A stretch of DNA of 64,000 nucleotides from assembly GCF_010501095.1 (NCBI RefSeq), contig NZ_QVMP01000016.1, positions 1 through 64,000 on the forward strand, given 5' to 3'. A program made the translations under genes and the position numbers. This document shows positions 1-64,000 of the stretch, one piece after another. This DNA comes from Dysgonomonas sp. 520 (GTDB lineage: Bacteria > Bacteroidota > Bacteroidia > Bacteroidales > Dysgonomonadaceae). Each line of letters starts with the position of its first letter. Within the stretch, counting starts at the first letter, position 1. The notes beneath the pieces were generated by a model that was not told the DNA's origin, did no database searches, and was given only the letters and a program-made list of their open reading frames with translations.

Positions 1-147
1 TGGTTTTGACGATTTAGTCATGATTATTGCTTGCGGTCTGCATAATTTTAGAATTGCAAATTCATTGATTTTTAATCATATATAGTTTTATTGAATATAA
101 TGTCTATTGTATTTTATAAAAAATACAGAAAAAACGGAGACAAAATA

Positions 148-1303
148 ATGAGAAAATTTCTTACTACTGTACTCTTGTTGATAGTTGCCATGTATATTTC
201 GGCACAGATAGGCCTGCACGAAAGAATTGTGACGGTGAAACCTATGTGTACATCCGAAAATATAGAAATACCCGATGCGGAATCGGGTCAACTTATATCG
301 GCTTCCGCAGAGCTGAAAGATGATTGTGTGAAGAGTAATTATACACCGGGAGGTGTGGACGATTTTCTACTGAAAAATGAAGATGATATATCGCAAAAAA
401 AGAATAAGACTGCTCTGAAAAAACAAGTGGATTCCTTTGCTAAAGCAGTAGGGAAAGATTATAGGCAAGTGATGCCATATATATCGTCCGACTATGTGTC
501 TCAGATTTCAGTGTCCGATTTCAATGATCTTGTGAATACTATCTCCGATAAAGCCAGAACAGATGTCGACAATCTTTTAAAAGACGGATATCCGTCTGAA
601 ATATGGGAAAAGTCCGATACAACTGTCTTCGATGGAAGATGTGAAAGAAAATCAGGCGCAGCCGTCTGTTGCTGTGATGATGACGCAAGAAGGAAAATAT
701 ATACCCAGCGAATGGATTTTTGAACAAGGTGACTGGCGCATTAAGCAGTTGGCAGATGTAGGAGATAAAAACCTCGGCAAAAGAAAGGTAATTACACATC
801 CTGATTATTCCAATTTGCTGCAATTAGATGTCAATATCCCGATTGGAAGCGACATAGAGGGTACTCAAATATCGGCAACATATAACCGAACTTTAAAAAC
901 GTTCTTCATATATGGGTTGAGATTGGGCGTGGGCAGCATGGACTTGCCGAAAGAAGTAATAACTGATAAGGGAGATTTCGGCGATCTTGTCAGTTCGAAT
1001 AAAAAATATTTCTTTGCAGATGTTCAAGCCGGAGCGCAACTGCCACTCAAAATATCGTCTGTTTTCCTGATTCCGAATGCTAAAGGTATTTTCGGCGTGA
1101 ATTGTGGCAATAAAACCAAGAGCCTGAACTGTGGTTTCTCGTTAGGTGCTCAGGTTGCATACAGGCTCAGCGGAAAAACTTACTTAATCGGAGGTATTGA
1201 TTTCCAACGTAAATTCTTCTTGTCGCAAGACTATGACCTTTCCGATGATGACAAATTCCCTCCTTATAATATTTTAGGAATACATCTCGGTATAGCATGG
1301 TAA
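148..1303 (+). pseudogene. exported envelope protein, split by an apparent frameshift
   Basis: Two overlapping reading frames look like one gene. The first frame begins at the ATG at 148 with a clear signal peptide (MRKFLTTVLLLIVAMYISAQ) and runs on to 723, but its last 30 residues are Cys/Arg-rich and unnatural. The next frame is open from 581 and gives a sensible continuation (KENQAQPSVAVMM, then WIFEQGDWRIKQ) ending at 1303 in a strand-rich, Gly-rich segment with a terminal Trp, as in outer-membrane barrels. The seam lies near 600-640 and needs a +1 shift. A joined product would be about 385 residues. The family is not recognised. The break could be a real mutation, a sequencing error or, less likely, programmed. 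The PAP2 gene follows 21 bp downstream on the same strand. Confidence 0.55.
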
Positions 1304-1324
1304 ACAATATCAGCAAATTTTTCA

Positions 1325-2146
1325 ATGCCTGTTAAAAAAGTAATATTATCTATATTTTTTGCCATCAGTACTTTTGCCTTTGCTATTGGGCAAAGCGACT
1401 CTCTTTGTTTGAAGGCTGATAGCATCGAAACACCTAACCTGATCAGTCGTTTAGGTTTAGACCGGTCTTTGCAGGGTGATGAACTCACGTCTTTCAAGGC
1501 AACACGGTTCATCGCTCCCGCTGCTCTTATAAGTTACGGCTTTGCATTGCATTATATTCCCGCCCTTAAAGATTTAGATAGGGATATAAGAAAAGGGGTT
1601 CAGAAAAATATTAATTTTAATACTCGTATAGATGATGTGTTGGTGCTGACTCCCGCAATGACGGTTTTTGCTCTCGATTGGTGTGGTGTACCTGCCCGAC
1701 ATAGCTTCAAAGATAGGGTTATTGTAACAGCATCTTCTTATGCTATGGGATTGACTTCTACTTTGTTGGCAAAAGAAATAACAGATCGTTGGCGTCCCGA
1801 TATGAGTGAGGAAAACTCATTTCCTTCGGGTCATGCTATGTCGGTTTTTGCAGGAGCCCATTTGCTAATGAAAGAATATGGTCATATATCACCTTGGATC
1901 AGCGTATCAGGCTATGCGATGGCTTCGGGTGTGGGATTTCTTCGGATAGCCAATAATCGTCACTGGTTTAGCGATGTGATCGTGGGCGCCGGATTTGGTA
2001 TTTTGAGCGTGGAACTCAGCTATTTGCTACTGCCTTATCTTTCAAAGACATTTACCATAAAACAGAAGAAAAAAATGTCGGAACTAACTGTCAATCCTGA
2101 CTTTGGAAACAACTGGGCGGGAATGGGGTTCAGGTATTCTTTTTGA
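1325..2146 (+). CDS. PAP2-superfamily membrane phosphatase
   Basis: A 273-residue protein with an N-terminal signal or anchor segment (residues 4-22) and several hydrophobic stretches. The three PAP2 phosphatase motifs are intact: K150-x6-R157-P158, the PSGH motif at 167-170, and R207-x5-H213-x3-D217. These are the phosphate-binding residues and the nucleophilic and general-acid histidines of the family, which removes phosphate from lipid phosphates such as phosphatidate, undecaprenyl diphosphate or lipid A. The substrate cannot be told from sequence. The long N-terminal domain before the motifs is typical of Bacteroidetes exported PAP2 proteins. It probably acts on the periplasmic face of the inner membrane. 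It lies 21 bp after the frameshifted envelope gene and may share its transcript. Confidence 0.85.
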   Translation: MPVKKVILSIFFAISTFAFAIGQSDSLCLKADSIETPNLISRLGLDRSLQGDELTSFKATRFIAPAALISYGFALHYIPALKDLDRDIRKGVQKNINFNTRIDDVLVLTPAMTVFALDWCGVPARHSFKDRVIVTASSYAMGLTSTLLAKEITDRWRPDMSEENSFPSGHAMSVFAGAHLLMKEYGHISPWISVSGYAMASGVGFLRIANNRHWFSDVIVGAGFGILSVELSYLLLPYLSKTFTIKQKKKMSELTVNPDFGNNWAGMGFRYSF

Positions 2147-2155
2147 ATTATCTGT

Positions 2156-3322
2156 TTACCACTCGTTAATCGCTTTCTTTATTAGTGTCCACTCACCATT
2201 CAGGCGAAGGAACACACCAAAACTGTAATCCGTTTTCTTTCTTTTCAGATCGGAATAGGATTCGGCGTGTATGCCAAACGCAAACATTCTTTTTAACTGG
2301 CGTTCGTATGCAAGTTTAAAAGTGACAACATTTCTGGTTGGCAGACGCTCTTCGGGGTGGAGGGGGTTGAACGATGCAAAAAGTTCTTCTCCTTCAAACG
2401 CATAGAATTTTCGGGCATGCCAATATCCGGCCATGAAATTAAGATATTTAGCTTCCATGTGAAACACGGGATATACGGCCCAGCCTTTGTCGTAAGGCCT
2501 TATTTCCGGATTCGGTTTTTTGTCATAATACCCTAAGCCATAAATGTTAAACCCTGCCGACTTGATGAACCCGTCTCCGATTTGGTAGTCAGAAACCAAT
2601 CCGGTAGCAATGTTCCCAGCAACAACTAAAGGCGATTCACTTCGGTCTATTTGTCCGCCCTCATGATAAATAAGGGTTTGGAAAGGTATGGATAGTTGCA
2701 ATCTTTTTTCGGGAGATGTCAGTTTTATAGAGCTAGACAAACCAAAGGTCAATACCTCCGGAACAGAGTCGCCCCGTTCTATATATCGTCTCCAATTGAC
2801 CCATGTATCCACAAAAAAACGTTTGTTTTCGTAAGTTAGCTGTATTCCGCTTTCAGGCTTATTGGTCATGTGCAGCTCCCATCTGTAAAGCGGTTCTATC
2901 AGGCGATGGTTGACCCCTGCATAAAGATTGCCTAACACAAAATTAAGATTTGGCAAAGGCTGATATTGCAGACGTGCATGAACCCATTTGAAAAAATCCA
3001 TCCCGTCTTTTTGCTGATCGCCCGAATAATAAAGACCTGTAGCTCCAATCTCTGCACTAAACTGGCTTCCAATCTGATATCTTAGTCGAGGGGTGAACAT
3101 AGTGCCCGGAAATGTAGCACCTTTGGCAATAGGACTGGAATATTCATTGTTTTTGAAAAAACCGGTCATGTCTATTTTTAGCTGTAGTTTATCGCTGTTT
3201 TCACTCGATAGATGAGTAGACGATTTCAACCCGTCGGGCATCCATTGGGCATTTATTATTGAAGGGAATATAATAAAGATCAGGATAAACAGAGTCTTGT
3301 TTATTGGTTGCATCGGTTTCAA
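2156..3322 (-). CDS. predicted outer-membrane beta-barrel protein
   Basis: A 388-residue exported protein; a second ATG three codons in (MQPINK) is an equally good start. A signal peptide ends near INAQ (residues 22-25). The rest is a succession of amphipathic strands rich in Tyr, Trp, Phe and Gly, with motifs such as LRYQIGSQF and FAFGIHAESYSDL, and the protein ends in a strand with a terminal Trp. This pattern fits a porin-like outer-membrane barrel of about 14-18 strands. No family with a known function is recognised. It is convergent with the PAP2 gene, 9 bp apart, and stands alone. Function unknown. Confidence 0.6.
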   Translation of the reverse strand: MKPMQPINKTLFILIFIIFPSIINAQWMPDGLKSSTHLSSENSDKLQLKIDMTGFFKNNEYSSPIAKGATFPGTMFTPRLRYQIGSQFSAEIGATGLYYSGDQQKDGMDFFKWVHARLQYQPLPNLNFVLGNLYAGVNHRLIEPLYRWELHMTNKPESGIQLTYENKRFFVDTWVNWRRYIERGDSVPEVLTFGLSSSIKLTSPEKRLQLSIPFQTLIYHEGGQIDRSESPLVVAGNIATGLVSDYQIGDGFIKSAGFNIYGLGYYDKKPNPEIRPYDKGWAVYPVFHMEAKYLNFMAGYWHARKFYAFEGEELFASFNPLHPEERLPTRNVVTFKLAYERQLKRMFAFGIHAESYSDLKRKKTDYSFGVFLRLNGEWTLIKKAINEW

Positions 3323-3546
3323 ATTATAAAAAGGAATACAAATATATGATTTTTAGAGTATAATATCGCATTTGCCAAATGTTTTAAGCTAAAATTGCGG
3401 ATAACTAATGTTCTTTTTTGTTTAAATGACCGATTTATGCTGCCGCATGATTGTCTATTCTAATGTAATCCGGTAGCCGTTTTGGTTGATTTTTCGAAAG
3501 CTATTTGTATATTTGTTTCAATATTTAACAATACACAACATACAAG

Positions 3547-4680
3547 ATGAAACACAAATTGCTGCTTGTTGCGACTTTACTATTATTCGTTATTCCACAA
3601 ACAATATTTGCACAAAAAAAATCGAAATACGATACAGATTCCGTTTACGTACTGAAAGCCGGAAGCGGTAAATATGAAGGTTATCTGAACGAAAAAGGAC
3701 AAAGGCATGGACATGGCACGCTGTACCGAAAAGATGGGACAGAAATATATGACGGAAGATGGGTGAACGGGAAAAAGGATGGTCAAGGTACACTGTATAA
3801 TGAAAAAGAAGAGCCTATTTATGATGGCGGGTGGAAAAACGACAAAAGGGATGGTGATGGTGTGTTATATTATAGCAACGGGGAGACTTGCTATGATGGT
3901 CATTGGAAAGAAAATAAGCGTCATGGCAGTGGGCAGCAATACGATTTAGACGGAGATGAAGTGTACGATGGCAACTGGATGAATGATAAACGTCATGGTC
4001 AGGGAACATCTTATAACAAAGATGGAGATGACGAATACGAAGGCAATTGGAAAAACGACAAGAAACATGGAATGGGCAAGTATTATTACGGAAAAGACCG
4101 TGACTATGAATATGAAGGAACATGGACGAATAGTAGACAAACCGGAACAGGAGAAATAAAACACAATGGTTATTTGATGTATAAGGGGATGGTGAAGAAT
4201 GGTATTCCTCATGGCACAGGCATCAAATATGATCATGATAAAGATACAAGGTTTGTTGGTGTTTTCAGGAATGGAAAACTGAAAGGAAAAGGTTTTCTCT
4301 ACAATGACGACGGTGAGATATTGGCAGAGGGGTATTGGGAAGATAGTATTTTGATAAAAGGCCGTGGAGTCCTTTTAAACGATAAGGAGGATATTGTTTA
4401 CCGGGGAGAACTTTCTTTAGGAAAGAAAAATGGCAAAGGAGTTGAATATAACGAGTATGACGAAGTTGTGTATTATGGCGATTGGAAAGATGATAAAAGA
4501 GACGGCAAAGGTTCTCTGTGCGACGACGATGGTGAGGTTATAATCTACGAAGGCGATTGGAAAGATGGCAAACGACATGGTGAGGGTACTCTTTATGATG
4601 CAGACGGTCAGGGTATTATCCTTTATCAGGGGAAATGGGAAAACGATATGCCATTGGGGACAGTGAAAGAAATAGAATAA
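3547..4680 (+). CDS. secreted MORN-repeat protein
   Basis: A 377-residue protein with a signal peptide (residues 1-22, ending IFAQ) followed almost entirely by MORN repeats. I count about 14 units with a period of 23-24 residues, each of the form Y-[DE]-G-x-W-x-[ND]-x-K-[RK]-x-G-x-G-x-x-Y, for example YDGNW and YEGDW cores. MORN repeats form elongated beta-hairpin solenoids that bind lipids or proteins. In bacteria they are usually of unknown role. The units are more alike to each other than expected for old repeats, especially in the middle and at the C-terminus, which suggests recent repeat expansion. There is no lipobox and no sorting domain, so a periplasmic or surface location is inferred from the signal peptide only. 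Confidence 0.8.
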   Translation: MKHKLLLVATLLLFVIPQTIFAQKKSKYDTDSVYVLKAGSGKYEGYLNEKGQRHGHGTLYRKDGTEIYDGRWVNGKKDGQGTLYNEKEEPIYDGGWKNDKRDGDGVLYYSNGETCYDGHWKENKRHGSGQQYDLDGDEVYDGNWMNDKRHGQGTSYNKDGDDEYEGNWKNDKKHGMGKYYYGKDRDYEYEGTWTNSRQTGTGEIKHNGYLMYKGMVKNGIPHGTGIKYDHDKDTRFVGVFRNGKLKGKGFLYNDDGEILAEGYWEDSILIKGRGVLLNDKEDIVYRGELSLGKKNGKGVEYNEYDEVVYYGDWKDDKRDGKGSLCDDDGEVIIYEGDWKDGKRHGEGTLYDADGQGIILYQGKWENDMPLGTVKEIE

Positions 4681-4690
4681 TTTTTATCTG

Positions 4691-4740
4691 AAAAAAGATC
4701 CCCCTCCACTATCCTGCGTAAAGGAGAGAGTGGAAGGGGG
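4691..4740 (-). terminator. rho-independent terminator
   Basis: GC-rich arms (CCCCCTCCACT at 4700-4710 and a complementary stretch at 4729-4740) form a long stem. On the minus strand the stem is followed by a run of six T. It lies downstream of the 78-residue minus-strand gene. Confidence 0.75.
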
Positions 4741-4763
4741 AGAGCTTACAAGTAAAAAATGTG

Positions 4764-5000
4764 TTAAGAAAAAAAGTCTGACTCGTCTGTCATATAGTAG
4801 CGTTCCCGCCCTTGTTTTAAATTGTGGAGAACTTTCTTAATGTTTTTTCCTTCCGCAATTTCAACAGTCGTGTATTTGTTCACACGTACCCTGATCATTT
4901 TTGGCTGATTAGCCTTGATTTTATTTACCAGATCTTTCCATTGACGACGCAATTCCAGCATTTCCGATTCGCTTATATATTCGTATGTACCAGCACTCAT
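4764..5000 (-). CDS. small hypothetical protein
   Basis: A 78-residue protein (MSAGTYEYISESEML start) that is highly charged and soluble. It has a helical N-terminal half (LRRQWKDLVNKIKANQ) and a strand-like middle (MIRVRVNKYTTVEIA). It ends in an acidic tail. No family recognised. A strong terminator follows its stop codon, which supports it being a real, separately transcribed gene. Confidence 0.5.
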   Translation of the reverse strand: MSAGTYEYISESEMLELRRQWKDLVNKIKANQPKMIRVRVNKYTTVEIAEGKNIKKVLHNLKQGRERYYMTDESDFFS

Positions 5001-5230
5001 ATAGATTTATTTTTATTAGGTTTATAGTAATTGAAATAATATTGTCAAATGACATTTTGTATGTAATATTCATTCGTATTCAAAAGAACAAATACAGGAA
5101 GGGGCAACTCATCTTATACGACAAGGCAAAAGGTTTTCATTTCCATGACAACTGTTTAAATGTTAAATTATGGTTTTGTTATCGTTATTTTATGAATATA
5201 TGTTAACTTTAGGGTATTTGATATGAATAG

Positions 5231-5581
5231 TTACGAAAATCGAAAATCGTTCTGGATTTGTCTTGATTGGCAGACTGATTCCGAAAGTAGTATTTCCATG
5301 TTTTCTAACTTTGATAATAATTCGTTATGTAATATATCTTCAAGATTATCAATGATATCAAGCTGTTTGTTTGTTATGTAAATATGATGTATATGTATTC
5401 CGTTTTCTCCTTTTTCGATACACAATTCGAAAAAAAGTCTCTGATCTTGAAACTCTATTGACTGAGTTGCACCATCCCAGCAATCGAGCGATGCTATTTC
5501 CGACTCGATGCGAGCCATTAAAGGCTCAAGGTATATGATACTATCAATCTCTTTAATATAAACAATATCAGTATTTTGCAT
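5231..5581 (-). CDS. hypothetical protein
   Basis: A 116-residue, soluble, acidic protein without signal peptide. Its N-terminal part is rich in Ile and Glu (DIVYIKEIDSIIYLEPLMA). The middle has an alternating strand segment (NGIHIHHIYITNKQL) and the C-terminus is helical. No family is recognised. It is on the same strand as the 78-residue gene, 230 bp upstream of it. That 230-bp gap (5001-5230) holds nothing I can identify. Confidence 0.45.
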   Translation of the reverse strand: MQNTDIVYIKEIDSIIYLEPLMARIESEIASLDCWDGATQSIEFQDQRLFFELCIEKGENGIHIHHIYITNKQLDIIDNLEDILHNELLSKLENMEILLSESVCQSRQIQNDFRFS

Positions 5582-5935
5582 GTTTATTTGGTTTCTGGTG
5601 TTGAAGAATCATAAACAACAAATTCGAAAAATTCCGTGTAATAAAGTTTCGGAAAAAGTGGCGGCAGTAAGCATAAAATGGCAAAAAGCGAACATTTAAG
5701 TTTATAAGTTATAATATAAATATTATTTAACACATAAATAGGTTTTAATCTATTGTGATTTCTCATATTTATCACTACCTTTACAATGTGAAGGTCATAA
5801 ATAGGCCGGAATGGTCCCGAATCGAAGCGCAAGGCTTCGAAAGTCTCTAGGATATTTAATCAGCGATGTAATACTTAGTGATAAGTTTATATTCGCGTCG
5901 GTAAACATCTTCTAACTTATTTTAATAATACAATC
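5582..5935. other. intergenic region with a stable hairpin
   Basis: 354 bp without a convincing gene. An 82-codon minus-strand reading frame (5584-5832) has low-complexity, hydrophobic composition and is not believed. The notable structure is a 7-bp perfect hairpin, TCGAAGC (5822-5828), loop GCAAG, GCTTCGA (5834-5840), in a locally GC-richer stretch (about 5795-5850). It has no T-run, so it is not a terminator. It could be part of a 5' leader or small RNA before the small gene at 5936. Confidence 0.35.
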
Positions 5936-6187
5936 ATGAAACAACGTGTGATCACTCTGCTCACCGAATTGAGCACATCTGGTATTATTAGCATTAATAA
6001 AAAATATTTACCTGCGGGTTACAGAATCAAACAGATACTGTCAACACAACCCGAAACCAGTTGCGATATGAACGAAATGGGAAAAAAGAGGCGTTTTTTA
6101 ACATCGTTGCTTATTGAACTGGATGACACAGATGACAATAAGGAAGATAGTAAAGAAATATCGATTCTATTCAACCCATATTATTAA
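5936..6187 (+). CDS. small hypothetical protein
   Basis: An 83-residue protein starting MKQRVITLLTELS. It is predicted soluble, with a helical N-terminus, a central basic stretch (EMGKKRRFLTSLL) and an acidic segment (DDTDDNKEDSKE). It has no recognisable domain. It lies upstream of the S24 repressor locus, with another small gene on the opposite strand in between. Codon use is plausible for the genome. It could still be spurious. Confidence 0.4.
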   Translation: MKQRVITLLTELSTSGIISINKKYLPAGYRIKQILSTQPETSCDMNEMGKKRRFLTSLLIELDDTDDNKEDSKEISILFNPYY

Positions 6188-6252
6188 TTCAAAATTGCAG
6201 AACAGTAGCGTTTGAGGATATACCTCCGAGCGAATATTGATTGTTGTGTGTG

Positions 6253-6465
6253 TTAATATATATGTTCTACTTTGTGCGGGTAATGTATACCTTGAACGTC
6301 ACTGTTCGAAAGCCTTGTCTGAGTACTATATAAGCGGTAATTTTTAGTTTTCTGGTCGTTCAAATAGACAATATCAAATGAACATTTATCGCTAATTGAC
6401 AAGGCTTTCATTTTTTTCTCATATTTTCCTGCATAATTATCTTGCATAAAATCGTTTTTCTTCAT
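6253..6465 (-). CDS. small hypothetical protein, divergent from the S24 repressor
   Basis: A 70-residue basic protein (MKKNDFMQDNYAG start) with no recognised domain. It is transcribed away from the S24-type repressor gene. The shared 175-bp interval carries the repressor's likely promoter and palindromic sites. This layout resembles a repressor facing a small regulated gene, as in phage immunity regions, but the protein shows no helix-turn-helix signature. Existence as a gene is uncertain. Confidence 0.35.
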   Translation of the reverse strand: MKKNDFMQDNYAGKYEKKMKALSISDKCSFDIVYLNDQKTKNYRLYSTQTRLSNSDVQGIHYPHKVEHIY

Positions 6466-6493
6466 AATTATTGTAATTTACAAGTATTTATAC

Positions 6494-6501
6494 TAAATTT
6501 G
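6494..6501 (+). promoter_or_regulatory. probable promoter -7 element of the S24 repressor operon
   Basis: TAAATTTG matches the Bacteroidetes -7 consensus TAnnTTTG. A weak -33 element (ATTG) lies about 20 bp upstream. Transcription would start near 6508 and leave a leader of about 130 nt before the ATG at 6641. Confidence 0.4.
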
Positions 6502-6569
6502 CAGTCATCAACCTAACGAATGTCCCGGGTAGTTGAATATTTGATTAATGATTACAGAACAAAGATATA

Positions 6570-6623
6570 TTCATTTGAACATATATACAAGTTTTTGAAC
6601 ATGTATTTTTCTGTTCATTTGAA
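6570..6623. promoter_or_regulatory. candidate operator pair for the S24 repressor
   Basis: Two identical 10-bp palindromes, TTCATTTGAA, lie at 6570-6579 and 6614-6623, 44 bp apart (about four helical turns). A half-site-like TTTGAACAT sits between them. They lie just upstream of the repressor start codon. Autoregulation is inferred from position; the binding protein is not proven. Confidence 0.45.
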
Positions 6624-6640
6624 TATTTAACATTTATATT

Positions 6641-7348
6641 ATGACCGAAGACCGAATTGTAGAGCGTATTTTGTTGATTAAAAAAGAATTAGGATATGAT
6701 AGTGATGGTGCATTTGCAGACAGGCTGAATATCAACAGATCTAATTTTTCTCAAATGATGAGAGGCAACCGACCTATCGGTGAAAATATAATTAACAAAA
6801 TAAGTATTCAAACGAACATAAATAAAGAGTGGTTGCTAACGGGGGAGGGAGAAATGTTTGTCCCGATACACAATACCGAACAGAGTACCTTTATATCAGA
6901 TTCGAATATCAAATTTATACCTTTGGTTAGTCAGTATGCCTATGCCGGATACTTGAGCGGATATGCAGATAATGAATATCAGGAAACCTTGCCCAAAGTC
7001 CCGGTTTTGGTCGATCATGAATTGAAGGGCAGATATGTGATGTTTGAGGTAAAGGGCGATAGTATGAACGATGGGTCGGATCAAAGCATATTGGAAGGAG
7101 ATAGGCTGCTGGGGCGGGAAATCCGTTCCGATCTTTGGAAATATAAATTGCATATCAACAAGTGGGATTTTATTATTGTGCACCGAACCGATGGAATCCT
7201 TGTAAAAAGAATAACGCATCACGATACCGAGCAATGTACAATAACCCTGCATTCACTCAACCCCGAATATGAAGACCGCATAGTGCATTTAAATGATGTA
7301 GCCCAGATATTTAATGTTATTGAAGTGCACAGAAACAGAAGAAGATGA
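6641..7348 (+). CDS. XRE/S24-family phage-type repressor
   Basis: A 235-residue LexA/CI-like regulator. Residues 1-70 form an XRE-type helix-turn-helix (FADRLNINRSNFSQMMRG). Residues about 92-225 are an S24 peptidase domain with the nucleophile Ser141 in GDSM and the general base Lys189 in LVKR. An Ala102-Gly103 pair (YAYAGY) sits where LexA-type self-cleavage occurs, so damage-induced autocleavage is possible. The gene is followed by a 124-residue exported protein with a 4-bp ATGA overlap, so the two are translationally coupled. No phage structural genes are nearby. It is therefore either a domesticated repressor or the regulator of a small surface-protein operon. Confidence 0.85.
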   Translation: MTEDRIVERILLIKKELGYDSDGAFADRLNINRSNFSQMMRGNRPIGENIINKISIQTNINKEWLLTGEGEMFVPIHNTEQSTFISDSNIKFIPLVSQYAYAGYLSGYADNEYQETLPKVPVLVDHELKGRYVMFEVKGDSMNDGSDQSILEGDRLLGREIRSDLWKYKLHINKWDFIIVHRTDGILVKRITHHDTEQCTITLHSLNPEYEDRIVHLNDVAQIFNVIEVHRNRRR

Positions 7349-7719
7349 AGCAAATATTTTACTTACTTATCTTTGTTGTTGCTATCGTAGTCTCTTTTTC
7401 GAGCTGCGGATTTGGCCGTGAAACAAAAAATTACGACCTCTCTCAAAGTTTCACCGACACCTTGATATATGAAGGGGATGGTAGTGTTTTCAAAATAGAT
7501 GTATGTATGAAGGGGAAAATTGACGGTTCGGGGACTATTGAAATTCGCAACAATACTCATAACGGCGGAAATGTATCGTATCCGTCTACACTGAAAGAAA
7601 ATTTCGATATATCGGTTAAAATAGACTGGTATTCTGATACTTGTATTATAAAATACACTCCATTAGAAGAAAATGTGACAGGAAATTTATCATTAACCTA
7701 TAAATTCGGGAAAATTTAG
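7345..7719 (+). CDS. small lipoprotein coupled to the S24 repressor
   Basis: A 124-residue protein with an N-terminal signal sequence ending in a lipobox-like FSSCG (Cys21). The rest is strand-rich and hydrophilic (GTIEIRNNTHNGG), suggesting a small beta-sandwich. The start codon overlaps the repressor stop (ATGA at 7345-7348), which implies one transcript and coupled translation. No family is recognised. It is probably anchored to the outer or inner membrane through Cys21. Confidence 0.65.
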   Translation: MKQIFYLLIFVVAIVVSFSSCGFGRETKNYDLSQSFTDTLIYEGDGSVFKIDVCMKGKIDGSGTIEIRNNTHNGGNVSYPSTLKENFDISVKIDWYSDTCIIKYTPLEENVTGNLSLTYKFGKI

Positions 7720-7734
7720 AAAATATATTTCATC

Positions 7735-8136
7735 GTGAAGAAAAACAGACTTATACAGTTTACACTATTATCCGTCTTATTCATTTTTTTTGCAACAACC
7801 TGTAAAGAAGTGGGGGTGGATGGAAAATGTTCCGACAATATAAATCCAAAGAAAAGAAACGTAACTCTTTCTTCTTCTGAGGATTCGGTGGTGATAGAAA
7901 CAAAGCGGCAGTTTTGGTGGATTGATGGAGTTAACTCTGAAGAAGAGTATTATTATACAAGAAATGAGAAGCGAGACACGGTTTACGGCGATTGGTTCGT
8001 TGTGACGAAAGAAAGCGATTACTCATTCAAAATAAAGGTTCGAGAAAACGACACAGAAGATGACCGGAAAATAAATGTAATATTACAAGCCGGAAATTGT
8101 TTCGATTATGTGACTGCTACACAGATAGGTAAATAA
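7735..8136 (+). CDS. small exported protein, third gene of the S24 operon
   Basis: A 133-residue protein with a GTG start, 15 bp after the preceding gene. The N-terminus is a signal peptide with a possible lipobox ending ATTCK. The mature part is charged and strand-rich (SSEDSVVIETKRQFWWIDGV), ending with a Cys-containing segment (QAGNCFDYVTATQ). It resembles the small BACON-like or Ig-like lipoproteins common in Bacteroidetes, but I cannot assign it firmly. A terminator follows at 8164-8200, closing the three-gene operon. Confidence 0.6.
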   Translation: MKKNRLIQFTLLSVLFIFFATTCKEVGVDGKCSDNINPKKRNVTLSSSEDSVVIETKRQFWWIDGVNSEEEYYYTRNEKRDTVYGDWFVVTKESDYSFKIKVRENDTEDDRKINVILQAGNCFDYVTATQIGK

Positions 8137-8163
8137 AAAATGGAAGAGTGCTTCCAATTTGAA

Positions 8164-8200
8164 AAAACAGGATTCTGTCTACGAACAAGAATCCTGTTTT
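8164..8200. terminator. bidirectional rho-independent terminator
   Basis: A perfect 13-bp stem (AAAACAGGATTCT at 8164-8176 and its complement at 8188-8200) with an 11-nt loop. The A-run and T-run at the two ends let it serve both the S24 operon (+) and the DUF4139 gene (-), which converge here. Confidence 0.85.
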
Positions 8201-8225
8201 CAGTTTATTATAATGGAAGTTTGTG

Positions 8226-9872
8226 TTATAGATTAATCGTTTTGTCTTTCGGATACTTTACGCTGTAGCTGATTTGATAGACTTTTGTTTCACCCGGTTT
8301 TAGATTATCTTCCCAGGTTACAACTCCCAGATCTTCCTTGTTGAAAGTAGGGGTAGTTGTATCTTTAGCAATCAATTCGGTTTTGATGTCCTTGTTGGTT
8401 GATTTCGGATATTGGTCTTTCAATACCATTTTTATTGTTCGGGTATTGTTGTTTTTGACAGTCAGCTTATACGTAAATACCTGTTCAATATCACCGCCAA
8501 AGGTTTTCTTGGAACTGTAATCTTTAACCAGTTCGCGCTTCACGCTTACACGTTTGTCGGCTCCGAGGGTAAGGCTGAGTTTTTCGCCAGTGGATGATGC
8601 ATTGATATAAGTTTCGCCGATGTAGGTGCCGTCGTAAGTTACATTTGCTTTTCCACTTAGTAAATTAAGGTTCTCCCAATCAGAGATCTCGGCAAGCAGA
8701 TAAGTCGCATTGTCAAGTTTAGGAGCACAATAGTATTGATAATCGGCAGAAGTTTCTTTCGTCAGCAGGTCTATACTCTGTTCTTTGCCATCGCCGGGAA
8801 TGGTGTAGGGCAGATCTATACTGTATGTCAGGTTCAGGTCGTTTTGCTGTGTGGTGATATAATCGTCTATGCTCTTTTCTTCTACAACCATCACCTCTGA
8901 TAAACTCTCCATATCCATTGAAATATCTTTTTTATCCATCCTGTTGGCGTAAGAATATGAGTTTTGCATCGCATAACCCGGAGATATGCTCGGTTGACGA
9001 CTTATATATTGCAAGAACCAAGTATTGAACAGTGGGGCAACTTTTCCGCTGCTTGGTGAAGCTGTAGATAAGGTCAATTTCACATTGTTCCAATCCACGG
9101 TAGTGGTTTGGCTAACTTTAGCTTTAGCTACAATTTTTATAGGCCTGCTGATTGAGGTCGCATTTATGTCGTAATAGGGAGTCCATTGAGCCGAAGATGT
9201 GTAATACGAAACGGAGAAAGTAGTTGTTGAAGCGATGGGTGCTGCACACCTGAAGCGAAGGACTCCCGATTTTTCATATTCTCTGGTCGATTCGGTTTTG
9301 ATACGCTGATTGAGGCCGGATATGCTTGCTTCCAGTTTTTTCTGCTTGTTACGGTTTGTGATCAGGCGGGTTTCTATTTCGGTTGATTTTGTCTGATAAT
9401 ATTCCATCGTTTTCATCAGGTCGTTTATGGTCAGAGTATCAGAGATGTTTTTGTCTATCCCTTTTTTCATCAACTGATTCAGCTCGCCATCTATTTTAAT
9501 TTCGGCTTTCACTTTATCCAATTGTTCGACTATAAGTTCAATCGAATCTTTCATTGTTTTGATTTTTGTTTCGTTTGGGGTTGTGAGAGGAAAATCGTCT
9601 ACCGAGAAATCGAAAGCCGAAACGATGGCTCCGTTCGTAGCTCTTATTTTCAGGCTGTTTCTGTCTATATTTGGACTTAAGCCTTCTATTTTCAACTCGT
9701 TGTCTCCTTTCGCAAGATTTGTGGTTGCTGTATGGGTTAGTTCTGCTCCTCGCAAGAAGACAGTTGCTTCGCTAAGTTTTGATTTTATCGTTTTAGCTGT
9801 CTCTTCGTTTTGAGCAAATGCCGCAGAAATGCAGAGCAGAAATAATGAAGTGAATAAGAATTTTGTTTTCAT
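8226..9872 (-). CDS. DUF4139 (mucoidy-inhibitor MuiA-like) protein
   Basis: A 548-residue exported protein with a signal peptide (residues 1-20, ending AAFAQ). It has an N-terminal DUF4140-like beta domain (EATVFLRGAELTH), a central coiled-coil stretch (about residues 100-190) and a C-terminal DUF4139 domain that ends YSVKYPKDKTINL. The family includes MuiA, named from a mucoidy phenotype. Its biochemical role is unknown, and a periplasmic or envelope location is inferred. The gene is monocistronic, convergent with the S24 operon and sharing its terminator. The 255 bp upstream (9873-10127) hold no other gene. Confidence 0.8.
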   Translation of the reverse strand: MKTKFLFTSLFLLCISAAFAQNEETAKTIKSKLSEATVFLRGAELTHTATTNLAKGDNELKIEGLSPNIDRNSLKIRATNGAIVSAFDFSVDDFPLTTPNETKIKTMKDSIELIVEQLDKVKAEIKIDGELNQLMKKGIDKNISDTLTINDLMKTMEYYQTKSTEIETRLITNRNKQKKLEASISGLNQRIKTESTREYEKSGVLRFRCAAPIASTTTFSVSYYTSSAQWTPYYDINATSISRPIKIVAKAKVSQTTTVDWNNVKLTLSTASPSSGKVAPLFNTWFLQYISRQPSISPGYAMQNSYSYANRMDKKDISMDMESLSEVMVVEEKSIDDYITTQQNDLNLTYSIDLPYTIPGDGKEQSIDLLTKETSADYQYYCAPKLDNATYLLAEISDWENLNLLSGKANVTYDGTYIGETYINASSTGEKLSLTLGADKRVSVKRELVKDYSSKKTFGGDIEQVFTYKLTVKNNNTRTIKMVLKDQYPKSTNKDIKTELIAKDTTTPTFNKEDLGVVTWEDNLKPGETKVYQISYSVKYPKDKTINL

Positions 9873-10127
9873 AAGTTATATGTGTTTAGGTTTATTCTTA
9901 ACATCAAAAGTAATGTATAGAAAATTAGGAAATAGCCAAGAGTGGGTAAAACTTATTTTTGAATTGGTGAAATCGGCAAAGTAATTGTTGGCTGAAAGAA
10001 TTACTCTTTATTAATGTCGATAGCGGAAAGTGAAATCGGCAAACAACCGGATTTAACCGACAGATAATCACTCGTTTTTAAACTTTTTTGTTTCGTGTGT
10101 GTTAATTTAAGTATAAGGAGATAGAAT

Positions 10128-10523
10128 ATGAAAAAAGTATTTGTTGTTGTGTTTCTTCTTGTTTTGTTGATGTCGTGTGATGAAAATTATGACGGAATTG
10201 ACGAACGTGGCGAATATGTTAATATGGATAATGAAATTATTTCGGGAACCTGGGCTGTTGCGTTAGCAGTGGATTCTGTTGTGTGGGTTTTCGAGAACGA
10301 TGTCTGGAAAGAGTATGTGTTTCAGAAAGGTACGAACATTATTCTGGATAGGGTGGAGCACGGAGAATATAGTCTCAGACGAAGCTATTATGATGAAGAT
10401 GATACCTACATTGTTACTAATCTGAATAGAAATAATAGAAATCAGACTTATACACCATTCGTGCTTAATGAAAATCGACTATTCAGTAGGATAGAGGGGA
10501 GCTTCTCCCGTTTGTCCGATTAA
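10128..10523 (+). CDS. small putative lipoprotein
   Basis: A 131-residue protein with a short hydrophobic signal and a lipobox (LLMSC, Cys17). The mature part is acidic and strand-rich, with a lipocalin-like look (ISGTWAVALAVDSVVWVFENDVWKEY) that is also seen in small Bacteroidetes lipoproteins. No family is assigned with certainty. An AAGGAG ribosome-binding site precedes the ATG. It is convergent with the uronate operon. Confidence 0.65.
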   Translation: MKKVFVVVFLLVLLMSCDENYDGIDERGEYVNMDNEIISGTWAVALAVDSVVWVFENDVWKEYVFQKGTNIILDRVEHGEYSLRRSYYDEDDTYIVTNLNRNNRNQTYTPFVLNENRLFSRIEGSFSRLSD

Positions 10524-10548
10524 TTATATATAATTTTTGGTTATCAAG

Positions 10549-10589
10549 AAAAGAGGCTATCGCAAATTTATTTTGCGACAGCCTCTTTT
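10549..10589. terminator. bidirectional terminator at the end of the uronate operon
   Basis: A long stem, AAAAGAGGCT then CGCAAA pairing with TTTGCG then GCCTCTTTT, with a small internal loop. The A and T runs at its ends let it terminate the plus-strand lipoprotein gene and the minus-strand exuT. Confidence 0.85.
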
Positions 10590-10614
10590 GCTATGTTAAA
10601 AACCAATCGGATTA

Positions 10615-12075
10615 CTAATCCATAATAGGTTTATATTTAGGAACAAGCGATTTCATTACCATCCAACCGATAAGGTAAGCAACAGCACAAATACAGAAAA
10701 TGATGAAATATCCGGCAGGTTTACCTTCAAATCCCATGAATGACATATTTGTAGCTTCTGCAACGGTAAAGAGTTTTCCGGAGCCTTTATTGATAAGGAA
10801 CGAACCTATACCGCCGGCCATACCGCCAATACCGGTAATGGTTGCAACGGCGTATTTGGGGAACATATCACTTACCGTAGAGAAAATATTGGCCGACCAA
10901 GATTGGTGAGCTGCACCGGCAATACCGATGATGATGACAGGGAACCAAGGCGAGTAGCCTCCAAGAGGTTGAGCAAACAACGCCAACAATGGGAAGAATG
11001 CGAAAATCAACATGGCACGCATACGGGCGGCGTAAGGGTCCATTCCCGTTTTGTTCATGATGATAGAAGGCAACTTCCCTCCATAAATAGCAAGCATGGT
11101 GATCGCATACAACACCGTAATCATAAGTATTCCTTGCGTGCTGGATGCTTTAATACCAAATACGGAGTCGATATACGAAGGTGTCCAGAATAGGAAGAAC
11201 CACCATACACCGTCAGTCATAAATTTGCCGAAGGCGAAAGCCCATGTTTGTTTGTAACGGAAGGCTTCTTTAAACGACATTTTTTTGTCTTCTGTAACTG
11301 TTGCTGATACGTCCTCTTCTTCGTCGTCTTGCTCAATATATGCTAACTCGGCTTTATTTACATGTTTACTTTGCGATGGTTTGTCATACATGAAAACCCA
11401 AAATCCCATCCAAATAAAACCAAGACCACCAATAATGATAAATGCCATTTCCCAACCATTTCCGACACCCATTTCTTGGAAATACTTAGCCAGTGTTGGA
11501 ATTGTGATAGGAGCCAACAGAGCACCTACCGTAGCACCTGCGTTGAAGATTGAAGTCGCAAATGCACGATCTCGTTTAGGAAAATACTCTGCAGTAACTT
11601 TAATTGCAGCAGGAAAGTTACCCGCTTCACCGATAGCCAATACGGCACGGGCAATCAGGAATGCATACATACTGACTGTTGCTACTGTAACTGCCATTGC
11701 TGAACCAACTTCTAATCCTCGTAGTGCAGCAGCATCAGGCAAACCTGTATACATTTCGGTAGCCAAACCGCAGCCGGCGTGCATAACGGCACCTACCGAC
11801 CAAAGTCCGATAGCCCAAAGGTAACCTTTTTTGGTTCCCATGAAGTCTATAAATTTGCCTGCGAACAGCATGCTCACGGCATAAAGTATAGAGAAGAAAG
11901 CAGTAATTGTTCCGTAGTGGTCGTCTGTCCAATGGAATTCAGGTTTGATAAATTCCTCAAAGGTCAGCGATAACACTTGACGGTCGAGGTAGTTGACAGT
12001 AGTGGCAAAAAACAACATCGCACACATCGTCCAACGATAGTTTGTCATTTTTGCATTTTGATTTAATGAACTCAT
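10615..12075 (-). CDS. exuT: MFS hexuronate transporter
   Basis: A 486-residue major facilitator with about 12 membrane segments, of the anion:cation symporter branch that contains ExuT and GarP. Typical features are the N-terminal NYLDRQVLSL motif in helix 1, a GEAGNFPAAIKVTAEYFPKR segment around helix 4-5, and a charged central loop (YIEQDDEEEDVSATVTEDKK). ExuT imports glucuronate or galacturonate with protons across the inner membrane. It is the last gene of the uronate operon, 21 bp after eda and followed by a strong terminator. Substrate is inferred from family and operon. The two-residue variant of the start (M10 of MSSLNQNAKM) is less likely. Confidence 0.88.
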   Translation of the reverse strand: MSSLNQNAKMTNYRWTMCAMLFFATTVNYLDRQVLSLTFEEFIKPEFHWTDDHYGTITAFFSILYAVSMLFAGKFIDFMGTKKGYLWAIGLWSVGAVMHAGCGLATEMYTGLPDAAALRGLEVGSAMAVTVATVSMYAFLIARAVLAIGEAGNFPAAIKVTAEYFPKRDRAFATSIFNAGATVGALLAPITIPTLAKYFQEMGVGNGWEMAFIIIGGLGFIWMGFWVFMYDKPSQSKHVNKAELAYIEQDDEEEDVSATVTEDKKMSFKEAFRYKQTWAFAFGKFMTDGVWWFFLFWTPSYIDSVFGIKASSTQGILMITVLYAITMLAIYGGKLPSIIMNKTGMDPYAARMRAMLIFAFFPLLALFAQPLGGYSPWFPVIIIGIAGAAHQSWSANIFSTVSDMFPKYAVATITGIGGMAGGIGSFLINKGSGKLFTVAEATNMSFMGFEGKPAGYFIIFCICAVAYLIGWMVMKSLVPKYKPIMD

Positions 12076-12096
12076 AGGTATTATTTTTTGGTTAAA

Positions 12097-12765
12097 TTAT
12101 TTTCTCACCTTTGCTATGATTGCAAAAGCATCTTTACACATCTGGGTTATTTTGCCCCAGTCTTTAGCCGCAATCACATCTTTAGGGAAAAGATTTGACC
12201 CCATACCAACACTTCCTACACCTGCTCCAAACCATTTCGATAGGTTTTCTTCGGTTGGTGTAACACCGCCTGTCACCATAATGTTAGACCAAGGCATTGG
12301 AGCTTTTACTCCTTTTACAAAAGCAGGACCGACAACATCGCCCGGGAAAATCTTAACAATTTCTGCTCCAAGTTCTTGTGCCAAACCAACTTCCGATACT
12401 GTTCCACATCCCGGAACATAAGCCACCTGACGACGGTTGCATACCTTGAATATCTCTGGATTCAGAAGCGGACCAACGATAAAGTTTGCTCCGAGCTGAA
12501 GGTAAAGTGATGCTGTGCCCGGATCAACAATGGAACCGATACCAAGAATCATTTCAGGGCATTCTTTCGCTGCCCATTTGTTCAACTCTCCAAAGATTTC
12601 ATGCGCAAAGTCGCCTCTGTTTGTGAATTCGAAAGCTCTTACGCCTCCTTCATAACATGCCTTAACTACTTGTTTAGATACTTCAAGGTCGTTATGATAA
12701 AATACGGGAACCATCCCTGTTTCTGCCACTGTTTGGCATACTTTTATTCTGTTAAATCTTGCCAT
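12097..12765 (-). CDS. eda: KDPG aldolase (bifunctional 4-hydroxy-2-oxoglutarate aldolase)
   Basis: A 222-residue class I aldolase. Key residues of the family are present: Glu46 in FEFTNRG, the Schiff-base Lys138 in VKIFPGD, and the phosphate-binding MVTGGV segment near the C-terminus. It splits 2-keto-3-deoxy-6-phosphogluconate into pyruvate and glyceraldehyde-3-phosphate, the last step of the uronate pathway encoded here. It is separated from kduD by the inverted-repeat element with the four-helix-bundle gene, and lies 21 bp upstream of exuT. Confidence 0.93.
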
Positions 12766-12785
12766 TTTTATAATTAAGAATTAAG

Positions 12786-13199
12786 AATTAAGAATGAAAA
12801 ATTAGGAATTAAGAGTTGATTTCAGGGTTTTAATTGATGCAACAAGTAAAGATATTAACTCATTACAATCTACTTGCATAGATGTAAATTGATTTTTATC
12901 AATATATTCGGTATCATGCAATAAAGAAATCCAATAATCAGTTTCATTTGCCTCCTTCAATGCGATACTTAGCTTATGAATAAAATCCAATTTGCTTTGT
13001 CCAAATTCGGATTCTCTTATCAAAGCTCCTATTGCAGTTCCGCTGCGTAAGATTTGTTTAGAAAGGACATATTCCGACTTGTCTTTTTGTAAGAATTGCG
13101 ATAATTTTACAATGCGAATAGCAAAAGCATAACTTTTAGTATTCAAAATAGAATTTGCACCTTTCCCCATTCTTAATTCTTAATTTTTCATTCTTAATT
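12786..13199. mobile_element. inverted-repeat-bounded unit carrying a four-helix-bundle gene
   Basis: The gene at 12802-13170 is bounded by 29-bp inverted repeats at 12786-12814 and 13171-13199 that match at 28 of 29 positions. The core of the repeat is AATTAAGAATGAAAAATTA followed by a second AATTAAGA. The left repeat encodes the last residues and stop of the gene. The right one ends one base before the start codon. The unit sits between kduD and eda, genes that are normally adjacent. This suggests an inserted, mobile or hitch-hiking unit. No transposase is present, so mobility is an inference. Confidence 0.55.
12802..13170 (-). CDS. four-helix-bundle protein (23S rRNA intervening-sequence family)
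   Basis: A 122-residue all-helical protein of the family first described from intervening sequences in 23S rRNA genes. It is also structurally related to Avd proteins of diversity-generating retroelements. Typical family signatures are SYAFAIRIVKLSQFL, the LSKQILRSGTAIGALIRES segment, and the ANETDYWISLL segment near residues 75-90. No reverse transcriptase or variable repeat is nearby. Function is unknown; relatives form pentamers and bind nucleic acid. The gene is tightly enclosed by inverted repeats and interrupts a sugar-acid operon whose other genes are all metabolic. Confidence 0.85.
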   Translation of the reverse strand: MGKGANSILNTKSYAFAIRIVKLSQFLQKDKSEYVLSKQILRSGTAIGALIRESEFGQSKLDFIHKLSIALKEANETDYWISLLHDTEYIDKNQFTSMQVDCNELISLLVASIKTLKSTLNS

Positions 13200-13209
13200 T
13201 AATTTATTT

Positions 13210-14001
13210 TTAAGGTTGTTTTCCGATATAAGCTAAAATACCGCCATCCACATAAAGAACATGACCGTTTACGAAATCCGAAGCATTAGATGCAAGGAAA
13301 ACCGCAGGACCGGCTAAATCTTCGGGAGTTCCCCAGCGAGCAGCAGGAGTTTTGGCGATGATGAACGAATCGAATGGGTGAGGCGAACCGTCTGCTTGTT
13401 TCTCGCGAAGAGGTGCAGTTTGAGGAGTTGCGATATAACCCGGACCGATACCGTTACATTGAATGTTGTATTCGCCATATTCGGATGCGATGTTGCGAGT
13501 AAGCATTTTCAAGCCACCTTTTGCAGCTGCATAGGCAGATACGGTTTCGCGGCCAAGTTCACTCATCATTGAGCAAATGTTGATTATTTTACCTGCTCTT
13601 TTCTTCATCATGCTAGGAAGCACTGCTTTTGCAACGATAAAAGGTGCATTCAAATCCACATCAATCACTTGACGGAATTCTGCAGCTGCCATTTCGTGCA
13701 TAGGAATACGTTTGATGATACCCGCATTATTCACAAGGATATCAATAACACCAACTTCGGCTTCTATTTGTTTAACCATTGCATTTACCTGGTCTTCGTT
13801 TGTTACGTCACAAACATAACCTTTTGCGTCGATACCGGCTTCTTTGTATGCTGCAAGTCCTTTATCCACAAATTCTTGCTTCAGGTCGTTGAATACAACT
13901 TTTGCTCCGGCAGCAGCCAACGCAGAAGCGATAGAGAAACCAATGCCGTAAGATGCACCTGTGATAAGGGCTATTTTTCCTTCTAATGAAAATTGATTCA
14001 T
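13210..14001 (-). CDS. kduD: 2-dehydro-3-deoxy-D-gluconate 5-dehydrogenase (SDR family)
   Basis: A 263-residue classical short-chain dehydrogenase: TGASYGIG nucleotide-binding motif at 14-21, NNAG at 91-94, and catalytic Ser144, Tyr157 and Lys161. The C-terminal YVDGGILAYIG segment is typical of Bacteroidales proteins annotated as KduD or gluconate 5-dehydrogenase. With kduI in the same operon, the KduD reaction is the better reading: reduction of 2,5-diketo-3-deoxygluconate to 2-keto-3-deoxygluconate using NADH. The start is supported by a purine-rich stretch upstream. Confidence 0.85.
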   Translation of the reverse strand: MNQFSLEGKIALITGASYGIGFSIASALAAAGAKVVFNDLKQEFVDKGLAAYKEAGIDAKGYVCDVTNEDQVNAMVKQIEAEVGVIDILVNNAGIIKRIPMHEMAAAEFRQVIDVDLNAPFIVAKAVLPSMMKKRAGKIINICSMMSELGRETVSAYAAAKGGLKMLTRNIASEYGEYNIQCNGIGPGYIATPQTAPLREKQADGSPHPFDSFIIAKTPAARWGTPEDLAGPAVFLASNASDFVNGHVLYVDGGILAYIGKQP

Positions 14002-14081
14002 AATTTTGTTATTGAATTAGTTAGTTCTTTTTTTGAAAAAGAAGCAGACGAAGTATCTTCTTCATCTGCTTGATGTTAATA

Positions 14082-15119
14082 TTATCTGGAAACACGTCCC
14101 GAACCGTCACCTTTCATAAGGTTTTCTACCTCGGCAACAGTTACAAGGTTGAAGTCTCCGTAAACTGTATGTTTCAAACATGAAGCAGCAACAGCAAACT
14201 CAAGTGCTTTCTGATCGTCTGATGGATATGTGATCAGACCATAAATTAGTCCTCCCATGAATGAGTCGCCACCACCTACACGGTCAACGATATGGGTGAT
14301 ATCGTATCTCTTAGATTGGTACAGTTTGTCTGAGTAAAGACATCCGCCCCAAGTATTGTGGTTTGCGTTGATAGAACCACGAAGAGTAATAATTACTTTC
14401 TTTGCTCTTGGGAATTTCTTCATCATCTGAGTACAAACCGACTCAAACTCAGCAGCATTCACTTCACCTCCGGTATGAGCAACATCAAAACCTTCAGGTT
14501 TGATTCCGAATACTTTTTCTGCATCTTCTTCGTTTCCTAAGATAATGTCGCAACCTTCAACCAATGCAGGCATAACTTCAGATGCAGTTTTACCATATTT
14601 CCAAAGATTTTTGCGGTAGTTGAGGTCAGTTGAAACTGTAACTCCCATTTCGTTAGCAACTTTGATAGCTTCCAAACAAGCATCCGCAGCACCTTGCGAA
14701 AGAGCAGGTGTGATACCTGTCCAGTGGAACCACTGAGCATCTTTAAGCACTTCGCGCCAATTGACCATACCCGGTTTGATGTCTGCAATTGCAGAATTTG
14801 CACGGTCGTAAACAACTTTAGATGCACGTGCAACGGCACCTGTTTCAAGGAAATAGATACCTACACGATCTCCACCACGAAGAATATTGCTTACACCTAC
14901 ATTGTATTTTCTAAGATCCGAAATACACCATTCTGCTATATCATTCTGAGGAAGGCGAGTTACGAAATCCGTTGGTATGCCATAGTTTGACAACGAAACG
15001 GCAACGTTGGCTTCACCACCGCCAAACGTAGCATTAAGGTTTGTAGACTGAATAAATCTTTGATACCCGGGAGTTGCAAGACGCAACATGATTTCTCCGA
15101 ATGTTACTACTTTTTTCAT
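14082..15119 (-). CDS. kdgK: 2-keto-3-deoxygluconate kinase (PfkB family)
   Basis: A 345-residue PfkB/ribokinase-family sugar kinase. Signature 1 is visible near the N-terminus (FGGGEANVAVSLSNYG) and signature 2 near the C-terminus (VDRVGGGDSFMGGLIYG), which holds the catalytic Asp. It phosphorylates KDG to KDPG with ATP, providing the substrate of Eda encoded downstream. The assignment to KDG rather than another sugar rests on operon context. It lies between the DUF4861 lipoprotein gene and kduD, with gaps of under 90 bp. Confidence 0.9.
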   Translation of the reverse strand: MKKVVTFGEIMLRLATPGYQRFIQSTNLNATFGGGEANVAVSLSNYGIPTDFVTRLPQNDIAEWCISDLRKYNVGVSNILRGGDRVGIYFLETGAVARASKVVYDRANSAIADIKPGMVNWREVLKDAQWFHWTGITPALSQGAADACLEAIKVANEMGVTVSTDLNYRKNLWKYGKTASEVMPALVEGCDIILGNEEDAEKVFGIKPEGFDVAHTGGEVNAAEFESVCTQMMKKFPRAKKVIITLRGSINANHNTWGGCLYSDKLYQSKRYDITHIVDRVGGGDSFMGGLIYGLITYPSDDQKALEFAVAASCLKHTVYGDFNLVTVAEVENLMKGDGSGRVSR

Positions 15120-15175
15120 GTTTTTTTCTAAATAAATTTAATATGATTCTGTTTAATAAAATAATTTCTTCGAAA

Positions 15176-16345
15176 TCAATATTTTATTATTAGTGGCTCT
15201 TTCAATGATTTGGCAAAACGCTCGGTATATTCTGCAAATTCGTCTTGATTGGCAAAACCAAACTTAGACCAACCATAGCCGGTATAATATACGAGCGGAG
15301 TGTTTGGCTGGTAAGTAGTGATACCCAACATGTGCGAGTAAGTATCTTTCACCGGTTTGCCATCAACTGTTTTGTCTACGGTGTATGTGTTAGATTCTAC
15401 ACCCTCCATTCCGTTAGGAAACAAAAGTCCGACAAATACATCTCCTGCTTTTGCACTGGCTTCGCGATAGATTACAAATTCATTATTTGCAATGGTCGAT
15501 GTTGAGTCTGCCGGATTGCGGTCTGCTATACCTGCAGCCACTTTCATTGGCTCTGTTGTGCCATACTCTTGTGTCACTTTAGTGTACTGAGCATCGGCAT
15601 CAATAGAAATTTGACGGCATTCGGCAAATGTTTTTCCGTTCACGGTAATGTCTTTGTACATAAAACGAACAGTTGTACGTAAAGGTCCGTTTTCCAACAC
15701 TTCAGGTTTTCCCGTGAAATTTTCGTTCAGAATAAGTTTTCCATCAACGTAAGGAGCCATTGCTCCACCTCCCAAGCTACGACCAACTTTGTAGTCGTCA
15801 AGCCCCTCGCCATGATCTTCGTGATAAGACTGTCCGTTTTCAAGATCGCCTTTATACCATTTGTCGATAACAAGGTCTTCGGTACGTTTATACCAGATGT
15901 CGATACCATTGCTAGGGCCATCGGTTGCCATCAGAGCTTCACCGTAGATGCGAAAAGCCGTCCGGTTGTTTTCCCAAGCAAAATCATCTTTGCGTTCGGT
16001 GATGAGCCGTCCGTATGTTTTGGCAGGAAAGTCTTGTTTTGCTCCTGCCGCAATGGTGAACGTTCCCGATTGTTTTGCATCCAGACCCGATTGGAAGATA
16101 AGTTTATGATCGTATGTGAATTGCGAAGGAAGTACATTGCCTTGCGCATCTTTCACAACATAGGCTTCTCCATCTTTCAGGGAGATCGCTTCCAGTTTAG
16201 ATGCGGGTATTTCCACCATGTCGCCGGCTCTGTTAAAATCGCTCGGATTTTCGACAGTAACCTTTACTTCAACGTTTGACGAGCAAGACGCAAAAAATGC
16301 TGCCACAAATAATAAATAAAATATTTTTTTCATTTTGTTTTCCAT
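15176..16345 (-). CDS. DUF4861 lipoprotein
   Basis: A 389-residue lipoprotein; the lipobox ends in Cys (FFASCSS). An internal ATG four codons in (MKKIFYLL) is an equally plausible start. The body matches the DUF4861 family, a beta-rich fold found in Bacteroidetes sugar-acid and pectin-type loci (motifs KTYGRLITERKDDFAWENNR and SYHEDHGEGLDDYKVG). Its chemistry is not established to my knowledge. In this operon a role in releasing or trimming uronate-containing oligosaccharides in the periplasm is plausible but inferred. Upstream is an AT-rich inverted-repeat region between it and kduI. Confidence 0.82.
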   Translation of the reverse strand: MENKMKKIFYLLFVAAFFASCSSNVEVKVTVENPSDFNRAGDMVEIPASKLEAISLKDGEAYVVKDAQGNVLPSQFTYDHKLIFQSGLDAKQSGTFTIAAGAKQDFPAKTYGRLITERKDDFAWENNRTAFRIYGEALMATDGPSNGIDIWYKRTEDLVIDKWYKGDLENGQSYHEDHGEGLDDYKVGRSLGGGAMAPYVDGKLILNENFTGKPEVLENGPLRTTVRFMYKDITVNGKTFAECRQISIDADAQYTKVTQEYGTTEPMKVAAGIADRNPADSTSTIANNEFVIYREASAKAGDVFVGLLFPNGMEGVESNTYTVDKTVDGKPVKDTYSHMLGITTYQPNTPLVYYTGYGWSKFGFANQDEFAEYTERFAKSLKEPLIIKY

Positions 16346-16382
16346 TTAGTTTAGTGAACTGTTTAAAAAATTAAGAATGAAG

Positions 16383-16467
16383 AATTAAGAATGAAAAATA
16401 TATTCTCTCAATTTACCTCTTGTTCTTTGAAAAGAAATTCATCATTCTTAATTTTTTATTCTTAATT
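16383..16467. repeat. short inverted-repeat element, empty relative of the four-helix-bundle unit
   Basis: The gap between the DUF4861 gene and kduI contains the same repeat core found around the four-helix-bundle gene: AATTAAGAATGAAAAATA at 16383-16400, and an inverted copy at 16443-16467 (complement reads AATTAAGAATAAAAAATTA). An additional half copy lies at 16370-16379. Only about 42 bp, with no gene, lie between the arms. In mRNA it would fold into a weak hairpin. Confidence 0.6.
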
Positions 16468-17309
16468 TATCTTAGCTTATCAGCTGTGAAAGTGTCCATA
16501 TCGTCATAATCGAGGTTTTCGCCGCACATTGCCCAAATGAAAGTATAGTTGCTTGTGCCGGCAGCCGAGTGTATCGACCATGATGGTGAAATTACTGCTT
16601 GCTCGTTGCCCATAAAAATGTGACGGGTTTCCTGAGGCTCGCCCATGAAATGACAAACTGATTGTTGTTCAGGTATTTTGAAATAGAAGTATGCTTCCAT
16701 ACGACGCGAGTGTGTGTGTGGAGGCATTGTATTCCAAACGCTACCTTCTTTCAGTTCGGTCATACCCATTTGAAGCTGGCAACATGGAACTATCTCGCTC
16801 AATATAAGCTGATTCAGAAGACGCTCGTTCGATGTTTTAGGAGAACCTAAATCACGAGTGCGACGCATTTCTGATGTAATTTGAGCTGTTGGATATTCTT
16901 TATGTGCTGGAGAAGATGCGAAATAGAATTTCGCAGGTTTTGAAGTGTCTTTACTTTTAAAGATAACTTCTTTTGAACCACGACCCACATAAACTGCATC
17001 TTTAAATGCCATTTGATAATCTTTTCCGTCAACTGTTACAACTCCCTCACCTTCAATGCAGATGATGCCAAGCTCACGTCTTTCGCAGAAATACTCGGAA
17101 CGAATCAGGTCAACTGTTTCCAGTTTCAATGCTTCTTTCACAGGCAATGCACCACCGATAATAAGGCGGTCGTTGTGTGTGTAAGTCATTAACACGCTAT
17201 CAGCTTCGAAAAGTTTTTCTACAAGGAACTCTTTGCGAAGTTGAGTCGTATCGTAATTTTTTACATCGTTGGGGTGTGTTCCCCAACGCTCTTCTATTGT
17301 TGTTTTCAT
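16467..17309 (-). CDS. kduI: 5-dehydro-4-deoxy-D-glucuronate isomerase
   Basis: A 280-residue KduI, a two-cupin zinc isomerase. The zinc ligands of the family are conserved as His198, His200, Glu205 and His247 ([15 protein letters not shown] and SWSIHSAAG). It converts 5-keto-4-deoxyuronate (the open form of unsaturated uronates released by lyases acting on pectin, alginate or glycosaminoglycans) to 2,5-diketo-3-deoxygluconate, the substrate of KduD in the same operon. It lies 59 bp downstream of uxaC. The stop codon is immediately followed by the AT-rich repeat element. Confidence 0.95.
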
Positions 17310-17368
17310 TTCAATAAATATTTTAATATTTGTAGTTTAATTTTCCCATTCATAAAAGGCTTTCAACC

Positions 17369-18775
17369 TTAAAATTTAAAGAATTGTTTTGCATTATAGT
17401 AAGAAACATCTTCAACGATCTTACCTATAAATTTCATTTCGGAAGCAGGAAGCAAACCTTGCTCAACGTCGTTGCCCAACAGGTTGCAAAGTATTCTTCT
17501 GAAATACTCGTGACGAGGATATGACAAGAAACTGCGTGAGTCTGTCAACATACCTACAAAACGGCTCAAAAGTCCCAATACTGATAATGAGTTCATTTGT
17601 GCTTCCATTCCTGTTTTTTGATCGAGGAACCACCATCCCGAACCAAACTGTATTTTACCGGCAACCGAACCGTCTTGGAAATTACCTATCATTGTTGCTA
17701 TAAGGTCATTATCCCTTGGGTTGAGGTTGTAGATAATTGTTTTAGCCAACTTGTTGTCAGTATCTAAACGATTCAGGAATTTAGACATCGCTTTAGCCAC
17801 GGTGAAGTCTCCTATTGAATCGAATCCTGTATCCGGACCTAGTTGCTTGAACAAGCGAGTGTTGTTGTTGCGGATAGCACCATAGTGGAACTGTTGTGTC
17901 CAACCTTTTTCCCAATCCATGATAGCTCCTTCGACAAGCATAGCCGATTTGAACTTAATGATCTCTTCTTGAGTAAGTTCTTTGCCTCCGTATACTTTAT
18001 TAAAGATTGCTTCGATTTCTGCATCTGTATAGTCTTCGGCATAAAATTCTTCGATACCGTGATCGGAAAGTTTACAACCAACACTTGCAAAGAAATCGTG
18101 ACGATTGCGAAGCGCTACTATCAAATCGCTGAACTTGCTGATAGACACACCCGAAACATTTGATAGTTGCTCCACATAAGCACGGAAATTGGCGGGAACT
18201 TCTACTGCCATAGCCTTATCAGGACGCCATGTTGGCAATACTTTGATCGAGAAACCTTCTTTCTTCAACGCCAAATGGTATTCCAAACTGTCAACAGGAT
18301 CGTCTGTCGTACATACCGCTTCCACATTGTAGTGCTTCATCAAACCACGAGCCGAGTATTCGGGAGTTTGAAGTTTTGCGGTACATTCTTCATAAATTTC
18401 ACGAGCAGTTGATGGATTCAAGATTTTATCTACACCAAAAGCAGTTTTCAACTCCAAATGTGTCCAGTGGTAAAGAGGGTTACGCATTGTGTACGGAACG
18501 GTTTCGGCCCACTTTTCAAATTTTTCCCAGTCTGTTGTGTCTTTACCTGTACAGAAACGCTCGTCAATACCATTGGTACGCATTGCGCGCCATTTGTAGT
18601 GGTCGCCTCCCAACCATATTTCACTCAAATTGGTGAACTTGTGGTCTTCTGCAATCATCTTAGGATCGAGATGGCAGTGGTAGTCGATAATTGGCAATCC
18701 TTTAGAATGCTCGTGATAGAGTTTTTGAGCAGTTTCGGTTTGTAATACGAAATTGTCGTCAAGAAATTGTTTCAT
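17369..18775 (-). CDS. uxaC: glucuronate/galacturonate isomerase
   Basis: A 468-residue uronate isomerase of the amidohydrolase fold. The N-terminal metal-binding motif is visible (DYHCHLDPKMIAED), and the protein has the expected length of about 470. It interconverts D-glucuronate with D-fructuronate (and galacturonate with tagaturonate). With uxuA and the SDR gene upstream, the glucuronate branch is complete here. No altronate dehydratase or tagaturonate reductase is in the window. The 127-bp gap to uxuA contains an imperfect inverted repeat (18852-18895). Confidence 0.95.
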   Translation of the reverse strand: MKQFLDDNFVLQTETAQKLYHEHSKGLPIIDYHCHLDPKMIAEDHKFTNLSEIWLGGDHYKWRAMRTNGIDERFCTGKDTTDWEKFEKWAETVPYTMRNPLYHWTHLELKTAFGVDKILNPSTAREIYEECTAKLQTPEYSARGLMKHYNVEAVCTTDDPVDSLEYHLALKKEGFSIKVLPTWRPDKAMAVEVPANFRAYVEQLSNVSGVSISKFSDLIVALRNRHDFFASVGCKLSDHGIEEFYAEDYTDAEIEAIFNKVYGGKELTQEEIIKFKSAMLVEGAIMDWEKGWTQQFHYGAIRNNNTRLFKQLGPDTGFDSIGDFTVAKAMSKFLNRLDTDNKLAKTIIYNLNPRDNDLIATMIGNFQDGSVAGKIQFGSGWWFLDQKTGMEAQMNSLSVLGLLSRFVGMLTDSRSFLSYPRHEYFRRILCNLLGNDVEQGLLPASEMKFIGKIVEDVSYYNAKQFFKF

Positions 18776-18851
18776 GCTTGTATTTTTTTTATATATATTA
18801 ATATTGATATTAATTCCCCAAAAATATTTTCAGTTAACAAGATACGACGTG

Positions 18852-18895
18852 CGAGATACAAGCATTTGCTCGTCAATTCGTCTACTTGTAACTCG
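18852..18895. repeat. intergenic inverted repeat between uxuA and uxaC
   Basis: CGAGATACAAG (18852-18862) and CTTGTAACTCG (18885-18895) are complementary at 10 of 11 positions, with a 22-nt loop. It starts just after the uxuA stop codon. There is no T-run, so it is more likely an mRNA-processing or stability hairpin, or a remnant of a dispersed repeat, than a terminator. Confidence 0.45.
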
Positions 18896-18902
18896 TAACT
18901 GC

Positions 18903-20075
18903 TTATTTATAAAGTGTCTTCGCAATACCCATTTCCAGACCTCTTAATTCGGCAAGACCACGCAGACGACCTATACAAGAATATCCCGGATTGGTTTTCT
19001 TCTTCAAATCGTCAATCATCTGATGCCCATGATCGGGGCGGAAAGGAATTGATATGTTTCTTCTTTGCTGTATTTCCAAAAACTCCTTCATTACGTTGTA
19101 CATGTCAACATCTCCCTCAAGATGGTTGGCTTCGAAGAAGTTGCCTTCCGCATCACGTTGTGTTGAACGCAAGTGAACGAAATTTACTCTGTCACCAAAA
19201 GTTCTGATGATTTTTGGCAGGTCGTTGTCGGCGCGCACTCCGAATGAACCTGTACAGAAACAAAGTCCGTTCGACTCATTTGGCACGGCATCAATCAATT
19301 TCTGGAAATCGTCTCCTGTACTCAGAATGCGAGGCAAACCAAGTATAGCATAAGGAGGATCGTCAGGGTGAATAGCCAGTTTCACGCCAACTTCGTCGGC
19401 AACAGGCGCTATTTCTTTCAAGAAGTCGATCAGGTTCTGGCGAAGCCTTTCTGCCGAAATGTCGTTATATCTATCAAGTTGTTTTTGGAATTCCTCCAAA
19501 GTAAAGCTTTCCTCTGCTCCGGGAAGTCCTGCAATCATATTGCGTACAAGCAAATCTTTGTCTGCCTGGCTCATACTTTCGTAACGGGCTTTTGCTTTTG
19601 CAATATCTTCTGCGCTGTATTCTTTTTCTGCTCCCGGGCGTTTAAGGATAAACAGTTCGAAAGCCATGAAAGCCGCACGTTCGAAGCGTAACGCTTTTGA
19701 ACCGTCGGGCATAGTGTAGGCAAGGTCAGTGCGTGTCCAGTCGAGCACCGGCATGAAGTTGTAAGTAACAATCATTACCCCGCACTTAGCCAGGTTTCGG
19801 ATACTTTCTTTATAATTTTCGATGTATTTTTTGTAGTCGCCTTCTTGAGTCTTGATATGCTCGTGAACGGGAATACTTTCCACTACCGACCAAGTCAAAC
19901 CGGCATCTTCAATTTCTTTCTTGCGCTTTTCTATTTCTTCAACAGTCCACACTTCACCGTTTTTGATATGGTGCAGTGCTGTTACTATCCCTGTTGCTCC
20001 TGCCTGAGCTATATCTGCTAATATGATTGGATCATTTGGTCCGTACCAACGCCATGTTTGTTCACTTAAAACCAT
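18903..20075 (-). CDS. uxuA: D-mannonate dehydratase
   Basis: A 390-residue UxuA-type mannonate dehydratase, a TIM-barrel metalloenzyme. Family segments include the N-terminal [11 protein letters not shown], a central [19 protein letters not shown], the FCTGSFGVR stretch, and the C-terminal [12 protein letters not shown] with metal-binding His residues. It dehydrates D-mannonate to KDG. It follows the SDR reductase gene by 42 bp. Length and motifs are normal for the family. Confidence 0.95.
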
Positions 20076-20117
20076 GATTGTTAATTTGAAAAATTAAAAA
20101 TAAACTAATGAGCTAAA

Positions 20118-20933
20118 TCAAATTGAAAATGCGTCAAAACCGCCATCAACAACAAGCAATGTGCCTGTAACGAATTTCGAAGCATCGCTGATGAGGTAAT
20201 GAACCGAACCCAAAAGCTCGTCTGCATCGCCAAATCGTCCGAACGGAGTATGAGCCAGAATCGTTTTAGAACGGTCTGTATACGAGCCATCGGGGTTGAT
20301 TAACAAGTCACGGTTCTGATTTGTTACAAAAAATCCCGGAACAAGAGCGTTTACTCTGTAATCTCCTTCAAATTTTTGGCTCAATTCGCCAGCCAGATAT
20401 TTTGTGAAACTGGCTACGGCAGCTTTAGCAGCACCATATCCGGCAACGCGTGTAAGCGGGCGAAGCGCCGATTCGGAAGCAAAATTGATGATGTTTCCTT
20501 TTCCGTTATCAACCATTGCTTTTGCGAATACCATTGTCGGGATCACTGTTCCAAACAGGTTCAGGTCAACAACTTTTTTGAAGTCGTCGATATTCAAATC
20601 AAAAATATTTTTATCGGGTGGAATTGTGGCTCCCGGCATATTTCCTCCTGCTGCATTGATAAGGACATCTATTTTATTGTATGCCTTAAGAATTGCGGTA
20701 CGATTTTCTTCCAATACCTCTTTCTTCAAAACATCTGTCATCAAGAACATTGCGTCTCCGCCGTCAGCTTTGATTTTAGCAACCAACTCGTCTCCTTTTT
20801 CCTGAATACGGTCAAGGATAACTATTTTACAACCTTCTTTTGCCAGATATTGGGCGATGTCAGATCCTAGAACCCCACATCCTCCGGTAATCACGATTAC
20901 CTTTCCTTCGATACTAAATAAATTGTTTTTCAT
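20118..20933 (-). CDS. uxuB: SDR-type D-mannonate oxidoreductase (fructuronate reductase)
   Basis: A 271-residue short-chain dehydrogenase with TGGCGVLG at 16-23, an NAAGG motif near 93-97, and the Tyr166-x3-Lys170 pair. Enteric UxuB is a long-chain mannitol-type dehydrogenase, but in Bacillus (YjmF) and Bacteroidetes the SDR type does this step. The gene lies immediately upstream of uxuA and just 8 bp after the lacI-type regulator. It should reduce D-fructuronate to D-mannonate with NADH. Symbol given by function, not by homology to the enteric enzyme. Confidence 0.8.
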   Translation of the reverse strand: MKNNLFSIEGKVIVITGGCGVLGSDIAQYLAKEGCKIVILDRIQEKGDELVAKIKADGGDAMFLMTDVLKKEVLEENRTAILKAYNKIDVLINAAGGNMPGATIPPDKNIFDLNIDDFKKVVDLNLFGTVIPTMVFAKAMVDNGKGNIINFASESALRPLTRVAGYGAAKAAVASFTKYLAGELSQKFEGDYRVNALVPGFFVTNQNRDLLINPDGSYTDRSKTILAHTPFGRFGDADELLGSVHYLISDASKFVTGTLLVVDGGFDAFSI

Positions 20934-20941
20934 TGTTGTTT

Positions 20942-22018
20942 TTATAATTTGTAATTGTTGTAGTAATCAACGTTTTCTTTCAACAGGATATCTATCGGCA
21001 TATAGTTTTCCTTGTTGGGTGTTTGCTTAAACAGGAAATAATTTCCCAAGGCTTTCACAGCGTCATACCCTTGCAAATCGGGGCGTTGCGAAAGCAGGAA
21101 CATAATCTGTCCGTTTTTTAAGGCATCCACATTGCCCTCGATGGCATCGTGACCAATAAGCATGATGTTTGTTTTCAGCTTATTGTTAATCTTATTCAAC
21201 AGGTTTATGAGTTCGTAAATACGTGAGTTGAAAACGATTCCGCCTATCAGGTTCTGATTTTTTTCGAGTAAAGCGGTCAATTGATTGAGGCTCTGCGTAT
21301 GATCGTCAGGATCAATTTCTATGTGATGGATTGTTCCCTTATATTTTATAGTGTTGAGATAATCCATGAAACCCATTTCACGGGTTTTCATCTGAACGGA
21401 AACCTCTGTGTGTTTGAATTTTACGTGAGTGAAAAATATGTCGGAATCTTGTCCTATTGCCCCTGTCAACAGTTTTGCGGCTATTGTTCCGCTCACAAAA
21501 GAGTTTCCTCCGAAGTATGCCAGATGATTTTGACCCGGAATGTCGGAATCTATGTATATGTATGGAATCTCCATTTCATCCAGCTGTTTGGATAGTGTTA
21601 TGACCGGACCTTCGAAAAGGGTGGCGATAACTACACCGTCAAACTTGCTGTTGAGCAGTGCTTTGGCTGATTCCTGAAAAGAATTTCTGTCATATTGGTC
21701 GAAATGGAAATATTCGACATTGATATTAAATTTACGCATCTCGGCAGATGCTCTGTTTATTCCTTCACAAGCCAGTTCCCAGTAACTTCCTTTTGTATAG
21801 AATGGAACAATTGCAGCGAAAGTATAAGTCCGCTTCGAAGCCAAAAAGCGGGCAACCATGTTGGGTTCGTAGTTTATTTCTTTAAGAACTTTTTCTACTC
21901 GTTCCCTTTTTTCTTCCGAAACGTGCCCTCTGTTATGCAAAACACGGTCGACCGTACCTATGGAAACTTCGGCCATCCGTGCTATATCAACGATGCGTAT
22001 ATTTGATTTTGACTTCAT
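20942..22018 (-). CDS. LacI-family regulator of the uronate operon
   Basis: A 358-residue LacI/GalR-family protein. Residues 8-60 form the helix-turn-helix and hinge (IRIVDIARMAEVSIGTVDRVLHNRG, split here as IRIVDIARMAEV and SIGTVDRVLHNRG). The rest is a periplasmic-binding-protein-like effector domain (FDGVVIATL, GGIVFNSRIYE, LIGHDAIEGNVDAL). It is the first gene of the operon and lies 8 bp before uxuB, so it is almost surely autoregulated. Two 14-bp palindromes with the central CG typical of LacI-family operators flank its promoter. The likely effector is a pathway intermediate such as glucuronate or KDG; this is inferred. Confidence 0.9.
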   Translation of the reverse strand: MKSKSNIRIVDIARMAEVSIGTVDRVLHNRGHVSEEKRERVEKVLKEINYEPNMVARFLASKRTYTFAAIVPFYTKGSYWELACEGINRASAEMRKFNINVEYFHFDQYDRNSFQESAKALLNSKFDGVVIATLFEGPVITLSKQLDEMEIPYIYIDSDIPGQNHLAYFGGNSFVSGTIAAKLLTGAIGQDSDIFFTHVKFKHTEVSVQMKTREMGFMDYLNTIKYKGTIHHIEIDPDDHTQSLNQLTALLEKNQNLIGGIVFNSRIYELINLLNKINNKLKTNIMLIGHDAIEGNVDALKNGQIMFLLSQRPDLQGYDAVKALGNYFLFKQTPNKENYMPIDILLKENVDYYNNYKL

Positions 22019-22067
22019 CCTTAAGCGTTATTTCTTAAAAGTGGACACAAACTATAACCGATTAAAG

Positions 22068-22081
22068 TGTGTGCGCACACA
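22068..22081. promoter_or_regulatory. LacI-family operator, downstream copy
   Basis: TGTGTGCGCACACA, a perfect 14-bp palindrome with a central CG. It lies between the predicted transcription start and the lacI start codon. Confidence 0.75.
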
Positions 22082-22112
22082 AAAAAAATTGAAAATCATT
22101 TATGAATGGTTA

Positions 22113-22120
22113 CAAATATA
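22113..22120 (-). promoter_or_regulatory. probable -7 element of the uronate operon promoter
   Basis: On the minus strand this reads TATATTTG, matching TAnnTTTG. The -33 region is weak (ATTT). It lies between the two operators, so bound repressor, or a loop between the two sites, would block it. Confidence 0.5.
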
Positions 22121-22144
22121 CAATTATTTTGTTTTAAATGGATG

Positions 22145-22158
22145 TGTGTGCGCACACA
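22145..22158. promoter_or_regulatory. LacI-family operator, upstream copy
   Basis: TGTGTGCGCACACA, identical to the site at 22068. The centres are 77 bp apart, close to seven helical turns, which suits looping by a tetrameric or paired repressor. Confidence 0.75.
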
Positions 22159-22273
22159 AAAAATATGTTAAATATGTTATGTTGTTGATATTTAATTGAA
22201 TATGTGGGTGTGTCTTGTGGTGATATGTTATCAAACATAGAATGTCACTTTTCTTGGGTTGAGAAAGTGAATA

Positions 22274-22576
22274 TCACCCTAGAGGATTAAACAAGTAATT
22301 CACTATCATGGCTGCAATTATTAGAAGTGAGTTGGCATTGCCTCTTGTTGTTTTTTTCTTGTAATAGAGATAAATGGCTTCCCCAATCAGGAAAAAGAAA
22401 ATAAAGTAAGCTACGGCTATTGCAAAAATAATACATCCTAAGCCAACATCACCTTTGGGTTTGTCTGGCGTTGATTGTGGAACAGAGTAAAGCGATACGA
22501 TTAGTGTGGCTATGGGAACACCTATTAAAATTGCTAACCGGACAAGCAATTGTTTTATATCTACGTACTTTTGCAT
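22274..22576 (-). CDS. small integral membrane protein
   Basis: A 100-residue protein with three predicted membrane segments: LLVRLAILIGVPIATLIVSL, IIFAIAVAYFIFFFLIGEAI and LLIIAAMIVNYLFN. A basic KKKTTRG loop separates the second and third. No family recognised. It is on the same strand as the lacI gene but separated from it by 255 bp with the operators and promoter. A terminator lies 60 bp upstream of its start, so it has its own short promoter region (TATTTTTG on the minus strand at 22593-22600). Confidence 0.55.
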   Translation of the reverse strand: MQKYVDIKQLLVRLAILIGVPIATLIVSLYSVPQSTPDKPKGDVGLGCIIFAIAVAYFIFFFLIGEAIYLYYKKKTTRGNANSLLIIAAMIVNYLFNPLG

Positions 22577-22637
22577 TGTGATTTTTTTGTCACAAAAATA
22601 GGATATGTTTTCCGTTTTGTTCTACTTTTAGCAAATG

Positions 22638-22672
22638 AAAAAACCGCCAAGGAATGTATCCTCAACGGCTTC
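22638..22672 (-). terminator. minus-strand rho-independent terminator
   Basis: On the minus strand a stem CCGTTGAGGA / TCCTTGGCGG closes a TACAT loop and is followed at once by six T. All ten base pairs form in minus-strand RNA when G-U pairs are allowed. On the plus strand three of them are mismatches, so it is strand-specific. It ends whatever is transcribed from about 22832 leftward. Confidence 0.7.
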
Positions 22673-22719
22673 ATGTTTTTTTTCTGATTCCTGTTCTGTT
22701 AATCTCAGTCGGATAATAA

Positions 22720-22733
22720 TGCGTGCGTACACA
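22720..22733. promoter_or_regulatory. LacI-type operator-like palindrome
   Basis: TGCGTGCGTACACA, one change from the consensus TGTGTGCGTACACA of the two neighbouring sites. Confidence 0.5.
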
Positions 22734-22792
22734 ATCTTTTTTCAAATAAACTAACTAATCTATCACTACAAATATACTCTGAATGGGATTTG

Positions 22793-22806
22793 TGTGTACG
22801 CACACA
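22793..22806. promoter_or_regulatory. LacI-type operator-like palindrome
   Basis: TGTGTACGCACACA, the reverse complement of the site at 22872, centred 73 bp from the site at 22720. Confidence 0.6.
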
Positions 22807-22838
22807 TGTCATGAGTAGCCACTAAACTATTGGTTCTG

Positions 22839-22870
22839 CAAATATACAAGCATTTTTTTTATCTGCAAAT
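22839..22870 (-). promoter_or_regulatory. Bacteroidetes-type promoter
   Basis: On the minus strand TTTG, a 19-bp spacer and TATATTTG fit the sigma-ABfr consensus well. The operator at 22872-22885 abuts the -33 element. Predicted start near 22832, reading leftward. Confidence 0.65.
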
Positions 22871-22871
22871 A

Positions 22872-22885
22872 TGTGTGCGTACACA
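22872..22885. promoter_or_regulatory. LacI-type operator-like palindrome
   Basis: TGTGTGCGTACACA, differing from the uronate operators only at one position of one half. Its centre is 79 bp from the site at 22793. It directly touches the -33 element of the promoter at 22839-22870. Confidence 0.6.
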
Positions 22886-23013
22886 TATTCTTTTGTGTTT
22901 GATTATAATGTTGAAAATCAGGGATTTGTTATATTTGTGTTTTTGTTAAATATGTTTTCTAACATAAAAATAGCCTTGTTTTGTGTTCTTTGGTTGGCAA
23001 AATATTGATAATT

Positions 23014-24093
23014 TTACCCCTCCTCTTTATAATTTGATTGATAATTGACAGGTCGATATGACAAAAAGCTATCGTTTTGGTTGGACGAAAAACTGTTGTT
23101 GTATCCTAATGTATTGTCTTCTAGTGTTTTGATCTGTTCTGCCGTGAAATATACTATTGTTTCTCCTTTCATGCGTGCATCGCTGATGATGGATAATATA
23201 TCGGACGGAATGAATGTACCTTTGGTTTTGTCTTCTATTTCCGCAATAGATAGGCCAACTTTTCCTTTAGTTGTGTTGCTCGTATTCTTCTCTTCAACAG
23301 CGGGTTGGGGGATTATGGGGTCTTCCCGTTTTATATAATCCTGAATCTCTGGTTTTGCAGAATTTACAGGCTTGGATAGTTCCGGCTCGGATTTTTTTCT
23401 GCGTTCAATGTTAGCTATAACTTCCGATAGGTTTATGCTTCTCGGGTTTTCCGGTTGGCTTGCTTCGGGTTTTGGAGTTGTTGTGTTTTCTACGGGTTTT
23501 GCTTGATTGGCCGATTGTGGTTTTTGCGAAGTGCTCTTCTGTAATACCTTGTTTATTTGCTCTTTAATGATCCCTGTGATTTGACGGCATTGAGCCAATT
23601 CTTCTTCATATATAGTTTTTAGCATCAATTGGTTTTTGATGGGTGTCTGGGCTCTGTTGATTAGTTTGTTAGCATTGAAAAATTCTATTTGAACAAAGGG
23701 ACTGCTGTGTTGTTTTCTCTTGATATTTAAATAAATACATGTGTCTATGTTTATAATATTCATGTTTTCTTCAGGTTTTTTTCTGACTGCAATCTCAAGC
23801 GATTCTATATCTTGAGGCTGCAATATTGTCACAGCCAAATCGCAGTTGACGAATGCCATTTTTCCGGAAGATGATTCTATGCCGAAAGCATAAAATGCTT
23901 GTTTACTTTCTATTATCCTGTTGGCCTTGAATCCGGAAATATTTTTTAATATATCAAGAAGAGCTTGTTTCGACGGCATTTCCATCCACTTTTCACCATC
24001 GCTGTTTGGTCTTTGAACTTGTTTGTTTGGGTTTTTTAAGTTGCTGAAATATAAGATACTTCCAATAATTAGTATGACAATCCAAAATTCCAT
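23014..24093 (-). CDS. membrane-anchored protein with a low-complexity linker
   Basis: A 359-residue protein with one N-terminal membrane segment (residues 2-18, WIVILIIGSILYF). A globular alpha/beta domain follows (about residues 40-185, GFKANRIIESKQAFYAFGIE). Residues about 185-285 are a Pro/Ser/Glu/Lys-rich linker. A C-terminal helical segment comes next (SIAEIEDKTKGTFIPSDILSIISDA). No family recognised. The layout suggests a cytoplasmic or periplasmic adaptor tethered to the inner membrane. It is a single gene with no close partner. Confidence 0.6.
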   Translation of the reverse strand: MEFWIVILIIGSILYFSNLKNPNKQVQRPNSDGEKWMEMPSKQALLDILKNISGFKANRIIESKQAFYAFGIESSSGKMAFVNCDLAVTILQPQDIESLEIAVRKKPEENMNIINIDTCIYLNIKRKQHSSPFVQIEFFNANKLINRAQTPIKNQLMLKTIYEEELAQCRQITGIIKEQINKVLQKSTSQKPQSANQAKPVENTTTPKPEASQPENPRSINLSEVIANIERRKKSEPELSKPVNSAKPEIQDYIKREDPIIPQPAVEEKNTSNTTKGKVGLSIAEIEDKTKGTFIPSDILSIISDARMKGETIVYFTAEQIKTLEDNTLGYNNSFSSNQNDSFLSYRPVNYQSNYKEEG

Positions 24094-24292
24094 ATAGCAT
24101 TAATTGTTAAGTGTTCTTGTTTACAAATATACAGAATTCGGGCGATGACGACAATCTTAAATTAAATGAATAATGGGTAATTCTTTACAGAGCTACCCAT
24201 TTATAAATGAAAAAAAAGATTTATGTAGTCGCATATCAGCTTTTTTGTGATATGGCACGTTTATTATGCTTTTATAATGAAGTTGTATTTGT

Positions 24293-25069
24293 TTATCTAT
24301 TCTCAACAAGTTCAAAGAAGCCACTAATCTCTTGTTGGTCTATTGCCTGGCGAACATTATACCGTTTTACCTGATCCATATAACCTTTTTTTGTGACCTT
24401 TATTTCTATTGTGACATCTCGTGAATTTTCATAAGTTAATCCTAAAATATTAAATGAACGAGTTTCTTCATAAGGTGTGTTAGTCAAATAAGTTTCATTT
24501 GTGTTTTTTACATGATCGGGAATACTAGAAATAACTCGCCAAAAGATACGACCTCCACGAGGATCAGAGTCGAAATTCCAACGAATAATAGTCCGTTCTA
24601 AAGCTGTGCCGCCAGGATTGTCTCGTGTAACCATATTCTTAGCCTCTCCGGCACGAATTGTAGGGTCTTCGATAGGTACTTTTTTTGCATTACCTTGTGT
24701 GAAGTCGTAGAAAATATTTGAATCCGAGTACTTATACCATGCACCTGTACCTAAATCTACAAGCGCACCGGGAATAGCACCAAAGGCAATATTTGCTATT
24801 ACAGTGGGGTTGAAAGAACCTTCTTTTTTTACTTGACCATCTTCATATCCGTTTTTTTGGAGTGAAACGGTTACTGATTTCTTACGAGGGATTTTCACTT
24901 CGGCAGGAGTAATTATTTGCATGTCTTTTCCATCTACAAATACTCTTGCACCAGGAGGATTTGTTGATACGTGCATTTTTTGTTTTGTTCCTGATAATAT
25001 TGATGCGCAAGAAGTTAATAAAGTTGTGGTTATAATAATGAAGGCAAAAAGATTTATTGTATTTCTCAT
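24293..25069 (-). CDS. PEGA-domain lipoprotein
   Basis: A 258-residue lipoprotein with a lipobox at LLTSC (Cys21). A PEGA domain follows (residues about 32-80: MHVSTNPPGARVFVDGK, then a TPAEVKIPRKK segment and VTVSLQKNGYED), a surface beta-sandwich common in envelope proteins. A hydrophobic Gly-rich patch (VIANIAFGAIPGALVDLGTG) resembles a membrane-inserting or glycine-zipper-like loop. The C-terminal half is a second beta-rich domain of unknown type. Location is probably the outer membrane. The 199-bp gap to the next gene on the left includes an 8-bp inverted repeat (24172-24201) of unknown role. Confidence 0.75.
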   Translation of the reverse strand: MRNTINLFAFIIITTTLLTSCASILSGTKQKMHVSTNPPGARVFVDGKDMQIITPAEVKIPRKKSVTVSLQKNGYEDGQVKKEGSFNPTVIANIAFGAIPGALVDLGTGAWYKYSDSNIFYDFTQGNAKKVPIEDPTIRAGEAKNMVTRDNPGGTALERTIIRWNFDSDPRGGRIFWRVISSIPDHVKNTNETYLTNTPYEETRSFNILGLTYENSRDVTIEIKVTKKGYMDQVKRYNVRQAIDQQEISGFFELVENR

Positions 25070-25330
25070 ATTTTACTTAATGTTACATTTTCTACTCTTA
25101 TCGTTTTTCGATACCACGCCCTGCTCTTTTACAAGGTTCACAAGGTTTATTCCTTTTTCTCGTATTCTTTACAAATACAGTTGTTCATACTGATAGTCAT
25201 AGGTTCATCATAGTCTAAAAAGTTTTGATTGTTTGTGCTTACTCTGTTGTTTGATAGGATTTTCAGCTGTCTCCTTTATTAATATGCATATTCACAATGG
25301 AACACAAAAATAAGAATTATTTTATTCTAA

Positions 25331-25384
25331 TGACATATTTGTCAGTGAAAAGTTTCCAGATAAATGACATTTTTGTAAGTGAAA
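25331..25384. promoter_or_regulatory. direct-repeat operator candidate before the XRE gene
   Basis: Two 20-bp direct repeats, TGACATATTTGTCAGTGAAA at 25331-25350 and a copy with two changes at 25365-25384, lie 34 bp apart. The first contains the palindrome TGACA-n4-TGTCA. The second runs into the start codon of the XRE regulator, as expected of an autorepressor. Confidence 0.55.
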
Positions 25385-25605
25385 TGAGAAAACAAAGGTG
25401 TAATCAGGAATTACTTACTAAAATTGCTAGGAAAATAAAGCAATTAAGAGAAGAAAAAGGTATCTCGCAAGACACCTTTTATATTGACACTGACATACAC
25501 ATTGCTCGTATCGAATTGGGTAAGGTCAATATTACGGTGAGTACATTGAAGGATATATGTGATTATTTTTCTATAAACTTGTCCGATTTCTTTAAGGATA
25601 TTTGA
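25384..25605 (+). CDS. small XRE-family regulator
   Basis: A 73-residue single-domain helix-turn-helix protein (KIARKIKQLREEKGISQDTF, then the ICDYFSINLSDFF end). The reading frame is open from 25297, but the ATG at 25384 is preferred: it gives the normal family length and leaves the direct-repeat operator upstream. Proteins of this form in Bacteroidetes often regulate the adjacent gene. The next gene, 31 bp downstream on the same strand, encodes the secreted Hint-domain protein, so the two probably share a transcript. Confidence 0.75.
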   Translation: MRKQRCNQELLTKIARKIKQLREEKGISQDTFYIDTDIHIARIELGKVNITVSTLKDICDYFSINLSDFFKDI

Positions 25606-25636
25606 TATTTCTTCCAAACTTTATGCAAACACAGCA

Positions 25637-26860
25637 ATGAAAAATAATCTTATACTACTTTCAATCTTGTTTTTGTCTGTCAATTTTATTTCGGCACAAA
25701 ATGTACCTACTATAAATGCCACTATTGTGAATGGAAGTTATCCGGATGATACACAATTTAAGGAGTGGGAGCGTTACGACAAAATATACCGTTCTATGTT
25801 TGATAGCGACTGGAGGAAGATTAAAACGCTTGAAGGTTTATCTGCGGAAGACAGACGGTATATGGATATGATGTCCTCTAAATTTGACGGAGATTTGGAG
25901 GAGTATCCTTGGGCTGTTATCGGTCCCGGTTGCAGTTGGTATTGCGGAGCGTCTTATGAGATGAAGGCTTCTTCCATTTTGCCCGATGCAGGAAAAAATA
26001 CGTATAAGGTTGAGAATCTTTTGGATGACGATGTGCGTACAGCCTGGGTTGAGGGTGTGAAAGGATACGGGATAGGGGAGAGTGTCTCTTTTATTTTCGC
26101 CGAAGGGGCCGCACGCGCCACCTCGTGCAGTTTGGTGACAGGATATTCGAAAGATGAGCGCACATGGAAAAATAATTCGAGGGTAAAGGCATTTAATATT
26201 TATGAAAATGAAAAGTTGGTTGCTGCCGTTAATCTGAAAGATACAAGGTGTATTCAATCTTTTGAACTGAAAAATCATCGTCGAAATAAGGAGGCTATGA
26301 CCCTCAAGTTTGTTATTACTGAAGTTTATAAAGGTGACAAGTATGATGATACAGCTTTCAGTGAAATTGTTTTCGATGGAGAAGATGTGCATTGTTTGGC
26401 GGCGGGCACAAACATCACAATGGCAGACGGATCCTTAAAAAAGATTGAGGACGTTGCGGTCGGAGATTCGGTTCTTTCGTATGATGAGCAAACGAACTCG
26501 GCTTTTGCAAATAAAGTGAAAAAACTACATTCGGCTATACATCAGAATATTGTAAAGATAACTTTGTCGAGCGGAATAACCCAAAAGACAATTTATACTA
26601 CGGACGATCACCCATTTTGGTCGGGAGAAGATTGGGTGTCGTACAATCCTGAAAAAACGAGCAGATGCAAACATTATGAAACTATTGGTAGGTATGATAT
26701 AGGGAAGCCTCTACTGGTTTTGTATTGGGGAAAGGGTGCAGTGCCTACGCAAATAACAAATATAGAAGTGTTGTCGGGCAAATTCCAAACCTACACATTG
26801 GAGTTGGAAAATGGAGACGGCTGTTTTATAGCAAATTCTTTTGTAGTAGGGCAGGAGTGA
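25637..26860 (+). CDS. secreted protein with discoidin-like and terminal Hint domains
   Basis: A 407-residue exported protein (signal peptide 1-20, ending FISAQ). Residues about 90-250 look like the F5/8-type-C-like domain found with NADase-type toxins (VENLLDDDVRTAWVEGVKGYG and FNIYENEKLV segments). Residues 252-407 are a Hint (hedgehog/intein) fold: Cys253 at the start (HCLAAGTNITMADGS), VGDSVLSYD, and the TTDDH motif at 321-325. The usual closing HN is replaced by a VVGQE tail, and no cargo follows. Self-cleavage at Cys253 is possible but not shown. It resembles the processing part of polymorphic secreted proteins. Confidence 0.75.
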   Translation: MKNNLILLSILFLSVNFISAQNVPTINATIVNGSYPDDTQFKEWERYDKIYRSMFDSDWRKIKTLEGLSAEDRRYMDMMSSKFDGDLEEYPWAVIGPGCSWYCGASYEMKASSILPDAGKNTYKVENLLDDDVRTAWVEGVKGYGIGESVSFIFAEGAARATSCSLVTGYSKDERTWKNNSRVKAFNIYENEKLVAAVNLKDTRCIQSFELKNHRRNKEAMTLKFVITEVYKGDKYDDTAFSEIVFDGEDVHCLAAGTNITMADGSLKKIEDVAVGDSVLSYDEQTNSAFANKVKKLHSAIHQNIVKITLSSGITQKTIYTTDDHPFWSGEDWVSYNPEKTSRCKHYETIGRYDIGKPLLVLYWGKGAVPTQITNIEVLSGKFQTYTLELENGDGCFIANSFVVGQE

Positions 26861-26866
26861 TTTTGT

Positions 26867-27934
26867 CTAGTCTTTAAATGGTAATTTTAGTTGGATGGCA
26901 AACTGATCGCTTTCGTCATCCATATTTTTTATACTTAACCCGATCAGGCGAACCCTGGGAGACAAGTCTACTTGCCTGAGCAGATCAAATCCTATTTCGA
27001 ATAGGGTGTGGAAACTGGTGACGGGTAATGCCACCGTTTTGCTGCGGGTGATGACTTTAAAGTCTGCGAACTTCAATTTCAGGGTTACGGTTCTGCCCAG
27101 AAAGTCACGTTTGCCTATTCGTTCTATTACGTCTTGGGCAACTTCACTAAGTTTTGTGCCCAATTCGGCTATGTCGTCTATGTCTGTGGAAAATGTTATT
27201 TCCGCTCCGATGGATTTTCTGATGCGGTTGGGTTCAACCGGGCGGTCGTCAATAGCCCTTGCATTCTGATAGTATATATGTCCGGCTTTGCCAAATATGG
27301 TCATTAGCTGAACTTCGGTTCGTCTTTTCAAATCGGCTCCGGTTTCTATACCCATTTGGTGCATTTTCATTGCGGTTACTTTTCCCACTCCAAAGAACCG
27401 TTCTATGGGAAGGCTTTCCACAAATTGTTCGGCTACTTTAGGCTTAATGATAAACAGTCCGTCTGGCTTATTGTAATCGGAAGCTATCTTTGCCAGAAAT
27501 TTGTTGAATGATACTCCTGCGGATGCCGTTAGTCCGGTTTCTTCCTTTATTCGTTTCTTTATTTCCTGAGCTATCTGTGTGGCAGAGGCTATACCTTTAT
27601 GGTTGTCTGTGACATCCAAAAAGGCTTCGTCGAGCGATAAAGGTTCTACAAGATCGGTATATTCAAGGAAAATATCCCTTATTTGTCTCGAAACTTCTCT
27701 GTATACGTCGAAGCGTGCTGGTACGAATATAAGTTGAGGGCATTTTCTTTTGGCTGTTTTGGATGCCATTGCCGAATGCACACCAAACTGTCGGGCCTCG
27801 TAACTGGCAGCGGCTACTACACCCCGATCGCCAGAGTAACCTACCGCAACAGGTTTGCCCCGGTATTCAGGATTGTCTCTTTGCTCGATGGAAGCATAAA
27901 AGGCGTCCATGTCTATATGGATAATTTTACGCAT
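26867..27934 (-). CDS. dinB: DNA polymerase IV (Y family)
   Basis: A 355-residue translesion polymerase. Catalytic carboxylates are present: Asp8 in HIDMDAFYAS, and Asp102-Glu103 in SLDEAFLD. The thumb helix-hairpin-helix (FFGVGKVTAMKMHQMG) and the little-finger domain follow. The C-terminus ends in QFAIQLKLPF, a QLxLPF-like clamp-binding motif, as expected for interaction with the sliding clamp. It copies past DNA lesions with low fidelity. It is monocistronic; a -7-like TAACTTTG precedes it at 27946-27953. It is convergent with the Hint gene. Confidence 0.93.
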   Translation of the reverse strand: MRKIIHIDMDAFYASIEQRDNPEYRGKPVAVGYSGDRGVVAAASYEARQFGVHSAMASKTAKRKCPQLIFVPARFDVYREVSRQIRDIFLEYTDLVEPLSLDEAFLDVTDNHKGIASATQIAQEIKKRIKEETGLTASAGVSFNKFLAKIASDYNKPDGLFIIKPKVAEQFVESLPIERFFGVGKVTAMKMHQMGIETGADLKRRTEVQLMTIFGKAGHIYYQNARAIDDRPVEPNRIRKSIGAEITFSTDIDDIAELGTKLSEVAQDVIERIGKRDFLGRTVTLKLKFADFKVITRSKTVALPVTSFHTLFEIGFDLLRQVDLSPRVRLIGLSIKNMDDESDQFAIQLKLPFKD

Positions 27935-27983
27935 ACTTCTTATTGCAAAGTTAGAAAATCATTGAAGTATTATTCATAAAAAA

Positions 27984-28013
27984 AGAGTTGTTAACTTTTG
28001 TGCTAACAACTCT
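27984..28013 (-). terminator. terminator of the SusC/SusD operon
   Basis: A perfect 10-bp stem (AGAGTTGTTA at 27984-27993 and TAACAACTCT at 28004-28013), followed on the minus strand by a run of seven T. Confidence 0.85.
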
Positions 28014-28045
28014 TCCTCTTTCTATTATAAGATGGTCATAATTGA

Positions 28046-28933
28046 CTAATCCATACTAATTTCCCACTTGAATGAGCCAAAACTTCCCTGATCAACAGTC
28101 AGTGGACCTACAAATTCCAACTTTCTGTTACAAGCATCTATGTCTCCCGATGCTGCAACTGCAAAATTAGAGTAAGGTCCGTATACCGGATATATTATAG
28201 TCTTAGGTATAGACAATGTATGTGTTGCCGGATCAAATTTTATATGTACAGGAACATCATCTTCCAAGAATCCGATCATAATTAGCTCTGTGTCTGATGC
28301 TTTAGTTGTAGTGATTTGGTATTCTGCACCATCATCGCTACCGTCAATGACAGTTGCTTTACCAACAAAATCATCAATAATGAGTGGGCAAACAACAGGA
28401 TAGCGTACACGAACCGAATATTTTCTGTCTCCTACTTCCCATCCGGCCTGAGCATTATTGTTAAATCCTGTTTCCGGAGTCCAGCCATAGACAACGTAAC
28501 CATCTTTCAATACAGCATTTGTTGTTATTTGAACCAACTCTCCACTTTGAGGCAAACCGGTTGTTCCAAATAGTTGATACATCTCACCCATATCTAGGCT
28601 TATTTCATTTTCAAAATCAGAGGGTTTGATGTTGTCTTTTACTATTTTTGTTGTAACTTTTTTATCTAAATCAGTAAAAACACCGACCAATTGAACATAG
28701 TCGAGATGAGAATAATCTCCTTGTTGCCAAGGTATGGATATCTTAACTTTATACGTTCCGTTAACATCTCCATCTTCAATCACACCATCCGTATCTGCAA
28801 CTCTATAGATGTCAACTACAACACCTTTCTTTACGTCGTCAATAGGATAGGGTAAGTCCCTGTCACATCCCGTAGCAAAAAGCATCACTAGGGCGACAAT
28901 AATATATGATCTGAATATATTGAAATATTTCAT
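28046..28933 (-). CDS. lipoprotein of the SusC/SusD operon
   Basis: A 295-residue lipoprotein starting MKYFNIFRSYIIVALV, with a lipobox ending FATGC (Cys23). The frame is open further upstream, but that part would overlap the end of susD. The mature part is two or three beta-sandwich-like segments, resembling SusE/SusF-like or DUF-type surface binding proteins, but no carbohydrate-binding module can be named. It is the last gene of a three-gene operon, 22 bp after the susD homologue. A surface location is inferred from the context. Confidence 0.7.
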   Translation of the reverse strand: MKYFNIFRSYIIVALVMLFATGCDRDLPYPIDDVKKGVVVDIYRVADTDGVIEDGDVNGTYKVKISIPWQQGDYSHLDYVQLVGVFTDLDKKVTTKIVKDNIKPSDFENEISLDMGEMYQLFGTTGLPQSGELVQITTNAVLKDGYVVYGWTPETGFNNNAQAGWEVGDRKYSVRVRYPVVCPLIIDDFVGKATVIDGSDDGAEYQITTTKASDTELIMIGFLEDDVPVHIKFDPATHTLSIPKTIIYPVYGPYSNFAVAASGDIDACNRKLEFVGPLTVDQGSFGSFKWEISMD

Positions 28934-28955
28934 AGTTCTTTTGTTTTTATAAGAT

Positions 28956-30626
28956 TTATTTGTCCCAGAAAATAATTTTTGAAGAGAGGTCTCTTCCTTC
29001 ATTTGTAACATTAGGATTTCTACTAACCTCAGAATCAGGATACCATAATGCTCTAGGATAATTGTTTATACCTTTCAATGGAATAGTTTCGGGGCCTATA
29101 GTAGGCTCTTTGTCCGGTTTGTACGGAGATATAGCTTCGCGTGTTTCTTTTGAGATAAGTGTTGGATATCCTGTACGACGGTAGTCTGTGTATGCTTCAA
29201 CCGGATTGAAGAAATTGGCAATCCATTTTTGAGTCATTACAATTCTAAGTTTTTCGTCATTTGTTGTTGCTTTGTCGTATACAGTCAATATTTTCTCTAC
29301 AAATTCATTTATATCTTTCTTTTCAATAACAGGAGCAGTTCCTTTTGCTGCCTGAGATACAGTATTCACGTGCTCTATTGAAGATCTTATTCCTTCGTCC
29401 AGCATTGCTCTTGCGTCACCGCTAGCATCACCTGTCAGGTATAGCTCAGCTTTTAAGAAAGGAACAGAATATGCCTGAAGCAGTTTTTCAGGGGCAATAC
29501 CCGTACCCACTCCTTTATCGCATTTTCCACCTTTGCCATCGTCGTATTTTCCTCCACAAGGGTAGATCCCTATAAATGAGGATGAAGAGCGTTGATCGCT
29601 ACCTGCATACGATGAATTTGATGCAAAGAATATTGATACGAATCCGCCGTCACGGTAATCAGTCATATTTTGTGCAATACTGTCTGCCGTACATTGGTTT
29701 ACCCAATAGTATGGAACACGAATATCTTTGATGTTTACGAATGGATTGTCTTTTACGTTGTAAGTCAAACCTGACATTGTTTCATAAATCCAAGGACTGA
29801 TATAATAAGTACTTTGACCTCCAAGATACTCACTTACATAGGCTTGATTACGTTCGTCCGGATTATCTTTATCTGTATGCTTAAATTCAAAATCTTCACC
29901 ATCTTCTAAAAAGTTATTTTCGCTAAGAAGGCTTGATAATTTTGAATCCCAATTGGTAATGTCGGATTTTGCCTTTCTCGAATTTACAAGAAGTTTCAAT
30001 TTCAGAGTGTTACCCATTTTTATCCACAAATCAATATCTCCTCCATAGAAAAGATCATCTTTGCCCGGTGTAAATTTGTTGGTCGATTCTTCATTTTCCA
30101 AATCTGCAATAGCTTCATCTATCAAAACAAACAAATCATTATAGATTTCTTTGTCTTTGTCTAATTTAGGGAAGAACAATTTATACACATTTGCTTCGCT
30201 GTATGGAACATCTCCCCATAAGTCAACCAAATTAGTATACAGATATGCTTTTAGCAATTTTCCAATCCCGGCATATTGAGAATTGTCGGTTTCCTCAGCC
30301 ATTTCGATAACTGCGTCAATGTTTTTTACCCCATAGGTATATACTCGTAACCAAGTGTTACCCATTGTTACGTACGTAGAGGAAATACTAAAGTTATCCA
30401 CTTCTCTGGTTGATAAATGGAATACATAAGAAGGTAAACTCGTCCCTAAAAAGTCGCCCGTAGCAAAAGAATTAGCTATTTCATATTGTGCTCCGGGAAG
30501 TAATGATGCTAATGTTGCGGTAGTCGGTTTGTTTGGATTGTTATTTACATCCAGATAGTCGTCACAACTAACGGTAAGCAATGCGACAGAACCAACTATA
30601 TAATAAATTAAATTTTTAATTTTCAT
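28956..30626 (-). CDS. SusD/RagB-family nutrient-binding lipoprotein
   Basis: A 556-residue SusD-like protein with the lipobox VSCDD (Cys21) and the usual N-terminal DYLDVNNNPNKPTTA segment. It carries the TPR-like helical pattern of the family and the typical C-terminal WYPDSEVSRNPN stretch. SusD proteins sit on the cell surface as the lid of a SusC channel and bind the substrate. This subtype (the SusD/RagB group with DVNNNPN) is widespread, and the ligand cannot be deduced. It lies 12 bp downstream of the SusC gene. Confidence 0.92.
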   Translation of the reverse strand: MKIKNLIYYIVGSVALLTVSCDDYLDVNNNPNKPTTATLASLLPGAQYEIANSFATGDFLGTSLPSYVFHLSTREVDNFSISSTYVTMGNTWLRVYTYGVKNIDAVIEMAEETDNSQYAGIGKLLKAYLYTNLVDLWGDVPYSEANVYKLFFPKLDKDKEIYNDLFVLIDEAIADLENEESTNKFTPGKDDLFYGGDIDLWIKMGNTLKLKLLVNSRKAKSDITNWDSKLSSLLSENNFLEDGEDFEFKHTDKDNPDERNQAYVSEYLGGQSTYYISPWIYETMSGLTYNVKDNPFVNIKDIRVPYYWVNQCTADSIAQNMTDYRDGGFVSIFFASNSSYAGSDQRSSSSFIGIYPCGGKYDDGKGGKCDKGVGTGIAPEKLLQAYSVPFLKAELYLTGDASGDARAMLDEGIRSSIEHVNTVSQAAKGTAPVIEKKDINEFVEKILTVYDKATTNDEKLRIVMTQKWIANFFNPVEAYTDYRRTGYPTLISKETREAISPYKPDKEPTIGPETIPLKGINNYPRALWYPDSEVSRNPNVTNEGRDLSSKIIFWDK

Positions 30627-30638
30627 ATTAAGTGATTT

Positions 30639-33600
30639 TTAGAATGTTAATCTCAAATTAAAAGCAAAACGTCTGGTGTTTGGAGCCGATGTATAGTCAA
30701 TACCTTGCATATTAGAGCCTCCGTAAGAGCCAGCCATTGTCGGATCATAATTTGAGTGTTTTGGTACATTAGGTGCATGGAACCATAGGTTACGAGCCAC
30801 GAAAGACACGTTTGCCGATCCGATGAATGTGTTTTGTAGCCATTTCTTTGGCAAGTCATATCCTAACGATATTTCTCTTAATCTTAATGTTGTTGCATCA
30901 TAAGTCATCACTTCATCTACACCATTGCTTGCGAATGAAGTCACAGACGATGTGGCAGCAAACCAAAGATCTGATTCTGTCATTTGTATGTTGTTGGGAA
31001 TTTTATTTCCATTCGCATCCAGTATTGGCTGTTGTGTTGACGCATCTGCTAAAACACCGGGCATAATACGTCCGCCATAACGGTTTTCAGTATCTTTAGT
31101 TACCCCACGTCCAAGAAGATCAGATACATATGTGGTGTAGATATTTCCTCCAACTTGAAGATCGAACATAACGCCAAGAGATATACCTTTGTATGTAAAT
31201 GTATTGGAAAGGCTTGCTTTGTATTTCGGTGCAGGGTCACCTAAATAAGTAGGTTCATTATTTCTTAGGTAAAAACCTGAATTTGCATCAATAAGCATAT
31301 TGCCTTCGTCGTCACGAGCGATAGTGCTACCATACAAAGCACCGTATGGCTTACCTTTTACCATTCTCAGTTTAGGTTCTGTAAAGTCTGTATACATGTC
31401 AACAGCATCCACTCCATTTGTCAACTCTTTTACTTCACTTTTGTTTTTTGTGTAAGTTGCATATAGATCCCATTTGAAGTCATTTGTTGCAATCGGAATA
31501 AGATTCAATCCTATTTCTACCCCTTTGTTATTAATCTTACCAAAGTTTGTCCAGTAACTTCCATATCCTGAAGAATAAGGGAGGGTAAGTGGTGCAATTT
31601 GGTCTGTTGTATTCCTGTTGTAGTAAGTGAAATCAATATTAACACGTCTATTAACTAATTGCAACTCTGCGCCAAACTCTATTTCTGTTGTAAATTCCGG
31701 TTTCAGTTTATCATCAAATAATTCATCATTAAGCGTTAACTTAGGAACTCCATTGTATGGCCTGCCTATTGTGTAGAAGCCATTTTTGTAATATGGATCA
31801 GCATCGTTACCTACTTTAGCCCAACTCAAACGCACCTTACCGAAGTTCAGCATATCATTTTCCAACCCGAAAGCATCTGTAAATACTAACGATCCTGAAA
31901 CAGAAGGATAGAAGTAGCTCCTTTTGTTTTTTGGTAGCGTTGACGAAAGGTCGTTACGTCCGGTAAGTGTAATAAACGCATAGTTTTTATAATCTACTGT
32001 TACATCACCAAAAAAACCAACCAGACGTTGTTCTCTTTTTTCTGCTAAAGCTATTTGAGATTCTGTATTTAGTACATTTTTTACACCTTTAGACATAATG
32101 TTCTTACCCGTTATCGTATTGTCGTTCGATGTACGTTGGTTCACGCTTTGCCCCAGGTGGGCTATGATTCCATAGTCTTGTTTGATTCTGGTTTTATATT
32201 CAAGTATCAAATTTGACTCTATTTCTTGAAAATTATAATCAATATCTTTGATGCGCCCTTTTCCTCCTAAAGCTCTTGATCCAAGATTCAGTATTTCTTG
32301 ACGCTTCATTTTATAATCGTTGATACCTATGGTGTAGGTAGCAGAAAATTCTTTTGAAAACTCATAAGCTGCATTGAAATTTGCCACTATTCTGTCCATC
32401 TTTGTATTGATGGTGTTATATTTCCAAGACCAAAGTGGGTTATCTGCTTGATCTCCAACATAGAATAAAGAATTTCCATCAGGAGTTTCGTATGGAAGCG
32501 ACATATCCCAGTTACGACCAAGAATTAAAGCTCTGGCCAGAGACGATGCTCCGATACCACTCGATTGGTTGTTTCCGTACATCGCACCATTTTGCGTACT
32601 GCTCGAAAAAGATAATTTTCCACCAACTGTAAGTCCGTTAGTTAACTTCTGGTTACCTCCTACACTTATTCCATATCTGCTGAAATCTGAATGAGGTATA
32701 TAGCTGTCCTGATCCATTTTAGATAATGTAGCACTGAAGTTACCTTTATCGTTATAGCTTGAGATATTTGCAGAAATATCATAGATTCCACCTGTTTCGA
32801 AAAGATCTTTCACATTGTTTTTATATGCCTTGTAAGGAACTACGTCCGGAAGATCCGGATAATATTTTCCATATCCCGCAGAGCTAAAGACATCACTGAG
32901 AGAGATTTCTTTTATGTCTCCGCCAAATGGCGCTCCCCAAGATCCGTTAGCACTAGTTGGAATGAAGTTGTTACCACCTCCAAATTTATTTTGATAGTTA
33001 GGTAGTGCGGTTACTTCTTCTATTGTATATGAGGCATTTATAGTTACTTCTGTGCCTTTGCCTGCATTTTTTCTGTTTCTCGATCCAGATTTTGTAGTTA
33101 TAAGTATTACCCCGTTTGCAGCTCTTGAGCCATACAGAGAAGCCGCAGCCGCACCTTTAAGAACGCTCATCGACTCTATATCATTTGGGTCGAGAGTTGA
33201 TATTCCGGTACCATATGCACCTCCGGCTTCACCCGCCTGATCTTGGCCACTAGTGCTCTCGTTGCTATATGGCATACCATCTACAACATACAATGGTTCG
33301 TTGTTTCCGAAGAAAGAAGAATTTCCTCGAATAGTGACTCTGGTTGCCGATCCTGCCGATCCTGATGCTCCGTTAATACTAACTCCCGGAATTTTACCAT
33401 CAAGCGAACGCAACATATCAGGTTCTGCTTTTTGCATAGCTTCGTTTGCATCAACTATCGACATGCCATACCCTAACGAGCGGCTTGCCCTTTCGATACC
33501 GATAGCAGTGACTACCAGTTCGTCTAAACTTGTGTTAGATTTCAGAATTACTCTCACATTTGGTGTTATAGCTACCTCTTTTGTGTCCATACCAACGTAT

Positions 33601-33818
33601 GAAACTACTAATGTTTTGCTATCGGCAGGAACATTCAAGGTGAACTTTCCGTCTACGTCAGTAGCATCCCCTACATTTGTACCTTTAACAATAACTGATG
33701 CGCCAATTATAGCTTCGCCGGTATCATCTACAACGATTCCGGTTACTTGCTTTGTCTGAGCCATCGTAACCCCGATGCTTAAGAATAAGCATGATAAGAC
33801 AAATAACAATCTTTTCAT
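30639..33818 (-). CDS. SusC/RagA-family TonB-linked outer-membrane transporter
   Basis: A 1059-residue TonB-dependent receptor. It has a signal peptide (1-20), a carboxypeptidase-regulatory-like beta domain (about 23-100, TGIVVDDTGEAIIGASVIV), a plug domain with the SusC signatures (PEVNG-type GKIPGVSINGASG, LYVVDGMPY and AASLYGSRAANGVILITTK), and a 22-strand barrel ending in Phe. It imports a ligand captured by SusD using TonB energy. No glycoside hydrolase, lyase, sigma/anti-sigma pair or hybrid sensor lies nearby, so the substrate is open; it may be a glycan or a peptide. Confidence 0.95.
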   Translation of the reverse strand: MKRLLFVLSCLFLSIGVTMAQTKQVTGIVVDDTGEAIIGASVIVKGTNVGDATDVDGKFTLNVPADSKTLVVSYVGMDTKEVAITPNVRVILKSNTSLDELVVTAIGIERASRSLGYGMSIVDANEAMQKAEPDMLRSLDGKIPGVSINGASGSAGSATRVTIRGNSSFFGNNEPLYVVDGMPYSNESTSGQDQAGEAGGAYGTGISTLDPNDIESMSVLKGAAAASLYGSRAANGVILITTKSGSRNRKNAGKGTEVTINASYTIEEVTALPNYQNKFGGGNNFIPTSANGSWGAPFGGDIKEISLSDVFSSAGYGKYYPDLPDVVPYKAYKNNVKDLFETGGIYDISANISSYNDKGNFSATLSKMDQDSYIPHSDFSRYGISVGGNQKLTNGLTVGGKLSFSSSTQNGAMYGNNQSSGIGASSLARALILGRNWDMSLPYETPDGNSLFYVGDQADNPLWSWKYNTINTKMDRIVANFNAAYEFSKEFSATYTIGINDYKMKRQEILNLGSRALGGKGRIKDIDYNFQEIESNLILEYKTRIKQDYGIIAHLGQSVNQRTSNDNTITGKNIMSKGVKNVLNTESQIALAEKREQRLVGFFGDVTVDYKNYAFITLTGRNDLSSTLPKNKRSYFYPSVSGSLVFTDAFGLENDMLNFGKVRLSWAKVGNDADPYYKNGFYTIGRPYNGVPKLTLNDELFDDKLKPEFTTEIEFGAELQLVNRRVNIDFTYYNRNTTDQIAPLTLPYSSGYGSYWTNFGKINNKGVEIGLNLIPIATNDFKWDLYATYTKNKSEVKELTNGVDAVDMYTDFTEPKLRMVKGKPYGALYGSTIARDDEGNMLIDANSGFYLRNNEPTYLGDPAPKYKASLSNTFTYKGISLGVMFDLQVGGNIYTTYVSDLLGRGVTKDTENRYGGRIMPGVLADASTQQPILDANGNKIPNNIQMTESDLWFAATSSVTSFASNGVDEVMTYDATTLRLREISLGYDLPKKWLQNTFIGSANVSFVARNLWFHAPNVPKHSNYDPTMAGSYGGSNMQGIDYTSAPNTRRFAFNLRLTF

Positions 33819-33887
33819 AAATTAAAATTTAGTTAAACCCAATTACGACTTAATAATAATTATCTTCTTTTAAGTAGTCTAAACGCA

Positions 33888-33919
33888 CAAACATACGTAT
33901 AAGTTCATTAACATACAAA
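33888..33919 (-). promoter_or_regulatory. promoter of the SusC/SusD operon
   Basis: On the minus strand TTTG, a 20-bp spacer and TATGTTTG fit the Bacteroidetes consensus. It would give a leader of about 65 nt. The rest of the 369-bp gap 33819-34187 shows no gene and no clear operator. Confidence 0.6.
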
Positions 33920-34187
33920 AACTAATTTGTTAAAATAGTGATAAATTGTCTCTGTGTCTCATAAATAGTCGGTTTTTATCCTTGTAAAATATCTTTTTTT
34001 TTGATATTTTAGTGTAGATAATGACAAAATGATAGTGTGATGGCGAATTTCGTAAGTATATTCTGTCTGTATGATGTTAGCAAATGATAAATCTATTGAA
34101 AAGATAGTCGTTTTTACTTATTCTAAGAATAAAATGTTATTTCTTAAAAACAAATTTTATAAAAAATGAACGTTTCTAGAGTATGTG

Positions 34188-35600
34188 TCAGAGGTTGTTG
34201 TAGAGTTGTCTGTTCTCGTTTAGCTCCAATAGACGGGATATGAGGTCGTGACGGTCTTGCCCGAACGAATCTACTTGAAGTGGTGTGAAAAATGATAGAA
34301 GAAGCTCCTCTAATTCATTTACAGAGAGTGTGTTGATGATTTCTTCGAAGCTTTCGGAATCTCCCGATTCAAAATATACAAGAGCCAATCTGTGTTTGGC
34401 TTCGGAGGTATCTTCCTGAATGTTTATCATCTCGGAAAGATATTTTATGGCTTTCTTGTAATTTTCGTCTTCAATGGCAATTGTGGCAAGTTTATCTAGC
34501 AGGTATATGTTTCCTGCCTTTTCTATCAAAGCCTTCTCTAAAAAGTACATAGCTTGCTTGAAGTTGCCTTGTTGATGACGTAGTTCGCCGGCTATTATGA
34601 AAATGTCGGTAGAATTTTCGTCAAGTTCAAATCCTCTTTTCACACATTCTTCGGCTTTGTCGAACATTTCTTGCTGAATATAAAGAAATGCTTTTTTTGC
34701 ATATAATTCAGGATTGTCCGGCTCCAAGGTTGATGCTTTGTTGATGCAAATCATCGCTTTTTCGTAGTCTTCTACGGAAACATAGCATTCTGTTAGCGAT
34801 AAAAGAGTGGAAACATTATCGGGTTCAACTTGCAGGCTTTCCTCAAACTTATCGATGGCTTCGTCCGTCCTGTCACAAAGTGAAAGGTAATGGCCCATAA
34901 GTTTGAGAAGATTGATATCCGTATTGTTTATTGTGAGTGCAAAATCGAATGCGTCTATTGCTTTCACATAATCTTCCTGCATCGAGTATAGTTTCCCGAT
35001 ATTGACCCACGCTTCGTAAAAGTATGGGTCAATATCAAGTATCCTATTGTTTATTTCGATGGCAATATCGTATTGTTTTGTCATTTCATAGCAGAAAGAC
35101 AAGTCGCTCAAGGCTTCGATATTGTTGGGGTTGTATTCGAGGCTTTTGCTGAGGAAATAGATGGCTTCTTTAAACAAATCGGCCTCTACGTACAAGAATC
35201 CGAGTTCGAGAAAAGTGCTTTCTTTATTATCTTCTTCTCGAATCAGTTTTTCAGCGTAATATGTGGCTTCGGCAGTCAATCCTAGTTGCAGATAACATTC
35301 CACTTTAAGCAGATAAAGATCGAAGTCGTATTCATTCAGATAAATATCCAGATAATCGAGCGCCTCTTTGTAAAATCCTTCGAAGGCAAGCATTTTTCCT
35401 CTTTTCAACATCAGCAATTGATTATTCGGATGAATGGATAAGGCTAATTCTAAAACCGATTTAGCTTTCTCCCAGTCGTCGCTAGAGTCGTAATAATCAA
35501 TTAGTTCTTCAAATTCGTCTGCATCAAGGTACAGGCTCTTTCCTAGGAGTAGAGAGTCTTCGTACCGTTGAACCAAATTTGAGATGTTTCTTTTTGCCAT
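34188..35600 (-). CDS. tetratricopeptide-repeat protein
   Basis: A 470-residue cytoplasmic protein made almost wholly of TPR units (about 11-12). The 34-residue repeats show the W/L-G-A-P spacing, for example YDIAIEINNRILDIDPYFYEAWVNI and AIDKFEESLQVEPDNVSTLL, each read here in part. There is no signal peptide or enzyme domain. TPR arrays bind other proteins. It starts 15 bp after glnS and is on the same transcript, a pairing seen in Bacteroidales, but the functional link is unknown. Confidence 0.85.
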   Translation of the reverse strand: MAKRNISNLVQRYEDSLLLGKSLYLDADEFEELIDYYDSSDDWEKAKSVLELALSIHPNNQLLMLKRGKMLAFEGFYKEALDYLDIYLNEYDFDLYLLKVECYLQLGLTAEATYYAEKLIREEDNKESTFLELGFLYVEADLFKEAIYFLSKSLEYNPNNIEALSDLSFCYEMTKQYDIAIEINNRILDIDPYFYEAWVNIGKLYSMQEDYVKAIDAFDFALTINNTDINLLKLMGHYLSLCDRTDEAIDKFEESLQVEPDNVSTLLSLTECYVSVEDYEKAMICINKASTLEPDNPELYAKKAFLYIQQEMFDKAEECVKRGFELDENSTDIFIIAGELRHQQGNFKQAMYFLEKALIEKAGNIYLLDKLATIAIEDENYKKAIKYLSEMINIQEDTSEAKHRLALVYFESGDSESFEEIINTLSVNELEELLLSFFTPLQVDSFGQDRHDLISRLLELNENRQLYNNL

Positions 35601-35615
35601 CGAATATAGTTGTCT

Positions 35616-37310
35616 TTATTTGTTTTTTTCTTTAGCCCAAGAATCTTTAAGTGAAACTGTCCGGTTAAAGATTAATTCAGATTCACTTGAATCAGGGTCT
35701 ACATTGAAATAACCAATCCGTTGAAATTGAAAACTATCTAACGGTTTTGCCGTTTTTACGAATGGTTCGATCTTACAATTTTTCAATGTTTTGAGCGAAT
35801 CGGGATTCATCATTTCCCTGAAATCACGGTCTTTATCTTCCAAGGTGTCTTCAACGTTGAACAGGCGGTCATACAAACGAACTGTCATGTCTATGGCGTC
35901 GTTGCAAGATACCCAATGAATGGTTCCTTTTACCTTGCGACTGCTTTCCGACATTCCGCTTTTTGTGAGAGGATCGTATTCTGCATATACTTCTACAACC
36001 TCACCATCATCATTTTTTTTGCATCCTGTACATTTTACGATGTAAGCGTTTTTCAAACGAACCTCTTGTCCGGGAGTGAGCCTGAAATATTTTTTCGGAG
36101 CATCTTCCATGAAGTCGTCCCTCTCGATAAATAATTCTCTTGAAAACATTACTTCATGCGATCCTGCGTTTTCATCTTCAGGATTATTTTGAGCTGTCAG
36201 GCTTTCTGTTTTATCTTCTTGATAATTAGTTATTATCAGTTTGATAGGGTCGATAACGGCAGACACCCGGGTTGCCTTCTTGTTGAGGTCTTCCCTTACC
36301 GAATATTCTAGCAACGCTACATCTATAAGTCCGTCGACCTTGGTATATCCTATTTTATCAATAAAATTACGGATAGATTCAGGTGTATACCCTCTTCTCC
36401 GGTATCCGCAGATTGTGGGCATACGTGGGTCGTCCCATCCGCTAACGAGATTTTCCTTCACCAGTTGCAATAGTTTACGCTTGCTCATAACTGTGTAGGT
36501 CAGGTTCAATCTGTTAAATTCATACTGATGAGGGCGATAGCTATCTGTTGCAAGTTGATCTATAAACCAATCGTAAAGAGGGCGGTGCGGCACAAACTCA
36601 AGAGTACATATCGAGTGTGTAACACCTTCGAAATAATCACTTTGTCCGTGAGCAAAATCATACATCGGATAGGCTTGCCATGTTGTGCCCGTTCTGTGAT
36701 GAGGATGTTTTACAATCCGGTAGATAATAGGATCACGGAAGTGCATGTTGGATGAAGCCATGTCTATCTTGGCACGAAGAACGGCCGAACCTTCTTCCAG
36801 TTCGCCGATTCTCATTTTTTCGAACAAATCGAGGTTTTCCTCTATTGGCCTGTCTCTGTATGGACTATTTACCCCTGCTTGTGTAGGAGTTCCTTTTTGC
36901 TTTGCTATTTCTTCTGCCGATTGCTCGTCAATGTATGCTTTTCCTTCTTTTATCAGTTTCACCGCAAAATCCCACAGTTGGGTGAAATAGTCGGATGCAT
37001 AAAATACATTCTCCCAGTCGAAACCAAGCCATTTTATATCTTCCATGATCGAGTCAACATATTCTACGTCTTCTTTCACGGGGTTGGTGTCATCGAAACG
37101 GAGATTGCAAATGCCTCCATATTTTTTTGCTAAACCGAAATCTATGCAGATGGCTTTGGCATGTCCGATGTGCAGGTAACCATTTGGCTCCGGCGGGAAA
37201 CGGGTCTGAATTTTTTTGTCGTTTATTCCTTCCTTCAAATCGTTTTCCACAATCACCTCAATAAAATTGAGGCTTTTCTTTTCTGACGTATTTTCAGCAT
37301 TTTCCATCAT
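35616..37310 (-). CDS. glnS: glutaminyl-tRNA synthetase
   Basis: A 564-residue class Ic aminoacyl-tRNA synthetase. The HIGH signature is at 47-50 (PPEPNGYLHIGHAKA), and KMSKS is present as VMSKRKL. Further GlnRS-specific segments include RFDDTNPVKEDVEYVDSI, the TICGYRRRGYTPESIRNF segment and a C-terminal anticodon-binding beta-barrel pair. It attaches glutamine to tRNA-Gln, so this organism charges tRNA-Gln directly. Note the N-terminal start MMENAE, where either Met is possible. It is the middle gene of a small operon. Confidence 0.95.
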   Translation of the reverse strand: MMENAENTSEKKSLNFIEVIVENDLKEGINDKKIQTRFPPEPNGYLHIGHAKAICIDFGLAKKYGGICNLRFDDTNPVKEDVEYVDSIMEDIKWLGFDWENVFYASDYFTQLWDFAVKLIKEGKAYIDEQSAEEIAKQKGTPTQAGVNSPYRDRPIEENLDLFEKMRIGELEEGSAVLRAKIDMASSNMHFRDPIIYRIVKHPHHRTGTTWQAYPMYDFAHGQSDYFEGVTHSICTLEFVPHRPLYDWFIDQLATDSYRPHQYEFNRLNLTYTVMSKRKLLQLVKENLVSGWDDPRMPTICGYRRRGYTPESIRNFIDKIGYTKVDGLIDVALLEYSVREDLNKKATRVSAVIDPIKLIITNYQEDKTESLTAQNNPEDENAGSHEVMFSRELFIERDDFMEDAPKKYFRLTPGQEVRLKNAYIVKCTGCKKNDDGEVVEVYAEYDPLTKSGMSESSRKVKGTIHWVSCNDAIDMTVRLYDRLFNVEDTLEDKDRDFREMMNPDSLKTLKNCKIEPFVKTAKPLDSFQFQRIGYFNVDPDSSESELIFNRTVSLKDSWAKEKNK

Positions 37311-37333
37311 TATGTCTGTTCTTTATATTACGT

Positions 37334-37600
37334 TTATTGTTTCTCAGTAGTCAAATTTTCGTCTAAATATTTTTTGTATAAAGATTCAAATTTAATAGAA
37401 TCTTCTTTTAATTTGTATCTGTCCATTATTTCTTTTGCTTGTAAAAAAGTCATTTCTGAACTGTCTAAATCCAATTTCTTCGAATATTCTAATGACAACT
37501 TTGTCAATCCGGCAGCTTCTTTCGCTTCTTCTTCCACCGATTTTCCACACGATGCAGCCGCTACTAAAAATAACAGGTATACAAGCAATTTGTTGACCAT
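37334..37600 (-). CDS. small lipoprotein upstream of glnS
   Basis: An 88-residue protein (start MVNKLLVYLLFLVAAASCGK) with a clear lipobox at AASC (Cys18). The mature part is a charged, helical, probably coiled-coil segment (EEEAKEAAGLTKLSLEYSKKL). The frame extends 14 codons upstream, but the internal Met gives a normal signal peptide. It lies 23 bp upstream of glnS on the same strand. No family recognised. Confidence 0.65.
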   Translation of the reverse strand: MVNKLLVYLLFLVAAASCGKSVEEEAKEAAGLTKLSLEYSKKLDLDSSEMTFLQAKEIMDRYKLKEDSIKFESLYKKYLDENLTTEKQ

Positions 37601-37775
37601 TACATGAAAATTTGGACAAAGGTAAGCAAAATTCATATACATACATATCGGCTCTATAATATATGGAACAAAGTTTTTGATTCAATAATAATCTGTGTTT
37701 ATGTTATTCTATATTTAGTTAAATTTTAATACATTTGTAGTTAACTTAATCACATAAATATATTACTGAAAGAAC

Positions 37776-38810
37776 ATGAAAAAGAAAATTCTAGTAACAG
37801 GGGGAGCCGGATACATTGGTTCTCATACTACGGTAGAGCTGCAAAATGCAGGATATGAGGTTGTTATTATTGATGATCTTTCCAATTCTACGATTGATTC
37901 TATCGACGGTATCGAGAAAATAACAGGGGTAAGACCTCATTTCGAGCAGATAGACTGTAATGATCTGCCCGCCTTGAAAGAACTTGTGAAGAAACACGGC
38001 GATATTCAGGGGATTATACATTTTGCGGCAAGTAAGGCTGTGGGCGAATCGGTACAGAAGCCATTGCTTTACTACAGAAACAACATAGATTCACTTATTA
38101 ATATGTTGGAGATAATGCCTGAAAATAAAATTAAAGGTATTGTTTTCTCTTCTTCTTGTACGGTATACGGAGAGCCGGACAACAACCCGATCGACGAAAC
38201 AGCACCTATCAAACCGGCAACGTCTCCTTATGGAAACACAAAGCAAATAAACGAGGAAATTATTCAGGATTATATTCGTTCGGGTGCTCCTATCAAGAGC
38301 ATTATCCTTCGCTACTTCAATCCGATAGGTGCTCATCCATCTGCCGAAATTGGCGAGTTACCTAATGGAGTACCTCAAAATCTTATACCATTCATCACTC
38401 AAACGGCAATTGGTGTGAGAGAGTGTTTGAGCGTATTTGGTGATGATTATAATACACCTGATGGTTCTTGCATCCGCGACTTTATCAATGTTGTAGACTT
38501 AGCCAAAGCACACGTGATTGCAATGGACAGGATGTTGGAAGATAAATCGGACGAAAAAGTTGAAATTTTTAATCTGGGAACAGGAAACGGCGTTTCTGTA
38601 TTGGAACTGATTAATGGTTTTGAACGAGTGAACGATGTGAAGCTGAACTATAAGATCGTAGCTCGTAGGGGGGGCGATATTGAGAAGATTTGGGCTGAAC
38701 CGACAAGAGCTAATAAAGTATTGGGTTGGAAAGCTGTGGAAACTTTGGATGATACGCTTAAGTCTGCCTGGTTGTGGCAATTGAAGTTGAGAGAAAAAGG
38801 AATTATGTAA
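37776..38810 (+). CDS. galE: UDP-glucose 4-epimerase
   Basis: A 344-residue extended short-chain dehydrogenase. NAD-binding GGAGYIGS is at 9-16, with Ser125-127 and the catalytic Tyr152-x3-Lys156 (SPYGNTK). Sugar-nucleotide segments RYFNPIGAHPSAEIGE and CIRDFINVVDLAKAH are typical of GalE. It interconverts UDP-glucose and UDP-galactose (and possibly the N-acetyl forms) for galactose metabolism and surface polysaccharides. It is divergent from the glnS operon. A -7-like TACATTTG lies at 37730-37737. It is convergent with the CapD-type gene, which also acts on UDP-sugars. Confidence 0.93.
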   Translation: MKKKILVTGGAGYIGSHTTVELQNAGYEVVIIDDLSNSTIDSIDGIEKITGVRPHFEQIDCNDLPALKELVKKHGDIQGIIHFAASKAVGESVQKPLLYYRNNIDSLINMLEIMPENKIKGIVFSSSCTVYGEPDNNPIDETAPIKPATSPYGNTKQINEEIIQDYIRSGAPIKSIILRYFNPIGAHPSAEIGELPNGVPQNLIPFITQTAIGVRECLSVFGDDYNTPDGSCIRDFINVVDLAKAHVIAMDRMLEDKSDEKVEIFNLGTGNGVSVLELINGFERVNDVKLNYKIVARRGGDIEKIWAEPTRANKVLGWKAVETLDDTLKSAWLWQLKLREKGIM

Positions 38811-38838
38811 TACCGTCTCACACAGTTTTAGATAAATG

Positions 38839-38868
38839 AAAACCTCCTTGAAATTTCAGGGAGGTTTT
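38839..38868. terminator. bidirectional terminator between galE and the CapD-type gene
   Basis: AAAACCTCC and its complement GGAGGTTTTT close a short loop containing TTGAAATTTCA. A T-run follows on the plus strand and an A-rich stretch allows use in the other direction. Confidence 0.8.
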
Positions 38869-38900
38869 TATTTGGGTTTATGTTTTACTGTTATCTTTCG

Positions 38901-40835
38901 TTAGTCTTCAAGTACCTTGTCAAATTCGCAGAACTTTGAGTTTTTACTGATAAACTCAGGCACTAACTCCTTCATTAGTTTTACTGTCTGTTTAATATCT
39001 ACTCTTCTCGAATTTAATACAAGCTCGTCAATCAAATCTATTATTTCAAAATACTCGTATTCCCTAACCTTGGCTATCAATATCTTCTCGTGATCGGTCG
39101 GAATCACTTGTTCCGAGTCGTTAAGTAATTCTTCATATAGCTTTTCACCGGGGCGTAGACCCGAAAACTCAATTTTTATATCTATGCCGGGACGCAATCC
39201 TGCCAATTCTATCATCTTTGTAGCTAAATCCAGTATTTTTACAGGCTTGCCCATGTCAAATACATATATATATCCTGTATGACCTATTGCAGATGCTTCC
39301 AAAACCAATCGGCAAGCCTCTGGGATAGTCATGAAGTAGCGGGTAATTTCCGGATCGGTCACAGTTAGAGGTCCGCCGGCGTCAATTTGTTTTTTAAACA
39401 ATGGTATCACTGATCCATTGCTGCCCAGTACATTGCCGAAACGTGTTGTGACAAACTTTATGTTTTGCCTTAAATCTTTCCGCATAGCAAGACTTTGTAC
39501 GTATATCTCGGCTATACGTTTCGACGCACCCATAATGTTTGTTGGATTCACGGCCTTGTCTGTGGATACCATAACAAACATTTCTACGTTGTTTTTTATC
39601 GCAAAATCAGCAACAAGGCTTGTTCCGTATACGTTGGTCATGATGGCTTCACATGGGTTGTTTTCCATCATGGGCACATGTTTGTATGCGGCGGCATGAT
39701 AAACGATATCGGGTTTATGTCTGGAGAAAACCATGTTTAGCCTTTCCTGATTCCTTACATCTCCGATAACGGATACAAAATTCAGTTTTTTGTATTTTTC
39801 TTTCAGTTCAATGTCCAAATCATTCAGAGGAGTTTCGGCTATATCCAGACACACAACCAATTGAGGTCCGAAGTTGGCCAATTGTCTTACGATTTCACTT
39901 CCGATAGAACCAGCGGCTCCTGTTACCAGTACCGTTTTTCCTTTTATATTGTCTTCTATTATTCCGGTACTGATTTTTATTTCTTTTCTTCCTAATAGGT
40001 CTTCAATCTGAACGGGGCGTATTTGTTTGTGCAGTTCTTCTTGTACATCTCTTATTTTAGGGAGTACGAACGATTTAATCCCTTCATTTAACAGTTTTTC
40101 AACAAGATCTTTTTCTTGCATCAAGATTTCTTCATCCGGGAAAAGGATCGTTTTGACCGTATATTTTTTCAGTTCGTTCAAATTCTTTCTTTCAACATAT
40201 ATTATGGGCGTACTTTCGATTCTTTTTGAATTTCCATTCTTTTCCACAGATAAAAATCCGGCTACCTTATAACGTGTCTGAGAAACATGTAATGCTTCTT
40301 TCAGAGAAACGCTTTGAGGTGATGTGCCATATACGTATATAGGAATCATGTTGCTGCAGGAGTGTGTTATGGCTAAATATCGGCGATATCCGAATACAAT
40401 GAAAAGCCTTATCCCCAAAATAGAAAATAAAGATGTGGTTAGAGCTATTATTGTATATGCCAGTAGAACGCTTCCCGATACACCTCCGATTGCGAAATAA
40501 ACAATGCCGAATATTGTTACATGAGAAACCACTAAGCAAAACAATATGAGCTGCATTTCGTAGATTGTGGAGTATCGTATGATGCCTTGATATGTTCTGA
40601 ATAGAAGAAAATAGGTCAGAAAGGTGGACAAGGAAACAAATAGAAGCCACCTGAAATCGGGAAAGTTGACATTTAGGCTTTGATAAACTTGCTGAACAAT
40701 GGAGTAGGATATAACCACTGAAAAAAGAATGAGGAAGAGGTCAATTAGAAGTACAAACCATTTGTTTAGAAATTTACTTTCGAAAAAAGCAATATATGAA
40801 TTATATAGAAACTTGTATATAAAAGATTCACTCAT
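38901..40835 (-). CDS. UDP-N-acetylhexosamine 4,6-dehydratase, membrane type (CapD/PglF/WbpM)
   Basis: A 644-residue protein with four N-terminal membrane segments (residues about 26-48, 64-80, 95-117, 122-145), a CoA-binding-like linker domain and a C-terminal extended SDR domain. The nucleotide motif TGAAGSIG is at 305-312. The catalytic Tyr is replaced by Met435 with Lys439 (NIMGASK), which is characteristic of the large 4,6-dehydratases. It makes the UDP-4-keto-6-deoxy sugar for O-antigen, capsule or glycoprotein glycans. It is a single gene here; other glycan genes may lie elsewhere. Confidence 0.88.
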   Translation of the reverse strand: MSESFIYKFLYNSYIAFFESKFLNKWFVLLIDLFLILFSVVISYSIVQQVYQSLNVNFPDFRWLLFVSLSTFLTYFLLFRTYQGIIRYSTIYEMQLILFCLVVSHVTIFGIVYFAIGGVSGSVLLAYTIIALTTSLFSILGIRLFIVFGYRRYLAITHSCSNMIPIYVYGTSPQSVSLKEALHVSQTRYKVAGFLSVEKNGNSKRIESTPIIYVERKNLNELKKYTVKTILFPDEEILMQEKDLVEKLLNEGIKSFVLPKIRDVQEELHKQIRPVQIEDLLGRKEIKISTGIIEDNIKGKTVLVTGAAGSIGSEIVRQLANFGPQLVVCLDIAETPLNDLDIELKEKYKKLNFVSVIGDVRNQERLNMVFSRHKPDIVYHAAAYKHVPMMENNPCEAIMTNVYGTSLVADFAIKNNVEMFVMVSTDKAVNPTNIMGASKRIAEIYVQSLAMRKDLRQNIKFVTTRFGNVLGSNGSVIPLFKKQIDAGGPLTVTDPEITRYFMTIPEACRLVLEASAIGHTGYIYVFDMGKPVKILDLATKMIELAGLRPGIDIKIEFSGLRPGEKLYEELLNDSEQVIPTDHEKILIAKVREYEYFEIIDLIDELVLNSRRVDIKQTVKLMKELVPEFISKNSKFCEFDKVLED

Positions 40836-41260
40836 AACCTAATTAATTTTTTTAATAAAAAGTCTATTTCAGATTTCCGTGTACATTTAAAAAACAATTC
40901 ATTTTTATCCGCGAGCAATCCTGCGAACGAAAGAAATATAGAATATTTAACACAATTCATCTTTTATTTGTTCAAAATAAACACACAAAAAGTATTTTAT
41001 TCTAAATTCTGATAATATAAATTAATCATCTACTGAGTAACCACCTCGTTATTTGATGGAAATCCAAGTATTATATTGTGATTGGTGAAAGTAAATAAGT
41101 TTACTTTCATTTTCTCACTAAATTTAAGTATAGTTTTGTTACAGCTATACAAAATTACAAAGAATATCTAAATAAACAGTAAATAAGTATACTTTATTCT
41201 GTTTTTTGTATGTAAATGGACCTGAAATCCTGTGGGGAAGCGGAATTCCATTTTTTTTTT
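40836..41260. other. intergenic region with a duplicated palindrome
   Basis: 425 bp without a gene. It contains a 10-bp-arm palindrome at 41086-41109 (TGAAAGTAAA, loop TAAG, and the complement). A related copy lies at 41178-41198 (AGTAAATAAGTATACTTTA), 88 bp apart. Both lie upstream of the CapD-type gene and could be operator sites for it. The first has no T-run beyond the arms, so it is not a terminator for the NlpC genes. Confidence 0.4.
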
Positions 41261-41818
41261 CTAGTTATACCGACCTCCCATTCTCCATGCTTTTTTGTAA
41301 AAACCTTCGAATAATGTACTTACTAAGACCTTTTTGCGAGCTGATGATGCATGTACAAAAAAACCGTCTTTAAGATATATTCCTACATGGTTTATTTTGC
41401 TATGCTTTTTTGATGTGGCAAAGAATACCATGTCTCCCGGCTTCAATTTTTCGGGTGATGATATTTTTACGGGCACGCTTTTCGACAGGGAGTTGCTATT
41501 GTGGTCTATTTCTTTTCCGAAAAGCATATTGTAGAGTACTCTTGTGAAGCCGGAGCAATCTACACCTTCCTTTCTGCTGTTGCCTCCCCAAGTGTATTTT
41601 ACATCCAGCCAATCGGCGGCAGTTTCATACAATGGCATATGTGTTGTATCCGACTCGCATATTTCAAATCCGAGTCTGTTTGATAGTTCTTTCGTTTTTT
41701 TACTTTCTATAGCAGGGGGTGTTTCAGCCATGCCTTGCTTTTTCTGTGCGCTGAGCGTTGAACAGATGGAGACGATAAGAATTGTTAGTGTGAAAAAAAA
41801 CTTTTTCGGTGTATTCAT
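41261..41818 (-). CDS. NlpC/P60-family cell-wall hydrolase
   Basis: A 185-residue exported cysteine peptidase (signal peptide 1-24). The catalytic Cys88 in VDCSGF and His144 in KINHVGIYLK are present, and His156 in VHASS is the probable third residue. These enzymes cut peptide bonds in peptidoglycan stem peptides. The mature protein is short, with only the catalytic domain. It lies 28 bp downstream of a close paralogue, suggesting a tandem duplication and joint expression. Confidence 0.88.
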   Translation of the reverse strand: MNTPKKFFFTLTILIVSICSTLSAQKKQGMAETPPAIESKKTKELSNRLGFEICESDTTHMPLYETAADWLDVKYTWGGNSRKEGVDCSGFTRVLYNMLFGKEIDHNSNSLSKSVPVKISSPEKLKPGDMVFFATSKKHSKINHVGIYLKDGFFVHASSARKKVLVSTLFEGFYKKAWRMGGRYN

Positions 41819-41846
41819 TTTATAGTGGTTGTATATGCTTATTCAT

Positions 41847-42488
41847 TCAATTCAGGAGATTGCTCGTCGCAATGTCTTTTTCCAAAAGGCTTGTCTCTGA
41901 GAGTAAGAGGGTTTCTGAGGTCAGGTCGGGTATTGGCATAAATCGAATAGGATATTGGCCGAGGTTTACTCTCCCTCCTTTCTTCCATGCTCTCTGATAG
42001 TATGCTTCATCTAAACTGCTGACGATAACCCCTCTGCTGCACGATGCGTGTACGAATTTGTTGTCTTTCAGGTAGATACCTACATGGTTTATTCCCTTCT
42101 TTCGTCCTCCGGTTGCAAAAAATACCATGTCGCCGGGTTGCAAGTCTTCTTTTTTTACATCAGCCAGAAGATTGTTTGCAATATCTATACTTCTTCTGTT
42201 CAGTATTTTATCGTATACTGCCCTGTATATGCTTCCGGTCAACCCCGAACAATCTATGCCCGAAAAAGACATGCCTCCACGCCTGTATCGTGTGCCAAGC
42301 CATTTTGCAGCCTCTCTATATAATGGTATGTTGGTAGAATGTTCACTAATATCTATTCCTAGTCTTTTCGATAAATTGCCGATGTCGAAAGATTGTCGCT
42401 TTTGAGCCGATACCAGACTTGTGGAGGAGGTAGCAAAAAGTAATAATATGAGTAATAAAGATGTTAAATGTCTGTTATTTGGCTTCAT
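41847..42488 (-). CDS. NlpC/P60-family cell-wall hydrolase, paralogue
   Basis: A 213-residue exported protein (start MKPNNRHLTSLLLIL; an upstream Met at 42524 would spoil the signal peptide). It has the same core as its neighbour: GIDCSGLTG with the catalytic Cys, GINHVGIYLK with His, and VHASC. Both copies share the SNRLG/SKRLG and YREAAKWLG/YETAADWLD segments before the catalytic Cys, so they arose by duplication. It has a longer C-terminal tail than its neighbour. It should act in the periplasm on peptidoglycan. Confidence 0.88.
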   Translation of the reverse strand: MKPNNRHLTSLLLILLLFATSSTSLVSAQKRQSFDIGNLSKRLGIDISEHSTNIPLYREAAKWLGTRYRRGGMSFSGIDCSGLTGSIYRAVYDKILNRRSIDIANNLLADVKKEDLQPGDMVFFATGGRKKGINHVGIYLKDNKFVHASCSRGVIVSSLDEAYYQRAWKKGGRVNLGQYPIRFMPIPDLTSETLLLSETSLLEKDIATSNLLN

Positions 42489-42723
42489 TAGTGAAACTTT
42501 TTTCCGTTTAGATATTAGATGCAATGCACGAATGACAAAATTAAATAATTAATTAAAGAAACCAATACTTTATTGACATTATGAATAATGCTTTGCTTTC
42601 TATTGATAAATATTATATTGGTTGTTGTTTTGATTATTTCTTTCAGAGAAGAATCTTTCTGTTTTTTTAGGAAATAGGAGTTTAAGCGCTTATTTTTGCC
42701 CTAAAAATTACAAAATAGCAGAT

Positions 42724-43077
42724 ATGAGACAGGCTAAGTATTCAATATTGTATTATTTCACAAGTGATGAAATGTCTATTGTGGAGATAAAGAGAAACAT
42801 TGTAAGCGTTACCGATAAAAGAGATGTGAATTTCTGGTTGCTTTATGATAAGAAGAACGATTCGCTGAATCCGTTGAGTTTTGTGTCTATGGACAAGAAA
42901 GATGGCAAAGAATATCGCACGTTTGAAGATAGCCGGTTGGAGTTTGATGGCAATATGGCAAAATTTAATGATGGGAAAAAGGAATTTGTTTTGAAAGCCG
43001 TTTCTAAAAAGGAAGAATTGCCATTGGCGTTGAAAGATTCTATTGATGATTACATCCTGTTATTGTCTTTTCGTTAG
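42724..43077 (+). CDS. hypothetical protein
   Basis: A 117-residue soluble protein (MRQAKYSILYYFTSDEM start), predicted mixed alpha/beta with many Lys and Asp residues. No signal peptide and no recognised family. It sits divergently from the NlpC pair and 220 bp before tig. Its own promoter or operon partner is not evident. Confidence 0.55.
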   Translation: MRQAKYSILYYFTSDEMSIVEIKRNIVSVTDKRDVNFWLLYDKKNDSLNPLSFVSMDKKDGKEYRTFEDSRLEFDGNMAKFNDGKKEFVLKAVSKKEELPLALKDSIDDYILLLSFR

Positions 43078-43153
43078 TTTTTCATTTTCGTCACATTTGC
43101 CTATCTAAATGAAAACTAAAGAGGTGGGATGAAAATAAAAAATAAAAATTAAG

Positions 43154-43184
43154 TTTGAATATTTGGATATTAAGACTATTTTTG
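43154..43184 (+). promoter_or_regulatory. promoter of tig
   Basis: TTTG at 43154-43157, a 19-bp spacer and TATTTTTG at 43177-43184 fit the Bacteroidetes consensus. Predicted start near 43191, leaving a leader of about 107 nt before the ATG at 43298. Confidence 0.65.
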
Positions 43185-43297
43185 CAAGCTGAAAAAATGG
43201 TCTGATTGACTTTCCGGCTATTATTGTGTGCCTGGACTTATGGGCGCATTTCGTAAAAGATTGAATATAAATTACATAAAAAAGCAGATTAACAAAC

Positions 43298-44680
43298 ATG
43301 AATGTATCGCTTACCAATGTTGATAGCGTAAATGCTATCTTAAAGATCGAAGTAGAGAAAAATGATTATCAAGAGAAAGTAGATCAGGCTCTTAAAAATT
43401 TCAGAAGAAAAGCTAATGTACCGGGGTTTCGTCCGGGCACGGTGCCTGTTGGCATGGTGAAAAAAATGTATGGAAAATCAATCCTTGCGGAAGAAGTGAA
43501 TAAGTTGGTAGGGGAAAACCTATATAAATATATTACGGAAAACAAGCTGAATGTTTTGGGCGAACCTCTTACTAACGAAGAAAAGCAACAGCCTATTGAC
43601 TTTGCAACGGAAGGTAATTTCGAGTTTTTCTTCGACTTGGGTTTTGCTCCCGAAATTAAACTGGAATTGAGCAAAAAAGATAAGGTTGAATACTACAAAA
43701 TTTCTGTTGATGAAGAATTGGTAGATCAACAAATAGCTTCTTTCAGAGCTAACTATGGTAAGTATGAGTCGGTTGACGGAGAAGCTAAAGATACTGATAT
43801 GCTGAAAGGTATTGTCAGAGAATTGGACGAAAACAAGCAACCAAAAGAAGACGGCATTGTTGTGGAAGACGGCGTGTTGATGGCTTCTTATATGAAAAAT
43901 GAAGAAGAAAAAGCGAAATTCGCAGGGGTGAAAAAAGGAGATATTGTAATAATAAATCCGGCGAAAGCGTATGATGGAAACGAAGCCGAAATAGCATCAT
44001 TCCTTCATTTGCAAAAAGAAGAAGTGGAGTCTATTGCACCTGAATTTTCGTTCGAAGTATTAGACATTACCAGATACGAAGAGGCTGAAATGAATCAGGA
44101 ACTTTTCGATAAAATCTTTGGAGAAGGAGTTGTAACCACTGAGGCTGATTTCAGAGCAAAAGTGAAAGAAAATATTGCTCAACAACTTGAGCCGGATAGC
44201 GATTATAAATTCTTGCTTGATGCGAAGAAAATGTTGGAAAGCAAAGCCGGTGAGCTTCAATTTCCCGATGCTTTCTTGAAAAGATGGTTGATGGTGACAG
44301 GCAAAGACAGAACTGAAGAGTCGTTGGAAACAGACTATCCGAAAATTATAGAGGATTTGAAATTCCATCTTATAAAGGAGGAGATTGCAAAAACTGCAGA
44401 AATAAAAATAGACGAAAACGAATTGAAGGCTGCGGCAATAGCCTCAACCAGAGCGCAATTTGCTCAGTATGGTATGGCTAACCTTCCTGACGATATTCTT
44501 GAAAATTATGCAATGGAAACATTGAAAAAAGAAGATCAAAGGAGAAATTTGGTTGACAGGGTAATGGAACAAAAGATAATCGGATACTTGAAATCTACTC
44601 TAGGATTGAAAGAAAAATCGGTGACTCTTGACGAGTTCAAAAAATTCTTTGAACCGGCAGAAGCAGAATCGGCTGAATAA
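43298..44680 (+). CDS. tig: trigger factor (ribosome-associated chaperone)
   Basis: A 460-residue trigger factor. The N-terminal ribosome-binding domain has the family signature FRRKANVPGFRPGTVP, matching the GFRxGxxP loop. The middle, FKBP-like PPIase region is divergent, as usual in Bacteroidetes, and the C-terminal helical arms follow. It binds near the ribosomal exit and protects nascent chains. Slightly longer than the E. coli protein (432). It lies upstream of clpP and clpX, the classical tig-clpP-clpX order, here interrupted by a TonB-C-domain gene. Confidence 0.92.
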   Translation: MNVSLTNVDSVNAILKIEVEKNDYQEKVDQALKNFRRKANVPGFRPGTVPVGMVKKMYGKSILAEEVNKLVGENLYKYITENKLNVLGEPLTNEEKQQPIDFATEGNFEFFFDLGFAPEIKLELSKKDKVEYYKISVDEELVDQQIASFRANYGKYESVDGEAKDTDMLKGIVRELDENKQPKEDGIVVEDGVLMASYMKNEEEKAKFAGVKKGDIVIINPAKAYDGNEAEIASFLHLQKEEVESIAPEFSFEVLDITRYEEAEMNQELFDKIFGEGVVTTEADFRAKVKENIAQQLEPDSDYKFLLDAKKMLESKAGELQFPDAFLKRWLMVTGKDRTEESLETDYPKIIEDLKFHLIKEEIAKTAEIKIDENELKAAAIASTRAQFAQYGMANLPDDILENYAMETLKKEDQRRNLVDRVMEQKIIGYLKSTLGLKEKSVTLDEFKKFFEPAEAESAE

Positions 44681-44708
44681 GAATTCTCGAAAATGTATTT
44701 AAATTTGT

Positions 44709-44743
44709 GAGCCATGGTATTTTTATCATGGCTCCTTTTTTAT
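44709..44743 (+). terminator. rho-independent terminator after tig
   Basis: GAGCCATG (44709-44716) pairs with CATGGCTC (44727-44734), followed by CTTTTTTATT. Confidence 0.85.
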
Positions 44744-44775
44744 TATAAGGAATAACCTTAATACAAGCTAATGGT

Positions 44776-45681
44776 ATGCGTAACATTCTTTTATTGATCA
44801 CTGTGGTGATATGCTTCGGGTCACAAGTAGCGAAATCACAAGAGATCAGTTTGTCTGACGGCATTCCTCAACTTTCTGATGATGAAATGAAGACGGTGTT
44901 TTTTAGCTACGAAAGAGACACCCTCGGATTCTGCGTTTTGACATCCGAAACCTCTCTTGATAAATATAAGGGCAAGAAGAATCGTCATATTATGCGCACA
45001 ATGAAAAGCATAAAAAGAACGGTGGATCACTACTGTATTTATAACGAAATTGCAGGAGTACGTATTTCATCATTTCTGGAAAAAGGAAAACCATGGGGCG
45101 GTACGCATTCTTTGTCTTATCCGAAATATAAAATAATGGAAAAAGGTATTGTGCTTGTAGGAGAGAGAAAATATATTGCGCCGTGGAATGATATTGTTGC
45201 CGATTGGAAAACATTGGACTACTATTTTATCGGATTTGACAAAAGTGTGGATCTTGTACGTTCTGTGCATATAGATCTGCGACCTAAGATACGCCCAATA
45301 GGATTGATAGAGTTTTCACCCGAATCCATAATATACAATTACCTCGATAGTATATCGAAAGACTCGACGATGAAATGTATTCCTCCTATTTTTCCGGGAG
45401 GCGTGGAGGAATTACGCAAATTTATACTGGCGGAAATCCGGTATCCGGAATCTGCTATTGAAAGTGGTATTGTGGGAAAGGTTGTTGTTGGTTTCATTGT
45501 TGATACAGATAAAAGCATTGCAAGGATAAGAATACTCAGAGGCGTTGACCCGGTATTGAATGAAGAGGTGATACGTATCGTGAAGAAAATGAACGGATGG
45601 TGGTGGAAGGCCGGAACAATTGACGGAAAAGAAATACCTGTTGAGCTTATTTTGCCTGTTACATTTAAATTCAGAGATTAG
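44776..45681 (+). CDS. exported protein with a C-terminal TonB-like domain
   Basis: A 301-residue protein with a signal peptide (1-21, ending AKSQ) and an N-terminal part of unknown fold. A C-terminal TonB-type domain follows (about residues 210-300: FPGGVEELRKFILAEIRYPESAIESGIVGKVVV, read here in part). The classic TonB features are absent: there is no N-terminal anchor helix of the TonB type and no Pro-rich spacer. Such stand-alone TonB-C domains are common in Bacteroidetes lipoproteins and sensors; their role is uncertain. It lies between tig and clpP. Confidence 0.7.
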   Translation: MRNILLLITVVICFGSQVAKSQEISLSDGIPQLSDDEMKTVFFSYERDTLGFCVLTSETSLDKYKGKKNRHIMRTMKSIKRTVDHYCIYNEIAGVRISSFLEKGKPWGGTHSLSYPKYKIMEKGIVLVGERKYIAPWNDIVADWKTLDYYFIGFDKSVDLVRSVHIDLRPKIRPIGLIEFSPESIIYNYLDSISKDSTMKCIPPIFPGGVEELRKFILAEIRYPESAIESGIVGKVVVGFIVDTDKSIARIRILRGVDPVLNEEVIRIVKKMNGWWWKAGTIDGKEIPVELILPVTFKFRD

Positions 45682-45883
45682 CGCAACAAGTGTCTGATTG
45701 AAAAAAAATAATTGGGAGTTAATGCAACTTTATTTGCACCTTTCTCGTTTTTATTTATAAATTTGTTTGCTCCTACGAAAATGAAAAGGTGAAAAAATAT
45801 ATGTCACATTTCTACACCGGAAATGAATAGGCATAGTATTTGTAGGGCAACTATTGATAATTAAATTAAAACAATAGAACATT

Positions 45884-46552
45884 ATGAACAATGATTTTAG
45901 AAAATACGCAACCAAACATCTGGGAATGAATGGTCTGGCTCTTGATAAATATGTAGATATAACTAGTAGCTATATTTCGCCAACCATCATAGAAGAGCGT
46001 CAGTTGAATGTTGCACAGATGGATGTGTTTTCACGCTTGATGATGGATCGTATCATTTTTCTGGGTACACAGATAGACGATTATACAGCCAATGTTATTC
46101 AGGCTCAATTACTTTACCTCGATTCTGCCGATTCGGGAAAAGATATATCAATATATATCAATTCTCCGGGCGGATCAGTTTATGCAGGTTATGGAATATA
46201 CGATACAATGCAATTTATAAGTAGCGACGTGTCAACAATTTGTACAGGTATGGCTGCATCTATGGCAGCAGTATTGCTTGTTGCCGGACAAAAAGGCAAG
46301 CGTTTCGGCCTGAAACATTCGCGTGTGATGATTCACCAACCTCTTGGCGGCGCACAAGGCCAAGCCTCAGATATCGAGATTACGGCTCGTGAAATCGGTA
46401 AAGTGAAGCAAGAATTGTACACAATCATATCCGAACATTCGGGGCAACCTATCGAAAAAGTAGCACAGGATTCAGATCGTGACTATTGGATGACTTCGGG
46501 TGAAGCCAAAGAATATGGTATGATTGATGAAGTATTGATGAGAAATAAATGA
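45884..46552 (+). CDS. clpP: ATP-dependent Clp protease proteolytic subunit
   Basis: A 222-residue ClpP. The Ser-His-Asp triad is Ser126 (GMAASMA), His151 (MIHQPLGG) and Asp200 (DRDYWM). It forms the tetradecameric chamber that works with ClpX, encoded next. The 200-bp upstream region is AT-rich with no strong consensus promoter. A hairpin lies between clpP and clpX. Confidence 0.96.
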
Positions 46553-46580
46553 TTCTTATAAAAAAGTAATTATATATTGA

Positions 46581-46613
46581 AAAGAGTTTATCCTGAGGTA
46601 GGGTAGACTCTTT
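46581..46613 (+). terminator. hairpin between clpP and clpX (attenuator candidate)
   Basis: AAAGAGTTTA (46581-46590) pairs with TAGACTCTTT (46604-46613) with one G-U pair and a 13-nt loop. A short T-rich stretch follows. It ends 14 bp before the clpX ATG, so it could limit read-through from clpP into clpX. Confidence 0.5.
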
Positions 46614-46627
46614 ATTTGATAAAACTT

Positions 46628-47863
46628 ATGACTAAAAACACAACCAACGACTACTGTAGCTTTTGTGGAAGAAGCGACAACGATGTGAACCTGCTGATAG
46701 CAGGTATTTCGGGGCATATTTGTGATAGCTGTACTGAACAGGCATACCAGATTGTCATGGAGTCTGTCAAAGCAAAGTCCGGTAGTTTTGATTTTGGCAA
46801 AGAAAAATTGCCAACCCCGCAGCAGATCAAAGATTATCTTGATTCGTATATTGTTGGGCAGGAAGATGCAAAACGATTCTTATCCGTTGCGGTATACAAT
46901 CACTATAAACGATTGATTCAGGACAAGGAAGATGATGGTGTAGAAATAGAAAAATCAAACATAATACTGGTTGGTCCAACCGGTACGGGCAAAACATTGT
47001 TGGCACGTACCATAGCCAAACTATTGCATGTGCCGTTTGCTATTGTGGACGCAACCGTTCTTACCGAAGCCGGATATGTGGGAGAAGACATCGAAAGTAT
47101 ACTTACACGTTTGTTGCAGGATGCGGACTACGATGTGGCGGCTGCCGAAAGAGGGGTTGTGTTTATTGACGAAATTGATAAAATTGCAAGAAAAGGCGAT
47201 AATCCTTCCATCACCAGAGATGTGAGCGGGGAAGGTGTGCAGCAAGGCTTGTTGAAATTGCTGGAAGGTTCTACTGTGCTTGTACCGCCACAAGGAGGCA
47301 GGAAGCATCCCGATCAGAAAATGATTGCTGTGGATACGAAAAATATATTGTTTGTTTGCGGAGGGGCGTTTGACGGAATAGAACGAAAAATAGCACAACG
47401 GCTTAATACCCAGGTGGTAGGTTATGCAAATGCCAGCAAGCGTGAAGGTATAGACCGTCACAATTTGTTGAAATACATAACACATCAGGATTTAAAAGCA
47501 TTCGGGTTGATTCCCGAAATCATCGGGCGTTTGCCTATCCTTGCCCATCTGGATGTGTTGAACAGAGAAACATTGCGCAGGATATTGACAGAACCCAAAA
47601 ACTCTATCATCAAACAATATGTCAAACTGTTTGCAATGGATGGGGTGAAACTGACTTTCGATGAAGAAGTGTTCGACTATATTGTAGATAAAGCTATTGA
47701 ATATAAATTAGGAGCCAGAGGCTTGCGGTCTATCGTAGAAACAATAATGATGGATGTGATGTTTTCAGTACCATCTACAACGAAGAAAAAGGTGAAAATA
47801 ACGTTGGAATATGCAAAAGAGCACCTCGAAAAATCGCGTCTGGATAGGCTGAAAGAGGAATAG
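46628..47863 (+). CDS. clpX: ATP-dependent Clp protease ATPase subunit ClpX
   Basis: A 411-residue AAA+ unfoldase. The N-terminal zinc-binding domain has Cys10, Cys13, Cys32 and Cys35. Walker A (GPTGTGKT) and Walker B (VVFIDEIDK) are intact, as are the sensor regions and pore loop (GYVG). A TTG codon at 46616 would extend the frame by four residues, but the ATG at 46628 gives the normal family start. It recognises and unfolds substrates and feeds them to ClpP. Confidence 0.95.
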   Translation: MTKNTTNDYCSFCGRSDNDVNLLIAGISGHICDSCTEQAYQIVMESVKAKSGSFDFGKEKLPTPQQIKDYLDSYIVGQEDAKRFLSVAVYNHYKRLIQDKEDDGVEIEKSNIILVGPTGTGKTLLARTIAKLLHVPFAIVDATVLTEAGYVGEDIESILTRLLQDADYDVAAAERGVVFIDEIDKIARKGDNPSITRDVSGEGVQQGLLKLLEGSTVLVPPQGGRKHPDQKMIAVDTKNILFVCGGAFDGIERKIAQRLNTQVVGYANASKREGIDRHNLLKYITHQDLKAFGLIPEIIGRLPILAHLDVLNRETLRRILTEPKNSIIKQYVKLFAMDGVKLTFDEEVFDYIVDKAIEYKLGARGLRSIVETIMMDVMFSVPSTTKKKVKITLEYAKEHLEKSRLDRLKEE

Positions 47864-48035
47864 TCATTTTTTATGATAAAAAAAACGATTTTCGTTGTAG
47901 GTTTCATTGTTGCGTCTTATCTTCGTGTTGAGATTAAAACGGAAGATAAGTGTTAAAGAGTAAATTTTTTTTCCGATTAAAAAATATATATATTACATTA
48001 ACGGATAATTTACTTGACTATACTTAAAACATAGT

Positions 48036-50222
48036 ATGCCTACAAACAACGATATATTACACGAAAAACTGAAAGAACACTTTGGGTTTGATAAATTTAA
48101 GGGTACCCAAAAAAATATTATTCAGAATGTATTGGCAGAAAGTGACACTTTCGTCTTGATGCCTACGGGCGGAGGTAAGTCGCTGTGTTATCAGTTGCCG
48201 GCGTTGCTGATGAACGGAACGGCGATTATAATCTCACCCCTCATTGCACTGATGAAAAATCAGGTGGATGCGATGAGAAATTTCAGCGAGGAAGATGGTA
48301 TCGCCCATTTCCTGAATTCGTCACTGAATAAGGCCGCTATCGATCAGGTGAAAGCAGATGTTGTTTCTGGCAAAACGAAGCTGCTTTATGTTGCTCCCGA
48401 ATCGTTGACAAAGGAGGATAATATAGAGTTTTTGCGTCAGATACATGTTTCGTTTTATGCCATAGACGAAGCTCATTGTATATCAGAGTGGGGGCACGAT
48501 TTCAGACCGGAATACAGACGCATAAAGCCAATAATAGAAGAGATAGGGAAGCGTCCGTTAATAGCACTGACTGCTACTGCTACACCCAAAGTGCAGCACG
48601 ATATTCAAAAAAATCTGGGAATGATGAATGCCAAGGTGTTCAAGTCTTCATTCAACAGAGAAAATTTGTATTACGAAGTAAGGACAAAAACATCTAACAG
48701 AGATAAGGATATAATAAAGTATATCCGTACACAAGCCGGGAAATCGGGCATTATATATTGCCTTAGCCGGAAAAAAGTGGAAGAATTTGCCGAAATACTT
48801 CGTGCAAATAACATTAATGCCTTGGCGTATCATGCCGGATTGGATGCAGCGACACGCTCGTGCAATCAGGATGCGTTTCTGATGGAAAAGGTAGATGTGA
48901 TAGTGGCGACTATCGCATTCGGAATGGGAATTGATAAACCCGACGTGCGTTATGTGATTCATTACGACGTGCCGAAAAGCCTCGAAGGCTATTATCAGGA
49001 AACAGGCCGTGCCGGAAGGGATGGCGGAGAAGGCAGATGTATAGCCTTTTATTCGTATAAAGACTTGCAGAAATTAGAAAAATTTATGCAAGGTAAACCC
49101 ATAGCCGAACAAGAAATCGGAAAACAGTTGTTGTTGGAAACAGCAGCTTACGCCGAAACGGCTTTGTGCAGAAGAAAAGTTTTACTCCATTATTTTGGAG
49201 AAGATTATAATATAGATAACTGTGGTAATTGTGACAATTGTTTAAATCCTAAAAAACAGGTGGAAGCTCAAGATTTATTATTAACTGCTATCGAAGCAGT
49301 AATCGCATTGAAAGAAAAATTTAAGATTGAATATGTTATTAACATTTTACGTGGCAAGGAAACATCCGAAATAGAAACCTACGGGCATCAGGAGCTTGAA
49401 GTATTCGGGTCGGGAGACGAAGCTGACGAAGATACATGGAATGCTATCATTCGTCAGGCCATTGTAGCAGGTTATTTTGATAAAGACATAGAAAACTATG
49501 GTTTGCTGAAAGTAACCAAAAAAGGAAAAGACTTCTTGAAAAAGCCTGTATCTTTCAAAATAATGAAAGATGAAGAGGTGGACGATGACGATACGGAAGA
49601 CATTGTGGTGAAAAGCGGAGGTGGCAGTTCGGCCGTAGATCCTGTCCTTTTCTCGATCATGAAAGATCTGAGAAAGAAAATGTCGAAGAAATTGAATGTG
49701 CCTCCGTATGTTATATTTCAAGATCCTTCGCTGGAGGCAATGGCTACGATCTATCCTGTAACGATGGACGAATTGCAGAACATTCCCGGAGTTGGAGCAG
49801 GCAAGGCAAAAAGGTATGGTCAGGAATTCTTGGAGATTATAAAAAAACATGTTGAAGAAAACGAAATAGAACGTCCCGAGGATTTGAGGGTGAGAACAGT
49901 TGCCAATAAATCGAAAATGAAAGTGGCTATTGTTCAGGCTATTGATAGGAAAGTAGCGTTGGATGACCTGGCAGAATCGAAAGGAATAGAATTTCCCGAA
50001 TTGTTGGCTGAAGTAGAAGCCATTGTTTATTCGGGAACAAAAATAAATATAGATTATTTTCTGGAAGAAGTGATAGACGAAGATCACATTGCAGATATAT
50101 TCGACTATTTTCAGGAAGCTGAGTCGGACGATTTGGAAGAAGCGATAAAAGAATTGGGAATGTATGGCGAAGATGAAATTCGTCTGGTGCGGGTGAAGTT
50201 CATATCTGATATGGCGAACTAA
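48036..50222 (+). CDS. recQ: ATP-dependent DNA helicase RecQ
   Basis: A 728-residue superfamily 2 helicase. Walker A (PTGGGKSLCYQLPAL), DEAH box (IDEAHCISEWGHDFRPEY), the helicase C domain (GRAGRDGG), the zinc-binding cysteine region (CGNCDNCLNP), a winged-helix domain and an HRDC domain (about 550-630) are all visible. A long acidic C-terminal extension (about 630-728) is typical of Bacteroidetes RecQ. It unwinds forked DNA and recombination intermediates. It is closely followed by coaD (9 bp). Confidence 0.95.
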   Translation: MPTNNDILHEKLKEHFGFDKFKGTQKNIIQNVLAESDTFVLMPTGGGKSLCYQLPALLMNGTAIIISPLIALMKNQVDAMRNFSEEDGIAHFLNSSLNKAAIDQVKADVVSGKTKLLYVAPESLTKEDNIEFLRQIHVSFYAIDEAHCISEWGHDFRPEYRRIKPIIEEIGKRPLIALTATATPKVQHDIQKNLGMMNAKVFKSSFNRENLYYEVRTKTSNRDKDIIKYIRTQAGKSGIIYCLSRKKVEEFAEILRANNINALAYHAGLDAATRSCNQDAFLMEKVDVIVATIAFGMGIDKPDVRYVIHYDVPKSLEGYYQETGRAGRDGGEGRCIAFYSYKDLQKLEKFMQGKPIAEQEIGKQLLLETAAYAETALCRRKVLLHYFGEDYNIDNCGNCDNCLNPKKQVEAQDLLLTAIEAVIALKEKFKIEYVINILRGKETSEIETYGHQELEVFGSGDEADEDTWNAIIRQAIVAGYFDKDIENYGLLKVTKKGKDFLKKPVSFKIMKDEEVDDDDTEDIVVKSGGGSSAVDPVLFSIMKDLRKKMSKKLNVPPYVIFQDPSLEAMATIYPVTMDELQNIPGVGAGKAKRYGQEFLEIIKKHVEENEIERPEDLRVRTVANKSKMKVAIVQAIDRKVALDDLAESKGIEFPELLAEVEAIVYSGTKINIDYFLEEVIDEDHIADIFDYFQEAESDDLEEAIKELGMYGEDEIRLVRVKFISDMAN

Positions 50223-50231
50223 GGGAGAAGG

Positions 50232-50690
50232 ATGAATAAAAAAGCAATTTTCCCCGGAACGTTCGACCCATTCACTATCGGGCATCAATCTTTAGTTGAC
50301 AGGGCTTTAAACTTGTTCGATGAGATAGTTATAGCTATCGGTGTTAATGAAACAAAGAAAAACTATTTTTCTTTAGATAAACGGATTGAGATGATTCGGG
50401 ACTTGTTTAAAGAAGACAAAAGGATATCTGTAGAAAAATACGATTGTTTGACAGTCGATTTTGCACAACAAGTGGGCGCGGATTTTATTTTGCGTGGAGT
50501 GAGAACGGTTGGCGATTTCGAATACGAGAAAACGATTGCCGATATGAACCGTAAAATTTCGGGGGTCGAGACTTATGTATTGTTTACAGAGCCTGAGTTA
50601 ACTCACATTAGTTCAACTATTGTGCGGGAATTGCTTCGTTATGGGCACGACATATCGGACCTTGTACCTAAAGGGCTAAAGATAGATTGA
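50232..50690 (+). CDS. coaD: phosphopantetheine adenylyltransferase
   Basis: A 152-residue nucleotidyltransferase. The [10 protein letters not shown] motif (9-18) matches the (H/T)xGH signature, and the ISST motif ([10 protein letters not shown]) lies near the C-terminus. It transfers AMP from ATP to 4'-phosphopantetheine in coenzyme A synthesis. It lies 9 bp downstream of recQ and probably shares its transcript. Confidence 0.94.
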
Positions 50691-50767
50691 GAAAATATAA
50701 TATAAAGATTAATGGATAGTCAAGCATACACTTGGCTATTCTCATATTTAACAAGATGGATATAAAG

Positions 50768-52369
50768 ATGAAATATTTTCAGAAGTTGTTGATTTTAATC
50801 GCTGTTGCAGTTTCTAGCTTAAATATGTATGCTCAGTTTGGAGAGACTCAGGCAATCCGTAAGATGAAAACAACGATGCACCGAATAAGTACAGAGTATG
50901 TTGACAAAGTGGATGAAGACAAGTTGGCAGAAGATGCGGTAAAGGCTCTTCTTGAAAAATTAGACCCACATTCTACATATATTTCTGCTGATGAGGTGAA
51001 GGAAATGAACGAACCTTTAGAAGGAAATTTCGATGGTATCGGGGTTTCGTTCAATATGTTGACAGATACGCTTTATATCGTCGAAACTATATCGGGTGGT
51101 CCATCCGAAAAAGTGGGAATAAGAGCCGGAGACAGGATTATAAATGTAAACGACACTTTGATAGCTGGGGTGAAAATGTCGAACAGAGACATTATGAAGC
51201 GGTTGAGGGGTCCAAAAGGTACTACGGTCAGAGTGCAGGTGCTGAGACGAGGCGAGCCAGAACTGATAGATTTTAAAATTACCCGAGACAAAATTCCTAT
51301 TTACAGTTTGGATGCGTCTTATATGATTGATAAAAAGACCGGATATATACGTTTAAGCAGGTTTGGAGCCACCACCATAAATGAGTTTAAAAAGGCTTTG
51401 AGCGGATTGCAGGCGCAGGGAATGTCTAATCTTATTCTCGATTTACAATATAATGGAGGTGGGTATTTATCTGCCGCAACGGGTATTGTGAATGAATTTT
51501 TGGGAAAAGACAAACTGATTGTATATACGGAAGGCGAGCATCAGCGAAGATATAGCGATGTGTCGAATGCAAAAGGAAATTTTGAAAAAGGAAAACTCGT
51601 AGTACTGGTAAATGAAAGTTCAGCATCGGCCAGTGAAATTGTATCGGGAGCCGTTCAGGATTGGGATAGGGGACTGATTGTCGGTCGTCGAACTTTTGGA
51701 AAGGGACTTGTGCAAAGACAATTTTCATTGGCTGACGGGTCTATGATTCGTCTTACTGTGGCTCGTTACTATACGCCTAGTGGACGTAGTATTCAGAAAC
51801 CGTACGAAAATGGAGCCAAGGGCGATTATGAACAAGATCTAATTGAACGCTTCAATCATGGTGAAATGGTGAGTGCTGATAGTATACATTTTCCTGATTC
51901 TTTGAAGTTTAAGACTTTGGTGAAAGGACGGACGGTTTATGGTGGAGGGGGCATTATGCCCGACGAATTTGTGCCGCTCGATACTGCTCGTTATACGGAT
52001 TATCACATGAAGCTGAACAGCAAGGGGTTGATTAATAAAATTGTTCTTGGTATATTGGATAATGAGCGGGAAAAACTATTGGCGCAATACCCGACAATTG
52101 AAGAATATAAGGCAGAATATAAAGTCCCGAAATCGGCATTTGAAACACTTAAGAAATACGCAGAAGAAGAAAAAATAGAATTCAAAGAAGATCAATACAG
52201 CCAATCGAAAGAAGACATAACGATCGCAATAAAAGCTCTGGTAGCTCGGGATATTTACAATGCAGCTGCATATTACAGGATAATAAATGATCATTCGGAT
52301 GTTTTCAAGCGAGGATTGGAGATTATTAATAATGATAAATTGTATAATCAGCTGCTTGGTGGAGGATGA
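50768..52369 (+). CDS. S41-family carboxy-terminal processing protease
   Basis: A 533-residue exported protease (start MKYFQKLLILIAVAV; two upstream Met codons in frame give a longer, poorer signal). It has a PDZ domain (about 75-150, GGPSEKVGIRAGDRIINVN), then the S41 fold with the catalytic Ser in NESSASASEIVSG and the Lys in FGKGLVQRQF. It cuts near the C-terminus of periplasmic proteins. A C-terminal extension of about 150 residues is predicted to be helical. It is convergent with the DUF6169-like gene. Confidence 0.92.
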   Translation: MKYFQKLLILIAVAVSSLNMYAQFGETQAIRKMKTTMHRISTEYVDKVDEDKLAEDAVKALLEKLDPHSTYISADEVKEMNEPLEGNFDGIGVSFNMLTDTLYIVETISGGPSEKVGIRAGDRIINVNDTLIAGVKMSNRDIMKRLRGPKGTTVRVQVLRRGEPELIDFKITRDKIPIYSLDASYMIDKKTGYIRLSRFGATTINEFKKALSGLQAQGMSNLILDLQYNGGGYLSAATGIVNEFLGKDKLIVYTEGEHQRRYSDVSNAKGNFEKGKLVVLVNESSASASEIVSGAVQDWDRGLIVGRRTFGKGLVQRQFSLADGSMIRLTVARYYTPSGRSIQKPYENGAKGDYEQDLIERFNHGEMVSADSIHFPDSLKFKTLVKGRTVYGGGGIMPDEFVPLDTARYTDYHMKLNSKGLINKIVLGILDNEREKLLAQYPTIEEYKAEYKVPKSAFETLKKYAEEEKIEFKEDQYSQSKEDITIAIKALVARDIYNAAAYYRIINDHSDVFKRGLEIINNDKLYNQLLGGG

Positions 52370-52397
52370 GGCTGTAAGAAAAAATACCTATAACAGG

Positions 52398-52427
52398 AAA
52401 ACGACAAGTTGAGTGGCTTGTCGTTTT
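52398..52427. terminator. terminator after the S41 protease gene
   Basis: AAAACGACAAG (52398-52408) and CTTGTCGTTTT (52417-52427) form an 11-bp stem with an 8-nt loop and a following T-run. Confidence 0.85.
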
Positions 52428-52428
52428 T

Positions 52429-52908
52429 TTATGGGTTTTTAAACTCAAGATAAGAGTTTTCTATATTTTCAATCACGTGTATGTCTTTCTTTTCACAGAT
52501 AAAATGGTTGTATAAATCATCTTCATCCGTTTCAATAACAAAACGAAAGTGGCGGTAGTCTTTCTTTCCTGTTTTTGATATTCTATTAAATAATGTGGTA
52601 AAAAGTCTGCTACGATATGCTTGTGGACTGATTGCCTTTTTTGTGTTGAAAATAATATCATCGGAAGGACTGCAATAAAAATATAGGATGACATTGTTGT
52701 TGTCTATAAAATCTAAAATGATTTTTGCAATTCTGTTCAATGTAGAAACATTGTTTGTTTTAGTTACACCATTTTTCAGAGCGAGCGTAATATTATAAAT
52801 ACAGACATCTTCTTTTTGAGGAATACCAAAAATATCAAGAGATTGTTCAGATAGGTGAATTATATATTTGTGTCCTTCTTTTGATTCAATAGGGAAAGAA
52901 AAATCCAT
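52429..52908 (-). CDS. DUF6169-like protein
   Basis: A 159-residue soluble protein (MDFSFPIESKEGHKYIIH start) that I believe matches the Bacteroidetes DUF6169 family; the match is from memory of the family's look, so it is tentative. Visible segments are VILYFYCSPSDDIIF, the QAYRSRLFTTLFNRI helix and DYRHFRFVIETDEDD. It begins 11 bp downstream of a 48-residue basic protein, a size and order seen in two-gene toxin-antitoxin-like units. The RNase or other active site, if any, is not evident. Confidence 0.6.
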   Translation of the reverse strand: MDFSFPIESKEGHKYIIHLSEQSLDIFGIPQKEDVCIYNITLALKNGVTKTNNVSTLNRIAKIILDFIDNNNVILYFYCSPSDDIIFNTKKAISPQAYRSRLFTTLFNRISKTGKKDYRHFRFVIETDEDDLYNHFICEKKDIHVIENIENSYLEFKNP

Positions 52909-52919
52909 TGTTCAAAAAG

Positions 52920-53066
52920 TTATTTTGAACTTTCAACAAAAAAAGTATCCATTTTGGCGTACAGATCTTTTCTGGTTTCTTCTTTCTTTTTTTCAATACT
53001 TTTCATCAAATCGATTAACCTTTGGGATGGCTTTTTGATGCGTATTGTTTTTGATTTATTTTCCAT
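52920..53066 (-). CDS. small basic protein upstream of the DUF6169-like gene
   Basis: A 48-residue protein, start MENKSKTIRIKKPSQRL. It is very basic at the N-terminus, then helical (LIDLMKSIEKKKEETRKDL), and ends in a short acidic tail. The frame is open further upstream (to 53177), but that part is hydrophobic and unlike a protein start. Size, charge and position before the larger gene are those of a small antitoxin or regulator, but there is no recognised fold. Confidence 0.5.
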   Translation of the reverse strand: MENKSKTIRIKKPSQRLIDLMKSIEKKKEETRKDLYAKMDTFFVESSK

Positions 53067-53255
53067 ACATACATGTTTACATTGCAAATGTAATAAATTT
53101 TCTAATTCTAATAATCGTTTTAATGATAATATATATGTTATTGTTACTGAATATGATACTTTTATTGTTAAATACAATTTTTCTGAAATCTTATAGCTTG
53201 GTCTAATATAAGAATAAAAAAGAATAAAGACAAGTCGAAAGATTACGACTATTCA

Positions 53256-55934
53256 TTATCCTCTTCCGGTGTCTTCTATCATTGATTTTATTTCAAGGTT
53301 AAAATCATCGGCTTTCAGTAATTCTTCCAAGGTGAGGTGCATACGGTATCTCCAATAATGCCGTGGTTCTGAGGGGATGTTGATACGTTCCTCATCCTCA
53401 TTCTTCCTTCGAAGTTGCCCTGATGTAGATAGCCAGTCCTGAAGAGGTAGAATGGCAAGCATCGCGGGTGAGTTTAGATGATTTCTGACTATCTGGTTGC
53501 AAATATCGAGGTTACATTCATCTGGAGCCATGCCATGTTGACACAATACATCGTTGTAGTATTTCTGTCTGTAGTCTTTGCTTTCTTCTTTCCACCATCC
53601 TCTGATAGGAGCCATATCGTGTGTAGAAGTTGTGCAAACAGATAAGTAGGGTAGGGAGGCAAGAGGCTCGAACATAACGCCTCCGGTCTTTGGCATCCGT
53701 TCTATCTCCAGGCTTAATATTTGCAATTCATTCATAACAGATGGCACACATTCGGGAATCATACCCAGGTCTTCGCCACAAACAAGCATTGAAGTAGACG
53801 AAATAAGCGCAGGAAGTTTCTTCATAGCCTCATTTCTCCAAAAGTGCGAATGACGGCGATAGAAAAAGTCATTATAAAGATTGTTGAATGCGTTTTTCTG
53901 TATGTCATCCAAGTATTGGAACGAAAAGCTATGTTGTGCCGTAATACGGGGATGATATTTATCAGGTTCGCGTTTGTCTCTGATAAACAGCACCTCATTA
54001 CAAAGGCTATACAGTCCATCACGAATACTGTTGCTATCAGGTATTTCCTTAAATATTTCCCTGATTTTTGCTTGAGTATTACATTCTTCATTCAGTTCAA
54101 AGAGTTCGGAAGACGTTGGGTGCAGGTATTTCCTTTTCACTTCATCTTTTAATTTTCCGAAAATCTTGTCTAGTGACTCATCTGTGATATAGGGACTTGT
54201 CATACGCTGATCGTCAAGCCATAAACCGGCATCGTGTATTTCCTCCAAAGAAAGTGGAAGTGCCGGATTGAAATAGCCTAACAAACCTTGAACCGATGTA
54301 AGAGGAATTTCCCAAATCCTGAAAAAACCGAGTATGTGGTCTATACGATAGGCATCGAAATAGTCGGCCATCTTACGAAAACGCTTTGTCCACCAGAGAT
54401 AACCGTCTTTCGCCATTTCTTCCCAATTGTAAGTGGGAAAACCCCAATTTTGCCCGTTAATTGAGAAGTCGTCGGGTGGCGCACCTGTTTGAGTATCAAG
54501 ATTAAACAAATGAGGCTCTGTCCATGCCTCAACACTATTGCGGCTGATTCCGATCGGAACATCACCTTTAAGAATCACATTGTTCTGATGGGCATATTCT
54601 TTAACCTCAGCCAATTGCTTATCTAGCAGATATTGGATGAAAAAACTTTTCTCAACCTTTTCTTTAAACTTTGGATTAGAGCTGATTGCCGCTTTCAAAG
54701 ATTCTCTATCGTATCTGTTGTGTGATTGCCATTGTTTATAATCGGCTGTGTTATTTTCATCCCTGAGGAATGAAAAACAAGCATAAGGGAATAGCCATTC
54801 TTCATTTTTCTGATAGAACCTTACATACTCTTCACTCATCATAGTTTTCCGACCTGTTTCATCGAAAAGCTCTTGGAAGTATCTGTTTTTCATATCCATT
54901 ACATTAGAGTAATCCAAGTCTGGAAGAAGGTTTAATGCTCTGGCTTCATTTTCGTATGCGGTCATCTTTTCATTGTTTCTCAACGGAAATTCTTTAACTC
55001 CCAGATATATCGGATGAAGTGCATAGATTGAAATGGCATTGTAAGGATAAGAATCTGTCCATGAATATGTGATAGTGGTATCGTTGATAGGTAATATTTG
55101 TATAACTTTCTGATTTGTAGCTGCTGCCCAATCTACCATCTTTTTCAGGTCAGAAAATTCTCCTATGCCAAAACTGTCTTCCGAACGCAGCGAGAAAACC
55201 GGAATAGCCACTCCGGCGGCTTTCCATTTTATTGAAGGGTAGAGATATACGAGATTTTCTATCCTCACCGATTCCCGATCTTTATTCCAAACCGGAGGAT
55301 GCAATGTCCGATTGCTTCCTTCTTCCCAATGGATGATTCTGTTTTCCGTTCTATCGAAGATGGCTAGTTTATATTGCAGAGGTCTTTCATTTGCAGAAGC
55401 GTCTAAAGATAATTGCCATTTGGCGTAACTTGTTGTGATGAACCGTGGTGCATTGTCGGCGTTCCAATCTCCCAGCAAAGGAGATTCGCCACAGAGAATA
55501 AGCTCTTGATTCTTATTGATGTAAGGACAGAAAACGGTCAGTGCAATTGAGTCTCGATAATTTGTTCCGGGTAGCGTTTGAAACGGTTGGCGGAAAAAAC
55601 TGTCTGAAAATCCCGATGTCAGCAGATAATTCTGTGTGGGTTTATCAGACCAAAGATCGAAAACAGTTATGTCTTTTGCGCTTTGAATTTCTATTACGTG
55701 TAACTTACCCCATTCTCTTCTGATTGTCTCATTGCCTTGCCTGATTAAATAACCGTACTCAATCTTTTTTACATCCGAATCGACGTTGAGTTCAATTACC
55801 CATTGAGAAGTGTTGATGCAAGTCATTGGTTGCGCATCATTTTCATTCATGTTTCCCAATTCGGGCAATGAACCATACACACAAACTGTTTGTCCCCAAA
55901 CAGCATAATAGTCAAGAATCAGTTTTATTTTCAT
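53256..55934 (-). CDS. malQ: 4-alpha-glucanotransferase with two N-terminal starch-binding domains (DPE2-like)
   Basis: An 892-residue GH77 enzyme (start MKIKLILDYYAVWGQ; a Met three codons upstream is also possible). Two CBM20-type domains occupy about residues 1-100 and 125-235 (LPELGN and SPLLGDWN segments). The catalytic barrel follows with DAYRIDHILGFFRIWEIP (nucleophile Asp), CGEDLG (acid/base Glu) and TSTHDM. An insertion after the nucleophile is typical of the DPE2 type. It moves glucan chains between oligosaccharides in glycogen or maltose metabolism. Single gene. Confidence 0.9.
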   Translation of the reverse strand: MKIKLILDYYAVWGQTVCVYGSLPELGNMNENDAQPMTCINTSQWVIELNVDSDVKKIEYGYLIRQGNETIRREWGKLHVIEIQSAKDITVFDLWSDKPTQNYLLTSGFSDSFFRQPFQTLPGTNYRDSIALTVFCPYINKNQELILCGESPLLGDWNADNAPRFITTSYAKWQLSLDASANERPLQYKLAIFDRTENRIIHWEEGSNRTLHPPVWNKDRESVRIENLVYLYPSIKWKAAGVAIPVFSLRSEDSFGIGEFSDLKKMVDWAAATNQKVIQILPINDTTITYSWTDSYPYNAISIYALHPIYLGVKEFPLRNNEKMTAYENEARALNLLPDLDYSNVMDMKNRYFQELFDETGRKTMMSEEYVRFYQKNEEWLFPYACFSFLRDENNTADYKQWQSHNRYDRESLKAAISSNPKFKEKVEKSFFIQYLLDKQLAEVKEYAHQNNVILKGDVPIGISRNSVEAWTEPHLFNLDTQTGAPPDDFSINGQNWGFPTYNWEEMAKDGYLWWTKRFRKMADYFDAYRIDHILGFFRIWEIPLTSVQGLLGYFNPALPLSLEEIHDAGLWLDDQRMTSPYITDESLDKIFGKLKDEVKRKYLHPTSSELFELNEECNTQAKIREIFKEIPDSNSIRDGLYSLCNEVLFIRDKREPDKYHPRITAQHSFSFQYLDDIQKNAFNNLYNDFFYRRHSHFWRNEAMKKLPALISSTSMLVCGEDLGMIPECVPSVMNELQILSLEIERMPKTGGVMFEPLASLPYLSVCTTSTHDMAPIRGWWKEESKDYRQKYYNDVLCQHGMAPDECNLDICNQIVRNHLNSPAMLAILPLQDWLSTSGQLRRKNEDEERINIPSEPRHYWRYRMHLTLEELLKADDFNLEIKSMIEDTGRG

Positions 55935-56070
55935 AACAGGCATATCTAAGTCTGTGCGAATTTATAAAAACTTATTCATTATAACTCTCTTTTGACGAAA
56001 CATGTTCTGTCGTTTTTTATGGTATATTTTTGTTACGGTAAAACCAACTACTGATTTGCGATTCTTTTAT

Positions 56071-56078
56071 TATCTTTG
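56071..56078 (+). promoter_or_regulatory. probable -7 element of the queC-queF promoter
   Basis: TATCTTTG matches TAnnTTTG. No good -33 element at the right distance. The start would be near 56084, making a leader of about 70 nt that contains the candidate aptamer. Confidence 0.45.
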
Positions 56079-56106
56079 TTCTTCAATGAAAGATATGTAT
56101 ATCTTT

Positions 56107-56142
56107 CCGTGTAGCTTAGGATTAACCACGTAAAAAACAAAG
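56107..56142 (+). promoter_or_regulatory. possible preQ1-type riboswitch aptamer
   Basis: The leader of queC carries a 4-bp stem CGTG (56108-56111) / CACG (56127-56130), a 15-nt loop containing TAGCTTAGG, and then a tail TAAAAAACAAAG. This order (short stem, purine-rich loop, A-rich tail that can pair back into the loop as a pseudoknot) is that of preQ1-I aptamers. The tail resembles the Tte and B. subtilis A-rich tails. It ends 10 bp before the start codon, so it could hide the ribosome-binding site. The stem is short and the match is degenerate. Confidence 0.4.
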
Positions 56143-56152
56143 ATTAAACGAA

Positions 56153-56815
56153 ATGAAATCAGAAGAATCTGCTCTCGTCCTTTTTTCAGGAGGACAGGAC
56201 TCTACAACTTGCCTGTATTGGGCTTTAAACAATTTTGCATCGGTGCGCACGCTTTGCTTTACCTATGGTCAGCGTCACTCGAAAGAGGTGGAAGTAGCGC
56301 AAAAAATTGCTGAAAAAGCGGGTGTTCCCTTTCAACTTTTAGATGCTTCCATCATCGGACAGATATCTGTAAATTCGCTAACGGCTGATATTGAGATGGA
56401 TAAAGAAAAACCGGAAGACTCTTTTCCAAACACTTTTGTACCGGGACGGAACATGTTTTTTCTTACGTTTGCGGCTGTTGTTGCCCGCAATCATGGGATA
56501 AGACACATTGTGACAGGTGTTTCGGAGGCCGATTATAGCGGTTATCCCGATTGCCGTGATACGTTTATCTATTCGTTGAATGCTACCCTCAATTTGGCTA
56601 TGGATGAGCATTTTAAAGTCCATACACCGTTGATGAATCTGGATAAGGCTAATACTTGGAAATTGGCCGACGATTTGGGGGTGTTCGACATTGTTCGTAA
56701 CGAAACTCTGACTTGCTATAACGGGATAATGGCAGATGGTTGCGGCGAATGTCCTTCGTGCACTTTGAGGAAAAAAGGATTGAATAAATATCTGAAAATG
56801 AAAGAAAACAAATAA
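56153..56815 (+). CDS. queC: 7-cyano-7-deazaguanine synthase
   Basis: A 220-residue PP-loop ATPase. The SGGQDS motif is at 12-17, and the zinc-binding cysteines lie in a C-terminal cluster (GCGECPSC). It converts carboxy-deazaguanine (CDG) with ammonia and ATP to preQ0 in queuosine synthesis. It is followed by queF after 5 bp, forming the terminal part of the preQ1 pathway. Confidence 0.95.
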
Positions 56816-56820
56816 ATGAT

Positions 56821-57276
56821 ATGGAAATAGAAGGATTGAGCCACTTAGGTGGAAAAACTGAATATAAGGACGATTATGCCCCGGAAGTTTTGGAGGCATT
56901 CAACAACAAGCACCCCGAAAATGACTATTGGGTAACGTTTAACTGCCCCGAATTTACGAGTTTGTGCCCTATTACAGGGCAACCTGACTTTGCCACCATT
57001 CATATCAACTATCTGCCCGACGAAAAGATGGTGGAAAGTAAAAGCCTGAAATTGTATCTTTTCAGTTTCAGGAATCATGGCGCCTTTCATGAAGATTGCG
57101 TAAATATTATAATGAAAGACTTGATAAAACTGATGAATCCTAAATATATTGAAGTGATCGGCATATTTACGCCCAGAGGAGGGATAAGTATCTATCCTTA
57201 TTGTAATTATGGGCGTTTGGGTACACAATACGAGGAGTTGGCAAAGCACAGGCTGATGAATCGTAATTTGCAGTAG
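56821..57276 (+). CDS. queF: NADPH-dependent preQ0 reductase
   Basis: A 151-residue QueF of the single-domain type. The catalytic Cys49 in [14 protein letters not shown] and the QueF motif [12 protein letters not shown] (about 72-83) are present. It reduces preQ0 nitrile to preQ1. It lies 5 bp downstream of queC. A terminator hairpin (57373-57395) follows 97 bp after the stop. Confidence 0.94.
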
Positions 57277-57372
57277 GGTAATATTCTTGTTATTGTTTTT
57301 TAACAAAAAAAGAAGCAGATCTAATATTGAAATTACGTATACTTGTACTCTTGTTATAAATAATAGTAAAGT

Positions 57373-57395
57373 TCTGTCACTTTAGCAGTGACAGA
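57373..57395. repeat. hairpin, left copy of an inverted pair flanking an AraC gene
   Basis: A perfect 9-bp stem TCTGTCACT / AGTGACAGA with a TTAGC loop. On the plus strand it is followed by a T-rich stretch, so it may end queC-queF. A copy of the whole 23 bp, in the opposite orientation, lies at 58532-58554. Confidence 0.8.
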
Positions 57396-57476
57396 GCTTT
57401 GTTTTTTCAGAGGTTTTATACAGTGCAAATTTATGGCAAAATATGTGTCGTTCACTCCCTGTAATATTCCTTAAAC

Positions 57477-58292
57477 TTATGTATTTTGCTTCCTGTATCT
57501 TTTACTCCTGATTTGTCGGGGTGAAGCACCCAATATTTTGTGGCAAAACTCATTGAAATGAGACAGAGTTGCGAATTTGTTATCGGTCGATATCTGTTTC
57601 AGGCTCTTGTCCGTATGATAAATTTCATGATAAACTGCACTTGCCCTTCGTTGCCTGAGCCATGAATAGGCAGAAACACCGAATACTTTCCTGAACTTTT
57701 TATTGAACCCCGAATAGCTATAGTGCATCTGATCAGCTAGTTCCCTGACATTTCGGACGCTTTTGGTTAGTTTTCTGACCTGCTCTGTGAAATAAAGGTC
57801 ATTTGTGAGGTATGTACTGAAAAAGCTGCCCAGCTGTTCTCCTGTGTACGATGCTTTGAGTATGCAAATCAACTCTTTAGCTTTGATGTCGGCGAGGAAA
57901 TTGTAATCTATGTTCTTATCTTTGTAAATAAGAAGTGAACGGATGTATCCGTTCATCACTTCATTGAAAGATAGATAGCTAACACCTTGTTGTTCTGTGC
58001 TTTTCAACTCCTTCATTCTGCAACTGTCATACAAATAATCCTCATCATTAATACCAATTGATACGAAAGAAGACTTTTCCGGAGCGTTGATCATACATCC
58101 ATATCCTGCAGGCAGGAAGAAGAACTTACTTGCAGAAATAGATTCTTCCTTTATGTCCGAAAAGGAGATATTCAGTCTTCCTGAAATTACTAATATTATC
58201 CTGCAATAGTCTTGTCTGGCAGTCCATTGTTTCCCTTTTTCCAGATCAGCGAACATTATGTTCGTTTCTATGTCTCTATTTTCAAAATTCAT
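57477..58292 (-). CDS. AraC-family transcriptional regulator
   Basis: A 271-residue AraC/XylS-type regulator. The C-terminal two-helix-turn-helix domain occupies about residues 170-265 (VRELADQMHYSYSGFNKKF and LKQISTDNKFATLSHFNEFC). The N-terminal half is cupin-like (YCRIILVISGRLNISF, FFLPAGYGCMINAP). The effector is unknown. The gene is flanked by inverted copies of one hairpin and is divergent from the fibre-like secreted protein at 58655, which it may regulate. Confidence 0.88.
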   Translation of the reverse strand: MNFENRDIETNIMFADLEKGKQWTARQDYCRIILVISGRLNISFSDIKEESISASKFFFLPAGYGCMINAPEKSSFVSIGINDEDYLYDSCRMKELKSTEQQGVSYLSFNEVMNGYIRSLLIYKDKNIDYNFLADIKAKELICILKASYTGEQLGSFFSTYLTNDLYFTEQVRKLTKSVRNVRELADQMHYSYSGFNKKFRKVFGVSAYSWLRQRRASAVYHEIYHTDKSLKQISTDNKFATLSHFNEFCHKILGASPRQIRSKRYRKQNT

Positions 58293-58654
58293 ATTGTGTT
58301 GTTGTTTAAGTGATTGAATTAGTGTGTGTTTAACGAATATTTAACGAAAAATTTTATTTTTTCAATTCTCATGTTTCTGTTTAAATATTTGTAATCAGCG
58401 ATTTACTTTACCCGTATTTCCGATTTTATCGAATGAAACAACCTCATGTTTAACAAGGTGTTTAACATTTGTTTTTCTCATAAAACTTAATGTCTTTATA
58501 ATTAATGGTGTAACATAGTCAAAAGGGTTTTTCTGTCACTGCTAAAGTGACAGAGTGTATTAGTCGCACAAAATCAAGTGATTAGCAATTTTGAAGAAGA
58601 GGTAAAAAACGAACCGGAGACGAAAAACTAACACGACAAACAACATTAAAAATT
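58293..58654. other. divergent intergenic region between the AraC and fibre-like genes
   Basis: 362 bp with no gene. It is very AT-rich and holds the right copy of the inverted hairpin (58532-58554). It should carry divergent promoters for the AraC gene and for the exported protein. No firm -33/-7 pair is picked. Confidence 0.4.
58532..58554. repeat. hairpin, right copy of an inverted pair flanking an AraC gene
   Basis: TCTGTCACT, loop GCTAA, AGTGACAGA. It is the exact reverse complement of the 23-bp sequence at 57373-57395. It is not followed by a T-run on either strand, so here it is not a terminator. It lies about 100 bp before the fibre-like gene. Confidence 0.8.
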
Positions 58655-59371
58655 ATGAAAAAAAGTTTATTATTCTTATTGATGCTTTTGGCCTGCACCA
58701 TTGCTTACGGACAGGTAGGAGTGAACACAGAGTCGCCACAAGGGGTGTTTCACATTGATGCGCAAAAAAACACAAACGGAAATACGAATATTGCGGATGA
58801 CATTGTGGTAAAAGCTAATGGTAATGTAGGTATAGGCACAAATGATCCTCAGGCAAAAGTGGATATCCGCAGCACGACACAAGGCGGAGGATTTCGCTTA
58901 CAGGATGGAACACAAGGCACAAACAGAACCTTGACAAGTGATGCTAACGGAAATGCTTTTTGGAAGGCTGGAGCTTCACTTTTGTCCGGGATGGTTTATT
59001 CTTCAAAACCTGATTTTATATTGACAGGAATTAATGTCCTTACTGATATTGGAATACAAACAACGCTATCTAAAGGAACATATTTAATTAATTTCAAGGT
59101 TTCGTATTTTATGATTGATGGATCTTTACAGGAGGGTGATTATCACCATCTGTATTTCAAAGAGGGAAGTTCGCTAGCAGGGGCCGAAATCGCACATTTT
59201 CACGATGGGGTGAGAAACGCTTATCGGGATTACCCTAGTTATAGTAAAATTATTAAATTTACAGAGGATACTACACTTAAGGCTTGGGTGATGTGGACAA
59301 AGGCTGGGGGGCAACTGCTTACTGATAAAGATTCATATTCTACATATCTGGAGTGGATAAAATTGGAGTGA
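58655..59371 (+). CDS. secreted fibre-like protein
   Basis: A 238-residue exported protein (signal peptide 1-19, ending IAYGQ). The N-terminal half has the VGVNTESPQGVFHIDA and GNVGIGTNDPQAKVDIRS pattern shared by many Bacteroidetes secreted proteins and by phage tail fibres. The C-terminal half (about 100-238) is a beta-rich domain that resembles C1q/TNF-like or tail-fibre head domains. Function unknown; binding to a surface or glycan is plausible. A possible target of the neighbouring AraC regulator. Confidence 0.7.
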   Translation: MKKSLLFLLMLLACTIAYGQVGVNTESPQGVFHIDAQKNTNGNTNIADDIVVKANGNVGIGTNDPQAKVDIRSTTQGGGFRLQDGTQGTNRTLTSDANGNAFWKAGASLLSGMVYSSKPDFILTGINVLTDIGIQTTLSKGTYLINFKVSYFMIDGSLQEGDYHHLYFKEGSSLAGAEIAHFHDGVRNAYRDYPSYSKIIKFTEDTTLKAWVMWTKAGGQLLTDKDSYSTYLEWIKLE

Positions 59372-59391
59372 TGCCCAAGCCTATATAATAA

Positions 59392-60864
<1,473 letters not shown>

Positions 60865-60891
60865 ATTCACTACTTTATCAGAATAAATAAT

Positions 60892-60924
60892 AGGGAGAGC
60901 CTTTTGGGGTTCTCCCTTGTTTTT
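60892..60924. terminator. terminator after eno
   Basis: A ten-pair stem, AGGGAGAGCC (60892-60901) with GGTTCTCCCT (60908-60917), one pair being G-U, followed by TGTTTTTT. Confidence 0.85.
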
Positions 60925-60939
60925 TATGCAACACCTCTT

Positions 60940-61425
60940 TTACATTATTGCATTGCTATTTCTGCTTTTCTTTTTCAATTTGAGACCTTTAACCATCATC
61001 GGAAAACGTTTTACAATATGAATAACAATTAAAAAGGTTGTGATAAGACCTAGTTTGTAGTGCCATAACCCGATAGAAGAATTGGCTCCGTCGATAAAGA
61101 AAATCAATAAAATACCCGTCATAGTCAGTATAAAGAAAAGAACAGATATGAACACTGTTGTTTTGCTTTTGCCTTTGAGGCCTTTTTGCATCAGTCCTTT
61201 ATACCAGTTCCAATGAGCTTTGACATGCCACCAAACTAAAATTAGTGATACTATACTCACAACAACGTGATAATTAGCCCAATATTCCCAAATGTCATGA
61301 TCTATGCCGTGTCCTGCTTTATGTAGCTTTAATCCGCTGTACACAAGCAATATACATATCGGGATCAGAATCAGATCTATAATAAATATTGATTTGCCTT
61401 TTGTCAAAGAAAATTTGTTTGCCAT
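60940..61425 (-). CDS. four-helix membrane protein (DUF4405-like)
   Basis: A 161-residue integral membrane protein with four predicted helices (about residues 12-30, 50-66, 88-110, 120-140). The histidines HVVVSIVSLILVWWHVKAHWNW (partly in helix 2) and HYKLGLITTFLIVIHIVKR (helix 4) have the spacing of heme b-binding membrane proteins such as cytochrome b561-like families. I read it as DUF4405-like. Its redox partner is unknown. It is convergent with enolase and divergent from an AraC regulator. Confidence 0.7.
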   Translation of the reverse strand: MANKFSLTKGKSIFIIDLILIPICILLVYSGLKLHKAGHGIDHDIWEYWANYHVVVSIVSLILVWWHVKAHWNWYKGLMQKGLKGKSKTTVFISVLFFILTMTGILLIFFIDGANSSIGLWHYKLGLITTFLIVIHIVKRFPMMVKGLKLKKKSRNSNAIM

Positions 61426-61564
61426 AATTCATTAAAGTTAAATCATTGATTGCAAAAATAGTTCCTATATGCAATTATATGTATGTATAAAACAATACAA
61501 AAATGGTATATATCGAATATTTAATTAAATTTGACTTCTGTCTAAATAAATTAAATAGTATAAT

Positions 61565-62446
61565 ATGAAACAGATATCATTCTATGATCTTGACGAAATG
61601 AGTGAATGTGTTTTGGCTGAATTTGAGAATAAAGTAGTTGTAGGAGAAGTTCAGAAAAAAGATATTTTAAAGAAGGACATATTTCCGACCAGATCTACAG
61701 TCTTCACTTTGATATTTGTTGAAAGTGGAATTCTAGATGTTGAATTGGATTACTCCTCTTATACATTGAAAGAAAAATCCTTTCTCGTAATCCTCCCCGA
61801 ACATATAACGCAAAGTATAAGATCTAGCGATGATTTCAGAGCTAAGTTTATGATTGTCGACCAAGAATATTTCGGAAGTTTCGATATCAATAAAAACCGG
61901 CCATACCAACCTTCATTCATAAATATCCGAAAACATCCGGGGTTTCATCTGTCTGTGGATGAGACAAATATTATCAATTCTTGTTTTGATAGAATAAAAC
62001 AAAAAATACTGCAGCAAAATCATCATTTGAGAGATGAAATTATAAAGACTTTGCTTGTCGAGTTTATCCTCGAAATGGATAATATAATGATAGAACGGAA
62101 TTACGATTCAAATACTCAAAAATTATCAGGTCAGGAACATATATTGCATAGTTTTTTGCTGCTATTGGGCGAAAACGGGAAATCAGAGCATCAAGTAACA
62201 TTTTATGCAGACCGGTTGCATATCACTCCTCAATATTTAGCTTTGGTGCTGAAAACTCTGACAGGAAAGACTACTCGAAACTGGATTGCTCATGCATTGA
62301 TTACGGAAGCTAAGATATTATTGAAATATACGGGAATGAGTGTGTCACAAATTTCAGATACTTTAAATTTTTATGATGCATCAGCATTTGGTAAATTTTT
62401 TAAAAAGGAGACCGGTTTCACACCTTTTTTGTATCGAAAATCATAG
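61565..62446 (+). CDS. AraC-family transcriptional regulator
   Basis: A 293-residue AraC-type regulator. The C-terminal DNA-binding domain is at about residues 190-290 (VTFYADRLHITPQYLALVLK and ISDTLNFYDASAFGKFFKKETG). The N-terminal half is a cupin-like sensor (FTLIFVESGILDVELDYSSYTLKE, part). It is divergent from the DUF4405-like membrane gene, 139 bp apart, and may regulate it. Confidence 0.88.
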   Translation: MKQISFYDLDEMSECVLAEFENKVVVGEVQKKDILKKDIFPTRSTVFTLIFVESGILDVELDYSSYTLKEKSFLVILPEHITQSIRSSDDFRAKFMIVDQEYFGSFDINKNRPYQPSFINIRKHPGFHLSVDETNIINSCFDRIKQKILQQNHHLRDEIIKTLLVEFILEMDNIMIERNYDSNTQKLSGQEHILHSFLLLLGENGKSEHQVTFYADRLHITPQYLALVLKTLTGKTTRNWIAHALITEAKILLKYTGMSVSQISDTLNFYDASAFGKFFKKETGFTPFLYRKS

Positions 62447-62601
62447 CTTATTATGCTGAAAATATAGAAAAAAGGCTGTTTTTTCTTATATAAAAGGCGA
62501 AAAACTATTGCATTATTCATATTTTTTTCCTATATTCAGTACTATACATAAGCGCTTGTAAAACTATTTACACAAAAATCACCTGATAATAGAATAGAAA
62601 T

Positions 62602-62832
62602 ATGAAAGTATTTGAAGCCCTCACATTTGCACGTCCTTTAGTCGAAACTATATTTCAAGCAGGAGCCAATCCTAAAGATGTACAATATTTGGAAATGTAC
62701 AGCGAATACCTGCGCCTCGAACAAGAAGGGCATAAGAAAGTTTACATAGCAGCGGTGTTATCGGAAGAATATGAAATTACCGAACGTACATTTTATGACA
62801 TCGTAAAACGCATGGGGCGGGATGTAGGTTGA
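62602..62832 (+). CDS. small helical protein of possible mobile-element origin
   Basis: A 76-residue helical protein (MKVFEALTFARPLVETIFQAG start), with a C-terminal helix-turn-helix-like segment (AAVLSEEYEITERTFYDIVKRMG). No firm family. Small proteins of this type occur among phage or transposable-phage genes in Bacteroidetes. The position just before a phage-type ClpP-like protease supports such an origin but does not prove it. Confidence 0.5.
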   Translation: MKVFEALTFARPLVETIFQAGANPKDVQYLEMYSEYLRLEQEGHKKVYIAAVLSEEYEITERTFYDIVKRMGRDVG

Positions 62833-62875
62833 ATAGAATGTGTGTTTGTGAAGATTGACTTTTTAGTTATCTAAA

Positions 62876-63184
62876 TCACGAATCCATTAAAGAGTTGGCG
62901 AAAATATATATGGCATAGCCCGGGCACAACGCCAAAACCAGCAGCAATAATAATAAAACCAATCTGAACGCCGGCTTTATTGATTGCCACGACTTACATA
63001 TTTGGATGATTGACAAACAACATCCAATGATACCGGAAATCATGAATATTTCCCAAATTAAAGTCAATTGATAACTCTTGAAAATAAAAGACAGAAAAAC
63101 CAGCATAAATGAAACTAGGCTATATACTGTGCAGTTTTTAAAGTTTTCAAGGCTAACATCCTCTCTTATCTGTTGATCTCCCAT
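62876..63184 (-). CDS. small integral membrane protein
   Basis: A 102-residue protein with three hydrophobic segments (VYSLVSFMLVFLSFIFKS, LTLIWEIFMISGIIGCCLS and FRLVLLLLLLVLALCPGYAIY). A Met four codons upstream is an alternative start. The N-terminus is charged (EMGDQQIREDVSLENFKN). No family recognised. It is on the opposite strand to its neighbours and convergent with the small helical gene. Confidence 0.55.
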   Translation of the reverse strand: MGDQQIREDVSLENFKNCTVYSLVSFMLVFLSFIFKSYQLTLIWEIFMISGIIGCCLSIIQICKSWQSIKPAFRLVLLLLLLVLALCPGYAIYIFANSLMDS

Positions 63185-63196
63185 TTCAAAAAACAC

Positions 63197-63549
63197 AACC
63201 CAATAAAACTAAAAAGTTATTTGTTAATATTATCTTATATTAATAACATGATCTATGATTCCAAATTTACATTATTTTTTATTCATTAATAGTATGATAA
63301 TCTGTTAAAAATGACCTTTTTTTAATAAAAGTGATTCTTTTTGTTCGAAAAGTTTTGCTAAGTACTCCTTTTGTTATGTAAAATAATACTATTGTTTTCT
63401 CTGAGTATCTTCTGTTTTTTTAAGAATGTACTATTTCACTGAAAGAACACTTCAGTAAGTAGAACGTAAATTATTAGAAAATTGTTCAGTTTCTTGGTAT
63501 ATTAGATCAACAACAAACACAAACACTCTTTCACGTAAATTTATTTAGT
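63197..63549. other. AT-rich intergenic region before the phage-type protease
   Basis: 353 bp with no gene. A perfect inverted repeat ACTGAA (63438-63443) / TTCAGT (63451-63456) with a 7-nt spacer lies about 100 bp upstream of the protease gene and could be an operator. No firm promoter. Confidence 0.35.
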
Positions 63550-64000
63550 ATGATAGAAATAAAAGGAATAATCGGAAACGAAGATAGTGAGGTATCGCTT
63601 CTTTCTGTTATTGAACAAGTGGAAATGGAAACTGCCGACAGAATTCACGTCAAAATTAACTCGGTGGGCGGAGATTTGGACGTCGCTTTTTCCATTTACA
63701 ATTACTTGAAAAATCTGGATAAACCGGTAACAACAGAATGTTCAGAGAATTGCGCTTCGGCTGCGTCAATCATTTTTCTTGCCGGAGATCGCCGGATTGC
63801 CGGTTGCCCTATTATGATACATAATCCTTATGTAGACGGAGTATCGGGCAACAGTTCCGAACTTCGGGATGTGGCAGACTGGATAGAACAGAAGGAAGTG
63901 CAAGCACAGATGTTGTATGCAGAACATACGCGGCTCGATACCCAAACTCTCTCGAATTTGATGAAATCGGATTGTTACATATCTCAATCGCAGGCTGTTG
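63550..64000 (+). CDS. ClpP-like phage prohead/head-maturation protease (partial)
   Basis: The reading frame starts at the ATG at 63550 (MIEIKGIIGNEDSEVSLLSV) and is still open at the window end, so 150 residues are seen. The ClpP fold is clear: KINSVGGDLDVAFSIYNYLK, the Ser region NCASAASIIFLAG, and the His region IMIHNPYVDG. It differs from the housekeeping ClpP at 45884 (222 residues) in sequence and matches the head-maturation ClpP-like proteases of tailed phages. The rest of a phage head region would lie to the right. It could also be a second ClpP homologue. Confidence 0.75.
   Translation, partial: MIEIKGIIGNEDSEVSLLSVIEQVEMETADRIHVKINSVGGDLDVAFSIYNYLKNLDKPVTTECSENCASAASIIFLAGDRRIAGCPIMIHNPYVDGVSGNSSELRDVADWIEQKEVQAQMLYAEHTRLDTQTLSNLMKSDCYISQSQAV

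Follow-up and report, generated by a model that had tools for sequence, protein, structure and literature searches.

In the genome of Dysgonomonas sp. 520 (GCF_010501095.1) a short gene for a four-helix-bundle protein of the S23/Avd fold (4HB) lies in a uronate operon, between a kduD-like dehydrogenase gene and eda, and is enclosed by two inverted arms. The window analysed here is the whole stretch from position 1 to 64,000 (forward strand) of contig NZ_QVMP01000016.1, 64,000 nucleotides in length, and the features that concern us are the following.

12097..12765, minus strand: eda (KDPG/KHG aldolase), downstream neighbour (PF01081; PRK07114 above cut-off)
12772..12814, plus strand: tandem heptad array (AATTAAG)n, the 3' arm at the downstream end of the gene, containing the stop codon (TRF period 7, 6.1 copies)
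12786..12814, plus strand: left arm of the best inverted-repeat pair, 28/29 complementary to its partner at 13171-13199
12802..13170, minus strand: 4HB gene, 122 aa (ORF call, Pfam, NCBIfam)
13169..13199, plus strand: tandem heptad array (ATTCTTA)n, the 5' arm at the upstream end of the gene, abutting the ATG (TRF period 7, 4.4 copies)
13171..13199, plus strand: right arm of the best inverted-repeat pair, partner 12786-12814, outer stem in the RNA fold
13210..14001, minus strand: kduD-like short-chain dehydrogenase, upstream neighbour (PRK07097 above cut-off)
16366..16401, plus strand: one arm of a gene-free hairpin of the same heptad type (AATTAAGAATGAA...; core matches, TRF, RNA fold)
16435..16469, minus strand: other arm of the gene-free hairpin, extending to the kduI stop codon (core matches, RNA fold)
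16467-17309, minus strand: kduI (ORF call)

An earlier reading of the sequence alone had described 29-nt inverted repeats around the gene, and a repeat search recovered them (28/29 complementary, 97%, arms 356 nt apart) together with the layout it gave, in which the stop codon lies within the left arm and the right arm sits directly against the ATG. The inverted pair therefore stands but its description needs correction, since the repeats are tandem 7-nt arrays that are wider than the core first quoted. The proposed S23 / 23S-IVS family of the 122-residue protein was borne out by scores above the curated cut-offs of both PF05635 (23S_rRNA_IVP; E 6.3e-27, 94.3 bits vs a cut-off of 33.8, Pfam) and TIGR02436 (E 3.9e-30, 104.3 bits vs a cut-off of 24, NCBIfam). 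To our knowledge this protein family has no known function. As for the neighbours, eda is clear (PRK07114 above cut-off), and the gene called kduD scores above cut-off for PRK07097 (gluconate 5-dehydrogenase) and below it for TIGR01832 (kduD). The 4HB gene is co-oriented with the operon. The compact unit free of transposase and reverse transcriptase was likewise recovered: Pfam scans of eight operon genes show no reverse transcriptase, no transposase and no tyrosine (Y1) transposase domain, the only gene between the arms is 4HB itself, and the 4HB protein has no catalytic domain by Pfam and NCBIfam scans. The cassette sits between protein genes and not within a 23S rRNA gene, and Rfam finds no rRNA in the window.

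The AlphaFold model of the window protein has four helices (pLDDT 94.4). Solved relatives by fold are 2RLD (BT_0352, S23 family) and 2GSC (XCC0516), each with five chains in the crystal; XCC0516 presumably comes from the same species as the Xanthomonas of the heptamer report considered below. The reference list in the excerpt of PMC10053308 gives the 2GSC paper as a structure of five four-helix bundles. Avd of diversity-generating retroelements (DGRs; 4DWL, 8UB7) aligns to the model with a TM (query) of 0.64-0.75, 13-14% identity and E 0.07-0.5 (Foldseek). The relation to Avd that had been claimed holds as an Avd-like four-helix fold, with E-values that are no better than those of some unrelated four-helix bundles. 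The likeness to DGR Avd is one of fold, and the difference is that none of the eight genes scanned in the operon of the window 4HB gene codes for a reverse transcriptase. Excerpts of PMC10053308 and PMC8700078 describe PF05635 as Avd-like near DGRs and four helix bundle genes among strain-unique genes.

A 19-nt core of the arms has 8 matches in the 64-kb window at three mismatches or fewer, against a shuffle mean of 0.28 (0/100 shuffles reach 8). Half of them (4/8) make up the second, gene-free inverted heptad pair, which lies in the same operon between a DUF4861 gene and kduI, has a loop of ~34 nt and spans about 16363-16469 overall. In the predicted RNA fold of 12763-13212 (minus strand, 450 nt) the outer stem is made of the two arms (-109.1 kcal/mol, z -5.98, 0/100 shuffles as good), and in that of 16360-16472 (minus strand) the arms of the gene-free hairpin pair (z -4.41). 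The core AATTAAGAATGAAAAATTA had been offered as diagnostic of the unit; it is not, because each element has its own heptad. As a marker in the own genome the core (AATTAAGAATKAARAATTA, one mismatch) was rejected with 14 matches vs 7 for a reversed control. The only other PF05635 gene of this genome lies between inverted arrays of a different heptad (AGTTACR), in what we take to be a fumarate reductase/succinate dehydrogenase operon. A further gene-free hairpin of the genome (G000:C7:71485-71539; L009, L407) joins an AGTTACR arm to an AATTAAG arm, which are the heptad types of its two 4HB elements.

The history of the eda site can be followed in relatives, 39/61 of which have an eda match, and 30 eda loci were compared. 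By tblastn with the window protein, a 4HB gene lies directly upstream of eda in 4/30 loci (own, G013, G032 and G102) and is missing from the other 26, including that with the closest eda (G090, 93% identity); the G102 protein is only 36% identical and its flanking repeats are different. A PF05635 match, present in 68/101 family genomes, brings three more genomes with a gene at this site (G019, G021 and G024). A tree of 91 family proteins places the eda-site genes of G000 (own), G013, G019, G021, G024 and G032 in one clade (100/100), and most other multi-member sites are also one clade each. Given this clade and the mostly inherited sites, the window copy at eda is an old resident of one clade, in six genomes. 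The idea of a mobile unit that has settled between kduD and eda is therefore right in that arm-gene-arm units stand inserted beside empty alleles in relatives (below), but the window copy is an old clade resident and not a fresh arrival. The same gene and repeats at eda in all relatives, with no other copies, is not the picture obtained: 26/30 loci are without 4HB, and the own genome has its second 4HB gene with different arms. The nearest empty kduD-eda gap (G090, L049) is too diverged for a target duplication at the window site to be read, and by eye holds an unrelated, non-heptad hairpin; the eda gaps L053, L056 and L060 are also hairpin-like by eye. We saw no movement of the window's own copy, sites being mostly inherited, and we infer its mobility.

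Inverted arms flanking 4HB genes are a cross-phylum rule of anatomy. Arms were called where the two 120-bp flanks of a gene, aligned in inverted orientation, scored at least 15. In all these counts orthologous loci are not independent and start codons were set by rule. By this criterion 67/85 family 4HB genes have arms vs 2/115 control ORFs (53 from the window and 62 from eda loci; ORF calls, not annotations), a count from which 8/93 genes with incomplete flanks or N were left out. The threshold is reached by 16/85 family genes in direct orientation and by 42/255 combinations with a partner flank from another 4HB locus. A multi-phylum set was formed from the best 80 of 579 matches in a genome-contig scan with an 11-sequence alignment, and covers, going by the titles of the records, Bacteroidota, Chlorobiota, Campylobacterota, Gammaproteobacteria, Cyanobacteria, Acidobacteriota, Clostridia, Verrucomicrobiota and others; one locus (L187, a 32-codon reading) was dropped, leaving 79. 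Among these best matches arms are found in 63/79 vs 1/63 control ORFs, direct orientation reaches the threshold in 17/79, and mismatched partner flanks do so in 69/237 because heptads resemble each other. An array of period 7, 14 or 21 is present in at least one flank of 75/79 (9/63 controls) and in both flanks of 53/79 (0/63 controls) of the same best 80 of 579. Below the arm threshold are 18/85 family genes and 16/79 of these multi-phylum genes. Arms are weaker in a Spirochaetota sample (11/27), and a sample of the cyanobacterial phylum has them in 23/30, with 7-, 8- and 9-nt units. A set from 14 further genomes (17/30 with arms) is not counted in the totals, as it has genes in common with the multi-phylum set.

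The cassette ends are thus inverted tandem arrays, mostly of a 7-nt unit (8-9 nt in some lineages), variable in sequence and fixed in polarity. A strict period of 7 is ruled out by the 8- and 9-nt units, which are mostly from the cyanobacterial-phylum sample. Two further ideas about the arrays were dropped. As stop-codon insulators the arms fail, since three-frame stops exceed those of unit-shuffled arrays only in the family 3' arm (0.65 vs 0.42) and are at or below them in the remaining three arm comparisons; and array copy number gives no support to one protomer per heptad, the medians of 4.6-5.9 varying with the score threshold. Rfam scans of 19 loci plus the window matched only 23S and 5S, both in one Spirochaetota locus (L266, G262:C108), where a partial 4HB gene lies in the rRNA spacer between the 23S 3' end (1-631) and 5S (1169-1276).

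Heptad and 4HB lineage go together even where the sites differ. We compared 3354 pairs of family genes from different sites. With arms counted as shared at a score of at least 20, sharing falls from 20/55 pairs at 60% protein identity or more to 32/441 at 45-60% and 27/2858 below 45%; the correlation of 0.257 was reached by 0/2000 permutations. Four genes from four genomes (L115, L124, L125, L129; 68-71% identity) occupy different sites, to judge by their neighbours, and their arms resemble each other (22-28). Pairs at different sites in the same genome share arms in 3/56. The 4HB protein is under purifying selection, with a median dN/dS of 0.09 and a maximum of 0.28 (44 of 70 pairs, those with finite dS). 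Where a 4HB gene lies inside a co-directional gene pair it is in sense with it in 111 cases vs 6 antisense (166 loci, the rest having other or missing neighbours). This bias, together with the long residence at eda and other sites and the fold in which the arms are the outer stem of a 450-nt RNA (z -5.98), would suit a resident element acting at the RNA level: an IVS-like mRNA hairpin, perhaps cut by RNase III, kept for operon regulation and mobile only in the past. There is a precedent in the Coxiella 23S IVS, of 428 nt with a 28-bp stem, which according to the excerpted report is cut by RNase III (PMC4990558). One would not, however, expect such a role of the insertions inside a methyltransferase gene or antisense between cas1 and cas2 that we describe next, and antisense genes have arms too; we regard this explanation as unlikely.

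On cyanobacterial plasmids the inserted unit is arm-gene-arm. Relatives were found by tblastn on 25 plasmids and in 2 phage records, and none was found in viral contigs. Flanks were read for 16/27 plasmid and phage records with a match (two of them, L415 and L416, nearly identical), and 15/16 flank sets have inverted arms; the one phage set read is without them. Four comparisons of filled and empty alleles could be made. In the first, the cassette interrupts a DNA cytosine methyltransferase gene in Nostoc ATCC 53789 pNsp_c, N6 pNPM1 and C057 p057_G that is uninterrupted in C057 p057_N, C052 pC052_C and UHCC 0302; in the first two carriers 454-466 bp have come in and 314-328 bp of host DNA are absent. 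The second is within one strain, Nostoc C052, where pC052_A compared with pC052_D has 422 bp in and 188 absent between flanks of 93% and 100% identity. In the third (Aulosira laxa NIES-50 vs Nostoc carneum and Tolypothrix) 502-508 bp are in and 25-31 absent, and in the fourth (cas2/cas1, Nostoc TCL26-01 vs UHCC 0870) 586 are in and 61 unaligned, the boundary being less sure. The ends of the inserted units fall about 0-14 nt from the outer edges of the arrays, and no target duplication was seen in any of the four. At the left junction the array end is shared with the empty allele in the methyltransferase case (CAATTCG) and the C052 case (AATT), and nothing clear is shared in the Aulosira and cas2/cas1 cases; in these last two the 4HB gene is antisense to both neighbours, against the sense-orientation rule. 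Cassettes at unrelated sites are 80-88% identical, and the match spans about arm to arm. That arm-gene-arm is a mobile cassette therefore seems to us highly probable. Two plasmids, Anabaena cylindrica pANACY.01 (L431) and Nostoc TCL26-01 pTCL26-01_B (L433), have the 4HB gene antisense between cas2 and cas1, and on two Nostoc plasmids (L428, L429) 4HB genes adjoin XisH/XisI genes, whose distribution is, in the excerpt of MacGregor 2015 (PMC4679880), like that of TAACTGA heptamers.

The same comparisons bear on the order of events. Heptad hairpins might have come first, by slippage and repair, with the 4HB gene settling in their loops later, and it is true that array length differs by whole units between close copies (L026/L027; the G405 copies below) and that heptamer over-representation has been ascribed to polymerase slippage (PMC4692102, in excerpt). 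The empty plasmid alleles hold no arrays, however, and the arms track the 4HB lineage across sites, so that this order of events, already weakened, is very improbable.

One genome of the cyanobacterial phylum (G405; one contig, 4,114,099 bp) is a special case. Twelve of its 16 4HB loci compared represent a single unit (97-99% identity to L307 across 291-385 bp), and their heptad arms lie inside a 16-bp terminal inverted repeat (TIR), TAACTGAYGTTACGCA, the core of which has 43 matches vs 1 for a reversed control. By eye there are 7-bp target duplications in six copies; others are 8-bp or imperfect, or have one end missing. A cassette inside TIRs with 7-bp target duplications points to ordinary transposition there. 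The locus set (G405:C1; L307-L321, L341, L346, L354) looks like a MITE-like family with and without 4HB whose short gene-free derivatives retain the arms, and most copies are split by a second insert that has AACCTSAGTTCGG at its ends. One could extend this case and suppose that 4HB everywhere rides on ordinary DNA transposons that have TIRs and duplicate their target. Yet the four plasmid pairs show no target duplication and we noticed by eye no TIR outside the arms in the family flanks, and we give such a generalization hardly any credence.

Heptads also occur apart from the gene. A degenerate heptad pattern has a median of 5 matches in 68 family genomes with 4HB (at least 10 in 24) and of 0 in 33 without (at least 10 in 1; p 2e-6), a difference confounded by relatedness of genomes and draft quality, with 13 genomes lacking a PF05635 match assigned by subtraction and a reversed control that is not always zero (up to 52 matches, G021). 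The enrichment with 4HB is seen within genera too (g3, p 0.005; g10, p 0.014). A genome with 4HB need not have arrays, since 31/68 of them have two matches or fewer. In random slices of at most 20 kb we found 3 arrays of period 7k in 357 kb with 4HB vs 0 in 334 kb without, which are too few. Gene-free hairpins (loop 6-36 nt) occur in 13/101 family genomes, 12 of them with 4HB, and have the polarity seen around the gene, although three of the 13 (G040, G064, G069) resemble direct arrays and a reversed control of the search matches G036 and G098. Hairpins of opposite polarity were sought and turned up only in G040 and G064 (2/101), where they are direct arrays by eye. In several gene-free hairpins, among them G000:C7:71485-71539, the two arms are of different heptads; the arms therefore do more than pair with each other and behave as ends that have an orientation. 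A 65-bp gene-free heptad hairpin is present in four copies in one genome (G007:C4:370523, C5:73535, C7:653669, C8:9427); each lies ~1.7 kb from another repeated heptad array, and they are thus probably inside copies of a larger repeat.

These gene-free copies recall the REPINs and their RAYTs, which in the excerpt of PMC3116915 are extragenic hairpin-forming inverted pairs, several types per genome, each with a nearby gene family. 4HB might similarly spread gene-free heptad hairpins in trans with the gene-bearing copies as masters, in line with the 12 of 13 hairpin genomes that carry 4HB, the polarity the hairpins share with the gene-bearing units and the richer heptad pattern of 4HB genomes. 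But 4HB is a four-helix bundle and not a tyrosine transposase, and is without a catalytic domain by Pfam and NCBIfam; its arms are tandem heptads and the gene travels within them. Many of the hairpins moreover pair two different heptads, G040, G064 and G069 of the 13 resemble direct arrays, and relatedness of the genomes confounds the association. We think spread in trans improbable, a little more so than the RNA-level alternative.

The nearest known relatives of the cassette are the 23S IVSs (e.g. that of Coxiella, PMC4990558, in excerpt), with the same protein family, ~430 nt, near-perfect terminal inverted repeats of 28-29 bp and an ORF in the loop of an RNA stem. In contrast to these, 4HB cassettes occupy gaps in operons and, in one case, the interior of a protein gene, and their arms are tandem heptads of varying sequence. 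The window arms, with their TRF period of 7, are also like the heptamer repeats of several bacteria, intergenic tandem 7-nt units that are often hairpin-capable. In the excerpts of these reports the STRR of cyanobacteria are usually 7 bp and of unknown function (PMC2670836), for the TAACTGA arrays ‘no mechanism is evident’ (MacGregor 2015, PMC4679880), and GGGAATC/GGGGATT heptamers are over-represented, which is put down to polymerase slippage, with 70 and 75 convergent heptamer pairs in two Xanthomonas genomes (PMC4692102). The difference is that none of the three, as excerpted, connects its repeats with a mobile cassette or with 4HB genes; the words ‘S23’ and ‘intervening’ have 0 occurrences in PMC4679880, as have ‘S23’ and ‘four helix’ in PMC4692102. 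Within the excerpts of the open-access PMC literature we found no prior description that joins PF05635 or four-helix genes with heptamer repeats.

How the cassette integrates is a more tentative matter, and we offer annealing of the arms as a mechanism that may well prove wrong. The cassette would be copied as a hairpin-ended nucleic acid, either single-stranded DNA or RNA/cDNA read from the operon, and the 4HB protein, a putative arm binder, would bind the arms and aid their annealing. With heptads that repeat in register, an arm could anneal in many alternative ways to short homologies exposed at a nick or fork; repair or replication by the host would then complete the joining, and whatever DNA lay between the points of annealing would be lost. 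After the unit has come to rest in a gap of an operon, its arms could base-pair in the transcript as those of a 23S IVS do, and its inheritance would be vertical, as at eda. Taken as a whole, with the annealing mechanism included, the reading of the window unit as a transposase-less mobile cassette, IVS-like but outside rRNA, is one that we favour slightly.

The 4HB cassette with heptad ends, long resident here and mobile elsewhere, is a real feature and one of general interest. We can go further only by speculation, and think the following a possibility with less than even chances. A cross-phylum class of mobile elements would consist of a single gene for a non-catalytic Avd-fold 4HB protein between inverted heptad arrays of almost any sequence, integrating free of transposase as the arms anneal at short homologies with deletion of host DNA. 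The heptamer repeats of cyanobacteria, Beggiatoaceae, Bacteroidota and Xanthomonas would be its gene-free derivatives and the 23S IVSs its rRNA-settled branch, and one heptad per protomer of a 4HB pentamer may set the period. There is no agreed origin for bacterial intergenic heptamer repeats in the excerpted literature surveyed. If the arms are the ends of 4HB cassettes, these repeats and the S23/IVS family would explain each other, and if the reading is true there would be a mobile element that has no catalytic gene and uses a fold that helps the reverse transcriptases of DGRs.
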